Shown here piece after piece: positions 1 to 64,000 of a stretch of DNA of 64,000 bases. The stretch lies in assembly GCA_003667245.1 (NCBI GenBank), contig RCNN01000108.1:1-64000 (forward strand), read 5' to 3'. This DNA comes from Heterostelium multicystogenum. Lineage: Eukaryota > Evosea > Eumycetozoa > Acytosteliales > Acytosteliaceae. The first letter of the stretch is position 1; each line of letters starts with the position of its first letter. The position numbers and the translations under genes were made by a program. The notes below the pieces were generated by a model, which saw only the letters and a list, made by a program, of their open reading frames with translations, was not told the origin of the DNA and ran no database searches.

Positions 1-79
1 CCAGAAGGTCATAATTGTTCTGCTCCGACAATGATGGGCAGATCCAACAGAAATCTAGATTTGAATAACCTTTTGGAAA

Positions 80-345
80 AACTCTGGAGATAGAATCTGA
101 TCTGGTGGACAGCATCGAAGGAGGAACTGGATGCTGTCAAGATATATTCGATAATCTGACCGAAATCATTCAAAAGTGTTTAGAGCTACCGCCATGTCCA
201 AATTGTGCTGAAAGAGTTCGAGAATGAAAATTCAATGTCTGAAGATCTCGGCTGTGTGTTCTGTCTACATTCGAATCACTGTCACAAAGGACTACTGAAA
301 AGCATGGGTGTATCTTTATTTGTATCCAAGCACGAGTTTGATCAA
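80..345 (+). pseudogene. Cys-rich coding relic
   Basis: A plus-strand open stretch (about 80-226) has coding-like composition and ends in a C-P-N-C pair (ELPPCPNCAERVRE) before a stop. A second frame (about 240-350) carries a C-V-F-C pair with nearby His residues and then stops. Paired Cys motifs in two frames suggest a decayed zinc-binding protein, or a gene cut by the window edge with an indel. I do not recognise the family. The similar motif PPECNNCIREA lies on the minus strand near 1760, so the two may be related. Low confidence. Confidence 0.25.
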
Positions 346-438
346 CAGTAAGGCATATGCAATAAACAATCAAAAAATCTACTTGTTTTTCTATATTATT
401 TTTTATTACATATTATATATATTGATTGATTGATTGAT

Positions 439-994
439 TTATGACTGTGATGGTTGGAATCTGATATTATATTTAGCAGCATAGTCATTCAATTCTTTAG
501 TTTTAGCTTGTAATTGTTCTTCTAATTTTTTTAGTCAAATCTTTAATCTGTTGGTTTGTTGTTTGCGGTTAATTATAATTGACTTGTCAAAAGGGTCAGA
601 TCAATAATGATACATACGGCATCTCTTATTTGTTTAACAACTGGCAATACTTCACCTACGGTTTCTCTTATACCAAAACACACTCCTACCATTCTAAAAC
701 ATTTTCTTGAAGGTTTCTAATTTTTCGATTCAGATATAACTTGACTGTACATAAAGTATCATCGATTATAGTATAATAGATAAGCGCTATTGGTAAGTAT
801 CAAGTATCAAATATCGATCTGTTTAAACTAATTATTTAACTTGTATGACATACTTGTGTTCGCTAGCATCTGATTCAATCTCTGATAGTTTATTCATAAT
901 ACACTTTGTTGTGCTTTCATTTCTTTATAGTTAGCAACAATTTGCTCATTTGTAAGCTTTTGTTGTTGTTGTTGTTGTGTGTTGGTGAAGACAT
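439..994 (-). CDS. pfdn2: Prefoldin subunit 2 (frames interrupted)
   Basis: Prefoldin 2 is a beta-type subunit of the hexameric cytosolic chaperone that delivers unfolded actin and tubulin to the TRiC/CCT chaperonin. Reading leftwards, fragments in order match the family: LTNEQIVANYKEMKAQQ, then KLSEIESDASEHKYVIQ, then RKCFRMVG followed by ETVGEVLPVVKQ, and finally LEEQLQAKTKELNDYAAK and KYNIRF, equivalent to human QLQAKGKELNEF and KHNIRL. An intron with a GTATGT donor (exon end 618) and CAG acceptor (exon resumes 547) restores exactly the family length. A second intron probably lies around 715-850. Single-base breaks occur in the CAA run at the start, near 905 and in an A run near 530. They may be assembly errors, or the gene may be decaying. 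The start at 994 is the first ATG, before a short Gln/Asn run. Confidence 0.62.
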
Positions 995-1459
995 CTTTTA
1001 TCTTTATCGATTTTAATTAAACTTTGAAGTGAGAATCAATCGACTAATACCGATTTATGAAGTCAACTTAATGATCTAAATCTATCAAAAATTTTTAAAA
1101 AAACAAAATAAACTAAGTGGTTATCTCAAAGTAATGCAATGAACAGCATGTCATAACTAAAAGGACAAGATCACTCAAATGTTGATCATCAGCTTTCAAA
1201 ACAAAGGACATTAGAATATCAAATACTATCTATGAGAGATAGATAGATAGATATGTTCGTACTTTAGAAGTTGTTGTGGTCTACATTTTATCCATTATAG
1301 ATTGATGTTTGTTTGTGTATGGGGAATAACGATGTATTTATGTATAAATTATCATGATTTTATTATTATATCTATGTTACTTTAGTACTTTTATCACTTT
1401 AATTTATTTATTTGTTTTTTTGTTGTTGTTATAGTAAAGTTAAATATTGTAATGGTTAA
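995..1459. other. AT-rich spacer
   Basis: This is the promoter side of the prefoldin gene. It contains homopolymer runs and a short GATA repeat near 1235. I see no supported gene. Confidence 0.6.
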
Positions 1460-1790
1460 TAGTAGTAATATCGAAATGGTTGATGTTGTTGGCAAGCGAT
1501 TGGATGATGATACACAGAAAAAGTTAAGTCCAGTTTTTGGTTGCCTGCATTCGGCCTGTAAGTGCGTTTACGCAGATGTCCTTGTTTTCTGCATCCGAAG
1601 CAAGAGGATATTACATTTGGATTATCTTTTTGTTGTTGTAATAGACATCCACAACATGTGTATTCCTGGTTCCAAGCAATATACAGAGCAACTGTTCTAT
1701 TGACTCTATCTAAATCTAAATATGTAGTACCACACGGTGTGCCTCTCTAATACAATTGTTACATTCTGGTGGTACAGTCCTAAATAAGGT
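1460..1790 (-). pseudogene. Cys-rich zinc-finger-like relic
   Basis: The minus strand is open from about 1745 to 1460 without an ATG. It carries C-C-G-C and then CFGCRKQGH, a knuckle-like Cys/His arrangement. Just upstream, in a frame offset by one base, VPPECNNCIREA adds another C-x2-C pair. The paired Cys across a one-base break suggest one small zinc-binding protein, broken by decay or a sequencing indel. I do not recognise the family. The overlapping plus-strand frames look like shadows. Confidence 0.3.
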
Positions 1791-1799
1791 ACCAATAAG

Positions 1800-2913
1800 T
1801 CAGTCAGTCAATCAATCTAATCTAATTTATCTAACTCTTTAAATCTATCTATCTATCTATAAATTAGTCCATAGATTTAAATATACATACACTATTTACA
1901 GAATTAATTATAAATAATAATACTATGATAGCCAACTTTATATTATTATTCATTTTCCGATGTTTCCAGCTAATATTAATTAATATTCTAACAGTAATTT
2001 ATATTTTGGAAATTAAAATTATATTGTTAATTTATTTATATATATAAAGATAGATAATTGAATTGTTTAATTGTGATTATTTGGATCAATTTTATGTTAA
2101 TAATAATAATAATAATAATTATATTTTAAAATGGAGAACAAAGTGAATATACTTATTTGTATTTTATAATTCCCTCTATCACCCTTAAAATAACTAAACA
2201 TAAATATCCAATATTTCAATTGCTATTACTACTACTTCTTTATTATTATTACTATTATTATTATTAACATCAATTACACTACACATTTTAGTAATGTGTT
2301 ATTAGTCCAACTTTTATATAACATAATATATGTACCAAAACATATATTACATATAATACATATGATCAAAAATACCATCCCACACCCACACCTATTGTGT
2401 ACAAGTCAAAACAAATAACAATCAACAAAAACACTTAATGATCATTCTCTCACTAAAGTAACAAATACAAACAACACCATCATTGATTGACTGAGTGAGT
2501 GAGTGATTGATGAATCTCTACGTTGACCAAAAGAAGAAAACAGGATTATTATAAAAGTGAAAAGATACCACTTAAACAAATCCAGTCATCCATTCTCTAA
2601 AAGAATTTTATGTTGACTATTACTGCTACTTACTTACAATTTTTTTCTACTTATTGATCACTCTTGCTTGATGAAGATGAAATTAATAAACTATCAATAC
2701 TTTTGTAAACTTGTTTCCCATCCTCTGATTTCTCACATATCTGTTAATTGATGGATCATTAACAAAAATTGTAACAGTGACGACAGAGGGTTGGATTTCA
2801 GTTTGGTACCTATCAGTAAGGTAATATGACAAATGATATGTTGAATTTTTTGAGACATCCTCTTTTTGTTTTTTGTTTTTTTATTTGAACTTTCTACTTT
2901 TGAAAGAATGATT
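1800..2913. other. AT-rich spacer, no gene seen
   Basis: It consists of low-complexity AT sequence with TCTA and TTA/TAA microsatellite runs. No open frame has coding character and no RNA gene was recognised. Confidence 0.6.
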
Positions 2914-3551
2914 CTAGGAAGGTGAGGTTATATTGGAACTGGATATTGAATTTTGAAGATCTAGCAATCTCTGTTGAATTAATCTTCTTTCTATTTCAAT
3001 ATCTTTTTCTTTGATTCTTTCTTCCAGGTTAAGTAGCAGATCCAATGTATCTATAAGGATGACTGTTACAATTTTGGTCTACAGTACTATTGGACTTTTT
3101 CCGAAAGCTGTATTTTTGGATAGTCTAACTTTATTTAATAGGTTGGTGAGAAGATCATCGACCAATGGAAGCACATGTGCATTGATTAAAACTCCTAATT
3201 CATTAGTAAAGCTGTACTGCAGTAGGTTTATGTGTCAAAATCACCAAGCAACGCACCAACTGAATTTTAAAATTCCATCAATAACTTTGTCCCAGATGCA
3301 CATTCAATGAGTTGTCTTTGTAGTCAATTAAATGAGTAAGAGAATCTATTAAATTGTTCAAGAGGTTCGATAGAATATTTGGTTTTGCCATTTGGAAAAT
3401 GATTTGAAATGTCACCTCTTCCAACACCTCCTTTGTTATTGCTACCAGATCCAACACTTGAAACCTCATCAGTGGAGATAGAACTTGCAAAAACTATTTT
3501 ACTAATAGATATTAAGATTATAGAAATTATTATTAATTTTACCAACTTCAT
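2914..3551 (-). pseudogene. Small secreted protein, frame-broken paralogue of next gene
   Basis: It begins with a signal peptide (MKLVKLIIISIILISISKIV, cleaved near FASS), then a Ser/Gly-rich stretch. The reading then moves between frames through NILSNLLNNLIDSLTHL, LGVLINAHVLPLVDDL and LLTNLLNKV, and ends with a charged tail (LEERIKEKDIEIERR) near 2914. The Leu-rich blocks match, in order, those of the gene at 3907-4613 (LLSNLLGG, LVPLLTKLLNGLLG), so the two are tandem paralogues. At least three frame changes and an in-frame stop near 3215 suggest a pseudogene. Indel errors could explain part of this. Function unknown. Confidence 0.4.
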
Positions 3552-3906
3552 TGTTATATTGATCTAAATGAATGTTATGATTGATGGATCAAATTTAATA
3601 AGATTATAAAATGATTGTAATTGATTAATTGATTCTCTATTTTGCAAATTTATTTTATTAGAGAAAATTTAATCAAATATTTAGTTTAGGTTGGTAAAAC
3701 TTGGAAGATTAATACTATAGTTTTTAGTAGAGATTTATAGTTATTTAGTTTAATAAAATAGGAATGTTTATTTAAAATGATATAAAAAATAGGTTGTTGG
3801 TGTAGTGGTTGTTATTTGTTGTCATTAATATTTAAATCCATTAATTGATGAATTAAAGATATTTAGAATTAAATAACAATAATATAAAGATTAATTTTTT
3901 AGATCA
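3552..3906. other. Spacer between paralogues
   Basis: This AT-rich 355-base stretch separates two same-strand paralogous genes. It probably holds the promoter of the downstream copy. Nothing else was seen. Confidence 0.5.
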
Positions 3907-4613
3907 TTAATTATTAATTGGTATAACTATAGATCTATTGGGCGTGAGCTGGGGTGTCTCTTTCCAAGATGTCGTTGACCTCTTGGAGGAACTGGCAACT
4001 TCTTCGTCCATGACTTGTTGCATCTCAGCGAGAACGATGGATGGGTCCAAATAGACAGTCTTGCTGATGTGAAACAGTGTTACCCAATGGGGTCTTACCA
4101 AGGAGACCGTTCAAGAGCTTGGTTAACAATGGAACGAGTTTGTCCTTGAGGGCACCGGAAAGAGAGTTGAAAGTGGCGGCCAATTCTGGCTTGTGGAGGG
4201 CGTTGGAGAGCAAACCACCAACTGGCTTGAGGAGGTTGTCGACTAATGAACCAACAGAGACGTTGACACCACCAGATTTGTCCTTGGTGACGACACCACC
4301 AAGTAAGTTGGAAAGGAGATCACCGACATTTCTAAGCTGGAGCAAGTCCACCAAGAAGTCCATCTTGACCTTCGATATCATATAATTGTTTGTTACGGTT
4401 ATTGTCTAATAATTCTAACTAATTGAGCGATTTCCTCATCAGTTGGTTGTTGATATGAAGCCTAAAAAAGAGAAACAAAGTAAATACTAAACATGTTAAG
4501 AATAAAAATATCCTATAATTTTTATTTTTTATAAATATTTATAGGAACACTTAGTAGGCATTGGTGGCCAACATCAACAGCAGGACAAATACTGCAAAGA
4601 TTTTAGTATTCAT
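3907..4613 (-). CDS. Small secreted Leu-rich protein of unknown function
   Basis: Exon 1 encodes a signal peptide, MNTKIFAVFVLLLMLATNAY. A short intron follows, ending at a TTTTTTAG acceptor, and exon 2 starts at 4461 with SYQQPTDEEIAQLVRI. The donor reads TACTAAGT, which would be a normal TAC|GTAAGT if one G were missing. Frames then shift near 4405, 4345 and 4070. Joined, the protein carries hydrophobic repeated blocks (NVGDLLSNLLGGVV, SVGSLVDNLLKPVGG, LVPLLTKLLNGLLG) and a polar tail ending SIVIPINN. Such regular Leu spacing suggests amphipathic helices. Its neighbour at 2914-3551 is a decayed copy. I do not recognise the family. The breaks may be assembly errors. Confidence 0.5.
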
Positions 4614-6139
4614 TTTATGTAAATATTTTAGTAAATACAGACAAACAGCTTTGATTTGAAATGAATGAAACTGAGTAATCTCTTTTTATAGTAGATGGAG
4701 CAAGTAGGAAACTTTGACTAATATTATTTAAATTAAATTGGTGATAATTGATTTAATTTCATTCTCCTCCTCCATCTTTATTAACATAGCACCATGGACT
4801 TTCTTAAAGTATTGATTCTTAAAAAATTATTATACAAGTTCATATTGATGATATTCACTTTCTGATCCATATTCATATTGATATTCACAGCTCCAAATAT
4901 ATGATATATTTGTATTCTCATTTCATATTACCATGATACCACGTGCAGTGAAATCAATCAAACTAATCACTGTAATTAGTATACTCAATTCATATGACTA
5001 CTGAACATAACTTACCCCAATAAAGTTCATGTTCAACATTTCATATGAAATCATTTATTTGGTATGATGTGATGTTTCATTTCTTCTTGATTTATTCAAA
5101 ACAAAACTCATGTGCATCACATCATTCACCTATGTGAGTAACACTCATACATACATACCCATTTTTTGATCTATTATATATATCCATTTTCATCCATATT
5201 GATTTTGAAGTTGGGGTGAAAAAGGTGGGATGTGAATGTTCACATCATTTCACTAGTAGTGGTAGGTTCATCAAAAGTGGGTGTTGTTAGTTATTCAAGT
5301 GAAGATAATATTATTATTTCATATGCATTGCATTATTGTGATTCCATATACTATGAGTTAAATAGTCATTGTACATTTTTATCAGATATACAAATAACAA
5401 TACCAAAATTGAATAATCATTTTATTTTCATGAGATACTGTTGTTATTAATATTGTTGTTGTAGTTGTTATTTTTGCTTTACAAAAGATGTAAATGACAA
5501 TAAAATATATTGTAATTATAAAATATAATCTTTAGTTTAGTGGTAGCGAATCATTAAAAATAGGATGAATATTATTTGATTTGTTAATGATATCAAAGAG
5601 TTAATTAAGGTGATTATCATACATAAATGATGGCTATGATAAAACAATTTATTATAACCCACCAACAACAACCAACCGACTAACCAACCAACCAATCAGC
5701 CTATAAGTCAATCAATCATTAAAAAAACCAATTGTAAGTAATGAGTGGATTAATAAAACCACATTTCAAATAACATTGAATGATATGAAGATAAATATGA
5801 AATAATAGCATTCTAATATTGAAATCAAATAAATTGAAGTAACAACATTTACCCCCAAAGTACAGGGTGAATATACATTGTATTTTTGTTTATTTATACA
5901 TATCTTGTTTTACTCACAAAGAAATTATCATTATATTGATTATATATTGATAAAGCATTGATTTATTGTTATTATAATAATGGTTATAATAAGAAATTAA
6001 ATGCTAAAAACATAGTCCATTTGACAAAACTAAAGAGGAGGAAGTTTGAAATTCACTCCTAAAAACACCAAACTTCACATAAAGTTAGAATCCACCTATT
6101 GTGGTAAAACTACTACTAGGGACCTTATTACCTCATGAA
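4614..6139. other. AT-rich spacer, no gene seen
   Basis: About 1.5 kb of AT-rich sequence. The longest open frame (5232-5450) has no start context, homology or codon bias I can support. Confidence 0.55.
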
Positions 6140-6309
6140 TTCACTGTCAAGGTATAGATACCAATCTTGGCATTGTAGATTCTAGATTTGACAACACCTG
6201 TATCTACCACATAGCAAATACCATTGATTGTCAATGAGGTCTCAGCAATATTGGTGCAATAATCACCTTTCTTGTGCCTTTAGGGCACGCTCGAATACCT
6301 TCATCTGTC
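6140..6309 (-). pseudogene. Relic fragment of DHX33-type helicase gene
   Basis: About 170 bases here align at high identity, with few substitutions and small indels, to 53180-53350 inside the DEAH helicase gene of this window. Both copies lie in the same orientation relative to the window. The fragment covers the region encoding the ATP-hydrolysis motif after the SAT motif ([13 protein letters not shown], then VVDTG). No other helicase sequence flanks it, so it is a dispersed, non-functional fragment. It reads AATATTG where the parent reads AATAATTG, so the relic keeps the open frame and the parent appears to have an extra base. Confidence 0.85.
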
Positions 6310-6580
6310 CTTGAAAAGCTAAAAGGACCTATACTAGGGTTCCTCTTTACAACATGGACGAAACAAAAAACAAATATATATCAATCCAACAATATCAAAC
6401 ATATCCATACAAAAAAATTATTCTAGTTTCAATTGTTAATAACAAATTAATCAAAAACTGGATATTAATTCCGTTGTCTTATTTAAGTGATCAATTTTGT
6501 GAGTTCTTTTCTAATATAGATCTCTTTCTTGTGAAATTATATTTGAAAATAGAAGAAAAAAGGAATATGGTAAACTTCAT

Positions 6581-7254
6581 TTATTCACTGTTGGTTGGAG
6601 TATCAAAATACTCAACCAGTGCATTGATGAATTTAAGTGAAAAATCAAATTCCTCAAGATTAGCTGGGTCACTCAAATCTATATCCATATTCATTCTCAT
6701 CGCCATTGATTGCAAGTCATCTAAATCCAATTGAGTCTTTCCTCCTGGGAATTTGAAACGGAAGAAATAGCTTAACTACATTTGATGAGAGAAAAGTTAT
6801 TAGATATACTGGAAAAGAGGTTTGGATTTGAAAATGTTGAACTTACAAATCCTTTCAAAGCTGGGTGAGCCTTAAAGAATTTTGATATTGCGTCTATGAG
6901 GGGTTGGGCAATATCACCACCTTTTAGAGCATTAATAATGAATTGGAGAGAACTTGGTTTGGTAGGACCTGGAGTTGGAGTCACAGCACCTATAGTTGCT
7001 GGAGAGGTAGGTGGTTTGGTAGCACCAAAAAGTCCTGCAAAGTTAGGTAGTTTAGGAGGTTGAGTGGGAGGTTGAGTAGGAGGTTGAGTTGGAGGAAGAG
7101 TAGGGGTAGGCTTAGGAGGATCAGTAGCATCACATTTACGACCAAAGATGGGAATACAAATATCTAGGTCTTCCTCAGCATTTCCATCAGCTTCTGTGGC
7201 CAAGCATGTTCCGACAACCAACAAAATTACTAACAAAGTATATTTAATCCTCAT
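6581..7254 (-). CDS. Secreted Pro/Thr-rich protein, unknown function
   Basis: The protein starts with a clear signal peptide (MRIKYTLLVILLVVGTCLA). After an acidic segment with two Cys comes a Pro/Thr linker with tandem PPTQ repeats, then a C-terminal helical domain (LQFIINALKGG, LIDAISKFFKAHPALKGF). A 71-base intron has a GTAAGT donor (exon 1 ends 6847) and an ATGTAG acceptor (exon 2 starts 6775). Joining restores an open frame through FFRFKFPGGKTQLDLDDL to ALVEYFDTPTNSE and a stop, about 200 residues in all. This gene has no frame breaks. The layout suggests an extracellular mature domain on a flexible stalk. I do not recognise the family. Confidence 0.7.
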
Positions 7255-7551
7255 TCTATTTATTTTTATGAATACTTTAGAATATGATGAATAAATTGTG
7301 TTCAGATGAGCATGTAATGATTACTGAACCGAACAACAATGATAGGATAATGAAATGAATTTTAAAATAATTATTAATAATACCATGAAATTCTTGATCA
7401 AAATAAATATATTCATTTCCACAACATATCCATATCCTTTCCATATTGATATCCATGTAAAATGGTAATTAATATTTTCATAGTGTATAAACAGTATTAT
7501 GTAATGCCACAGTAGTAATATTACTTTTAATACTAGTGTTATTATTATTTT

Positions 7552-9970
7552 TTATTCTGAGGAGGAAGTGGTAGTAGTGGTTGTAGAAGTTGTTGTTGTT
7601 GTTGTGGTGGTGGTTTCTGTGTCATTGTTGTTATTGTTGTCGTTGCCAGTGTTTTCAGTATTTACACTACTATCAACCTTTCGATCACCTTTTTGCTTTT
7701 CAATTTTAACCTTTAATATGTTTGCCATGGATTGAATCTCTTGTTTCTGTACTAATAAATGAATAGATCTCTTTCCTCTCCAAACACAGAATTTCATACT
7801 AAAGAAATAAAATAAAATAATATTGGTTAATTTTGATTGATGTTGGTTGATCTTATAGTTAACTGCTATTACCCTCTGGTATGTGTATCTTCTCCAGTGA
7901 CTCTAATTACAAAACAACCTGGATCCAATGCCTCCAATTGCTTGGCGAGCTCCTCTCTGAAATCTGTAAACAATGGCTCGGTTACTCTGATGATTTGTAG
8001 TAGCTCATCGTGTGAGAACTCAATGACACGCTTGGACATGAATGGCTCTACCCAGTTGATGGCGTCTTGAGAGACACGGTATGGGCATTGCATCATACCG
8101 AGACCGTCGTGCTTCTGGAGTGACTTCAAACCAGCGTTGATGATCTTAAGACGACGATTGGTGTCACCCTTGATGATATTCATGATTGGCTTTGATGCCA
8201 AATACAATTTGGCAGACTTTTCGGAACGAGTCAATAAGTTGTCGACTGGGAAATCCTTCAATCCATAAAAGTCTGAAACGAGCTCAATCTCCTTTTTGTC
8301 TTGTTCGGTCAATAAGTTGAATGGTTCTTCAAAGAACTTTTGGAAAGCTGCTTTCTTTTCTTTTTCTTTCTTTGGTGGAGCAACTGGTGATTCAGTTGTT
8401 GATTCGGTGACTGGTGATTCAGTTGATTCAGTTGGTTCAGTGACTGGTGATTCAGTTGTTGATTCAGTGACTGGTGATTCGGTTGTTGTGGTTGAACTTG
8501 TTGCGTTTTCATGTCTGACAATCAAACGCTTTCCAATTTGATTTGGGAAATCTGATACTTTTTCTAAAACGGTAATAAAGAATCCTCCAGTGTCTTGGAG
8601 ATGTGGGTAGACACGCATGCAGTGTTGGAGTCCAATTGATTCGGCAACCTCTTTGGTTGGTGGGAAGAAAGTGGGTTGAATACGATCCTTCTTTTCGGCT
8701 GGCACAGCGTCGTAAGTTGAGTAAAGCTCACCTGTCTCCTTGTCTATGACGGGCCATGAATGCATACCGTTGGCACGCTTGAGTGCTGGGTGCATTGCGC
8801 TGACATCGACAATACGCATGGAACCTTGAGAACGAGCAATGAGTGCAGCAACGACTGCCTCATTCTCAAGGGGATTGAGTGAACATGTTGAGTAAACCAT
8901 TCTTCCACCGACCTTCAAGAGATTGGCAGCACGAATGGCAATTTGGAGTTGAAGTGGGTGGAGTGCAGAACCAAAGTTGTTCTTCCAACGTCCCCAGAGA
9001 TCTGGATTCTTACGCATGGTTCCGTCACCGGAGCATGGTACGTCTGCAAGGATACGATCGAAGAGAAGTGGTCCACCAAGCTCGTTACCTAGATTCAACA
9101 ATGGGAAGTGTTGAGCTTCGTGATTGGTGATGATAATTGCTGGACTACCAAGACGAGCAGTTTGGTGAACAAGCATGTAGCAACGGTTGGTGTCAACGTC
9201 GTTTGCAATGACCAAACCAGTTGGCAATGATTTTTCGGCGAGTCCTTGGTGAATGGACTCGATCAACTGTGTTGTCTTTGAACCTGGAGCAGCGCACATA
9301 TCGAGTACGACATGCTCTGGCTTGACGTCCATAAATACTGGTGGAATCATCGAGACGGTCTCTTGACGTGTCAAGTTACCTTGCTCAGAGTGATGCATCA
9401 AAAATTGGTGGAACTCTGCCAAAACATTATTCTTACGGAAAGCCTTCTTTGGCAATGATGAGTGCCAACCCAAATGATTTGGATACCACTCGATCTCTGA
9501 TAAGGTAGTAAAGTTTTGTCCTTCAATTTCGACCTCCTTTGGTAACTTTGAAATGACCTGATTCAACTGATCTCTGACGATCTGTGTCATAGTTTCGCCA
9601 ATTGATGTATTTATTTCTGAAAGTAGTTGGTAAAGGCTTACCCATAGTTTCCATAAATTGTTTCCACTCATCCCTCATTTGGAATTATATTCATTTTCTA
9701 GAGATCATCAATGTTTGTTTAAACAGTATAAAGTATATTCAACCTTAATATATATTATTCCATTAATGATCAGCTTGATCATTTACCTTATAATAATCTT
9801 CAAATTGTTCATTTCTTGCAACTATATCATTCCAAGACTTGGGATTGGTTCCTTGTTCCCAAGTGGTAGCTGTACCGGATGCGGTGCGAGTTTTCTTTCT
9901 GAGCTTGAGAATCATCTCTTTCTCTGTAGGAACCATTCTTCTTATTATTCTTCTTTCTCTTTCCAACCAT
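7552..9970 (-). CDS. nsun2: NSUN2-type tRNA cytosine-5 methyltransferase
   Basis: NSUN2/Trm4 methylates C5 of cytosines in tRNA and other RNAs using SAM. Visible features are the SAM-binding motif VVLDMCAAPGSKT, the DRILADVPCSGDGTMRKN loop with motif IV PC, and MVYSTCSLNP with the catalytic TC Cys. The C-terminal PUA-like tail VWRGKRSIHLLV matches the family end. Three exons: 9970-9787 (basic MVGKRKK start, then SWNDIVARNEQFEDYY), 9697-7873 and 7798-7552. The last join gives TRG-MKFCVW. Single-base breaks lie in exon 1 and near 9675 and 9618; correcting them gives EWKQFMETM and FRINTS, as in the family. A dictyostelid-specific insert of ESPVTEST-type repeats sits near 8380-8500, and the protein ends in a Thr/Asn run. 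It is divergent from eIF2-beta. Confidence 0.92.
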
Positions 9971-10506
9971 TTTCTCAACACAACAAACAATAACTGAATA
10001 CTATCTACTATAAATATAATATAATATAATATATTAAAAAAGTGGACGGCGTTTTGTCGTTTATGATAATTATTAATTCATTCAATTTCTCTCTTTCTTT
10101 CGTTTTTCTTGTTTTTATTTTATTTTTTTATTTTTTGTTTTTTGATTTTTTGATTTTGTTTAAATTGTTATTATTATTATTATTTTTAAAAAATGTGATA
10201 CAATGCAACCGCATAAGAAGTTCGAATGTTGATATGCAAGTTGCACTTAACACACTTGTCAATTCATTCTTTCTTTTTTTAATTTTTTTATTTTAGTTTT
10301 ATTCAATTTTTTTTTTTTTTTTTTTGAAAAACATAAGAAAACTACTACTATTATTATTGGAGTTGAGGTGGAAACTACTATTTAAGTTGATAAAGGGTAA
10401 ATATTTAATAATCTTAATAGATTAATATAATATATAATATAATATAATATATATTTAATATAGACTTATTATTGTTATTGTTATTTAGCTTAGAATATCA
10501 TACATA
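9971..10506. promoter_or_regulatory. Divergent promoter region, NSUN2 / eIF2-beta
   Basis: A 536-base AT-rich region lies between two genes transcribed away from each other. It holds oligo-T tracts, including one of 19 T at 10307-10325, which are common in dictyostelid promoters. No specific factor site is claimed. Confidence 0.5.
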
Positions 10507-11602
10507 ATGTCAGAAACAACTGAAGATTTACCAACTTTTGACTTGAGTCAAAAGAAGAAGAAGAAGAGCACTAAAGACACTGTCACTGGTATGTATTATT
10601 ATTGTTGTTGTTATTGAAGTTGTTGGCATAACCGACTGTATGGAGAAGGTATTAACATTTGATATCATTTGAACATCTTGACTTTTAGCTGAAGAAAAGA
10701 AAAAACTTAAGAGCCAAGTTTTAGCAAGCGTTGAACAACAAGAAGAGGAAGGAGATGATGGTGAAATTGTAATTAAAGAGGAAAAGAAGAAGAAGAAGTC
10801 ATCAAGATCAAAGGAAGCTGCTGCTGAGCCAGCCGCCGCTGATGATGAGGAACCAATCGATTTCGGAAAGAAGAAGAAGTCATCAAGATCAAAGGAAAAA
10901 TCAACAACAGAGGAAGCAGGTGAAGATGAAGCAAATGTTTTGGATTTCTCTGGAAAGAAGAAGAAGAAGTCATCAAAGTCCAAGGAGGAAGGTGAAGCAT
11001 CTGGAGATGCCGCCGCTGAAGATGAAGACAGCAGCGAAATCTCTGGTACTCCATGGGTTGGATCAGACCGTGACTACAAATACTCAGAGTTGACCTACAG
11101 AATCTATCACCTCTTACAGACCAACAACCCAGAGTTGATCTCTGACCAGAAACGTCAAATGAAGACACCAGTTGTTTTCCGTGACGGTTCCAGAAAGACT
11201 GTCTGGGCCAACTTTGCCGAAATCTGTCAAACGTAAGTAGAATAACCAATCAAATTCGCTTGTACACGATATCTAATCTCATCATCTTCAATATGCAGAT
11301 TGAACCGTAAGCCAGAACATTTGTTGTCTTACGTCTTCACTGAGTTGGGTTCCAACGGTTCTGTCGACGGTAACCAACGTTTGGTTATCAAGGGTAGATT
11401 CTCACCACAACAAATCGAAGTCGTTATTCGTCATTATATTAGTGAATACGTTGCTTGCCGTAATTGCAAGAGTGCCAACACTGTTTTAGAGAGAACCAAT
11501 CGTTTATACTTTTTGTTATGTAATGTTTGTAACTCTAAGAGATCCGTCGTTGTCATCAAGAAAGGTATCGAAGTCGGAAAGAACAAGCAAAAGGAAGGAT
11601 AA
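10507..11602 (+). CDS. eif2s2: Translation initiation factor eIF2 beta subunit
   Basis: eIF2-beta is part of the GTP-binding eIF2 complex that brings initiator tRNA to the ribosome and contacts eIF5 and eIF2B. Exons are 10507-10588, 10689-11232 and 11299-11602, with joins T-AEEKKKLK and T-LNRKPEHLL, all in frame. The N-terminal half has the family's three Lys blocks (QKKKKKS, KKKKKSSRSK, FGKKKKSS and a further copy). The C-terminal half has the conserved domain (YSELTYRIYHLL, LVIKGRF) and a C2-C2 zinc ribbon, CRNCKSANTVL with CNVCNSKRSV. It ends in a Lys-rich tail. No frame breaks. It is convergent with pinin. Confidence 0.95.
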
Positions 11603-11970
11603 ATTCATTAATAGTAATAGAAACAACAATAACAACACCAACACGCAGCTGTTTAATCGACTTTGCCATAATTATCATCAACTTCACATCCATCCACTTC
11701 ACAATCATACACTCACCAACAACATAATTAAAACGGTTCGAAACTTTCTAATCGCGATAGTTGCACAACTATTTCACTACCTCTTTGTGAGCAGTAGTAG
11801 GTTTAGCTGTACATAATCACCAATTCTTTTAGAACAGATAGATAAAAGTAAAAAAGATAAAAAAAAAAAGATAAAATATAAAACATATAAAATAAAGATT
11901 TTTTATAATATATTATTTAAACTAATTTGTTTAGTTATGTATTGCATTGAATTGCATTGGTCACCATGTA
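11603..11970. terminator. Convergent 3' region, eIF2-beta / pinin
   Basis: This 368-base region separates two convergent genes and presumably carries both polyadenylation sites. AATAAA-like and A-rich runs lie near 11850-11900. Confidence 0.45.
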
Positions 11971-13313
11971 TTAGCTGTTACCATTATTATTATTATTATC
12001 ATTATTGTTGTTGGTATCATTGTCTTGATGGTTATTATTAATTAAAGTTGATCCTGATTCATTTGTGCCTGGCGAAGATGGATTGTCGCGCAAGTTTGTA
12101 GTTTCACTTGTGGAAGACTCTCTTTCTTTCTCCTCTTTCGTATCTGTATCTTTTTGTGTGTCTTCTGCTTCTTCTCTTTTGTCTAAATATGTTCTTTCTT
12201 TGTCATCGTGTTGATCATCATAATCCTCATCATCATCATCATCTTTATCTTCATCTTCATAGTCATCTTCGTCTTCATCATCATAGTCCTCGCCATCATA
12301 GTTGTCGTCTCTTCTGCTTCTTCCTCTTCTGCCTCCACTTGTACTTGTGGATAGCTCGCTCGTGGAGGTCGCATTGGGATCCGTTGTGGTTGTGGTAGGT
12401 GTCTGTATGCCGCCTCTCGGCCTAAAGTGGGTCTCAAATGGTACACGTCCTTCTTTAATATCAATGAGATCTGACATCTTCAAAATAATGTGGTGCTCTG
12501 GGCGCCAATTGGAAGTAGAGTGATGGCTTTGTCTCGGTCTTGAGCTGGTGTTTCTCCAGCAGTCTTCGGTGTGTCTCCCACTTTCTATTCAACAAACTAT
12601 GATACAACTCCTCCTGTTCTTTCTTCTTCTCCTCTAGCTTACGCAGACTTTGGTCCTTCCGCTCCTGAATAATCTTTATCTCCTCCTCAATGGACTTTTT
12701 CTCCTCCTTTACCACAACCTCATCAATCTTCTTTTGTACTTCATCTCTTTTGATATCCTACATTTCCATCAATTGTTTAGAGCAAATTAGCATTGATTAT
12801 ATAATAACCTCTATCTATCTATCTATTTATTAAACTTACACTTTCTGTTTTCTTTGATATATTACTCTGAAAGTCTGCTAATGTTCTGTTCAACATGCCA
12901 AACATCATTCTTCCTCTTTGTTTTCCTTCTTCGTTGATTAGCTGCGATGACTCTTTTTTTGATCTGCTCTCTTGATATCATCGTAGGTGCGGCACCTGTT
13001 GTCTCTGATATTTGCTATTCTGTGTGTTGTTTCTGTTGTTTCTGTTTGGTCTGTCATCATCGTTGCCAGTACCAGTGCCACTGCTGTTTAGTTTTCGCTT
13101 ACCAGCAGCAGCATTGCCATGTGTCAGTTCTTTTTCTTTTCTCTCGAGTGCCTCTAGTGTATTTTCTACTCTCTGTCTCTCACGATCGATCAATCGCAGC
13201 TTTGAGAGTGTCTCATCTTTGTATGATCTCCTAAAACCAGTGGTGCCCGCGCCACCATTGTCTCTGTCTCTTTCTCTGTCTCTTCTATCTCTGTCCAATC
13301 TATTTTGAAACAT
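11971..13313 (-). CDS. pnn: Pinin-like splicing/junction protein
   Basis: Pinin is a nuclear, exon-junction-linked splicing factor. The diagnostic pinin/SDK/MemA segment is present: EEGKQRGRMMFGMLNRTLADF, followed by a long coiled coil (DEVQKKIDEVVVKEEKKSIEE, then ERKDQSLRKLEEKKKEQEEL). The N-terminus is Arg/Asp-rich (FQNRLDRDRRDRERDRD) and the C-terminus very acidic with Asn runs. An intron has a GTAAGT donor (exon 1 ends 12840) and a GTAG acceptor (exon 2 starts 12757), joining ES-DIKRDEV in frame. Frame breaks occur near 13010-12950 and near 12510 (between KPSLYF and ILKMSDLIDIKEG). I assume these are sequencing indels because the domain order is intact. Confidence 0.8.
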
Positions 13314-13807
13314 AATTATTGCTTCCTGACTTTCAAATCGAATTGAATCGAATCGAATCAATCAATATGAATAAATTACTATTTAAATATGGAACAAACA
13401 AATCAAATTAATTAAGAAAATGATCATATTTTTGTCGGTGTGGGGTGTTGTATCTGACAAGTTCTCTCTGCAAAAATCTAAACTAATTGTTGGAAACTTC
13501 ATCAATTTTCTTAAATCTAAATATGAACCACCATTCTATATTAATAAAATAATCTATTTGTTTATTAATATTGATCAATTGTAATAATTCTTTGATTAAA
13601 GGACCAAAGTTGATTGTTATTGGATTTTTGAATGTTAAATATGCGCGCAATAAGGGTTCTAAATTAATTTTAAAATTAATAAAAATAAAAACGAACGAAA
13701 ATTAAAATATACTTATTTTTTGATCATTTCCAATTTTCTCTCTCAAACTCCAAATTAAAACTAATATTAGTTTGATTTGATAATATAGAGATTACAATAC
13801 AACAACG
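13314..13807. promoter_or_regulatory. Divergent promoter region, pinin / Acl4-like
   Basis: This AT-rich 494-base region lies between divergent start codons. I saw no distinct motif beyond A/T tracts. Confidence 0.45.
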
Positions 13808-15245
13808 ATGTCGTCTTTGGGTAGAAGTAAAGCTGCCATGATGCAGAAAAATAAGAATAAGAGACAGTCGAATCAGCAGCAACAGCCAAAGAAGAAGCTT
13901 TCGCTTGAAGAGTTGATAAAGAAGGCTGAAGAATACACAGAGGAGTACAAGTTTGATCTTGCACTCAAGTATTACATGGAGGCGCTGAGCCAAAGCCCAC
14001 AGAACTCACAGCTTATGGACAGCATCAGTGAGGTGTTGCTGGAAATGGGCCACATCGAGACTGCCAAGCAATACATCATCTCATCGATACAGACGAATCC
14101 CAATGACAATGCAGCTAAATACATGAACTACGGACAGCTTACCGGTGGACAAGAAGCCATCAAAGCATACACCAAAGGTGTGGAGATGATGGTAGCCGAA
14201 TTGAATGAGAAGTTAAAGTGTATAAATAGCAACAGTAAAGTTTTAGAAAAGAGCAACAGCAAGAAGAAGAATAGCAACAACAACAACAGCAGCAGTGTAA
14301 TACCAGCGAAAATAGTAAACCAAAACAACAACAAGAAAAACAAGAATAAGAAGTCCAAGGATGGAAGATTGGTTGAGGACAAGAAGATAGATCTTTCAGA
14401 CGAGGACGACATGGACGAGGAAGAAGAGGAAGAAGAGTTGACAAAGGAAGAAGAGGATATCTTAGTATTAAAGGACCAGATCTGTTCAGCACTCTGTTCA
14501 ATAGCAGAGTTGTATTTAACTGATGAATGGTATGTACATGCATGCTGGCTTCTAACTAGATGTCTTGGTAGAAAGTAAGAAGACAGGCACTAACCGTTGA
14601 TTGCGTGACATAGTTACGATGATAATGCAGAGACAGAGTGTGAGAAGCATTTGCTGAAGGCAATTGAGTATAATCCAGATTCGCCGGAGCCATACAGTGT
14701 GATGGCCAACATGAAGATTAGTCAGGTGAAGAATGATGAAGCCCTTCGTTGCCTCCAACACTCATATTCGCTGTGGTCCGAGTTGACCGTTGATAAGAGG
14801 CCATCTTTGGAGTACCGTTTTGATGTCGCACGTATGTTTATAGAGTTGAACCAGTATCGTACTGCAGTAGACATCCTTGAAACCCTAGTATACGAACAAG
14901 ACAACATTGCTGAGATTTGGCATACTCTTGCTATAGTCTATCAAAGCTTGAACGAACCAAGATCCGCTCTTGAATGTATTGAAGTTGCTTCACAGGTATG
15001 TTATCAAAAACACAAAATAGAACAAAGTCAAAACAAAGCATAGCTAACAATGGTACCATTCAATAAACCAATCAATATCTAGTTATTAGCCATTTCAAAT
15101 GACTCTGATGAGAAGTTCCAAAAAGATGTTAACGATATTTTAATTAAGCTACAACATGATGTTTTCACTACTTCCAGAGGAAGAAAACAATGAAGAGGAT
15201 GCAGAAGAAGACGAAGACGATGAAGATGAGCAAATGAAAGACTAA
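13808..15245 (+). CDS. TPR protein, Acl4-like ribosomal protein chaperone
   Basis: The protein has a basic N-terminus, then TPR repeats (LEELIKKAEEYTEEYKFDLA, DSISEVLLEMGHIETAKQYI), a low-complexity Asn/Lys and acidic insert, and further TPRs (EPYSVMANMKIS, YRTAVDILETLVYEQ, AEIWHTLAIVYQSL). This layout, including LTGGQEAIKAYTKGVEMM, resembles yeast Acl4 and relatives, which hold newly made ribosomal protein uL4 (Rpl4); that role is inferred. Exons are 13808-14574, 14614-14995 and from 15083, with in-frame joins R-NYDDN and SQ-LLAIS. One base too many near 15168 separates the last TPR from the acidic C-terminus (EEENNEEDAEEDEDDEDEQ). Nuclear or cytosolic. Confidence 0.75.
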
Positions 15246-15378
15246 AAAGCTTTAGTATCTTTTAATATTAATATTTAATCAACCAACAACATTCATTCTA
15301 AATAAAACATAGATCAGAGTATAAACAGTACAATTTAGTGATTGTCCCTTATTATCATTAGTGCAGCTGGAGGGCTAA

Positions 15379-15997
15379 TTAGCAGGTAACTGTGTAGGGC
15401 AGTAGCACTGGATTGTCTATGCATGTATCGTTGTAGATGGTTGGAAAACACGAGCCTTGGAAGCAAGTTATCAGCTTGACTATTCCATTGTCACACTCGT
15501 ACTTGGTTCCTGCGCCATCACTGTATCCATTGGTAAAGTACACTAGGTATGAGTCACCAGAGCAGGATGACAGCGAGTTGTAGTAGGTATTGTATTGGAT
15601 GGATTGGTAGGGCATGCGATTTTCGGTCGAGAACACAACCGATTGAAGAACAACAGCATCTTTGAATACAAAGTTGGGCACCAATGTATTGAGCGGGAAC
15701 ACTTTTTTTGTTGGCCCTGGTGTTTGCAGCGATTGGAAAAGTAGGTAACGGTGACATTGTGCTCATGAGATCAGTCCAAAGCAGTTGGATATCATTTACC
15801 TCATCGAAATAAACACATTCGTCCATGATAAAACTATATCCGAATCCCAACACTCCGTTGTTCAGACCATTTTGATATGGTGTGATATTTATTTGAGAGT
15901 TGGACACCACTGGGCTACCAGCCAAGCATTGACATACCACAGCCAATGATAATAGTAGATAACAAGAATAATAATAATAATAATTCATAATGAACAA
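15379..15997 (-). CDS. Secreted Cys-rich protein, unknown function
   Basis: A signal peptide (YLLLSLAVVCQCLAGSP) follows a short Tyr-rich start. The mature part runs through NDIQLLWTDLMSTMSPLP, then the frame shifts by one base near 15700-15730, beside a run of seven A, and continues as VFPLNTLVPNF to the Cys-bearing end CFQGSCFPTIYNDTCIDN, about 200 residues joined. The second half has evenly spaced Cys typical of disulphide-bonded extracellular proteins. I do not recognise the family. Start could be the first or second Met. Likely one gene with a homopolymer error. Confidence 0.55.
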
Positions 15998-16843
15998 TTT
16001 AAGAAAGCATAAATGAGTGAGTTCGTTTTGACAAAGGTATCAACTGGAGACAAGCTTTAAATAGGATACGATCAAATAATCGATTGGTTAACTAATAGCA
16101 TGTTTTAGGACTAAAGTTATAACCAAATAAATTATACTTGTGATGTCCCTCCTGAGGAACTCAGTTCCCGCTTCTGAACGAACCTTCTGAAAAATATCAT
16201 CTTTAGATATTCTCTATTGTTAGAGATCTTAATTTTTGGTCTAGATTCTATTTTTTAAACTCATGTTGAATACATTTCAATCTTTGGAACTAACAAACAA
16301 AAGTTTATATCTTTAAATATTGATATCATCATTGTCAAATATTATTATTACTTTTAATTCACCAGCTATGGGATCTATATATTTATATAAATAAATATAT
16401 GAACTGGTTGATGATAGTATACACCTATAAATTGTATTGAAACTTGTAAGGTGTTGTGACAGACAATAAAGGTTCAGTCCATTCAGATCACATCATAGAA
16501 ATTGATTCTTATTTAAGAAACTGAAGTATGATCAATTATTTCTATAATTTCAGTTTACTTTCTTTTTTTTCACATTTTATTTCGATATTAAATCATGACA
16601 TCATGTGTTGATTTTCTAAAACAAGAAAATTTCTTGATTTTTTTTAAATACAAGCTCGACAAAATATCTTGATCAATCATCTTTATTTGAGTCTAAAAGT
16701 TCAATATAAATACTTTACCAAATCAATCCATTTATAAATTCAAATCAAATATCAAATCAAATATAAAATAAACAACGTACTAATAATTAAAGTTATATAT
16801 TATTATTATTTATTTATATAATCACAATAACAACAAAAAAGAA
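15998..16843. other. Spacer with start of duplicated segment
   Basis: AT-rich sequence between divergent genes. From about 16552 to 16690 it matches 19634-19775 closely, including a tract with ATCATGACATCATGTG and CAAGCTCGACAAAATATC. This is the upstream edge of the duplication described elsewhere and serves as promoter and 5' leader of the Hcp-domain gene. Confidence 0.6.
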
Positions 16844-17918
16844 ATGAAGGATTCACTCGCTTTGTGGATTCCATTGGATATCAATGTCAATTCTGAGGAT
16901 TACCAAATTCCAACTATCGAAAATCAAAAAGATGCTTTGATGGGTTTAGTTGCTCCACCAGAGAATCAAGATGAAATGGATGAGGCCAACAATGAGTCTG
17001 AAGAGGAAACTACTATGGAAGAAGAGGAAAACAAGAAACCCCAGATCCTCTTGAAAAGATCATCTCAAAGAGATTCAAAGAGTTTGTTGCTCAATGGGTT
17101 GATATCATGAGTTTCTCTCATAATGTTGCATCAGAGGCTGGAAAGAGAAACAAACCACACATTGGTGATTTGACTTGCACCAAGTTCACATGTGATCGTT
17201 CACCAGCATTCAACTACATGGCGATGCGTGGTGAACTCATTCCACATATCATCTTCAGAACCATTGGAAAGATGGTAAATCGTGTTTTATCCATCATTGA
17301 ATATGAAATGCATCATGTCCAATTGACCAGTGTTTCTATCAGTGGTGGATCAGGTGGAAAACCAGTAGAAACAATGTCATTTAGCCAAAAATAATCATTA
17401 TCAAGAACATTAAATTGAATTTGGAGACTGGAGAATTCGAAACTTATCAAGTTTCCAAGTGGGACCAATTGAAAGGAACTGGATCAAAAACACTCTATTC
17501 TAACAAAGCTGGTATCAAAGGATCAAGCAAATCACTTTTGGAACTTGCCAAGAAACATTTGATGGTAGATTTGGATTCACACGACCCATCAACAGTTGCT
17601 CTCCTCAAAGAAATGGGAATTATCTCAGACTATGAATTACCACAAGTAGATTCTGTATCAGATGAAGATTTGGCAAATCTCAACAGAATCTTCATCAACA
17701 AGGATCCAGAGCTTTATCGAATCTTCGATGCACCAAAAGTCAAGACCATCGATGCCTACAAGAAGGCGATTGCAGAGAAGCTTTCAATCCCAGTCGATAC
17801 CATCAAAAATCTCTATAATAGTTCATCTGGATTTTTGATTGAATCTGACAAACTATTATCAATTACACAATCATTTATTGTAGAGAAGAACGATGGTAAA
17901 TTCATTGGATTTAATTAA
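16844..17918 (+). CDS. Hcp-domain (type VI secretion tube-like) protein
   Basis: Three frames join into one protein of about 358 residues. Part 1 (16844 to about 17035) is an acidic N-terminal region starting MKDSLALWIPLDIN. Part 2 (to about 17390) carries an Hcp-like domain: VDIMSFSHNVASEAG, GDLTCTKFTCDRSPAF, VQLTSVSISGGSGGKPVE and TMSFSQK, in the order and spacing seen in bacterial Hcp (SF-H, G-L-x-TK-D-SP, SVSxSGGxxxPxExxSF). Part 3 is a C-terminal extension of about 165 residues I cannot assign. Breaks: one extra base near the CCCC at 17038-17042, and one missing A near 17390; repairing each gives continuous reading. Hcp forms hexameric rings in bacterial injection tubes. The role in an amoeba is unknown; acquisition from bacteria is inferred. 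A deleted copy lies at 19634-19910. Confidence 0.7.
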
Positions 17919-18029
17919 AATATTCGTGTAAATCTTTATTTAAATAAACTACTATATATATATTTTTGTTTCTGTCTTGGAAAACAAGTATTTTTTGGTT
18001 AGAATTTGTCGTAGTAAATTTTGAAATCT

Positions 18030-18882
18030 TCAGATTAAAGAGGCTAACATTGATAGAGTAAAGCCTACTAAACTAGCTACTAGAGTGGTTCCAGAGTTGA
18101 TTTCCACTGTACCAGTTGTGAGAATGGTTCCAGAGTTGATTCCTCCAGTTGAGAGAGTGGATCCAGAGGTAGGACACGTTTCGGATACTTGTGTTTAGCT
18201 GCAATATCCTGCGTTGCAAGTCAATTGAACTGGGTTCATTGAAAGAACAGATCCAATCTTGGTGTTATAGAAATTACAAGCACCTGAATCATTACATTCG
18301 ATAGAAGATGCACCAGAAATTGTTGAGGCTACAGCATTGGCAGAACTCTCACAGTTTCTGCAACCGCAAGATACCGAAGAGCATTGGGCTGAAAGACCAT
18401 TCATTGTACAGCACGAGAACTTGCAATTGATACTTGGTGCATATAGACCATAGTTGGTCTGATTTTTCATAGGCAGTATAAATTCCGAGAGCGCATTCAT
18501 TGTCATTGCACACAAAAGAAACTCCTCTATAGTCACCTAGAATTGAATCTTTTAGATTTGTATAAATAAAAACAAGTTTGTTTCTTTGATTGACTGTTAT
18601 TATTACTATTATTCATTGTTTAACTTACTAGTTGTTTGACATGAGAAGTATTTTCTGGATTTGAAGTTGAATGTGTTCTCACACACACATGAATTATCAG
18701 CTAAACATACTAAACATGTTTGAAATACAAATAAGTCAATAAAATAAAGACTTATTGAGTAGACAAAATTGATACTTACCACTGCAATCGTAACCAGTCC
18801 ATCCATCTGAACAACCAGCAGAAGCATACAGAATTAAGAGAGCTTGAATGAATAAAAGTGATAAGTCTATATTCTTGTTCAT
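18030..18882 (-). pseudogene. Cys-rich GPI-type surface protein, copy 1 (probably decayed)
   Basis: Exons are 18882-18780 (signal peptide MNKNIDLSLLFIQALLILYA, then EGF-like GWTGYDCSG), 18709-18629 and from 18548, all matching copy 2 at 20060-20821. In exon 3 the frame breaks after GIYTAYEK, and an in-frame TAA stands after AGYCS (18195-18197). Beyond that stop the same frame still encodes TCPTSGSTLSTGG, a short internal repeat (INSGT) and a hydrophobic end, LVASLVGFTLSMLASLI, as in the GPI signal of copy 2. One frameshift plus one stop makes decay likely, though the protein could simply end at YCS. Divergent or convergent neighbours are the Hcp gene and its relic. Confidence 0.65.
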
Positions 18883-18932
18883 ATTTATATTATTTTTGTT
18901 CACAATGTTACTTTCTCTACTTCTTCTTCTGC

Positions 18933-19133
18933 CTAGTCACTGGAAACTTCTTCAACTTGAACAACCTTTTTAAAACTTTTTTGTAGGTCTTTTTCTTGAT
19001 AGGTAGGTTTGGATTCAGTCAAATCAAAATCTTCTAAATTTATATATATCTCTTTAATGGCACTTCTAGTTGCTGGATCTGCTGTTTTTGAATGTGAATT
19101 TGATTGGCTTTGAAAAAATAAAGTCGAGGCCAT
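18933..19133 (-). CDS. Hypothetical small ORF
   Basis: A 66-codon frame starting MASTLFFQSQSNSHSK and ending QVEEVSSD, polar and acidic, with no signal peptide or known motif. Its codon use is plausible, but there is no homologue I recognise. It lies just upstream of the decayed surface-protein copy and may be a fragment of an older gene. Confidence 0.25.
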   Translation of the reverse strand: MASTLFFQSQSNSHSKTADPATRSAIKEIYINLEDFDLTESKPTYQEKDLQKSFKKVVQVEEVSSD

Positions 19134-19399
19134 TTGAAAACAGGTTTTTAAATGTACGAGTAATTTTCAACAATCAACATTCGCCAAACCCTCCTCAACC
19201 ATAGATGAACAACACTTAGCATATCACAAATAAAATAATGATTTATAAAAAATCATCAGGAATCGCCCTAAAACTTTACAAAAACCCATTTTTTTTGGAA
19301 TTTTTCATTTCATCAGTTTTTTGACAAAAGTCAAAGGGAAGTTTTTCACACAAAAAAGATCTTTTAATCGTTTGAAAAGATATAATTAGAAGTTTAATT

Positions 19400-19489
19400 T
19401 TCTTGTAGAAATTATTGACATTCTTAATGTAGAGGATGTTAAAGTTGTATCATTTGGTAAAGAACACCATGAATGGGTCATTATTGAAG
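19400..19489 (+). pseudogene. Exon-like relic
   Basis: After a TTCTTGTAG acceptor-like site, the frame EIIDILNVEDVKVVSFGKEH continues to WVIIEV and a stop. It looks like the last exon of a lost gene. No parent was found in the window. Confidence 0.2.
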
Positions 19490-19633
19490 TTTGAAAGATA
19501 GTTATTGAATTGGATGAATTCATATAAATTCATTCGTCTGTTAATGTTAACATAAGCAACCAATCATATTTTAAGTTCAATATCAAATACAAATAAAATA
19601 TTACTACAAGGAGTCATTTTATTTTATTAAATC

Positions 19634-19910
19634 ATGTTTACTTTCTTTTTTGTCACATTTTATTTCGATATTCAGATTTAAATCATGACATCATGTGTTG
19701 ATTTTCTAAAACAAGAAAATTTCTTGTTTTTTTTAAATACAAGCTCGACAAAATATCTTGATCAATCATCTTTATTTTAGTTTTAAAGATCAATAGTTCA
19801 TCTGGATTTTTGATTGAATCTGAGAAACTATTATCAATTACACAATCATTTATTGTAGAGAAGAACGATGGTAAATTCATTGGATTTAATTAAAATATTC
19901 GTGTAATTCT
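19634..19910 (+). pseudogene. Internally deleted second copy of Hcp gene
   Basis: The left part (19634-19775) matches the promoter/leader of the Hcp gene (16552-16690). After a short junction, the right part (19792-19908) matches its last 33 or so codons (17817-17933), starting at SSSGFLIES and running to the stop and beyond. About 1.1 kb, including the whole Hcp domain, is missing. This is a deletion derivative of a tandem duplicate and cannot make a functional protein. Confidence 0.85.
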
Positions 19911-20059
19911 TTATTTAAAAAAACTACTGAATATTCTTATCAACTAAAAAATGAATAATTACAACCTCCAGTGAAAGTATTATTATATATTATGTACTGA
20001 TATACTGAAATGATTTATTTGTTTCTAACTGGTATTTTTGGTTAGAATATTTTGAAACT

Positions 20060-20821
20060 TCAGATTAAAGAGGCGAACATTGATACGGCAGCTCCAACTA
20101 CACCAGTTGAGAGGGTGGATCCCGAGCTAACTGGACAAGAGTTGAATATAGCGTCGCTGTCGCTGCAATAACCTGCCTTGCAAGTCAATGGGACTGGGTT
20201 CATTGAAAGAACAGATCCAATCTTGGTGTTATAGAAATTACAAGCACCTGAATCATTACATTCGATAGAAGATGCACCAGAAATTGTTGAGGCTACAGCA
20301 TTGGCAGAACTCTCACAGTTTCTGCAACCGCAAGATACCGAAGAGCATTGGGCTGAAAGACCATTCATAGAGCAACCTGAGAATTTGCAATTGATGTTTG
20401 GTGCATATTCACCATAGTAATAGCCTTCGGAGTAACTATAAATTCCGAGAGTGCATTCACTTCCACTGCACATAAAAGAAACTCCTCTATAGTCATCAAG
20501 AACTCTATCTTTAATTTAGATTTATATTAATAAAATTTTTTGTTGACTTTAATACTCTTTGCCCACTTACTAGTTGTTTGACATGAGAAGTATTTTCCGG
20601 ATCTAAATTGCAATGAGTTTTCACATCCGCATGTATTTCCAGCTAGACATACTACAATATACAAAATAAAGTCAATAAAAAAGGAGGACTCTTTGAATTA
20701 CCAAATTGATATACTTACCATTGCAGTCGTAACCGGTCCATCCATTTAAGCAATTAGCAGAAACAGATAGAATTAAGATAGCTTGAATGACCAAGAGAGA
20801 TTTGATAATATTTTTGTACAT
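20060..20821 (-). CDS. Cys-rich GPI-anchored surface protein, copy 2
   Basis: Three exons, 20821-20719, 20651-20571 and 20508-20060, join in frame (CN-VCLAG; TT-NRVLDD). The protein of about 210 residues has a signal peptide (YKNIIKSLLVIQAILIL), an EGF-like GWTGYDCNG and CGCEN segment, then a Cys-rich domain (ECTLGIYSYSE, INCKFSGCSMNGLSAQCS, CGCRNCESSANAVAST). It ends in a Ser-rich linker and a hydrophobic C-terminus (GVVGAAVSMFASLI) fitting a GPI signal. No breaks, so this copy looks intact, unlike copy 1. The exon 3 core is nearly identical at DNA level between copies, suggesting recent duplication or gene conversion. Probably cell-surface; function unknown. Confidence 0.75.
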
Positions 20822-20916
20822 ATTTGTATATTTATTTATTCTTTTTTACAATATCGATGCGCAACCGGTTGTCTTTAAATAAAATAAGAAAGTCTTCGAA
20901 GGTTTATAAAAATCGT

Positions 20917-20980
20917 AAACCAAATGAGGGATCAAACCTTAACAGCTCTGAGGTGGTTTTATACCTCATTTGGTTTTTTT
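20917..20980. repeat. Inverted repeat (hairpin)
   Basis: AAACCAAATGAGG and its exact complement CCTCATTTGGTTT are separated by about 38 bases. CAAATGAGG occurs a third time just after. It lies upstream of the copy 2 surface-protein gene and downstream of the CBM49 gene. It could be a terminator hairpin, a transposon end or a regulatory site. Confidence 0.55.
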
Positions 20981-21182
20981 GTTTTTTCAAATGAGGGACT
21001 CAAAACAATATTTATCTTTTTACCATTGACTTGATTACTCAGTGTTTTACGAAAATCAAATTTGATTTTAAACTATTATTTTAAAATTATTATTATTCTA
21101 AAAATATACTTTCTTAATTTATTTAATTAATAATTTATTAATTTTGAAATGAATAAAAATAAATTAAAAGTTAAAGTATAGT

Positions 21183-21641
21183 TTAGAGAACGTGGACATT
21201 CTTGATGTAAAGGTTGGCAAAGTTGTAACCTCTGTTGATGTATCCAAAGGTGAAGGTTTGACCGACTTGGATTGTTGGGGTAGCTGATGGGAGTGTGAAG
21301 TCACCAGATGGGAGACATTGGATGTTCCAGATGGATCCAGAGGTGTTGTCTCTCAAGTTCAAGGTACCGTCAGCAGCTCCGATAATGACATTATTAACAG
21401 CTCTTGGACCATGGTTGGTAACAGAGACTTCGACTTGAACAAAGTGTTGGGAATCGACATTCCATTGGTTGGTGACTCTCTGAGTAAGGGTAACCATCTC
21501 ACCGCAACCATAGATGCAACCATGTTGATGACCATCAAAGACACAACTGTAGTGTGGATTACACATGTTAGGTCCACATTGGAAGTGGGCACTGGACAAA
21601 GCAACAGCCATCAAAACAAAAAGGGCAACAAAGACTTTCAT
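21183..21641 (-). CDS. Secreted CBM49 cellulose-binding protein
   Basis: This 152-residue protein has a signal peptide (MKVFVALFVLMAVALSSAHF), a short Cys-rich dictyostelid motif (CGPNMCNPHYSCVFDGHQHGC), and a C-terminal CBM49 domain: VTLTQRVTNQWNVDSQHFVQ, VEVSVTNHGPRAVNNVII, SIWNIQC and TFTFGYINRG. CBM49 binds crystalline cellulose; dictyostelids use such proteins in the stalk and spore sheath matrix. The whole gene is one open frame with no breaks. Confidence 0.88.
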   Translation of the reverse strand: MKVFVALFVLMAVALSSAHFQCGPNMCNPHYSCVFDGHQHGCIYGCGEMVTLTQRVTNQWNVDSQHFVQVEVSVTNHGPRAVNNVIIGAADGTLNLRDNTSGSIWNIQCLPSGDFTLPSATPTIQVGQTFTFGYINRGYNFANLYIKNVHVL

Positions 21642-22378
21642 TGTAATTTCTAAAATTAACTTTTAGTTTAGTTTAAAATTTCTTTAAATAGTATTTAATT
21701 GAATTGATTTGATATGATTTCAAACCTTTACTATTTATAGTTTGATACTCTTTGAAAAATAATACCAAGAATTAAAAAGTATTACTAATACAAACATAAT
21801 TGTATATCTAAAAGGTCGTATCCATCCAATTGAAATCTGTAGATTTATTTCATTCTACACTTTGTTTCTTTATAACAAATTAATAATAGTTGTTGTTTTT
21901 TTGTTTTGAAATATGGAAATAGATGATCTAAGATCTGACTTTGGAAATTCAATAGTTTTTGACTTTTGTTTGAATAATTCTCGGATCTTGTATATGGTTA
22001 TATTTATATGAAATTTCAACTACTTAAACATTTATTTAATTCTATTTTTAATAAAGATAGATACTTTTATCAATCCAAAACAACCATATTATATCATATC
22101 ATATATTTGACAATTGGATTAAGATATAATGTTTTTAATACTAATTATTACTAAATTAATTGTAGTGGAAAGATTCAAATTTTTCTAATTTTAAAAATAC
22201 ATGTGTTGATTCAAATTGAAAAAAAAACAAATAAGTTACATAGAAATACTAGTATATTAATAATTTATTTCATCATTTTCATTTTATATGGAATGCATGA
22301 TAAATTATATTGAAGAACAGTCAATGGTTTTATATGTTGTCATTATGTTGCTAATCATTGTTGTTGCTGCTGTTATTG
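21642..22378. other. AT-rich spacer
   Basis: This is the promoter region of the CBM49 gene and the 3' flank of Atg6. No gene or RNA was recognised. Confidence 0.55.
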
Positions 22379-25300
22379 TTATTTGGATGATGTGACATTG
22401 TTTGTTTGTGAACTAGCGATCTGACCAAATAGATTTAGATTAGCCAATATGCATTTTATATTCGTGACCATGTACTTTAATGCTTTTGTCCAATTGACTT
22501 CAGAGTTGCCTGAAACCCTAATAGACTGGAAACCATTGTTACCACCTATCTTGTCTTTTTCAATTTTGAATGGGAATGTTATATTCTTGAAAAGCGAACA
22601 CATCTCATTGACACATCCAAGGAATGCTTCCATACCGATATCAAACTTGTGTTCTCGACTCCAAATGAATGATCTAAAATATATTTCATCACCTCCATAC
22701 AGCGGATATGCTTCTTTATCACTTTTTGACTGAATCAATGGCTTATTTCCCATAGGTATTAGCTTGTGTCTAAATTAACAGATTAATATGATAAATCCTA
22801 GATTATTGCTTAGCATCTTTACATACTTGGTAAATGTATAGTTTAACTGTTTGGCGATTGTATGTACCAGTAATACGATTTGACCCATTGCACCATTGAT
22901 TTCGTCCCATTCCACCTTGTTCTTTGGTAGTGTTCCAAGGCGTAGATCGTTTATCTTTACAATGGTATGTTCATCGATCTTTTCAAAAGTGATTTGAAAT
23001 ACCTCTTTGACGATATTTAAATCATTAAGATAATCGAGATCCTCTTTCATTGTTGCGATTTGTGACTCCAATATCTTCTTTTGTCCGACCAAATTAAAAT
23101 ACTCTTGATAGAAATGATTGACAGTATTATAATGTGACTTTTCTTCTATCTTGATTTCGCCACGAATATCCTCCAACTTATTTCTAATATCAATAATGTC
23201 ATTACTATTCCTTTCTAATTGTAAATACTCATTCATTAATTCCAGCTCTTCTTGTTCAATCTATATATAAAAAATAAAAATATTAGCATAAATCGAAGAT
23301 GTATAATTCTTATCTTACCATTTTAATTTGATTATCTAATTCTTCATCTGTTAACTTTGATAGCTCTTCCCATTCACTTGTTTTATGTATTGCTGATGTA
23401 AATGATTGATTTGATACTGTTGATCGGGTTATGTTATTGTTGTCGTCATGCTTTATATTAATATTATGATCTTGTATAAATTGAGTATAGGTTGTGAAAT
23501 CACGTTGTAGCTCATGATTCATTCTCTCTAAGTAATCTTTTAGTGTGGATATACATGGTCCGCAGAGGGTAATGTGATGAGGTGTTGATATAGGTTGGGT
23601 TGGTAAAGTAGAAGGAAGTATATTGTTGAGATATTGAATCGGATGAACTTCACGATTCGATAGGATAATGGAGATGAATTGATTATTTTGTATATATTGG
23701 AGAAGTGTGAGGATATTTGGAAACCACTCTGACTGTAAGGTACGAGAACTGGCCTTTGTGAAATATAAAACGAAGTTCTTCTCGTCAAAAGATATAATGA
23801 AAGAGTATTTGTTATTCATCAATTGATGCAATTCATTGTTCTGTCCAACAGTACCAGCTCCAATACCAATTCCAATTCCACTTCCAACGCTACTGACACC
23901 ATCTTTTGTATTTACGAAATGTATACAATGTGAATTCCAAAGATTGAAAAATAGTGGATCGACATATAGATTCTTTATAAAAAATGGTATAACTTCTTTT
24001 AAATATGAATTTGGATTCTCTGCAGGAAACAAACAATGAACGTTAATTTAAAATCTGTCGAAACTATTAGTCTACATCAACTTACTTTTCATGAGCATTT
24101 GTAATCTTTCTATTTCGAATTTCGATAATTCTCTCGTTTGTTTTGGTAGTATTGATAATAGATATTTAATGTTATTTACAAGGTATACTAAATAGAACTT
24201 CTCTTCTTTCTGTAACAATGATTGAAGATCGGAACAAAAATGATTCACTGATCCTATAAACTGTTTCTCTTCGTTGATAATGATTGGTTTGTTCTTTACA
24301 TGGAAGTATTGTGGTGTCTGTGATGATGAGTGGAATACCAGCAGTGTGATGGCTTTGATTGGGTCGCAATATTTGATGATCTCCAAGAGACTCTTTGTGA
24401 AAACCAATGTTATTCTCCATTCACAGCCCAGTGGTGTATTCTTTTGTTTGGTTATTGAAATCTTTGCGTATTTCTTGAGAACGTCGGTAAATAGTACAGT
24501 CGGTGGTGATAAGAAGGGTGTGATTGAGTGAAGGAATTTAAGGGTGAATTGCTGCGTCGATTTCTCGAGGTTGCTAAGTGTGTGGTTTGTTATAGCGAGG
24601 TATCCCTTGAACTGAATTGAGATGTTCTTGTTTTGTGTGTCTAACAAGTCGTTCTTGATCAACGAGAGGTGGTCATACATGATCTTTAGATTATCACCAA
24701 GTCGATTGAATATAGCAATATCCAAGCTATAAGTAAACTCCTCAAGCTCATCCAAAAACTTTACTATCTCTGTCAGGTGCATTGTGATGTTGTGATGCTC
24801 CAAATCAAGCTGCGTCAGAATATTATAGTATTGCGATGAGAAGTTCTCCGACTGGTTGTAGAAATGAATGATATCCTGATCGACATGGATTGGAGGTGAT
24901 AGTGGGATGATATTCTGCTGTATCTTATATTGCTGCAATCGCTCCATATTTTGTGCTATATCTACAATCTCGTGTTCATATTGATGACTGCTTCTGTCGA
25001 TGTCTTTTGAGCAGTAATAGCACTTTTTATCATGACTGGAGTTCAGTGATGACGTTGTTGGCGAGGTAGAGAGCTGCTGTTGCTGCTGATAGTGGTGATA
25101 CTGCTGTGATTGCTGTTGATTAAATATACTGGTGCTCTCGCCCAAACTTCCTGTCGTCGACCTGACAGCAACACCGCTACTCACTGTATTTAGATTGGGC
25201 ACAGAGTGAGAGTGCGCATAGTAATGGTGGCCACTGCCAACGCTACCGCCACCAGCCAACATGTCTATGGGTGAAGCACTGGGAGTGACAGTATGAGAAC

Positions 25301-25828
25301 CAACCAAAAACGATTCCATACCACTTTTATAGCTATTCTTTCTTCCCATGACACCTGGGATATTGATAGGGTTTGAACTTATAGGTTTAAAACTATTAAT
25401 ATCATCTTTATCACGTGGTGGTTGCTGATGTTGTAGTTGTTGTTGTTGTTGCTGTATATAATTAGTATTAGTATTATTAGTATTATTATTATTACTATTA
25501 TTAAGGATGAAGTTTTTGGTGAATGTATTGTTTGATGAAGAAGAAGAAGACGATAATGATAATGTCAAAGAGGAAGTGTCGTTATTGGTGTTATTTGAAA
25601 TCGAGGTGGTTGAGCCTGATGACGATGATATGAATTCCTAACCAATACCCAATCGGAAATCGTCGGCTGTTGTATGCCATCTTTGTCTATTGTATCTTTG
25701 CTGATGCTGTTGTTGTTTCTATTAGAATTATTAGTATTATTGCTATTGGAAGTACTAGAGGTGGTGGTGTTATTGTTGTTGTTGTTTGGCGTGCTAATGG
25801 TATTATTACTATTATTGGTATTAGACAT
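22379..25828 (-). CDS. atg6: Autophagy protein Atg6/Beclin 1, long form
   Basis: Beclin/Atg6 scaffolds the Vps34 PI3-kinase complex in autophagy and endosomal sorting. Exons are 25828-24086, 24019-23319, 23260-22827 and 22769-22379; joins MKK-NPNSY, KM-IEQEE and TK-HKLIPMGN are in frame. The Beclin core occupies the end: a coiled coil (ELELMNEYLQLERN, HFYQEYFNLVGQKKILESQI), then the evolutionarily conserved domain (INDLRLGTLPKNKVEWDEIN, GMEAFLGCVNEM, WTKALKYMVTNIKCILANL). A CGPC pair precedes the coiled coil and a second, CYYC, lies far upstream. The N-terminal extension of about 600 residues, with Asn/Gln tracts and an unassigned region, makes about 1,090 residues, as in the long dictyostelid Atg6 proteins. 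One frame break lies near 25637. Confidence 0.88.
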
Positions 25829-26271
25829 TAATAATATATTATATCCATATATATATATTCATATATAAAATAAAACAAAATTCAAAAATTGGTAATAAAT
25901 AAATTAATAATAATAAAGTTTATTAATGACCATTATATATCATAATAATAATAAAACAAAAATTTCAATTTTATTTAATTTTGTTGTTGTTGTGATTAAT
26001 CAGTAGTTTTTAAAAGTTTTAATGAAGTATTGTATTGGTTCATGAACCAATAGCACAACTTGCTTTTGAGTTGAAATGTAGTATTTGGATTACCAAAAAA
26101 TCATATTATATCTATCTATTGCGTTATACTCAAAATGATTATCAATAATGAAAAAAACCAAGGTTATAAAGATAAGAGACTTTTTAAAAATACAATTTAT
26201 ATATTTAAATTCTATATGATTATTATGACTGTTTTAATTATATTGTTCTTTTGTGTTGATTATTTAGTTGT
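25829..26271. other. Spacer between Atg6 and citrate synthase
   Basis: AT-rich region holding the Atg6 promoter and the citrate synthase 3' end. A plus-strand frame at 26135-26323 is a composition artefact. Confidence 0.5.
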
Positions 26272-27852
26272 TTATGATGAACTTGTCACTTTTGAATATC
26301 TCTTGGTGGTTGATGAAGAATAGAAATCTTGTGAACGAACTTTGGCAGGTGGACGACCTTCAATTGGAACGTAGTTTCTAAACCATTCACCCTTGTACAC
26401 TTGACGTGGACGATAGATCTTAGTTTCTGGATCTTCGCAGTGTTCGATCCAGTGAGCCAACCAACCAACAGCACGTGGGATGGTGAAGAGGACTGGGAAC
26501 ATATCGGTTGGGAATCCCATTGCCTTGTAGATGAGACCAGAGTAGAAATCAACATTGGGATAAAGCTTTCTTTGGATAAAGTATTCGTCGCTCAAAGCTT
26601 GCTTCTCGAGCTCGGTGGCAACTTCGATGAGTGGCTCCTTTCCGAGTGAGTCAAAAACTTCGTAGGCTACACGACGAATGATCTTAGCACGTGGGTCGTA
26701 ATTCTTGTAGATACGATGTCCGAATCCCATCAACTTCTTTTTCTTTGCTTTGACGTCGGCGATGAACTGTGGAACGTTGTCCTTGGATCCAATTTGCTGT
26801 AGCATATCTAAAACTGCCTCGTTGGCACCACCATGAGATGGACCGTAGAGGGCACCAGCAGCACGGCAACCGAGGTATATGGGTCGGTACCAGATGAGGC
26901 AATATGTCTCATTGCGGCGGTGGAGCAGTTCAACTCGTGATCGGCATGAAGAATGAACAAGATCTCGAGAGCACGGCACAAGACTGGATTTGGCTTGTAG
27001 TCCTGCTCGGAGAGCTTATCCAACATATATAAGAAATTTTCAGTGTATCCCAAGTGGTTGACAGGGGTGTTGTATGGACGACCAATACGATGACGCCATG
27101 CGCAAGCAGCGATGGTTGGAAGCTTACCAACGATACGCAAGATCTGTTTGTTACGAACTGACTCTGACTTGAAAATGTCTTGTCCGACGAGGGCTGGATT
27201 GGCCTCTGGGTAGAAAGTTCCAAGTGCAGCAACAGTACTGATCAACATACCCATTGGATGTGCATCGTAACGGAAGGTCTTCATCATACCGACCAAGTTC
27301 TCGTGAAGGAATGTGTGTGTCATGATACGATGTGACCATGAGTCCAACTGTGCTTTATTGGGGAGATTACCATTGATCAATAGGTAAGCAACCTCAAGGA
27401 AGCTGGAACGTTCTGCCAACTCTTCAATTGGATATCCTCTGTATTCTTAAAATTCCCTTATCACCATCGATGTAGGTGATAGTTGAAGTAACAACGGCTG
27501 TGTTTTGGAATCCTGGATCGTAAACCATCAATCCATTATCTCCAGCTGTCTCTGAAACCTCTCTGAATGCCAAAGCATTGACAGTTAAATCTTTAATTGG
27601 CACATTATATGTTTTACCTGTACGATTATCTGTGATTGTAATTGAATCCTTCCTAGAATTGGTTAAACAATACATTGACAAATTCGATCAATATTCATTT
27701 TCTTTTGATAATTCATTCATAAATCCACTTAATTTCTCTACTTACTTTACTTTTCCGGAGACATTGTTTAACTCCAATTCGTCTTGATCCTCTACATCAT
27801 CTTCGACCATCAGATGATTGACCAAATTATTGATTCTGCCCAAATGTGACAT
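26272..27852 (-). CDS. cshA: Citrate synthase, peroxisomal type
   Basis: It condenses acetyl-CoA and oxaloacetate to citrate. Exon 1 (27852-27746) encodes [24 protein letters not shown] fits the PTS2 peroxisomal signal (R-I-x5-H-L). Exon 2 starts at 27652 ([11 protein letters not shown]). Catalytic signatures are [21 protein letters not shown] (His), [13 protein letters not shown] (His), [14 protein letters not shown] and [14 protein letters not shown] (Asp). The C-terminus ends in Ser/Lys-rich [12 protein letters not shown]. Two breaks: one extra A near 27447, where [12 protein letters not shown] should continue, and one missing G near 26865, at SVAGAAGALYG. Both are simple repairs in an otherwise conserved enzyme, so I read them as sequence errors. 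A glyoxylate/beta-oxidation link is inferred. Confidence 0.9.
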
Positions 27853-29990
27853 GTTAGTCAACAACTATTTCTGATAGATAAACAGTATACTACTATACAA
27901 ACTAGATATGACTATGATATTATAATATAAACTATTCAATGACTCTAAATTAAGATCACAAGATTAGATAGTTTGAAGATGTCTATGTCTTGTTCACCAA
28001 AAAAATTATGAAAATAATAAAATAAAAACAAATTTAAATAAATTTAGTTTGTTTTTTTGTTGTTGTTTTGTTTTGCAAAATAATATAAATTATCAACTTT
28101 TGCTTTTGTTTGTTGGGTGGAATGTGTTATGTTGTTGTTGTTGTTCACAAAAAAAGAAGATGGTGATTCGTGTCTTTGCTTTATGATTGTTGTTAAAATT
28201 ATAAATAAATCAATAAATAAATGAATAAAAATTGAAAATTGACAATTGTTATTAGTTTATTTATTTAATAATTTATTTATATATATTTTAGGTATAATAA
28301 TAATAATAATACTAATACTAATAATAAATAGATTATACAATTTTTGTTAAAACAATATTCAAATGCGATTCATTCATACATTCATATTCGCAACAACCAA
28401 CTACTATTTGATGTTGTACAGCATTTGAAATTTCTAAAATATAAAAAAAATAAAATAAATTACTGGTTAGTTGGGTTGAATTCAATTTGAAATGAAATTC
28501 CCTATTTAGGTCATTACAATCGTGATTCTAATTTATCTTTTTTTTTATGTATGAAAGATGTTTTTTTTATGTAATAATGTTGATGTTTGCACCATTATTC
28601 ATAAAGTTAGTCATTTCCTTACTAAATAGTAAGAAGCACTGTGTTGTGTGATGTTGGAATGACGAATGAATAGATTATTATCATTAATATTAATTAATTT
28701 TGATGATAAATGAAAACAATCAATCAACAAGACAAAAGTTTAGAAAATCTAAACATCTGCTAAAAGTTAAATACCATGCCGAGCTACTCTTCCACCTCAA
28801 TACCACTCCACTTTGGTCATTGGGTCCAAATTATAATTTTATGGAATGAATCTGATTGATTTTACAAAGTTAGTTAGTTTTCTTTGGTTCTTTTGATAAT
28901 GAATGAGATTTCTCCTGATGTTGTTGGATCAGTGCCGACAACAACAATAATGAAGAACTATATTTGGATCTAAATGTGGAACTTAAGTTGAAATAATATC
29001 CAATTTTACTTCCTCATATTTTTCAGAACTTACCAACAATCATTTTACACCATTTATTGATTCAACAGGTCCGATATTTACACATATACATATATACATA
29101 TTTATATACAAATAGTATTAGATAAATTTATATAGATTTATTCTTCTGTTTGTTATACTAAGATTTAAACATTCAAAATGAAACAATAGGATATCCAAAT
29201 TCATATGAAGAATCTTGATACATTTAGTGTATACTGATTTGCTTATCTGGATACAATCATTATAACAATGATATTCCAACAAGAGTCAATTAACAGCTAA
29301 ATGCAACTCTCATTCTCCAAAAACAATTAGTTTTCATAATTAGAGAATCTCTATGAATAAGTATTTATTTCATTAATATAAGTTATATGATCGTATTGGA
29401 GGTGTCTACTCAAGATACAGACTTCCAACAGCTACTCTAGATACTGTTGGAAGTCACAGAAATTTCAAATGGGACCATTGTAAAAACTGAAATTCCAGTG
29501 GCGTGAGTCTCTTTGAAGATCTTCAATTAAAACAACATCACACCACAACAATGAAAGGAAAAATTTCAAATAAAATAAATAAATTCATTTTCTTTTTCTT
29601 TTTTATAAATATTATTTTTTAACAATAACCAACACCACATCATTATTGAAAATAAAAAAAACCAAAATTTTTTAATAGATATCTTCTTCACTTTTCTTTG
29701 TATATTATATTGTTGTGTTAAATTATCATCAATCATTAGCTACACTTCAAATCAAACCAAATCAATCAATCAATCAAAAATATATAAATAAATAAATAAT
29801 AATAATAACTATTGATATTCTTGTAAATATAAATATTTATATTATTATTATAATTAACTTTAATTTATATATAAATTATCTAATCTATATCTTTATCTAT
29901 CTTATCTCTATAAAAATAAATATATAAACATTTGCAGTGTGTTGTTTTTGTTGTTGTTGTATAAAGTAATAATACTAAAGAAGTAGTAAA
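27853..29990. other. Long divergent intergenic region
   Basis: About 2.1 kb between citrate synthase and Rab GDI, AT-rich with TGTTG and TAA microsatellites. No open frame is supported. It contains a perfect 10-bp hairpin at 29428-29459. Promoters for both flanking genes must lie at its ends. Confidence 0.5.
29428..29459. repeat. Perfect hairpin in intergenic DNA
   Basis: CTTCCAACAG and its complement CTGTTGGAAG flank a 12-base loop. It stands in a locally GC-richer patch (about 29395-29530) 530 bases upstream of Rab GDI. It might mark a small RNA; nothing else supports that. Confidence 0.4.
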
Positions 29991-31443
29991 ATGGATGAAC
30001 ATTATGATGCTATTGTTTTGGGAACTGGTTTCAAGGAGTGTGTGTTGTCTGGACTCTTGTCAGTAGAGGGTAAGAAGGTCTTGCACATGGACCGTAAACG
30101 GTTACTACGGTGGTGAGTCTGCCTCCCTCAACTTGACCCAGATGTTCGAGAAGTTCCGTGCTGGTGCCAAGCCACCCGCCGAACTCGGAAGCACCCGTGA
30201 TTACAACATCGATTTGGTACCAAAGTTCATTCTCTCATCTGGTCTCTTGGTCAAGATGTTGCTCCACACTCAAGTCACCCGTTACCTCGACTTCAAGGTT
30301 GTCGACGGTTCATTTGTCTACAAGGGTGGAAAGATTCACAAGGTTCCAGCAACTGACACTGAAGCACTCAACTCACCACTCATGGGATTCTTTGAGAAGT
30401 TCTCCTGCAAGAAGTTCTTCCAATATGTACAACAATATGATGAGAATGATCCAAAGACACATGAAAGTAAGTTTAACCAATGTCAAACTGTTGCTTGTTT
30501 GAACATCACATCTAATTCAATAATCTTTTACTCTAGAATTGGATTTGAAGACTTTACCTATGAAGCAATTGTTTGCTAAATTTGGATTGAAGGAAGATAC
30601 CATCGATTTCATTGGACATGCTTTGGCCCTCTATCTCAATGATGAGTAAGTAACGACAATCAGCCTTCTCAACACTCATTTCATTGACTAACAGACTCTG
30701 CTATCAATAGTTATTTGGAGCGTCCATCTTTGGAAGCTGTTCAAAGAATTAAGTTGTATGCCGATTCTTTGGCTAGATACAGCAAATCACCATATATCTA
30801 CCCAATGTACGGTCTTGGTGAATTGCCACAAGCATTTGCTAGATTATCAGCCATCTATGGTGGTACTTATATGTTAAACAAACCAATCGACAAGGTATCA
30901 TTCGAGGACGGTAAGGTCAAGGTCGAATCACAAGGTGAGACTGCCACCGCTGACTACATCGTTGCCGACCCATCCTACTTCCCAGACAAGGTCAAGACTA
31001 CCGGAAAAATCATCCGTTCCATTTGCATCTTGAATGCCCCACTTCCAAACACCTCAAACGCAGAGTCATGCCAAATCATCATCCCACAAAAGCAAGTTGG
31101 TCGTAACAGTGATATCTACATTGGTTGTATCTCCTCTCCACATTGCGTATGTGCCAAGGGTAAATACATTGCCATTGTTTCAACCACCGTTGAGACTTCT
31201 GACCCCGAAAAAGAGTTGGCTCCAGCCTACGCTTTGCTCGGTCCAATCGTCGAGAAGTTTGTCCACATCTCACCATACTACGTTCCATTGGCCGACGGTC
31301 AACAAGACAACGTATACCTCTCTGAATCATACGATGCCACCTCCCACTTTGAAACCACCTGCGAGGACATCATGAACATCTACAAGAGAATCCTCAAGAA
31401 GGATTTGATTCTCAAGACCGACAAGCCACAAGATGACCAATAA
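29991..31443 (+). CDS. Rab GDP dissociation inhibitor (Rab GDI)
   Basis: GDI extracts GDP-bound prenylated Rabs from membranes and recycles them. Exons are 29991-30466, 30537-30645 and 30711-31443, with joins HE-KLDLKTL and ND-DYLERPS. Family motifs: [20 protein letters not shown] (FAD-like fold), [12 protein letters not shown] after repair, and [17 protein letters not shown]; then [17 protein letters not shown] and [14 protein letters not shown]. The length of about 445 residues fits the family. Exon 1 has one extra A at 30096-30098 (GTAAACGG instead of GTAACGG), which shifts the frame exactly in the invariant NGYYGG motif. In an essential gene this is most likely a sequence error. Confidence 0.95.
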
Positions 31444-32321
31444 ATAATTATTACAAATCAAATCATTCCATTTTTTAAGAAATAAATAAAACCCAAATAA
31501 CAACAATAATCTGATCTTTTTTGATTTTATTTATTTTTAACACAATAACTTTAAGTGCCAGAGTGATATCACTGAGTTTAATTTCCCACAAAAGTCAAGC
31601 TGTGTGAATGTGAGTGACCTTAAGGTCAAAAAAGTGTTTAATCAATTTAAAAAAAAGCAAACATTTTTTAAAAATTATTTGAAAAAAGTCGGTTGTTTGT
31701 TTTTTTATAAATTAAAATATAGTTTGAAATTTGATTATTATAAAGTTTTTTTGGTAAACAATCAGGCTTATCACTGTATCATTGTTGTTGTTTTATTTTA
31801 TTTATAAATATATTCTTTATCTATTATTATTAATAATATTATTAGTTTTTGTGTAGATTGATTTTAACAATTGATCATCATTACAATTCAATTTTCATCC
31901 ATCATATATAAATATAGTAGTATACAAAAGTAGGTTATCAAATAGTATAAATACTAAAAAGTTGCTTTGTAATCAAATATAAAATTTAAAAACTAGCTAA
32001 AACACATTCATCTTGTTTTGTGGGTAGTTGTTTTATACTATAATAAAATATATCTATTTATATTATGAGTGAGTGGTTTTTATTGTGAATCAAAATTTTT
32101 ATGTGTGTAATCAATGCATCAATCAAATAGTTATTAATAATCATCATCATCATCATCAGAAAAACAAACAAACATCATCATCATCATCAAATATATCAAA
32201 AATTTAGTTATTAGTACAATTTAGTTATAAGATCCAAATCAACTAATATTTTAATGTTTTTTATTTCTTATAGAAGTAGATAATTTGATTTAGATATAAT
32301 TTAGAAATCATCAATCATAAT
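31444..32321. other. AT-rich spacer
   Basis: It contains the 3' end of Rab GDI and the promoter of the kinase, with ATC repeats near 32140-32190. No gene was seen. Confidence 0.55.
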
Positions 32322-34121
32322 ATGGTAAATAATAATGATGGTAATCCAATTGAAGGATTACCTCCTTCAAAAGGTGATGATATCTTTGGAATAGATTACG
32401 CCGATTTGGTTTGGAGAACATCATTGGAAGAGGTTCATTTGGACAAGTCCCAGAAAGCATCCTATTTCGGAACAGACGTCGCAGTTAAATCATTAAGCTC
32501 ATTAGTTTCTATTGATCCAGATTATTATAAATTCATGCAAAGAGAAATTAGAATTCTAATGTAAGTAAACCTATTTATTTTTGGCTTAAAACCTTGTTTC
32601 AACTGACTGATCTAATTATTATTATTTCAGGGATATGAGACACCCCAATATTGTCCAATATATTGGATCATGTAAACATGAGGATAAACACATGATCATC
32701 ACCGAGTTTATAAATGGAGGTGATTTTACATCAATATCTGAAAAGCAAAGGTCAAAGTGTGACATGGTCGCTAAAGATAAAATTGGCATTGGATATTGCT
32801 TCTGCATGTATGGATCTTTTAGTTTAGTTTTCTCCAAATGGTTCACCTTATTAATATCTCTCCTTTGCTATTTTAGTTTCATATTTACACAGTAAGAAAG
32901 TTATATTTAGAGATTTAAAAGCAAAGAATATTTTGATTGAGGAACATGGCGCAACTGTAAGAGCTAAAGTATGTGATTTTGGATTTGCAAGAATATTCGA
33001 TGTTGGCAACAGCGCTGAAAAGAAACAAGGATACCTAACAATTTGTGGCTCGGAAACTACCATGGCACCTGAAGTTATTGTTGGTTCAAATTATGATGAA
33101 ACTGTAAGTAAATACCAATGATAGTTGATTGTTTGTTTTTTGGATGGAAGGTCCTTTGAAAATACTAATCACTTTTCCATATTATAATTATTAATAGTGT
33201 GATGTTTATTCTTTTGGTATTTTGTTGTATGAAATGATTTGTGGAATTAGAATTGTAAAGAATGAATTGAAAAGATTGCCACAGGAGGCATTCGATTTGG
33301 ATTGTGATAGAGCATACCAATATGTGCCACCCAGTTGTCCAAAGGTATTCTGTGAGTTGGCAAGATTGTGTGTTAGCTACGAGCCAAGACAGCGTCCTTC
33401 TTTCAAGACAATCTGCATGGGACTCTCAGATTTGAACTCAAAACCATTCGAACAGTTGGCCTTAAAGGGTGGCAATCCAGTTTCAGTTGTCAACACCATG
33501 GTGTCGCCAAGAAGCAGCAATCACAATAGCGACAACGACGACAATAGCGGTGGAAGTGGTGGCGCAAACGATGACAACAGCGTAGTATTCCAAGGCTCAG
33601 TTATCTACAACAACACTGTCAATGCATACAGCTCCGTGGTACTAGACGAATCGAAAGCAGAGGGAGCCAACCAATTTTTAGCTGAACAACAGCAACCCAA
33701 AAAGAATAGAATCACAAACTCCAGTTTCTTTAAACCACCAACTACATCAACAGCATCTGATATTTCTGTTTCAGCCTCCAATATCAGCTCATCGCCAACC
33801 GAAGAGTCATTCAGCGTACCATCAGCACTGTTGACATCGTTGACTTTGAACCAAATTAAATATCGTGATCCATCAATCTTTGAAGATCCAGAGAAGATTA
33901 TCAAGGAGAAGCAAAGATTTATGTCATCACCAAACCTGGAATTCAATAACAACAGCAGCAACAACAAAACTGATGAAGCAGAAAAAGACAAACCATCCAA
34001 TCTTGCTGCAACTTGGTCTCCAGCTATGAATCAAAGTAATCAAAACCAACAAAAGAAACACAAAAAAGAAGCAAAAGAGTCGCAAGAAGAAGAGATGATA
34101 AAATACCAAATAAAAATATAG
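32322..34121 (+). CDS. TKL-like protein kinase with degenerate Gly loop
   Basis: Four exons: 32322-32560, 32631-32807, 32877-33103 and 33198-34121, all with in-frame joins. Motifs are the VAVK Lys (GTDVAVKSL), RHPNIVQYIGSC, IFRDLKAKNIL (catalytic loop, Phe in place of His), CDFGFAR and TMAPEVIVGS. CDVYSFGILLYEMICG and RQRPSFKTIC complete the lobe. Before the Lys, the sequence ADLVWRTSLEEVHLDKSQKA lacks the usual GxGxxG glycines. One extra T near 32727 breaks exon 2; without it the text reads GGDLHQYLKSKGQSVTWSLK. The C-terminal tail of about 230 residues is Ser/Asn-rich. Since Lys, Asp and DFG remain, activity is possible; the substrate is unknown. Confidence 0.85.
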
Positions 34122-34245
34122 TTAACTAATGAATGAATCTATATATAAATCGTTGTTTTTGGTTTTGTTTTTAAATATACAAATTAATTTGTGATTTATT
34201 GAAAACATGATGGATCCATAATGGATCATTATAGTTCCAATCAAA

Positions 34246-35076
34246 TTATAAATTTGAGATACCAATGACACCACAGGCCAAACGAGCACCAGCGTGACCA
34301 GTGGTCTTGCTGTCTTCGAAGTTACCTTTACCTAAATCATCTGGGTCAGCATGGACGATCATGGTTCTACCAATGATGGAGTGCTCTCCAAAGAGTGAAA
34401 TGACCTTAGTCGGACAAGGAGGTCTTGAGGACAGCCTCAGTGACTTCAACATTACCTAAATCACCAACATGACGGTTCTCATCAGTTGGAGCACCGTGAT
34501 CTTTCTTGTGTGGGTTAAAATGTGGACCAGCAGAGATACAACCGTTGGTGTATCACCAAATTGATGGACATGGAATCCGTGCAATCCTATTAATGTACAA
34601 CAATCGATTGGGTATTAATACATAATGCTTCTTGAGTGTCCAATCCATTTTTCGAAAAATAAAAAAACCATACACTCACTTTCTCCCATTCCCGCTCACC
34701 TCTCTAACACACTACTACTGATCACTGGTGTTGTTTGTGGATTGTTGAGTTGTGTTGGTGGATTGTAGTAGTGGGTGTCAATTAATCCAATGGATTCAAT
34801 TTGTTAAATGATAATACCTTTTCCAAACCATGGATTTCAACATCGACCTTGACTGGTGATGATGGAGACTCTTGAGTGAAGTTGACGACTCCAGATACCT
34901 TATCTCCCTTTAATACGGCTACAGCTTTTTGACATTTATCTGTTTTTTTATTTAAATTATCACTATTGGTTTTAGTATTTTACTATATTATATGCAAAGA
35001 AGACAATAGCAAAAATGAACAGGAAAATCAACAATTTATATCTTGATGTTTGTTGCTGTGGATGTGCTGGTGGCAT
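34246..35076 (-). CDS. Cu/Zn superoxide dismutase with membrane anchor
   Basis: SOD domain: [20 protein letters not shown], then GFHVHQFGD (copper His), [15 protein letters not shown] (zinc site), [24 protein letters not shown] and [16 protein letters not shown]. All metal ligands and the second disulphide Cys are visible. The gene starts at 35076 with [14 protein letters not shown] followed by a hydrophobic segment, [18 protein letters not shown], a type II signal anchor, and a polar linker, [11 protein letters not shown]. This puts the enzyme outside the cytosol. An intron lies near 34830-34590. Four apparent single-base breaks occur (near 34978, the intron edge, 34545 and 34412). It probably detoxifies superoxide at the cell surface or in phagosomes. 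Confidence 0.8.
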
Positions 35077-35957
35077 TATTAATTTAATTTTAAATTAAAT
35101 CAAATCAAAACAAATCAAAAGAAAATAAAATAAAACAACAATTAAAATGGTAGTATTATTATATTATAGGTAGTGTTGGTTGTTGTTATTGTTGTTGTTG
35201 AGTAGATGGAATTCTATGTGTTGTAGTTATTGTTGTTGGTGGTGGTAATTGAGTTGGTGCGTGTGAATTTTGGATATTTGTTTGGTACTACTAAGACAAC
35301 AACCAATAGAATAGAATGTTGTTAACTAGGTGGGTGTTGCTAATGCTGGACAGCTGTGTTAACAGGAAAATGTTATTATTTGTTTAGGCTTTATGGTGGG
35401 TGTGGTGGTGGTTAGTGGTAGCTGCTAGCTATAGGATATTTAGAAAAACATACCTTTTTGAAATTAATATGAAAATTTAATAAATTAGACAACTAATTTG
35501 TGTTTGTGTTGAAGAAGCAACTTCTTCCTGTCCTCGAATGGAATGAATTTAAATCAAAAACAAAAAATAAAATTAAATGCGAATTCTACTTTGACACTTA
35601 TCAGTGTTTTGCAGATGGGGGTTGAACTTCACTGATTGAACACACTTTTTTCACATAATTACGTGAAACCAAAAATGGAAATGAATCATATGGGGGAATT
35701 GTCTTTTATCTATTAAAGTATTGATTCAATAATATTCATTTCCTACTTTAGTACATTTGCTAAATTTGACTTTAAATGATAATCTAATAACAGTATAAGC
35801 ATAACATAAATATACATTTTCCAAAAACATTTAAAAACAGGATGAAGATCAGGCAATACACTGTCAAATTTGAATTCCCATAATAATAGTGCAGCTTCCT
35901 TTGCAGCACCTAAAGATGTGTACAAAAGCAGTAGTAGCTATAGATGTTTATGACACT
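35077..35957. other. Spacer, SOD promoter and ankyrin 3' flank
   Basis: AT-rich with GTTGTT and GGTGGT runs at 35160-35420. A small minus frame at 35743-35925 has no supporting homology. Confidence 0.5.
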
Positions 35958-37607
35958 TTATTTAGTGATTGATTTGATTTTCTTATTTACAAATTGGTTC
36001 AAGAAATCCTTTTCGTCGCGAGGGAGTGTGTTTCGTATGCTGTTGATAACAAATAATTGTACTTGCTGAAGTTGATTCAATGTATAGTCGATGTTTTCCA
36101 AGAGAAACAATTGCATTTCGAAGTCGTCTTGGCGAGCTTTGGTGATCAATGATTCTTTGCTGACATTCTGTTCTGTTGTCTAGCAGCCATTTGACTAGTC
36201 CCATATGGCCATATCGAATGGCATTGTCCAGTGCTCTATCTGTGCAGCCTTCTGTTCGGTTTTGATGCAACCATTCCACCAACACGACCTCTGAATTTTC
36301 GACAGCGATGTCAAATACTTCACTGCTGAATACATTGGGAATATTGATTTCGTGCAACCAGGCAATCATATTAATATCAGCGTTTCTACACATTAATACC
36401 ACGTCGAGGGTAACTTGACTGAAAACGATATCGGGCTTAGCCATGAATATTCTCTTGACATTGATCAGATCACGATGTTGCATTCGATTGTTTGCTATCC
36501 AATCCAGGTCAACTGAGTGGATATACTCAACAAGCCAATTGCACAGTCGGCCCCTGCTACCACAGGGAGAAAGATCCAATCTATAAAATCACTATTATCT
36601 TCTGGAAAACGCTACAGTTGACCAAGAATATTTGATATTACTCATCAGTTCTATTCTCGAGCAGCCACTGAATAATATCAATTTGGCCTGCAGCACTGGG
36701 GCAGCCATGACTGCGTGAGTAATCCTAGAGCTATATTTACTGTAATGAAGCCATTAGATAACCGATGAATATCCTTTACTTGCCGCTTGTTCAATTGACA
36801 ACTTTGACTCCGGTTCATGATAGTTGGAAAGCCATTCTATTATCTCTAAGTTTCCATTCGATATCGCATAGTCAATACCATTAAAGCCTGTAAATTCATT
36901 CGAATAATTCTGATACAGCCACTTCACAACATCAAGATGTCCATTCTTTATAGCTACTTTTACCGAAGTAACATTGCACCCGTCAGATGTATTCTTATGT
37001 AACCATTCTAATATATCTATTCTTCCTTCAGATGCTGCAACAGTCATAGCATCTCTTGTAGATGATAGCGGTATTGTATCTTTATTTCCAAGGACCCAAT
37101 TTAGCATTTCAAGACTGAAATTAGAGACTGCTGAATCGATGATAGGCATATCTAGATGAACAATGTTTTTTAGAATGTAGTAGTTTGGCAATTTCCAACT
37201 TATTGCAATATATTGCAAAGCTAAATACAGTTCCATAGTAAGGAAAATATGGTGTCCGATACTTCGTTTTCTCCAGCAGATACTCAATGACATGCTTGTG
37301 TCAGCCTCTTGTCGCGCTGAGTTTATTAATTTCATTGCATCAAAAAGCTCGGGATTGCTTACTTTGACCAAATGCACCTCCATCCAACGTTTAATTGTAT
37401 GCCAATACACAAAAGTTTTCGATTAATAAAAGTAGTCTGAAAAACTTTATTGGCATGCCAGGTATCTTTATTATAAAGTTGTTTTAAGTTCAACAAATGC
37501 AAAGAGGGTATCAAAATTTCACCTTGTAATTGGATGAACATAAAAAAAAAGAAGCAGATTAGAGCACTACAACTATCTTGAGATTTGCTTAGAATCTCGA
37601 CGGTCAT
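35958..37607 (-). CDS. Dictyostelid ankyrin-repeat protein
   Basis: Tandem repeats of the dictyostelid ankyrin type are clear: AASEGRIDILEWLHKNTSDG, VAIKNGHLDVVKWLYQNYS, YAISNGNLEIIEWLSNYHE, AAGQIDIIQWLLENRTDE, AVENSEVVLVEWLHQNRTEG and AIRYGHMGLVKWLLDNRT. The N-terminus (from 37607) is an F-box-like hydrophobic region. A short intron at 36641-36581 joins TDE-LDLSPCG. Frame breaks lie near 37420 (FINRK to TFVYWHTIKRW), 36755 and 36165. The C-terminus is DYTLNQLQQVQLFVI to NKKIKSITK. This is a large, fast-changing family, so the breaks could mark decay rather than error. Function unknown; protein binding inferred. Confidence 0.65.
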
Positions 37608-38612
37608 CTATGTGTAGTGGATCGGAGTTAACTCTGATTCACCACCTGCATCGCGCTCTGATAGTGTAGTCTTACTTCGTCATCCCTGCCTAAACAAAGG
37701 TTACTAAAGGAAATTTTAGTAAGTTAGAACAAACTCATAGATATGATCCTAAGAATATGGTCTAATATAACTATGATTTTGACATGAATATAAACCAGAG
37801 TTGTTACATTCGTTTGTTAATTATGGGTTGACAACTGACTCTTTTTGAATTTAAAAAAATTTTAAAATAATAAATAAAAAAAACGAACGAAAGAGTAATA
37901 AAAAAACAAAAATCAAAATTAATTAAAATATATTTATAAACTAATGAAATCAGAAATACCAAAAAGTTATATAAATAAGTTTCTTATTGTTGTGACTTTT
38001 GTCAATCGATCGTTTTTCCAAATAGTTGATGGTGCCTCAAATTACTATATCCTGTTTGATATCTATTAAGAATAACCTAGTAGCAATTTCTTATTTGGTC
38101 ATCTAATATATAATATAATATTGTTATCAATTTGAAGCTTCGATTATAAATAGTAATGTTTGTTTATTCATTTTAATTTACAAACAATATTCCAACTAAT
38201 TTATGTATTTTAATGTGTTGTTTGTATTATTTTAAACATATCAACCTTAATTAAATTGAAGTCCTCATTTGAAGGTGTTGATGTGAGGTTGAACAACATG
38301 TCATCATCATTGCATTTTATGTAACCTGCATTGAGACATCCCAGTGTTTGTGAGATCGATTTCTTTTTTTTGAAAAGCACAAAACACCCTGATAAGATCC
38401 ATTGAGAACAAAAAAAAAATCCAAATTTTTTAATTTTTTATTTTTGTTTCAAAAACAGAGTTCATCAAGTTGATTGATCTATCCTGCTTGGGTGTAGTGG
38501 ACTTTATTTTTTTTACCATTTCAAACAATCATAACTTAATTATTTCTATTTCATTATTTATATTGGATAAGAATAGAATAGTAAAAAAGTAGTAGAAGTA
38601 GGTAGAAAAACA
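37608..38612. other. Divergent spacer, ankyrin / ERG2-type
   Basis: About 1 kb of AT-rich sequence with no gene seen. Poly-A and poly-T tracts just before 38613 suit a promoter. Confidence 0.5.
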
Positions 38613-39323
38613 ATGGACTATTCAAAATATGTTCAAATTCCAAAAATCGACAATGTCAATGACTTTGTACAATTGTTGATCGATTTGAATCCATTGGTCA
38701 TCGGTACCGCCATCGTTGGTTTGGTCGTATCCGTATACTTGTTGATCAAGATTCGTTTGATGCGTGGTTTGGTTCTCGACGTTAAGGGTTTGCACGAGTG
38801 CACCAAGAAGGGTGTCGGTAAGCCCATCGACCAAGCCTTTGAAATCATCACCCAAGAGTTGGCCAAGAAGTACCCAGGTTTCATCAACACCAAGCCACGT
38901 TGGATTCTCTTCAACGGTGGAGGTGCCATGGGTCAAATGTGCGTCCTTCACGGATCACTCTCTGAGTACCTCATCCTCTACGGTTCACCACTCTACTCAC
39001 AAGGACACTCAGGTCGTTATTTGATGGACGTCTACGACTTCATGATCCAAGGTGAGACCAAGACCTACTTCCCAGGTGAATTCACTCCACGTGTCTTCAA
39101 GGCCGGTGAATACTCCTACCTTCCAAGATTTGTCGCCAAGGGATACTGTTGCGAAAAGGAAAGTTATATGCTCGAGTACGGACGTGGTGTCATTCCACTC
39201 GCACTTCCATACTTCCTCTTCTCATCCATCTTTGTCACCCTTGACATCCTTCCATGGTTGACTGCCTGTTTTACTGTCGGTACTCAAGTCACCAAGAATC
39301 TTTTACTCCGCAGAAAGATTTAA
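38613..39323 (+). CDS. erg2: ERG2 / sigma-1 receptor family protein (C-8 sterol isomerase)
   Basis: The family includes fungal ERG2, which moves the sterol double bond from C8 to C7, and animal sigma-1 receptor. The protein has 236 residues with no introns or breaks. An N-terminal membrane segment (PLVIGTAIVGLVVSVYLLI) is followed by the conserved cupin-like fold: PRWILFNGGGAMGQMCVLHGS, LSEYLILYGSPLYSQGHSGR, ETKTYFPGEFTPRVFKAGE and AKGYCCEKESYMLEYGRG with acidic residues at the active site. It ends in hydrophobic helices and LLRRKI, an ER-retention-like basic end. Dictyostelids make sterols, so isomerase activity is the likely role, in the ER. Confidence 0.9.
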   Translation: MDYSKYVQIPKIDNVNDFVQLLIDLNPLVIGTAIVGLVVSVYLLIKIRLMRGLVLDVKGLHECTKKGVGKPIDQAFEIITQELAKKYPGFINTKPRWILFNGGGAMGQMCVLHGSLSEYLILYGSPLYSQGHSGRYLMDVYDFMIQGETKTYFPGEFTPRVFKAGEYSYLPRFVAKGYCCEKESYMLEYGRGVIPLALPYFLFSSIFVTLDILPWLTACFTVGTQVTKNLLLRRKI

Positions 39324-39832
39324 AAGCAATAAAACTGGTTTATATTTTATCAAAAAAATATCTTGGAATGTTTTTTGTCATTTATTTCTCTTCAAAATCA
39401 ACCCCATTTCACTGCCAATGAAACAATCAAACACCCACATTTTAATCGGGGACCTCACGATATTTTAACCAAAAAACACATATTTTTGGTTAATTTAATT
39501 TGCTGAAAAAACCCAATGAAATCATACTAAAATGTATGGATCACCAATTTAATCATGAATCGGATTAAAAGAAACAGCTAAAGTTTTAACCAAAACTATA
39601 CTAGTCTAAACTTAAATAACTCCATATCATTCTTTTTTTTTATTTTATGAAGTAATAATTATCTTTAGATTTATTCCATTCTAAATGTTATCTATTATAA
39701 ATAGTAATTGTATAAAATATATATTAGAAATCTTTAAATGATTCACCTCTAGATCAAATTTGTTTAATTTTAACTTGCAAAATACTATATAATGATAGAT
39801 GTAAATACATTGTATTTCCAGATTTCAATGTA
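39324..39832. other. AT-rich spacer
   Basis: Between the ERG2-type gene and the FNIP gene. An intron acceptor-like TTTCCAG ends at 39821, suggesting an upstream exon of the FNIP gene that I cannot locate. Confidence 0.4.
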
Positions 39833-41063
39833 TTGTCAAAGATAGTTGGTAACGGTGGTGGTAGTCGTCCCAACTCCATTAAGCCAATCTCAAATTTAAA
39901 TCATATGGATTTGACTTTGGAAGGTATAGAGAGATCAGATTTCAAAATAAAACAAAATATTACCAGTTTAAAATTTCTCTGGGCATTTGCAAAGCCTCTT
40001 CCACAAACTTTCACTATACCAAGTTCTATCACAAGACTTGATTTGGCTGGACTTATCAATCAAGACATTAAGATTGGATTCTTACCTAGTGGTTTGAAAT
40101 ATTTGGACATGAGTGGTATCAGATTTCGAACATCCATTGAACCTGGTCTAATCCCCTGAGAGTGGTAGAAGAGCTTGTACTTCCTTACCAATATAATATA
40201 CCTTTGAAGCCCTATGTTTTAGGACCAAATGTCAAGAGACTAGAGTTTGGATTTTTCTATAATAATCCTTTAAGGGAATCTATCATACCAGAGGGTGTAG
40301 AAGAAATTGAGTTTGGAAATGATTTCAATCAAACTTTGGAATTTCTCCCAAGTACTTTAAAGAAACTAAAATTAGGTGGATCATTTAATCAACCTTTGCT
40401 AGAAAACTCACTACCAATGGGATTAGAACATTTAGTCTTTGGATATCATTTTAATCAACCAATACCCTTTGGAATTCTCCCTGAAACTTTGAAGACTCTT
40501 TGTTTTGGTTGTAATTTTAATCAGCCCATTGTACCTGCAGGGTCTATCCAAGACAAATTGAAAGATTGGAATTTGGTTATAATTTCAATCATCCTATTCC
40601 AAGAGATTCTATCCCCTCCACAGTCAAACATTTAACATTAGGAAATCAATTTAACCAAAGAATCTATTATAATTCTATACCCAGAGGTGTAGAATTCCTA
40701 TCACTAGGTCAATCATTTAAATTTAAAACTACTCCTTAATCCAATTATCAATTGGCAACTATCGACAACCTACTGAGAACATCTCAGTTGACCAACTCTT
40801 ACCCATAGGTCTAAGAGAATTATCATTTGGAGTCTCACTATTACAAACTCAACAAATTTCTAAATATCCAGCAATCGATACAGTGCTTCAATCTCCTGCT
40901 CTCTCAGCCACTTCAGGTTAGGAGACTGAATCATCGCTTAGTACTAGTTTTCCATGAAATGAGCATGGGTGGATTCATCCTAGAAAATAATAAACTGGAT
41001 GACCAACTTTTGGTAAAACTCAACAAATTGAGTAGTTATCCAAAGTTATCATTCATATCCTAA
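39822..41063 (+). pseudogene. FNIP-repeat protein, frame-broken
   Basis: Typical 22-residue FNIP units occur in series: VKRLEFGFFYNNPLRES, VEEIEFGNDFNQTLE, LKKLKLGGSFNQPLL, LEHLVFGYHFNQPI, LKTLCFGCNFNQPI, then in another frame LEFGYNFNHPIPRDSIPS and LTLGNQFNQRI. The reading shifts near 40155, 40550 and 40740, and there is no normal N-terminus (usually an F-box-like start). These leucine-rich-type repeats mediate protein binding in a very large dictyostelid family. Several breaks plus a missing start favour a pseudogene. Indel errors cannot be excluded. Confidence 0.6.
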
Positions 41064-41093
41064 TATAACCATGCTCTCATAGTTTGTAACTAT

Positions 41094-42302
41094 TTATTTT
41101 AAAAGCTTTGATAAATGTTCAACAGTTGTATATTCATCGACGTACTCGGATTTAGTTTTAGCCATTTTGTTGAGACGCAGTGTTATATCTTTATCTAATC
41201 CCAAACGCTTGCACTCATCAATACTCTTACGATCCCCTCTTAACAGCTGAAGCAGAGTAGCCTCGCACTTCTCACACAAGATAGTTTGATGTGGATCGAC
41301 ATCCGAAGCTTGATTGTATCCATGAATTAGATTGACGAGTGCCTCCAAAACACCAAATTCAATTGCTTTCGATTTGAGAGCAGGCACACCATGAAGAATC
41401 TTCTTTAAAATATGTGTTGCTTTGCTCATTCCAGAGACTGTGTTATGAATAGAATAGGTAGTATCTACTATTTGATCGTTGGGTTGCTTCTCTGGTATGA
41501 AAATATCGACGGTCGGTGATAAAAAATGATATGCACAACTTAACAATAACCTCCAATTTAGATTTATCAACTTTATCGATCTTGCTACCAAGTAAACCTA
41601 AAAGATTAGTAGATAGAATATTTTGTTGTGTTAATAAATCTCCATTGCTTTGGATGTATTGTTTTGCTAACTGCTCATACGTACTTGAAATTAATGACAA
41701 GAACTTCTCTCTGCATAGGGTATCAGTTTCAACACTTAAGAGTTGAATGGCAAGATCACCCAAGCCAATCTGTATCATGTAGTTTTGAATCGTTTCTTCA
41801 TTCTGTGAAATAATTGCAAGACAATTGGTGGCTTTCTCTCTGATTTGCTTATCTTCTCCAGGCTGCTTCATGAGGTCTACGAGTATAGGGATACCACCAA
41901 TCTTTATATAGTCACCAGAGTTGTCTATGTCTTCAATGTAAAACTCCAAAGCCTCAAGCGATGATACACGTTGACCGTTTGTGGTGTTTGGGTCGACCAG
42001 CGAGTCGTTTGATCTTCTTCATTCTCTTGGCATCGTCCTCCAAGTTGTCCATAGCCTCACGCAGCCATTCATTAGTCCTTTGGGTCTCTTTCAATAGTAG
42101 GAGAGTCTTTCAAATTAGGTGAATCCGAATGAGTCAGGCAAAACTTTAGCAAACCAGGACCGATATCCTTTGGTAATTTATATGATGACTTTGCAACAGG
42201 TTTATTTGTTTCATTTTTATGTATATTATTTGACTGTTGTTGTTGTTGTTGTTGTTGCTCTTGCTCAGCATTCTTTGGCTTAATAGGTGCACCTAAATAC
42301 AT
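41094..42302 (-). CDS. HspBP1/Fes1-type Hsp70 nucleotide-exchange factor
   Basis: HspBP1/Fes1 proteins embrace the Hsp70 ATPase lobe with armadillo repeats and release ADP. Joined fragments are LPKDIGPGLLKFCLTHSDS, TNEWLREAMDNLEDDAKRMK, SSLEALEFYIEDIDNSGDYI, GGIPILVDLMKQPGEDKQIR, EKATNCLAIISQNEETIQNY, THILKKILHGVPALKSK and EALVNLIHGYN. This N-terminal helix plus 'leave-out-middle' Asp-rich armadillo pattern is typical. A Gln run follows the start (AEQEQQQQ). Breaks near 42085, 41990 and 41520 are single-base. It faces Hsp110 across a 1.4-kb shared upstream region; both serve Hsp70. Confidence 0.8.
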
Positions 42303-43740
42303 GATTTATCTCTCTATTTGATATATCTAAATTATTATGTATTAACTATATACTATAGTATTGTTATTATTATTGTTGTTATTATTAATGGATACAACTA
42401 GAACTAATCTTACTTATTTTTTATTTTGAATTGAAAAATAAGTAGTTTATCTAGTCAGTGAAATGTGAGTGTTAAGTAGTGTAGAATATTATTGTGACAA
42501 AGTTATCAATATATTTTGAAATCTCTTATTGGTTTAATTCATTCATTCATTTATCCATGAATTCAGTCATTCATCCAGAGAAACTTAATAAATAGGTCGT
42601 ATAGATCTTCATTTTCGTTTTCACAAATTTCATTTACATTAACATGAAATCTAATTGAAAAATGCTCGAAATTTAAATTAGAAATAAACCCCAAACCCCA
42701 TACAAGTATTTTTTCCATTTTTACACTTCAAAGTTTAAGGTCATACCTTTTTATCTTATTTACAGGATATCTAATATATTAGTTTTAAAAGTTATAAATA
42801 TCATTCACTATTATTAATCAATAATAATAACAAAAATGATAAATTGATAATTGGTTAATTGTAGTTGATTTGATTACTTGATGAATCATGAGTGAAACTT
42901 ATACTATAAATGACTAATAATAAAAATCAACTCAAATTTGAAATGAATAATTCGGAAACTCAAGGTATAATACTAGACTAGTTGTTTAATTCTCAAATAA
43001 ATGGATTAAATGTATAACTCATTATTAAGGTTGGTACTTGTTGTTTTTGTTTTGTTTTGGTTTTTTTTTTTTTTTTTTTTTTTTGCAAAAGAAACGAAAG
43101 ATGAAACAAGTAAGAACCAACCATATGAGTATGTATGTATGTACATTTCTTTTATTGGATATCCAGAAATGTTATTGTTATTCTGTTTTCATATGAAAAT
43201 ATCCTTTTTTAATACTCTAAAACACCAAGTTAAAGTTCTTATTCCAAAAAAACACAAAAAACAAAAAAACAAATTTGATCTGGTGAAATACCAAATTTCG
43301 CAAAAATTTCTAGCGGATCTCTATAGAATTTCAATGCATTTTCCAATAGTTCTGGTCAACTTTTGAATTAAAAATTTTAGTTAATATTTTTCGTTTTTTT
43401 TCAGTGTTTTTCTTTTTATTAAGTGGTGAAGATAGCAGAAATCATAATAATAATATATATATAAACTAGAAAATATAATAATCCATTATTATTAACATAT
43501 ATTATTATTATTTATATTTATATTTATATTTGATAGAGAATATTACTACAACTCTCAATCAATCAATCACATTCAATTTATTAAATCTTTAAAATCATTA
43601 ATAGTTAATTCAATTAATTATTTTTATATTTCACAATTTATATATTAATATTTTATATAAAATTATAAATAACCTATTAGTTTAGTTTAGTTTAGTTTAG
43701 ATTTAATTTTAAAAAAGTCATATAATATAAATAAACAGAA
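42303..43740. promoter_or_regulatory. Shared upstream region, HspBP1/Fes1 and Hsp110
   Basis: A 1.4-kb divergent intergenic region with a run of 24 T at 43061-43084 and a (TTTAG) repeat at 43678-43702. I looked for three-unit heat-shock elements (nGAAnnTTCnnGAAn) and saw no clear one. The small frame at 43010-43366 is low-complexity. Confidence 0.45.
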
Positions 43741-46174
43741 TGTTTGTCGTTGGATTTGATTTTGGTACAAAACAATGCACAATTGCAGTTGCACAAAAAG
43801 GAGGTGTCGATGTTTATTGCCAATGAAGTATCGAATCGTCTTACTCCATCCTTGGTTTCCTATGGTGAGAAGGAAAGATATCTTGGTGAGCCAGCCCTTA
43901 CCAATGTAAGTATAATAATTTTTGATAATTCATTTTTCAAAAATAATAAAAATAATTAATTCCCATATATACTAATATTTATTCTTTTCTTTTCTTTTCT
44001 TTTCTTTTGAATCCTATTAAATAGCAATTAAGAAATATTAGAAATACTATTACAAATATTAAAAGATTCATTGGTGTCAACTTCAAAGATGTACAAACGA
44101 ATTAAAGTCAGAGTCATTCAACGCTTTCGAGTTACCAAAATGGTCCAAGTTGGATTCAATGTACAGTTGTGTGGAGAACCACGTCAAGTCAGTGCAGTCG
44201 CTGCATTGGGTAGTTTGTTGGGTAAATTAAAGAGAACCACAGAGGCCTTCGCCAAGGCTCCAGTCAGAGAGGTCGTAGTTTTCAGTGCCAGTCTTCTGGA
44301 ATGAGTACCAGAGACGTGCTCTCTTGGATGCTGGTACCATCGCCGTTTGAATATCACTCGTTTGATCAACGAAACCACCGCCACCGCACTTTCATACGGT
44401 ATTTACAAGGATTTGCCAGAGACAGATCCATTGAAGGTCCTCTTTATCGACGTTGGTGACAGCGCAACTACAGTCTCTGCTGTCGATTTCAAAAAGGGAC
44501 AACTCCAAGTCAAGGCAGTTGCCTACGAGAAGGATGTTGGTGGACGTAACTTTGACTTGACTCTACTCAAGTATTGGGCCAACGAATTCAAGCAGACCTA
44601 CAAGATTGATATCTATGAGAACAAGAAGGCTTTGATTCGTACTCAACAAGCCTGCGAAAAATTGAAGAAGATGTTGTCCTCCAACTTTGAGGCACCCATC
44701 TCTATCGACTCTTTGATGGACGACAAGGGACGTCAAAGGAAAAATGAATCGTGATCAATTCGAAGAGTTGATCAAAAACGATCTCGAAGCCATTTTGGTC
44801 CCAGTCAAGAAGGTTTTGGAAGCCACCGGCCTTACCCCAGACCAATTTAACTCAATTGAAATTACTGGTGGTGGAACTCGTTCCACCTCTGTCCAAAAGA
44901 AATTGGTAGAATTTTTGGGTCGTGATCTCTCCAAGACCATCAACTCTGAAGAGTCTGTATGCAGAGGTTGTGCCCTTCAATGCGCCATGATGTCACCAGT
45001 TTTCAAGGTACGTCAATTCGCTGTTAACGAAATCGCCTCCTACCCAATCCAAGTCCAATACAAGTCTGCCTCTGGTGAACAAAACCTCCAAGTCTTCAAC
45101 ACTCTCAGTGCAGTCCCAACCGCCAAGCCAATCCGTTTCTCATTCCCAATCACCAAGCCAGAGCCATTCCAATTGTTGGTCACCGCCCCATACGGAACTC
45201 TCCAGACCATCACAGTTAACAACGTACCAGCCTTCACCAACAAAACAACTGTCAAGGCTCGTGTATGGTTGGATGTCCATGGTATTTTCCACCTCGACGA
45301 AGTTAAATTGGTTGAAACACTCCCAGAAGAACCAGCCGAGCCAAAGGAAGACACCAAGATGGAGGATACCAATCAACAACATGAAGAAAAGAAGGAAGAA
45401 GTAAAGAAGGTCAAGGTAAAGGAAACCCCACTCGAATACAACACTGTCATCCCATACCAAGACAAGGCTGAACTCCAAAGAGAAGTTGAAGAGGAAGGTA
45501 GAATGCACGCTTCAGATTGTTTGGCAAGTGAAACTGCCGACAAAAAGAACGCCTTGGAGTCATACATTTATGACATGCGTTCAAAGCTTTCCGATGTTCT
45601 CAAACCATTCGCCACCGAGCAAGAGTCAACCAAATTGGCCTCTATGCTTACTGAGGCTGAAGACTGGCTCTACGGAGAAGGTGAAGATGCCACCAAATCT
45701 ATATACGTAGCCAAGCTCGATGAGCTCCAAAAGATTGGAAATCCAATTGAAAAGCGTCGTTTGGATCGTGAGCAATACCCAGAGGCCATCGAAAACCTCC
45801 GTCAAACCGCTTCCTTCTATAAGCATGCCGCCACCACAGAAAACGAAAAATACGACCACATTCCAAAGGAAGACAAAGAAAAGATCGCTGTAGAATCTGA
45901 CCAATTGGTTCAATGGGCTGAATCATTGGTCGCCAAAGAACAAAGCATTCCAAAGAACCAAAACTGTAGCATCAACATTGCCGAAGTTAACACCAAGCGT
46001 CACCAATTTGAGACCATGGCCAAGCAAATCCTGAGCAAACCAAAGCCAGCTCCACCAAAGCCACAGACACCACCAGCTCAACCAACCACTCCAAACCCAG
46101 AGCCAGCTCAACCAGAGAAGCCAGCTGAAACTCAACAACCACCAGCTCAAGATTCAAGTATGGAATGTGATTAA
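43741..46174 (+). CDS. Hsp110 (Hsp70-like nucleotide-exchange chaperone)
   Basis: Hsp110 is a cytosolic Hsp70 relative and exchange factor. Exon 1 (43741-43905) encodes FVVGFDFGTKQCTIAVAQKG; exon 2 starts at 44025 (QLRNIRNTITNIKRFIG). Further motifs are INETTATALSYGIYKDLPE, VLFIDVGDSATTVSAVD, ITGGGTRSTSVQKKL, TINSEESVCRGCALQC and, in the long C-terminal part, VYVAKLDELQKIG-like YVAKLDELQKIGNPIEKR. An acidic/Lys loop (EEKKEEVKKVKVKE) splits the substrate-binding region, as in the family. It ends in a Pro-rich tail with MECD. Breaks occur near 43816 (TTT for TT), 44093, 44300-44350 and 44729 (GGG for GG); each repair restores conserved text. Confidence 0.92.
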
Positions 46175-46316
46175 ATAATAAAATATAATACAAATATATA
46201 TATTAAACTTTAATCAATATTACATTTTTATTTTAATATGACAAATTTGTTGTTAATTGTATTAAAAATTTACAAGTCAAAGCAGTTTCTTTAACTATTG
46301 ACTTTACTACACTATC

Positions 46317-47759
46317 TCAGAAATTTGGGTCATCGCCAAAAATTGAGTTATCCAATAACATAATATTTCTATTGTTATTATTGCTATTTCTTATGCTATT
46401 TCCAGTATTATTATTTACAATATTATTTCTATTGTTATTAGTTGTACTGTTTATATTGGTGGGATTTGGAGTTGGATTTGGACTTCGGTTGGAAATTGTT
46501 GGATTTGAATGTACAGGTGTTTGTACATGTACCCTATCATTGTTAGGCTGATTAGAGTAATTTGTAATATTATTATTGCTTCTGTTTATATTAGTTGTTG
46601 TTGTTGTTGTTTGATTTTCAAAAGAATGGTTAGGGTTGGCTGTTTGTTCATTTTCGGGATTAGGAAGCCCAATTCTACTTGGTGCTTGTCTTTGAGCTCT
46701 CAGTGTACTGCTGTTAATCAATGGTGCACTTATTAATTCTGTATTGTCATTGGAGCTATCGTTTTCTTCATTGTTAATTGATTTCTTTTGTTTATAGTCA
46801 ATAGGGTTATTATTTCTCCGATTTGATGTGAGTCTTTCTTGACTGTTATTTCCTGTATTATATGATCTGTTATCATTTGAGTTTGTCCTTGTATTGTTAT
46901 TGAGTCTAATGTTATCATTTCTACCATTATTATTATCGTTATTGTTTTCATTGTAGTTTGGTCTGTTTTTATTAAAGCTAGTAAAATTGCCACTATTGCT
47001 ATTTCTATTATTATTATTATTGTTGTTATTGTTATTATTATTATTGTTATTGTTATTGTTATTGTTATTGTTGTTTCTATTATTATTTTGGCTAGAGTTA
47101 TCAAATGGGTCGTCACTTAGCCCTTTAAGCATTCGCTGTTGTGGTGTAAAGTAATCATTTGCATATGGCCTGGATATATTGTTTGTGGGACTTGGAGTAT
47201 AATAGATTTCATAGTCAATGGTTTTCTTTTTGTGGTATTCTTCATTGATATCATCTAGGAAATCATCATTTAGGTACTTAGTCGATTTACTGAAAGTATC
47301 GTTTGTACTGTTTCTACTATTGTTGCTTCTATTATTGTTATCTCTATTATTGTCATAATTGTTACTACTACTATTATTGTTGTTGTTATAACTTTCTGGG
47401 TGTGGCTGTTTGATATGGATCTCGCTTTGGTTCACTATTATTGATGGAGAAGTTGGTGGCACATCTATAGATGTGAAAAGATCTTTCTCAAAGAATGAAG
47501 GAGGTCTATATGGCATTACAGGAAGAGGTTTTTGCGGTGTATTGATTTGTTCAGCAAGTGGTTCGATCACGGTGTTCCTTGGACGCAGGTTTATTGATTC
47601 ATAGTAGTTGGTTCCTTCTGGTACACTTTCAGAATCATCAGGTTTAACTATCGAAATGATCAATCTCACAAGTATAGCTATGAATCCTATACCTATGATG
47701 CATGCTACTATGATGATAAATATAATGATGCCATTAGCAACAGGATCGTCTGTAAACAT
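46317..47759 (-). CDS. Asn-rich single-pass membrane protein
   Basis: This 480-residue unbroken frame has one membrane segment near the N-terminus (GIIIFIIIVACIIGIGFIAI, residues 10-33), then a cytosol-like region with Pro-rich motifs (PQKPLPVMPYRPPSFFEKD) and very long Asn tracts, encoded by TTA/TTG repeats near 47005-47085. The short N-terminus and basic residues after the helix suggest N-out, C-in topology. Pro-rich segments could bind SH3 or WW domains; that is inference. I do not recognise the family. Confidence 0.7.
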   Translation of the reverse strand: MFTDDPVANGIIIFIIIVACIIGIGFIAILVRLIISIVKPDDSESVPEGTNYYESINLRPRNTVIEPLAEQINTPQKPLPVMPYRPPSFFEKDLFTSIDVPPTSPSIIVNQSEIHIKQPHPESYNNNNNSSSNNYDNNRDNNNRSNNSRNSTNDTFSKSTKYLNDDFLDDINEEYHKKKTIDYEIYYTPSPTNNISRPYANDYFTPQQRMLKGLSDDPFDNSSQNNNRNNNNNNNNNNNNNNNNNNNNNNNRNSNSGNFTSFNKNRPNYNENNNDNNNGRNDNIRLNNNTRTNSNDNRSYNTGNNSQERLTSNRRNNNPIDYKQKKSINNEENDSSNDNTELISAPLINSSTLRAQRQAPSRIGLPNPENEQTANPNHSFENQTTTTTTNINRSNNNITNYSNQPNNDRVHVQTPVHSNPTISNRSPNPTPNPTNINSTTNNNRNNIVNNNTGNSIRNSNNNNRNIMLLDNSIFGDDPNF

Positions 47760-48211
47760 TTTACATAAGATGTGAGTAAACTGAGGAAAAAACTTAAATG
47801 ATGGAGTTTTGACAGTCCAATTTATTTTCTTCTAATGTTGAGAAAAAATATTTTAAATTAAAGTTTAAAATAAAAAAAATTTTAAAGTTTCAATTTTTAT
47901 GGTTTTTTTTAAGTTTATTTATATCTCTTACGATGTGTAGGAGTGATAATTTATAATGATTTCAGTCAACCTCCGACACCTCTTCCATTAATCCCACTTT
48001 CAACAATGGTAAGATCAATGAACTGGTCATTCAACAATGTTGCAAAATCATTTGTTTTCATTTGCACTTTTGAAACTTTGTTTTGATAATATCAAGAGAT
48101 CCCAGAATAATCGTTATATTTGATCATAAAGGTTTCAAAATCCAAAAATCACTCATCTCTTTTCCAGAATTAAAAAAGTGAAAATGAGAATTTTTAAGAT
48201 TTTCATATATT
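47760..48211. other. Spacer with short coding-like stretch
   Basis: On the minus strand at 48062-47970, the frame MKTNDFATLLNDQFIDLTIV continues to INGRGVGG and a stop. It has coding-like composition but only 30 codons, so it may be a relic or a short peptide gene. The rest is AT-rich upstream of the tRNA gene. Confidence 0.3.
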
Positions 48212-48293
48212 GTACTCTTGGCCGAGTTGGTCTAAGGCGTCAGTTTAAGGCACTGATTTCTTCGGAAGCGTGGGTTCAAATCCCACAGAGTAC
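48212..48293 (+). tRNA. tRNA-Leu (anticodon AAG)
   Basis: An 82-base type II tRNA gene. The acceptor stem is GTACTCT/AGAGTAC. The anticodon stem is TCAGT/ACTGA around loop TTAAGGC, giving anticodon AAG. A variable arm with a TTCGGAA turn follows. The T arm is GTGGG-TTCAAAT-CCCAC, with D-arm GGCCGAGTTGGTCTAAGGC. There is no intron, and the A and B boxes match pol III consensus. CCA is not encoded. A four-T run (48295-48298) follows as terminator. Confidence 0.93.
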
Positions 48294-48424
48294 ATTTTAG
48301 AAAGGAATTTCCGCAAGCGGTTTAATTTTATAAATTGTTTTCGCTCTCTGTCCGACCTTTGCTTTTGGCTATGTTCTTGAAAAAAAAACAGGAAAACGGG
48401 AAAAATGAAAAAAAAAAAAAAAAA

Positions 48425-48533
48425 ATATATATATTTCGGACAATCACGACTGTCCCTTTGTGTCGTGAAATATATATATATATGGTACACTGTGAGGTTC
48501 TGACCCTCACCATTTATTATTTAAGTAATAAAT
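48425..48533 (+). ncRNA. Structured RNA candidate with H-type pseudoknot
   Basis: GGACA (48438-48442) pairs with TGTCC (48451-48455), while CACGAC (48445-48450), in its loop, pairs with GTCGTG (48462-48467). Loops are 2, 0 and 6 bases, ideal for a stacked H-type pseudoknot. Long AU arms (ATATATATTT / AAATATATAT) close it outside. Two more hairpins follow: GTGAGG/CCTCAC (48492-48510) and ATTTATTA/TAATAAAT (48512-48533). It sits between two poly(A) runs, so it may be a retroposed small RNA or a functional part of an element. No known RNA family was recognised. Confidence 0.4.
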
Positions 48534-48581
48534 TATGATCCACTGGATGATTAAAAATAAAAAAAAAAAAAAAAAAAAAAA

Positions 48582-48974
48582 GAATAGCTGATGTGGTATG
48601 GTAGTCTGCTTGTGACGCCTTAGGTCGTGGGTTCGAATCCCGGGTTTTCCAGTTTTTCCCCATACACTTCCAGTGAACCCATGAACTTTCAAGTCTGTAT
48701 GATACCATCCCGCCATGAAGAATATGTAAATTGACAAGCGAAGCCCTCAACTACGTAAACCATTGGTGTACTCTTAAAATCTTCTGTCGCTTCGAAATAC
48801 TTAACAGTCCACTGTTGAAACACCTTGCTCCAAATAATAATAGGCAGTCATGCCTCTATAAAATGATGGTCATCACAACCGGCCTGTGGTTGTAAAAAGA
48901 AATCTGTAGGCTTCTAAACCCTACCTTAAATAAACAACTGTATGGTTATAACAACAAAAAAAAAAAAAAAAAAC
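48582..48974 (+). mobile_element. tRNA-derived SINE-like element
   Basis: The segment begins with a tRNA-like head: A box TAGCTGATGTGG (48585-48596) and a perfect B box GGTTCGAATCC (48630-48640), 33 bases apart as in tRNA genes. The head cannot fold into a proper cloverleaf: anticodon and T stems are mismatched. About 310 bases of unrelated body follow, then a 19-base poly(A). Head, body and A-tail are the classic SINE layout. The anticodon-like loop TTGTGAC hints at a tRNA-His origin, weakly. Confidence 0.55.
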
Positions 48975-49459
48975 AAAAATCTCTGTCCCCACCAGGCTGA
49001 TGCAGGCAGCTTAGATGTGGAGGTACAGAATACTGCTTGTGCATAGAAATCATGGGTTAGCCTCACCATGTCGACTCTCATTGGCCGTCGTTAGAACTTA
49101 ACCTAATTGAACAAGAGAAAATCTGCAGAAGGCGTGACTTTGACACTACGACGCTACCCCCTTGCCTCATTCTCATCTTTGGTAGATAGCATCATTTTAG
49201 TTCCTCAAGATACAAACTCTCAGTTGTTAATCAACTTGATGGTTCCGGTCGATGGATCCAATTAAATAAAGCTTAATACTTCTTTTATTACCTCCTTAAA
49301 AAAAAAAAAAAAGCTTTTATACATTCCAATGACTCCAACTTCAAGAAATCATCTTAACAAACCTGTATGCTATTGCGATATCTTTCATATGACGTTGTCC
49401 AAGATTGACCAAATAAATGAATGAACTCTGAGAGCAACAATGTAGATTTCAATGAATTA

Positions 49460-50847
49460 TTAATCCAATCCTAGTCTTTGTTTTATTTTATTGATTAAAT
49501 CAGTCTCATTTTTTAGACCTGCTGTAGGCTTAATATTTAGTAGTGTACATAGTTGCTCCAACTCTTCTCGACTATAATTATTATTGAAATCTTGTTAGTT
49601 GAAATCATTACCTATAGGTATTATATTTAGGAATCTACGATAGATATAATAATTACCTGGAAATACCATTGTTGAAATTGATATTAAAAAAAAGGAGTGA
49701 ATTTTCCAAGCATTTTCTTTGATTTCAACTTGGAGTGTATTTCCAAATTATTCTTCTTGATCTCAAACATAGTTTTGGATCCATCTATTCTCTCTGAGCG
49801 ATCAAACAGATATCTGTCCTTCACCAATTCCAGTTTTATATCGGTATACTTTTCTATTTTATTGGATACTAAATGTAAAAGATATATTAATTTAGTTCAT
49901 TGATCCTGGATATTTCTGGAATACATACAATATGATACAAATTGATCTTCATTGCCTGGCAACTTCAGTACATTACCATTGTTTATGCTATTTGGCTGCC
50001 TAGACTGTTGTGGCGTTGTTTTAAACGCATTTCTAAGCTGATTGGTTATTAACAATGAACAGTTGGAATGCTTAATATGGTCTGACAGTTGAGATAGAGC
50101 ATCATCTAACCATTTATATTTGATAGAAGCAGTATTGCTGCTTTCTAGTTGATCCTGTGGAATTAGTCCTGCAAGACTATCAATAACAATAATATTAAAC
50201 AGCTTTTGCTTCAGTGATTTAGTAACTATATCTATTGCTTGCTCTGCATATCTAGGCTGCGAAATGAATGCTCTATTTAGATCTACGCCGAGTGTCGAGG
50301 CCCAGTCGTAGCTGAATGAGTTTTCAGTATCAATGAATAGAGATGTTGCCGATGGATCCACCTTTTGGAGACATGAAATGAGATGAAGTGCAAAAGTCGA
50401 CTTTCCACTCGATGACTCACCACTGATCTCTGTGATATGATTCTTAGGGATGCCACCTATTCCCAACTGATAGTCAAGTGACAGAACTCCACTCGAAATA
50501 ACATCCAGCTTTTCAAACTCACCAAGCTCATACCAAGATGTATCATATGATTTGTATTGCTGATCACTATCTTCCTCGTCTTCTTCATTCTCATTGTCTT
50601 TACTTCTATTCCGATAAATCCTTCTATCTATCTCATTCTTTTGTTTTGACAATCGAAGCTTCTCGCTCTCACTCAATTTGGATAGTGCACCTTTATTTAC
50701 AATGACATTTGTTGGCTGACTTGAATACAATCTAGAACCAGAGCTAATAGTTCTGCGACTGCCTAAGAGAAATATTTTATTTGTAATCATAATACAACAT
50801 AAGTTCAATTTGTGAAATTGATTGTGTGTGAGATCAGATGTCAGCAT
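49460..50847 (-). CDS. recA: RecA homologue, probably mitochondrial
   Basis: Bacterial-type RecA for recombination repair, nuclear-encoded. The N-terminus is basic and Ser-rich (ITNKIFLLGSRRTISSGSRLY), fitting mitochondrial import; Met at about 50790 may be the real start. Motifs: GVLSLDYQLGIGGIPKNHIT, Walker A GESSSGKSTFALH, SLFIDTENSFSYDWASTLGV and Walker B NIIVIDSLAGLIPQ. LITNQLRNAF is the L2 region. Exons are 50847-49929, 49868-49657 and 49571-49460, with joins SY-LSNKIE and GIS-SREELEQL. One break lies in the run of eight T near 49690. Length and end (TDLINKIKQRLGLD) fit a complete protein. Confidence 0.88.
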
Positions 50848-51008
50848 TTGGGTCCACCAAATTTTAAAATAAATCTTAAAAAAGGATTATTAATATTATG
50901 ACAGTAGATTACAAGGAACAGTTTCAGTTGACTGAGGTCTTATCAAATAGTTATACAGTTGATTGAGTTTAGTTTGCAATATAAATAGTATAAAAGTTTG
51001 GTTGAAGA

Positions 51009-51750
51009 TCAAGTATCTTCAAATGGTACTATACAAGAATCTCTACATGTTTCGCAAGTGCAAAGATGTGAACATGGGATAATGCTGCCATTGTATCCTT
51101 TCTCTTCGTTGTAGATAAAAGTAAGCTTGAAGTTTGGAGCTAAGAGAGTGAATACACCAGAGAAAAACTCTTGATAGGTTGGGAAAAGTAGATAGGAAGG
51201 CGGTTCTCCACTAATTTGGGTATCACGACAGGAGTTATAAAGACCCTCTGCAAATCTTGGAGTGAGGTAATAGTCTATTGAAATTATCTGGTCATCGTTG
51301 TGGTCAACTTCGGATGGGACCACATGTGTACTTTGGTAGGGACTGCATAAAGCAGCGCACCACAGTTGTCTGATGTTAATCATGCAGGAGGTGCATTCCT
51401 CAAACATCTGATTTGTAAACTTTATATGGTTCGCCAAAAGTGTGCTTTGGGCATATGTACAGCATACTTCTGTCGAATAGGATTGATCAAATTGACAAGT
51501 TCCCGGTGCTATTGGTGGATTTGGCTGAGATGAAGTTAGAACTTCCAAGTCAACGTTATGATTTGATATGATATCAATTACATACAACAAAAGGAAGGGA
51601 ATCACTAACAAAAAAACTAGAACTTGACTCTTTCATCGAGCAGCCCATCGCCGGTGGTCTCGAGACTGGGCTATATGAAGATGTCGACGAGGCAAATAGT
51701 AGTGGATAAAGATATACAAACACCAAAAGGTGGACAAAATACATTTTCAT
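51009..51750 (-). CDS. Stand-alone NPC1 N-terminal-like secreted protein
   Basis: Exon 1 (51750-51586) encodes a signal peptide (MKMYFVHLLVFVYLYPLLFA), then SRPPAMGCSMKES. Exon 2 (51524-51009) joins as PFV-PNPPIAPGTC. The Cys pattern EVCCTYAQSTLL, ECTSCMINIRQLWCAALCSP and the end CSHLCTCETCRDSC match the sterol-binding N-terminal domain of Niemann-Pick C1. The protein stops there: no membrane segments or sterol-sensing domain follow. Total about 227 residues. It may carry lipid in lysosomes or outside the cell, by analogy only. No frame breaks. Confidence 0.72.
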
Positions 51751-52072
51751 TCTTTTTTATTCACTACATTCAATAAATATTAATTGATATTACTTGAAGG
51801 TAAAAGTATAAACTTTAAGAAGTTGAATCAAACAGCTTGAAGTACAACAGCAACAACCGCATAAGGTTATTTTGATATTTGTTTGTAACATCATTAATCT
51901 CATTTAAACCACTCACTTCCAAGATTTTTCAGTGAATTGTCCCTTACCTCAAGAATTAATGGGCTACAAGATAGATTGTAATTTATGACCATGAACAAAT
52001 TACAATAATATATACACTAATGATAATAACAATTATCACTCAAGTAGAATTCTTTATATGTGAATTGTTTGT
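51751..52072. other. Spacer
   Basis: AT-rich 322 bases, promoter of the NPC1-N-like gene and 3' flank of the helicase gene. Nothing else seen. Confidence 0.5.
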
Positions 52073-54602
52073 TTATTCGGTCGCTGTTGTTGTTGTTGAT
52101 GCCTTTGAGCCATAGTATTTGGGACATAGCTCTGGTAACCAAGAGGGTTCAATGGGGATAACGTTTCTTGCAAATGGTTTACTGGTGATGGTTAGTTCAT
52201 TGTATAAAATATATTGTGGCTTTACATCAAAGAGGAATGATGTAGGGTGAATGTGAATCTCTCTGTTGTCGACCATTGTCTTGTACTTCTTATCGGGCTG
52301 AAGCACTGCAACATTCAAAAAGAAACCTGTAATAAAACATCTTCTGACTCTCTCTGTCTCATTCTGGCACGATGTCAACTTGATCTTAGAGTTTCCACAA
52401 TACTCAACCAGCTGTTCAAATACATTCTGTTCAATCGATTCAAATTATTAGCCCTATACTATTTACCATCGGATAATAAGAAATGATCGTTCGATACTTA
52501 CAACAACTTTAACCATAGATTTTGTATTGATGAAATGATCGTAGCACCACTGTAAGTTACCATTGACCTTTTGATACTCTCTAAATACATTGAGGAGAGT
52601 CAAGTGATCACCCTCAGGTGAGAAGAATATCTTTTTGATGGCTTCGACCTCGGCCAGCTTGTCTTTGGGTGCATAAAATATTGACTCGACAGACAGCATA
52701 CTGATGATAATGATTACCTCCTCTACACATTCGAATGCCTATGAATTAATTTATTGACAGACATATAGATACATTAGTATTAATAAAGCATTTGATTGCT
52801 TGAAGCTTGATTGATAGGTACCTGTGATTGTATTAATGTTTTACTATACATTGGCTCCAACGGGAATTGAGACATTCTCTTGCCCAGCTCCGTTAGCTTG
52901 CCTTTGTTGTCGAGTGCATCCAGACAATAGAGTTGCTCAAGTGACTTGTGGACTGTAGGGAGTGGTGGTCTCTCTAAGAAATCAAAGGAAAGCACGTCAT
53001 CAATACCAATAGTCTTGAGCTGAAGAATTACATTGGCGATGTTGGAACGCTTTATCTCTGGTATGGATGAATGGTCCATCTTTCCAAAAGTTTCCTCTGT
53101 ATAGAGACGATAGCATTGTCCTGGGAACTCACGACCTGCTCTACCAGTACGCTGTTGTGCAGATGCCTTGGAAATTGGGATCACTGTCAAGGTATCGATA
53201 CCAATCTTGGCATTGTAGAGTCTAGATTTGACAACACCTGTATCTACGACATAGCGAATACCATTGATTGTCAATGAGGTCTCTGCAATAATTGGTGGCA
53301 ATAATCACCTTTCTTGTGCCTTTAGGGGCACGCTCGAATACCTTCATCTGTTGCTCCTGTGGCATTGCAGAATAGATTGGACAAACCAGCAGTTGCTTGG
53401 CAGTCGATGGCAATCTTGGTATCCTCTCGTTCAACAACTTCTCGAGAGTGTCAATCTCCTCTCTACCTGTCAAAAATACAAGAATATCTCCATTCTCGTC
53501 GTCCTCTGTGCTGGTGCTCTCATTGCTGTTGTTGACATCCAAATGAATTTGAAGAACTGTGACCAATGCTGCATCGAGGTAGTCTTTCTGCGACTCCTCA
53601 CAATAGAAGATACGCACGGGGAACTGACGTCCCTCGATATAGAGGATTGGTGCTCCATTGAAATACCGTGAGAAAAGCTCTGCATCAAGGGTGGCAGACA
53701 TAATTACGATTCGGAGCGATGGTCGTTTTGCCTGTATTCCTTTGATGAGTGCAAAAAGCACGTCTGTATTAAGAGTACGCTCATGGGCTTCGTCCAGTAT
53801 GATAACAGAGTATCGCTTCAGCATTGGATCGATCATAGCCTCACGTACCAACATACCGTCGGTCATATATTTCAGACGAGTCTGCTCCGAAGTATTATCG
53901 TCGAAACGCACACAATATCCAACTTCATTGCCAACTTCTCCGCCATCAATCTCCTCAGCCACTCTTTTGGCAATCGAGATGGCGGCAACTCTTCTGGGCT
54001 GGGTGATGGCAATAACACCATTCTTTGTCCATCCATCTTCTCTCAGAAATTGAGGTATCTCTGGAATTCATTTCAGTCCATTTCAAGTATTTGTTTGTAT
54101 ATCCAATTTAAAAACAACATTATGACATTAAGATGTGCGCCACTATTTTCCAATCGGATTGAGCTTTACTTACGTGTTGTTTTACCGGTACCAGTTTCGG
54201 AAATGATGACAACGGTAGGGTGTTTTCTTATATTTTCTAGCAATGCTTCTCTTGCTGTATTTCCATCGCACCAAATGAACGATAATGAATGTCAATAGAT
54301 GTTCTTGATGTATCACATGATCATGCTCAAGTAGCAATCTTGCAAGACCTACCAGTATATACAGGTAAATTCAGTTTTTGTTGTCTAATTTCATTTTGCC
54401 TCTGTAGTTTTTTTTCATCTATATCTTTATCACCGACACTCTTATTTATATCTTTACCAATACCATTTGTACTATTGCTTCTATTGATACCGTTACTGTT
54501 ACTGTTGTTGTTGTTTGACAATCTTAATCTTTGTTGTTGTAGAGCCTGTCTTTTCTTTGAGTTTTTATCAATCTTTTTAATGTTTAATGTTGGTGGAACC
54601 AT
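52073..54602 (-). CDS. dhx33: DEAH-box RNA helicase, DHX33-like
   Basis: ATP-dependent RNA helicase; DHX33 relatives act in rRNA production and translation. Five exons: 54602-54353, 54254-54174, 54060-52822, 52738-52502 and 52426-52073; all joins are in frame. Motifs are NLPVYTG, Walker A SETGTGKTTQIPQFL, TQPRRVAA, DEAH in VIILDEAHERTLNTD, SAT in IVIMSATLDAELF, LVFLTGREEID, and QQRTGRAGREFPGQCYRLY. The HA2/OB end (IFFSPEGDHLTLLNVFREY) and HPTSFLFDVKPQYILYNEL complete it. The Walker A has Ser-Glu for the usual Gly-Glu. One extra base near 53290 splits TNIAETS; a relic copy at 6140-6309 keeps the correct text. N-terminus has an Asn/Ser run. Confidence 0.92.
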
Positions 54603-55103
54603 TGTAATCAAACAGTAGAATGCAATAGGCAAAGCAATCTATCTAATTCTCTGTTGTTGTGTAAAGTGATTTTTAATTAATTAAAAAACAGAATTCTTCG
54701 TTCGTTTTTATTTTTAAAAAATTAAATTTCATTACAATTCAAGTGATAATAATACTAGTAGATCTAATCTAATTAATTGTTTAAGTAACTTTATCTGATA
54801 TCATCCTTTCATTAGTCTTGAAAATAGATTGATAAAAATGACTAATTATTTTTTACTATTTTGATAAACAAATAAAGATTAGATCTGATTCAAATAAATA
54901 AGATTCAGAACAGCTTAGTTTTTTAATAATTGTTAAGTGTAATTTCAAATGTACATGTATCAAGATTTATTTGTCGATTTTAAATATACTTTTTTTTGTT
55001 TCTTTTTTTTTTTTGCTATTTAATTTTTAATAAAGTACAAAGAGTTTTCTACTCAATTGAACTTATCTTTAAAAAAAAAAATTAGTACTAAAAATTAATA
55101 TAT
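54603..55103. other. Spacer, helicase promoter and 14-3-3 3' flank
   Basis: AT-rich 501 bases with poly-T runs near 54985-55015. No gene seen. Confidence 0.5.
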
Positions 55104-56043
55104 TTAATCGTCCTTCTTTTCGGTATCCTCTTCAGCTTTAGATTCTAAAGTATGGTTAGTGATTTGCGCTTGGTTATCATTGGATAATGTTATGATACAT
55201 ACCACTTCCTTGGATATCAGATGTCCATAAGGTCAAATTGTCACGCAACAATTGCATGATCAAAGTGGAATCTTTGTATGAATCTTCAGAAAGGGTGTCC
55301 AACTCAGCGATGGCATCGTCAAAAGCGTTTTTAGCTAAATTACAGGCTCTCTCCGGGGAGTTCAAAATTTCATAGTAAAAGACAGAGAAGTTAAGGGCGA
55401 GACCCAAACGGATTGGGTGTGTTGGTGGCAATTCGACGACTGCAATATCGTTGGCAGATTTGTAGGCGAGCAATGATGACTCGGCAGCACCCTTACGAGC
55501 TTGACCTGAGGCAAACTCGGCCAAATAACGGAAGTAATCTCCCTTCATCTTGTAGTAGAAAACACGTGATTCACCAGTCTTGCTAGATTGGATCAAGTTT
55601 TGGTCAAGGACAGAGAGGATATCGTGACAGATGTCAGAGAGTTCCTTCTCGACCTTAGACTTGTACTCCTTGATCTTCTTTACATTTCCTTCGTTACCCT
55701 TGCTCTCTTCCTTTTGCTCGATGGATGAGATGATTCTCCATGAGGCACGACGGGCACCAATGACATTCTTATAAGCAACAGACAACAAATTACGTTCCTC
55801 AACAGACAATTCAATATCCATTTGAGCGACCTTCTTCATTGACTCGACCATTTCTTTAAATATGGAAAGAGATTAAATAAATAGAAAAAAAACAAAAAAG
55901 AAAAGATACAAATAATTTTGTTAATAAAAGTGAACTTGTTTGGTGGATATTTTACAGCTGATTAGATCGTTACCATCGTATCTCTCGGCTTGCTCAGCAA
56001 GCTTGGCCATGTAGACGTTTTCTTCTCTATCTTTGGTTGCCAT
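55104..56043 (-). CDS. fttB: 14-3-3 protein
   Basis: 14-3-3 dimers bind phospho-Ser/Thr motifs in signalling proteins. Exons are 56043-55974 ([20 protein letters not shown]), 55853-55203 and 55144-55104, with joins YD-EMVESM and GSG-ESKAEED; all unbroken. Signatures: [20 protein letters not shown] with the phosphate-binding Lys and Arg, [15 protein letters not shown] with Arg-Tyr, and [20 protein letters not shown] plus [14 protein letters not shown]. The C-terminal tail is short and acidic (EEDTEKKDD). Length of about 250 residues fits the family. The symbol follows the D. discoideum orthologue name and is less certain than the product. Confidence 0.95.
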
Positions 56044-57850
56044 TCTGTATGATTATGAGGATGATGTATGAGTTAGATTTAGTTGTTGTAAATAAATAAA
56101 AAGAGATATCAAAAAAGTTAGAATTATAAAGTTTATGATGGTGGATATTTAATTTGGTGTGTTGAACAAAAACAAAAAAAATTGAATTCAAAAATTAAAA
56201 AAAAAATAAACCAAAAATTTTTGAATTAAAAAAAAAATAATAATAATTAATTTTTGTTTTGTTATGTTTCCTTCCTGCACACAATGATCTTAAGATTAAT
56301 ATAGAGCTGAGATACTAATTTTGGTGTTGAAAATAGTTTTTGGAATCGACAATAAATATTGAGGTCGCTATGCCTTGTCATAGTATGATTGATATGTTGC
56401 AATGATTGAATTGATTCGATTCGATTGATTTATTCAGTCGGTCAGACTGATTATGAATGAATTGATTAGGTTGATTATGTAGATCCATCTTTAGTCAATT
56501 GGTTGACTACCTTTCAATCTATCAATCAAAGTTATATTTTTTGCCGGTCCATTTGTCATTCATTGTATATTCAATAGTTGTAGAGAAGTGGAATCATATT
56601 TTGAAATGAATGTATCTTAAAATCTAGTTTGTATCATTCTTACTTGATTTACTGAATTGGATTGTGATTTTAAAGGAGTGAAATATTTAGTTTAAAATGA
56701 ATTGAAGCAATAATTATAATTATAATTATTATTAGGGTATAAGTGAAAGATTGGATAAATATTATTAATATTATTAATGATACAAAATCACCTCCAAAAA
56801 TCAAATAAAAAAAAACAAAATAAATAATAATAATAAAAATAATTATTATAATTGTATTTATTCAATCCAATTCAACCAAAAGTGATTGTTGTTGTTGTTG
56901 TTGTTATTATTTACTAAGATGGGGGAGAAATGAAAAGAAAGCAAATAAAAGGATTCAATTGGTTTGAATGATTGGTGATTGATTGATTGATAAGAATATC
57001 AAAAATAAATTTATATAATGCTAATAACAAGAATAACCACCCACAATAATAATATTATTAATAATAATATTATTAATATTTATAATTAAAATTAACTTCT
57101 ACTTGTTGCAACAACAAAAACAACAAACAGCTAAAAAGTAAAACAAAAGACCAGCAACAACAATAACAATAACAACTGTAATAAATAAAAGACTAGAATA
57201 GATTAGACTGCGGATACATTGAATATAGATAACAATCAAATCAGTTTTTGAAAATTGATAGTTGATGATTGATTGATTGATTGATTAAATTGATATGATT
57301 GACTTGATGACAGCTCTGTCTGCAGTAGGAGTTGAGTGGATTTGAGTGTTGGGTGTGGAGTTGAGTTGGAAATAAATCTTACTTATTTTGTTTATGTGTG
57401 TGTATGTGTATTATGTATATATATGAAATTAGTTATGAAATGGATGGTAGTATGTAATAATGAATAAGTGATAGAGTGAGGTTGTTGGAAATTGGAAGAA
57501 GCACGATGGAGGAAGGGTGGGTGGGCTCACCTTGCTCCTGCTGAATTTTTTTTGTTTTTATTATTGAAGGAATAGCCAATGGGTGGGGGGAACAGATGAT
57601 GTGAACTTTAATTAAAATATTTTATTTGATTTTTGGTCACACCCATTTTCAAAATCAAAATTTGATTTTTTAAATTAAATTAGAATCTATCGAAATTTGA
57701 GTTGTTTTTCAGCAACAATAAATTATAATAAAAACATAGATGGAGGTGGGAGAGGGTAAGGTCTCTCGGGTAAGCTACCAGTATCATTAGCACGCAACCA
57801 TGACACGCAGGTGTCAGATAACGTTATTGTGATTTCCTATGACCTGTTGT
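56044..57850. other. Long intergenic region upstream of 14-3-3
   Basis: About 1.8 kb of AT-rich DNA with GATT, TAA and GTT microsatellites (57250-57290). I see no gene. The part nearest 56043 is the 14-3-3 promoter. Confidence 0.5.
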
Positions 57851-57992
57851 TGCTGCTGCTACAGTATTGGGATCGTGATGAGAATATCTTTTGTGACCTC
57901 CACGAAACTATTCAAACTATAGATATCTTCTGGAGTGTAAAAAACTGATCGATCAACCAGCACGCCAACCAAGATTGGCTTAGCCTAATGCT
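57850..57992 (-). pseudogene. Unassigned exon-like stretch
   Basis: After an acceptor-like CATTAG, the minus strand from about 57985 reads AKPILVGVLVDRSVFYTPED, then IYSLNSFVEVTKDILITIPI and a stop. It is distinctly GC-richer than its surroundings and protein-like. Another frame continues with a short Gln run. No upstream exon could be joined. It may be a relic or the last exon of an unrecognised gene. Confidence 0.3.
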
Positions 57993-58117
57993 TTGCTTTG
58001 TTTTGATTTGGTTCAGATAAGATATTTCTATTATTATTATTATTATTATTATTGATATTGGTTGTTTAGACAAGACATGTTGTTTGGTTTATTATTATGG
58101 GGATAGTATTTAGTTAG

Positions 58118-58831
58118 TTAGATGTCGTGTTGTTGTTGCCCTTGTTGTCCTGGTAAAAAGTATTGATCAATTCTTTGATTGAGAAGGCTTAGTTGTGTAT
58201 TAAAATTTTGCAAGTCTTTGTTGTTGTCTATGAGAATGTTGGACAATTGCAGGACCGCTGCAACTTGTTGTCCCTTGGGGTCGGGATTATTGGACTCACG
58301 CTGGTCAATCTTTAGAAACTCTTCGTAGGACAGTGGTCCAGTTTCTCCAACTCTTGCTCGCGACACCAGCCTTTGGTAACGCACCTCCGGCTTGCAATCA
58401 ACCCCAACCAGACAGAATCTGTGCTTGCCAGCTCTCAGTTCTTTGACTTCATCGGGATGTCTAATTGAATCAATGACATAGTTCCTGCTTGAGTCTAAAT
58501 TCTTCAATATCATAGATGCCAAAATACCAGCGCCAAACTCTAGCCGCAGCATTCAGCAAGCAATTAGTTAGTTTCACTGAGTTCATCATCACCATTGCCA
58601 ATAGCCAAGCTATTTGATTGACTTACGATTCCTGAGCTCATTGCCCATCGCTATGAGATTATCTCTTGTTTCTGGTATGTTTCTTTGCTTTAGTTCCTGT
58701 CTCAGTGCATCTGAAAGCGATAGTACACCATATCCTTGATCCTTAAAGTAGGAGCAAACGCTTGATTTGCCCGATGCATTCAGTCCACAAACACCTATGA
58801 TTCTTCCAATTGATTTTTGAATATTATTCAT
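58118..58831 (-). CDS. P-loop nucleoside/nucleotide kinase-like protein
   Basis: Exon 1 (58831-58627) has Walker A GVCGLNASGKSSV and LSLSDALRQELKQRNIPETR, with the Asp-Arg typical of small P-loop kinases. Exon 2 (58539-58118) joins as RN-QFGAGILASMIL and carries YVIDSIRHPDEVKELR (Walker B-like with conserved Arg), FCLVGVDCKPEVRYQRLVSR and the lid, ARVGETGPLSYEEFLKIDQR. This order matches the dephospho-CoA kinase-like / UPF0200 group, also found fused to dCMP deaminases. Here the protein ends after a Gln run, with no deaminase domain. Substrate unknown. No breaks. Confidence 0.75.
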
Positions 58832-59143
58832 GACTCTCTTTCTGTTTGATTGATTGATTAATTTAATTTAGATATTGATCTGATTGATTTGATTTGCTAG
58901 TGCTTGTTTTGTAAAATTCATTTTTGAAATTTCAGCGGGATAAATATGGAGCCTCCCACTGCAAGTAGTTGTCTGACTTAGATTTACAAATAATATTCCA
59001 GTTCAAGATAGTATAAATACAATGTTCTGTTGTTTATTTCTGATTGTTAAATAATATTATTAGCTTCTCATTTTCTTTGATAAATTTGCCAGATGAAGAA
59101 GCTGAGTTCAAATAGATTGTGAAGTGATTAGTATCAATAGTGT
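58832..59143. other. Spacer
   Basis: AT-rich 312 bases between two minus-strand genes, holding the kinase promoter and the RABL6 3' end. Nothing else seen. Confidence 0.5.
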
Positions 59144-61659
59144 CTAATCATCGAACCAATCATCAAGGTCGGCTGGAGGTGGTACAAAATCATCTGCTGA
59201 GGTTGGAGCTGTTGGAATTGGGGTTGGAGTTGGAGCTGCTGTGGCTTTGGATGTTGGTATTGATTTTTCGTTGGATTTAGATGCATTGGATTTGGAGGCT
59301 GTCGGTTTGGCAACTGGGGTTGAAAATACTTGTACATCTTCATCGCTGCTGTCATCTCCTTCGTTTTTAGCAACCATACTATTCTCTTTATCGTCTTCAT
59401 CATCGTCATTGAATTTAATTACGACAGGTTTCTTTGATTTGGATGATGGTGTTGGTAGTTTGGCTGTAGTTGATTTGGGCGTAGTTGATGTTGGTGTAGA
59501 TACAGGTTTTTTGTGCTATTACATTGTTTGATGGAGTTTTAGGTGAAGTGGATAATGTTGGTGAACTTGATATTTTTGTAGTTGATACTTTTGTAGTTGG
59601 GGTTGTGCTGTTGTTATTTTTGCTCGACATTGTGATGTTCTCTGATTTTGGTGATTTTGTAGGTGTAATTGTCTTTTTTGGAGGTTCATCTTCTTCGTCG
59701 CTGTAGAATCCTCCATCGTCGTCCTTTGCGACAAATGGATTTGAATCATCGTCATCGCTGTCTCCACCAAATGAGTTGATGTTGTCTTTCTTTGGAATGG
59801 CTATTGTTGCAGTTGGTTTGGTAACTTTACTGTTGCTCGAGGTCGAAAGTGGATTTGCTTTCTGTGGTTGTGGTTGTGGTACTGGTGTTGAAGTTGGAGA
59901 TGGGATTGGAGCTGGAGTTGGCTTCTGTGGTTGAGCTGCTTTGGTGACTGCTACAGGTTTAGCAGCTGGTTTAGCAGCAGGCTTTGAGAATACTTGCACA
60001 TCTTCGTCACTACTATCATCACCCTCATTCTTTGCGACAAGTGGATTGAATCCATCGTCATCATCATCACCACCAAACGTCTCTACTGGTTTGGCAGGCT
60101 CTTTCTTTCCAATAACATTCTTTATGAATGAAGCTGCAGATTGCTTTGGTTTTTCTTCGTCGCTGTAGAAGCTATCGTCGGCTTCACCAGCATTGTAATC
60201 ATCGACACTTTCAATCTTCTTTGGAATAACTGGTTGGGCTGATTGTTGTGGTTGTTTCTGCTGCTGTTGTTGCTGCTGTTGTTGCTTTTGTTGTTGTTGT
60301 TGTTGTTGAGATGGATCTTTATTCATTCCAAATATTCTACTAAAGAAACCACCACTTCCACTTGTTTGTACAGTTGGGGCAGGTGTTTGATTTGGAGAAG
60401 AGATTGGATTCGACTTTGGAGTAGGCAAAGAGCTAGAAAGATTTTGTGGTTGTTGTTGTATTTGTGGTGGACTATTGACTGGTGCAACTGAGGTATTTGT
60501 ATTTGGTTTATTTGTAGGTGTAATCATGTTTACTTGCTGTTGTTGTGCTTGTTGTTGTTGTTGCTGCTGCTGCTGTTGCTGCGTTATTCTATTTTGATCT
60601 AGTTTTTTTACATGTTCATTATAGTTTTGATCGGCAATGAGAATACTAACTTCCTCCTGTGCAGAGTCGAATTCAATCTTGTTGCGATCTAGTTGTTGAA
60701 GGATCGCATTGCGCTGCATATGTAGAAATGGGATATTGAAGAAGCTGATGATGGTTTTCAAACCGTAGGCATTCATCATTGAAGCTTCAATATGATACAT
60801 GTGTGAGCGTTGTTCGCAAAGATCCTCTATTTCTGCGCGGGTCACAGTCTTGGAGTAATCACCAAGATCACGGAAGTTAGTGATCAACAAGACATAGATT
60901 CCCTCGGGAATCTTGACCAATTCCTTCTCTACATACTGGAATGTCCAACGCTTTTGAGGATTCACCATGAATATAACTGCGCTGGCATTCTTCATTACAT
61001 CAACTGTTTGAGCGTCCAAACTATGTATTTTGAAGCTTCCACTCTGTCCACGTTTAATCTGTTGCGCAATATCGTCTTTCGTTGGTGGATTGTATTCATT
61101 TTGTTGAGTGGCATCATTCGTTACTTCTGGTTGAGTAGATGTAGATCCCTGATTTGCTTGACTATGCTGTGTCACTAGTTGATTTGACTTTTTCTTTGTC
61201 GTAGCAACGTCTACTACATCCCAAACTTCTACATCGACTATATCATCAGTATCTATTGTTGATACAACAAAAAAACAGAAAGTAAGTGCTTGCACAACAG
61301 AGATATATGGTCAATTTAAGAACTGATTGAATTACTTTTATAGTTCCAATTTATATGTGATATTTGAATCTCTGGAGTAGGGCTATATTCATGTGAAAAC
61401 GATTTACCTTGCAGCCTTTGGAAGAAGCAAGTTTTACCTGTATTTCTTTCTCCTTTGATAACAAGTTTTACTGAGCAAACAAATTAAACAAGTTAGTGAT
61501 TTATCTACCTATCGATAGGTGATATTTACAATATAGTCACATACAATTATATTTAGATGCTCTTGTATTTAGTTTTCTTCTCATTTCGCCATCCATCAAT
61601 CCAATCTCTCTATTTCTCATCTCCTCAGGAGATAGCATTCTACCATTTTCATTTCCCAT
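59144..61659 (-). CDS. rabl6: RABL6-like (PARF) GTPase
   Basis: Large Rab-like GTPase. Exons are 61659-61545 (MGNENGRMLSPEEMRNREIG), 61470-61336 (LKLVIKGERNTGKTCFFQRL, P-loop; then YSPTPEIQISHINWNYK) and 61252-59144 (DDIVDVEVWDVVDVATTKKK). Later G-domain text: ASAVIFMVNPQKRWTFQYVE and YVLLITNFRDLGD. As in RABL6, NKxD is changed (TNFRD). The C-terminal half has Gln tracts and repeated acidic blocks (SFYSDEE, VAKNEGDDSSDEDVQVF twice) and ends DDFVPPPADLDDWFDD, the family's conserved tail. One break lies in an A run near 59512. Confidence 0.9.
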
Positions 61660-61920
61660 TCTTTTGCTTACAAATCCAACCTATATACAACAACACTGAT
61701 ATATATATATGTTGTATATATATGTTGTATATATGAGTATTTATAAGTATGTTTCAGAGCAAGAACAGAAATGTAAAGAATTGTCAAGCAACAATGTTTA
61801 AAAGTAAAAATATCATATGAAATTGTTATTTGAAAATTCGGTGGAAATTAATAAATTGGAATTGCCAAGTATCAATGGGTGAAGTCAATATGACTTATAA
61901 ATATATTTGTGTGTGACTCA

Positions 61921-61959
<39 letters not shown>

Positions 61960-62110
61960 ACATTTAAATAAAAAAACAATAAAACATATCATTTATTATG
62001 TGTATCATTTATTTTTCAATGACTAAATCTCTTGAGCTATCTATTTTAACCTATAACTATATCTTTATCATATATCTATCTATCAATCTATATTATAATA
62101 TTCTGTTTAT
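61660..62110. other. Spacer with (GATT)n microsatellite
   Basis: AT-rich 451 bases between RABL6 and the TBC gene. A GATT repeat of about nine units occupies 61924-61959, and a short imperfect TATATATATGTTG repeat lies near 61700-61725. No gene seen. Confidence 0.6.
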
Positions 62111-63663
62111 CTATCTTATTGGTTTTAATGATTTCAAATGAGATTGAGCATTGTGATACAGTTCTCTATAAAGATGTGCTGTTGAAAATAGGGATTCGAT
62201 GTCTCTTTCCTCCCAGTTTTGAGTTGGTGGTTTCTGTAGGAATATCATGATATCTGGAAAATCTTTTTTGTTTTAATTCGTCGGACCAAAGCACAAGGAA
62301 TGCTGCACATACATAGATGTGGAAAACACTGAATCCCTCACGCTCGCACAAGTAGGTGTCCCACATACGAATGACGAGAGAGAACGGGATTTCACGCATG
62401 AGCAAGCAATTCATCCAACGGAATGCAAACTCGATAAATTGGGCATCTTGTTTCGGCAAGATGATTGCACAGTGATGAGTTGATGGTTTCCAAAAGACCT
62501 TTGAGTTGGACAATCATCCTCTGAATGCCCGGTTGTGCAAATGTATAGTGATCTTGGATACCATCGAGTAGCTTTGTCAGGCACCAGTAGCTGTCGGCCT
62601 CTACCATAAAGAGAATGGCCGGATCGAGTGTCTCGACGTTGCAGCTCTCGATGTCATCGACAAACTCTGATAAAAACACATAAATGAATGGTGTTGCCAG
62701 GTCGTTGATTCCCTGTACGTATCCTGTCGAAGGGTGACGTATGCCCCATATATACAAAATGCGCTCCAATATCTCTTGGATCAGTGGTTGTTGGAAGAGT
62801 GGAACCGATGGATTAGTTCTTGGCACGTCCATCTGAATCTGCTTCAATGTCTTCTTGTCTGGATCAGTTCGTTTCTCTTCAGAGATATGATATTGTGGCA
62901 GACAATCGCGGTATTCTTTTCGCTTTCTCTCCAAAGTTTCTTCTCTTCGCTCGCCGTTGGTCGGCAAATATCCCAACAGTATTTTCCATGACATGGGTCG
63001 CTTTGACTTGCTGATTCCACGCCACGCCAACTTTTTCAGTGCTTCCAAATCTACGTTTCCGGCGCACAGCAGCTTTTCGAACTTTTTTCAACTTTGTGCT
63101 CTTTTCATCGTATACATTCGACCTGTTGCCGTTGTCGATGCCTCCACCACTTGAACCTAATGAATTGATCGAGGACGACGAGAGTGACAGATGGTTTTCT
63201 GACGACAGTGATGTGTTTGAAGGTGAGTTATTATTGTTGGGTGTGAGAGAAGACGATGAAAATGATTTTGGCGAATTTGTATCTGGTGGTGAATTTAAAC
63301 TATTATTACTATTATTACTATACTGTTGATCTCCAACTACTACTACACTAGTGCTATCTGAGTGCACTATTTTAGGTGAAACATATTGATTGTGATTAAA
63401 TATAGCTGATTGATCGTGTTCTCTTTTTGATTTTGGTATAAAACTTCCATTAAACTTTTCAAACTTATGAGGAATATGACTATTAATCGGTTTTGCTGTT
63501 CCTGGACTCTGCTTCAATGTGAACCATATGATATTGTTAGTGATAATTCCAAAGTCTCAGCATTATCTATCGTTGATTTTACCTTTCTCGATGAAAATCT
63601 CCAAAAACTTGTCTCTTTCATAGGACTATTTGTATCGCTTGTTAGATTTGGTGAATTACTCAT
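62111..63663 (-). CDS. tbc1d22: TBC-domain RabGAP, TBC1D22-like
   Basis: TBC proteins speed GTP hydrolysis by Rabs. Exon 1 (63663-63583, MSNSPNLTSDTNSPMKETSF) joins exon 2 (from 63507) as SRK-SPGTAKPI. The N-terminus is Ser/Asn-rich. TBC text: LEALKKLAWRGISKSKRPMS, WKILLGYLPTN, Arg finger IQMDVPRTNP, Gln finger YVQGINDLATPF, and FIEFAFRWMNCLLMREIPF with TYLCEREGFSVFH. The frame shifts near 63085 (A run), 62445 and 62265; read across the last, it ends in FLQKPPTQNW and SHLKSLKPIR at 62111, like the TBC1D22 C-terminus. Likely a Golgi/endomembrane RabGAP by family. Confidence 0.88.
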
Positions 63664-64000
63664 CTTTAATCTAGATATATATATATTATTCTATTTTTAT
63701 ATTGTTTTGTTTATATTTCTTTAAAAATTGGTTATCTGTTTGTCTATCTATGAGTCTCTATAGATTTAAATTTAAACAGTTAGTACTATGCAGTTGATAG
63801 TTATCTCTAACAACAAAAGTATATAAAGAAATGAATAAATGGTGATGTTAATTTGCTAATGAATGAATTATCAAGAATGAAACATCCAATTGATGATATG
63901 ATTTGATATGATGATAATAATAATAACAGTCGATTGTAGATCTTCTTACATTTGAATTTTGAATATGTATGTTGTGGTTATTATAATTGTCAAGAATGAT
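63664..64000. other. Promoter-side spacer at window end
   Basis: AT-rich upstream of the TBC gene, with TAATAA repeats near 63915. No coding sequence seen before the window ends. Confidence 0.5.

What the first reader, a model, noticed from the sequence alone, without database searches (positions are those of the whole stretch)
16844..17918. Type VI secretion Hcp-like domain in a eukaryotic protein
Seen: VDIMSFSHNV, GDLTCTKFTCDRSP, LTSVSISGGSGGKPVE and TMSFSQK occur in the order and spacing of bacterial Hcp tube proteins. Known: Hcp rings build the injection tube of type VI secretion and can carry effectors. Here the domain is flanked by an acidic N-terminal region and a 165-residue C-terminal extension with no recognised family. 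Inference: bacterial origin, reused in a bacteria-eating amoeba, perhaps in predation, defence or self-assembly. The gene lies beside surface and secreted proteins in a block that has been duplicated.
Basis: partly seen in the sequence, partly recalled or inferred. Interest (0 to 1): 0.78.

Follow-up and report, generated by a model that had tools for sequence, protein, structure and literature searches.

The report
Bacterial-type Hcp ring protein in amoebae
Social amoebae carry a gene in which the ring-forming tube protein of a bacterial injection weapon has been taken over, changed, and joined to a ubiquitin-like domain; this suggests that a piece of bacterial weaponry was turned into an ordinary, still uncharacterised, amoeba protein.

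Summary
Window 16844-17918 encodes an Hcp domain (Pfam PF05638, 34.6 bits, cut-off 23.5) in AT-rich dictyostelid DNA, read in three frames with two breaks. It is not contamination: 13 dictyostelid proteins, including D. discoideum DDB_G0288943, share the architecture, and further copies lie on two other AT-rich contigs. The assembly does hold contaminant bacterial contigs with hcp, tssB and vgrG, but these are separate and about 60% GC.

Best reading: an ancient bacterial gene, fused to a ubiquitin-like domain, now a cytosolic ring or scaffold that no longer builds tubes. Six cargo-contact residues of the Hcp lumen are kept; the ring-stacking loop is shorter in 12 of 13 proteins; of two other T6SS families sought, neither was found on an AT-rich contig. 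The function is inferred. Seven literature searches listed no report of the family.

The parts
16844..17017 (+). First coding piece: Hcp strand 1 (MKDSLALWIPLDINVN), conserved YQIPTIENQKD stretch, start of the acidic insert
   Evidence: matches residues 1-58 of Heterostelium album PPL_00181 (P0005), 60% identity; frame open 16787-17107
17005..17391 (+). Second coding piece: rest of the insert and Hcp core (strand 2 to the GGKPVET loop); its frame stops at 17392-17394
   Evidence: PF05638 34.6 bits; 9qpe_A E 8.5e-15; P0005 55-190, 71% identity
17391..17465 (+). Last Hcp strand, up to the conserved WD (start of third coding piece, frame open 17385-17915)
   Evidence: alignment to bacterial Hcp C-terminus; fold match of P0005 reaches model residue 215
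17535..17642 (+). 36-residue motif LLELAKK..LMVDLDSHDPSTVALLKE.GI..YELP, the most conserved stretch of the extension (mean pairwise identity 0.75, 14 of 36 columns invariant in 13 dictyostelid proteins)
   Evidence: no confident fold
17667..17915 (+). C-terminal ubiquitin-like (beta-grasp) domain; ends DGKFIGFN, no GG; stop 17916-17918
19619..19934 (+). Truncated tandem copy: upstream piece (like 16536-16706, 90%) joined to the last 33 codons, stop and 3' flank (like 17817-17959, 96.5%); about 1.1 kb between is missing
18145..18895 (-). Cysteine-rich protein gene with hydrophobic leader (by eye) next to the Hcp gene, part of the duplicated block
   Evidence: 79% identical DNA at 20103-20833; no Pfam match at E 0.01 for the piece 18198-18536
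20103..20833 (-). Second copy of the cysteine-rich protein gene
   Evidence: no Pfam match at E 0.01 for the piece 20063-20515

Best explanation
A bacterial hcp gene of the Pseudomonas Hcp3-like type entered an ancestor of dictyostelid amoebae, was fused to a eukaryotic-type ubiquitin-like domain, gained an acidic insert after the first strand and has been kept and duplicated. The product is a cytosolic, Hcp-fold protein that most likely still closes into a ring with a cargo-binding lumen, but does not stack into a tube; it probably acts as a scaffold or chaperone that holds a partner in or on the ring and shows several ubiquitin-like domains to the cell's ubiquitin-reading machinery. Shown by computation: homology, fold of both domains, architecture, spread, kept lumen residues, shorter stacking loop in most. 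Inferred: ring formation, absence of stacking, cytosolic place, partner, and role of the ubiquitin-like domain.
Confidence: 0.45

Rival explanations
1. Host defence: the amoeba Hcp joins with injected bacterial Hcp or its effectors (mixed ring or captured cargo) and the ubiquitin-like domain sends the complex to degradation, so that a weapon part has become a weapon sensor or decoy.
For: The six tested lumen cargo residues are far better kept than other conserved Hcp positions; nearest bacterial relatives listed are Hcp proteins of Pseudomonas and beta-proteobacteria, bacteria that soil amoebae can meet; a ubiquitin-like domain fits clearance. Mixed Hcp hexamers are mentioned in PMC13323088 (passage).
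Against: Only about 36-50% identity to the bacterial proteins listed, so a mixed ring is doubtful; the amoeba clade is one long branch with no sign of matching one bacterial type; no interaction or infection data.
Confidence: 0.15
2. Polymer former: the ubiquitin-like domain is of the self-assembling kind (CIDE-N, PB1 or DIX like) and ring plus domain build a filament or condensate in the amoeba.
Confidence: 0.15
3. The window copy is a decayed pseudogene: its two frame breaks are real.
For: Two breaks in one gene; a clear remnant next door; the C84 copy has lost four of six lumen residues and, by eye, the 36-residue motif.
Against: Frame breaks without room for an intron also sit inside conserved genes of the same window: citrate synthase, HSP70-type chaperone, RabGAP-TBC protein and, less cleanly, a DEAH helicase, and in the contaminant vgrG, so the assembly is prone to such breaks; 78% protein identity to PPL_00181 over 109 columns is kept.
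Confidence: 0.12
4. Secreted or phagosomal weapon used in feeding on bacteria.
For: Amoebae eat bacteria; the neighbouring genes look secreted (by eye).
Against: No hydrophobic leader in the window piece or in four relatives measured; neighbours differ at the other copies.
Confidence: 0.05
5. Bacterial contamination joined to dictyostelid DNA in assembly.
For: The assembly does hold contaminant contigs with hcp, tssB and vgrG.
Against: 13 dictyostelid proteins from seven named taxa with the same architecture; GC3 0.34-0.36 against 0.63 and 0.74 in the contaminant hcp genes; further copies on contigs of 199 and 107 kb that are 34% and 36% GC over the stretches fetched.
Confidence: 0.01

Closest known systems
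[quoted passage not shown] nearest solved one is Pseudomonas aeruginosa Hcp3 (9qpe)
   Same: Fold over the whole domain, MSxSHN and SGGxGGKPVET motifs, lumen residues S29, S31, G121, K123 in 13 of 13 and E56, T60 in 11 of 13
   Different: Acidic insert after strand 1, shorter loop L2,3 in 12 of 13, C-terminal motif and ubiquitin-like domain, no sheath (TssB) or spike (VgrG) gene found on AT-rich contigs, eukaryotic host
Hcp-ET, bacterial Hcp with a C-terminal extension toxin (PMC6730261, passages)
   Same: Hcp followed by a C-terminal domain
   Different: The extension here is ubiquitin-like, with no match to a toxin family above a cut-off; the host is the amoeba. An immunity gene was not looked for
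Ubiquitin-like domains (ISG15, ubiquitin, NEDD8) and CIDE-N domains
   Same: Beta-grasp fold, profile-level similarity to ubiquitin-like sequences of the same genome
   Different: Below the cut-off of PF00240 and of GRHL1_C PF25416; none of 13 proteins ends in GG
Tae/Dae amidases: T6SS effector genes taken over by animals (recalled; one search gave one paper listing that holds the term, not read)
   Same: T6SS-linked bacterial gene taken over by a eukaryote
   Different: There an antibacterial enzyme, here the tube protein itself

Membership tests
Hcp family (Pfam PF05638) | Profile score over the curated cut-off | tested here: met
   34.6 bits, cut-off 23.5, window piece; 51.7 bits for PPL_11717, and 11 of 12 rows match at E up to 1, one of the 11 presumably being the bacterial row P0009 and the twelfth the extension piece
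Hcp family (Pfam PF05638) | Hcp beta-barrel fold | tested here: met
Hcp family (Pfam PF05638) | Hexameric ring | not testable with these tools
   No complex prediction is offered; Hcp3 ring contacts are alpha1/beta6 with beta2/beta9 (PMC13323088, passage)
T6SS tube protein TssD (TIGR03344) | NCBIfam curated cut-off 58.9 bits | tested here: not met
   Best of 5 proteins scanned 27.3 bits; the window's Hcp piece itself was not among them
T6SS tube protein TssD (TIGR03344) | Extended loop L2,3 for ring stacking | tested here: inconclusive
   8-17 residues in 12 of 13, 24 in one, against 19 in 117 of 120 bacterial rows; loops vary among bacterial types (PMC5874247, passages)
T6SS tube protein TssD (TIGR03344) | Sheath and spike genes in the amoeba's own DNA | tested here: not met
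   PF05591 one match, PF05954 three (one of them below cut-off), all on stretches of about 60% GC; the other T6SS families were not searched
Hcp-ET | C-terminal toxin domain | tested here: not met
   No Pfam family over its cut-off in the extension of the window; best non-Hcp match in 12 rows E 0.011; fold is ubiquitin-like
Ubiquitin-like domain | Beta-grasp fold | tested here: met
Ubiquitin-like domain | Pfam ubiquitin PF00240 over cut-off | tested here: not met
   1 of 12 rows, at E 0.15
Ubiquitin-like modifier | C-terminal GG for conjugation | tested here: not met
   None of 13 proteins ends in GG; 9 of 13 end in GKFYGY or GKFYGH; PPL_11717 alone has a GG (AGGK) seven residues before its end
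Grainyhead C-terminal domain (PF25416) | Profile score over cut-off 27 | tested here: not met
   6 of 12 rows at E up to 1, best E 0.011 and 16 bits

The most novel reading that the evidence does not exclude
A social amoeba has turned the tube protein of the bacterial type VI weapon into an immune adaptor: an Hcp ring fused to ubiquitin-like domains that captures injected Hcp or its effector cargo in its lumen and hands it to the host's ubiquitin or autophagy machinery.
Probability: 0.12. Interest if true: 0.95.

Novelty: new variant of a known kind. Interest (0 to 1): 0.72.

Why it matters
A structural part of a bacterial injection machine, not just a toxin from it, appears to have been kept by eukaryotes across several dictyostelid species and joined to a ubiquitin-like domain. 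D. discoideum, long used as a host in T6SS work, has its own copy (DDB_G0288943), so the role can be tested at once by gene removal. If it captures Hcp or cargo, it would be a new kind of cellular defence against contractile weapons; if not, it is still a natural example of a ring scaffold re-used in a eukaryotic cell.

Tried and rejected
Rejected: contamination; Grainyhead C-terminal domain as the identity of the extension (suggested by a weak PF25416 match; below cut-off; the own-genome searches for PF25416 and PF04516 rang in no control and so say nothing); a link with the neighbouring secreted genes (other neighbours at C6 and C84, by eye).

Led nowhere: a viral-contig search (alignment not conserved enough); own-genome search by alignment; sequence search of the window's extension in the PDB (best E 1.4); literature searches for earlier reports in amoebae (0 papers; 2; 4; 8; 20 of 125 listed; 20 of 298 listed; 12 of 14 listed; none of the listings reports this family); the D. 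discoideum genome paper is not held. The list of 16 bacterial transfer candidates in PMC3188802 was seen as passages only; that text holds neither Hcp nor DUF796. (PMC2660368, passages) is a bacterial T6SS survey and shows nothing on Hcp in amoebae. (PMC3482391, 12 of 121 places shown) speaks of toxin and immunity domains moved to eukaryotes; none of the passages shown is about Hcp in amoebae. Fold searches of the extension do not settle which ubiquitin-like family it is.

Limits of counts: the frame-break comparison is not a rate; four of the five genes were picked because the ORF list showed overlapping pieces, 14-3-3 was the one that looked whole. The tree used 33 of the 120 bacterial proteins in hand; the branch to the amoebae is long (3.15), so their exact place among bacteria is unsure. 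One search lists 120 of 354 matches; the other 234 were not seen. One search kept 80 of 114 loci. Absence from D. purpureum, Cavenderia, Tieghemostelium and Acytostelium is only that no such name is in the lists. An earlier count said seven loops of 8 residues; one search shows six.

Full report
What is there. Window 16844-17918 (+) holds one gene read in three frames: 16844 to about 17017, about 17005 to 17391, and 17391 to 17915 with its stop at 17916-17918. The middle piece matches Pfam PF05638 (34.6 bits, cut-off 23.5) and the sequence of P. aeruginosa Hcp3 in 9qpe (E 8.5e-15).

It belongs to the amoeba. An own-genome search with PF05638 gave four matches. Two lie on contigs C267 and C339, of about 60% GC over the stretches fetched, among bacterial genes by eye, so the assembly does hold bacterial contaminants. 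The other two are the window gene and a gene on C6, a 199 kb contig of 34% GC over the stretch fetched. A protein search with H. album PPL_00181 added a third copy on C84 (107 kb, 36% GC over the stretch fetched) and a remnant in the window. GC3 of the three window pieces is 0.34-0.36, against 0.63 and 0.74 for the contaminant hcp genes. Protein searches found 13 dictyostelid proteins in all, from seven named taxa: H. album PN500 (4), P. violaceum (1), D. firmibasis (2), D. citrinum (1), D. dimigraforme (1), D. cf. discoideum (2), D. discoideum (2, one being AX4 DDB_G0288943) (9 rows, of which eight are dictyostelid and the ninth, P0009, is an unnamed protein of bacterial Hcp type; 13 rows). 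No other eukaryote was listed in these two calls. The source names call them hypothetical or uncharacterised; PF05638 is precomputed for 9 of the 13, not for DDB_G0288943.

Origin. With the Hcp core of five of these proteins and P0009 as a profile, 354 proteins reached E 1e-4, of which 120 were listed; where an organism is named it is bacterial, chiefly Pseudomonas, Azotobacter and beta-proteobacteria, also Citrobacter and Enterobacter. Of 114 confirmed genome loci the 80 kept are gamma- and beta-proteobacteria by title, most of them Pseudomonas. In a tree of 51 rows the 16 dictyostelid Hcp rows are one clade (100/100), joined to the bacterial rows by a long branch (3.15) and sharing a fork of 88/89 support with five bacterial rows. 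One transfer into an early dictyostelid, followed by duplication, is the simplest reading; the exact donor is not resolved.

What the Hcp part keeps and loses. PMC13323088 (passages) names S29, S31, E56, T60, G121 and K123 of Hcp3 as repeated contacts with the cargo Tce1 inside the ring. In the 13 dictyostelid proteins these match at 1.00, 1.00, 0.85, 0.85, 1.00 and 1.00 (mean 0.95). The 81 aligned positions that are at least 90% conserved in the 23 bacterial rows (these six included) match at 0.50, and 107 of 20000 random sets of six reach the same mean. The residues fall in two motifs, so they are not independent. The window copy keeps five of six (E to D), C6 three of the four that fall in its aligned piece (K to I), C84 two of six. 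Loop L2,3, needed for ring stacking in B. pseudomallei Hcp1 (PMC4650826, abstract and passages), is 19 residues in 117 of 120 bacterial rows (18 in one, not measured in two); in the amoebae it is 8 (six proteins), 10, 11, 11, 13, 15, 17 and 24. I read this as a ring with a kept inside and altered faces. Ring formation itself was not tested.

Not a secretion system. TssB (PF05591) gave one match, on C339; VgrG/GPD (PF05954) gave three, on C4 (two, over cut-off) and C257 (one, below cut-off); all on stretches of about 60% GC. Neither family was found on an AT-rich contig. Other T6SS families were not searched. No hydrophobic leader is seen in the window's first piece or in four relatives, so the protein is probably cytosolic.

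Frame breaks. The breaks are shown by comparison with the intact relatives. In the same window, pieces of a citrate synthase, an HSP70-type protein and a RabGAP-TBC protein continue one profile from one frame to another with no room for an intron, and a DEAH helicase does so less cleanly; 14-3-3 is whole over profile positions 10-223. These genes were picked because their pieces overlapped, so this is not a rate, but it shows that the assembly has such breaks in genes that should work. I take sequencing error as more likely than decay for the window copy; reads would decide.

Selection. Between copies of this genome the extension shows dN 0.25 and dS 1.72 (window and C84) and dN 0.46 and dS 2.51 (window and C6); the Hcp half shows 0.45 and 0.83, and 0.52 and 1.26; C84 against C6 is saturated. 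The estimates are crude, but they argue against neutral decay of the extension.

Duplication. 16536-16706, 17817-17959 and 18145-18895 recur at 19619-19795 (90%), 19792-19934 (96.5%) and 20103-20833 (79%). The second copy of the Hcp gene keeps an upstream piece and the last 33 codons with the stop only.

Literature. Searches for the gene name (0 papers), Dictyostelium with DUF796 (2 papers, both on bacteria by title), and five wider searches (capped listings in 13, 56 and 93) gave no listing that reports an Hcp protein of amoebae; most of these papers were seen as listings only. PMC3188802 (passages) reports 16 transfer candidates in D. discoideum and contains neither Hcp nor DUF796. Subscription papers and preprints are not covered, so this does not prove that nothing is in print.

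Verdict. A real, so far uncharacterised Hcp and ubiquitin-like fusion of bacterial origin, present in at least seven dictyostelid taxa. Identity about 0.95 sure; the mechanism (non-stacking ring that presents ubiquitin-like domains) about 0.45; defence role about 0.12-0.15.

Noticed in passing
L005 (C267), L006 (C339), L098 (C4), L100 (C257): The assembly holds contaminant bacterial contigs of about 60% GC with T6SS genes (hcp, tssB, vgrG; tssC by eye), Pseudomonas-like by eye.
   Followed up: partly
window 26862-26865, 44726-44727, 62443-62453, about 53288: Frame breaks without room for an intron inside citrate synthase, an HSP70-type chaperone, a RabGAP-TBC protein and, less cleanly, a DEAH helicase; the assembly is prone to small insertions or deletions.
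   Followed up: partly
window 19619-19934: Truncated tandem copy of the Hcp gene; its last 102 coding bases are 99% identical to the gene although the neighbouring duplicated gene is only 79% identical, which suggests a later conversion or second event.
   Followed up: partly
window 18145-18895 and 20103-20833 (-): Two related cysteine-rich, probably secreted proteins with a hydrophobic leader and, at about 18030, a hydrophobic C-terminus like a GPI signal (by eye); no Pfam match at E 0.01 for their main pieces.
   Followed up: no
L096 4174-5250 (C84): A third, diverged Hcp copy that has lost the SGGxGGKPVET motif, four of six lumen residues and, by eye, the 36-residue motif but keeps the ubiquitin-like domain.
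   Followed up: partly
P0010 (D. firmibasis RB653_008790): The 439-residue model carries a second partial insert and ubiquitin-like stretch at its end, as if two tandem copies were joined or mis-annotated.
   Followed up: no
window 15557-16039 (-) and 21186-21662 (-): Neighbours: a weak match to counting factor-associated protein A/B/C (21.1 bits, below the cut-off of 28.6) and a CBM49 carbohydrate-binding protein (62.9 bits, cut-off 23.4).
   Followed up: no
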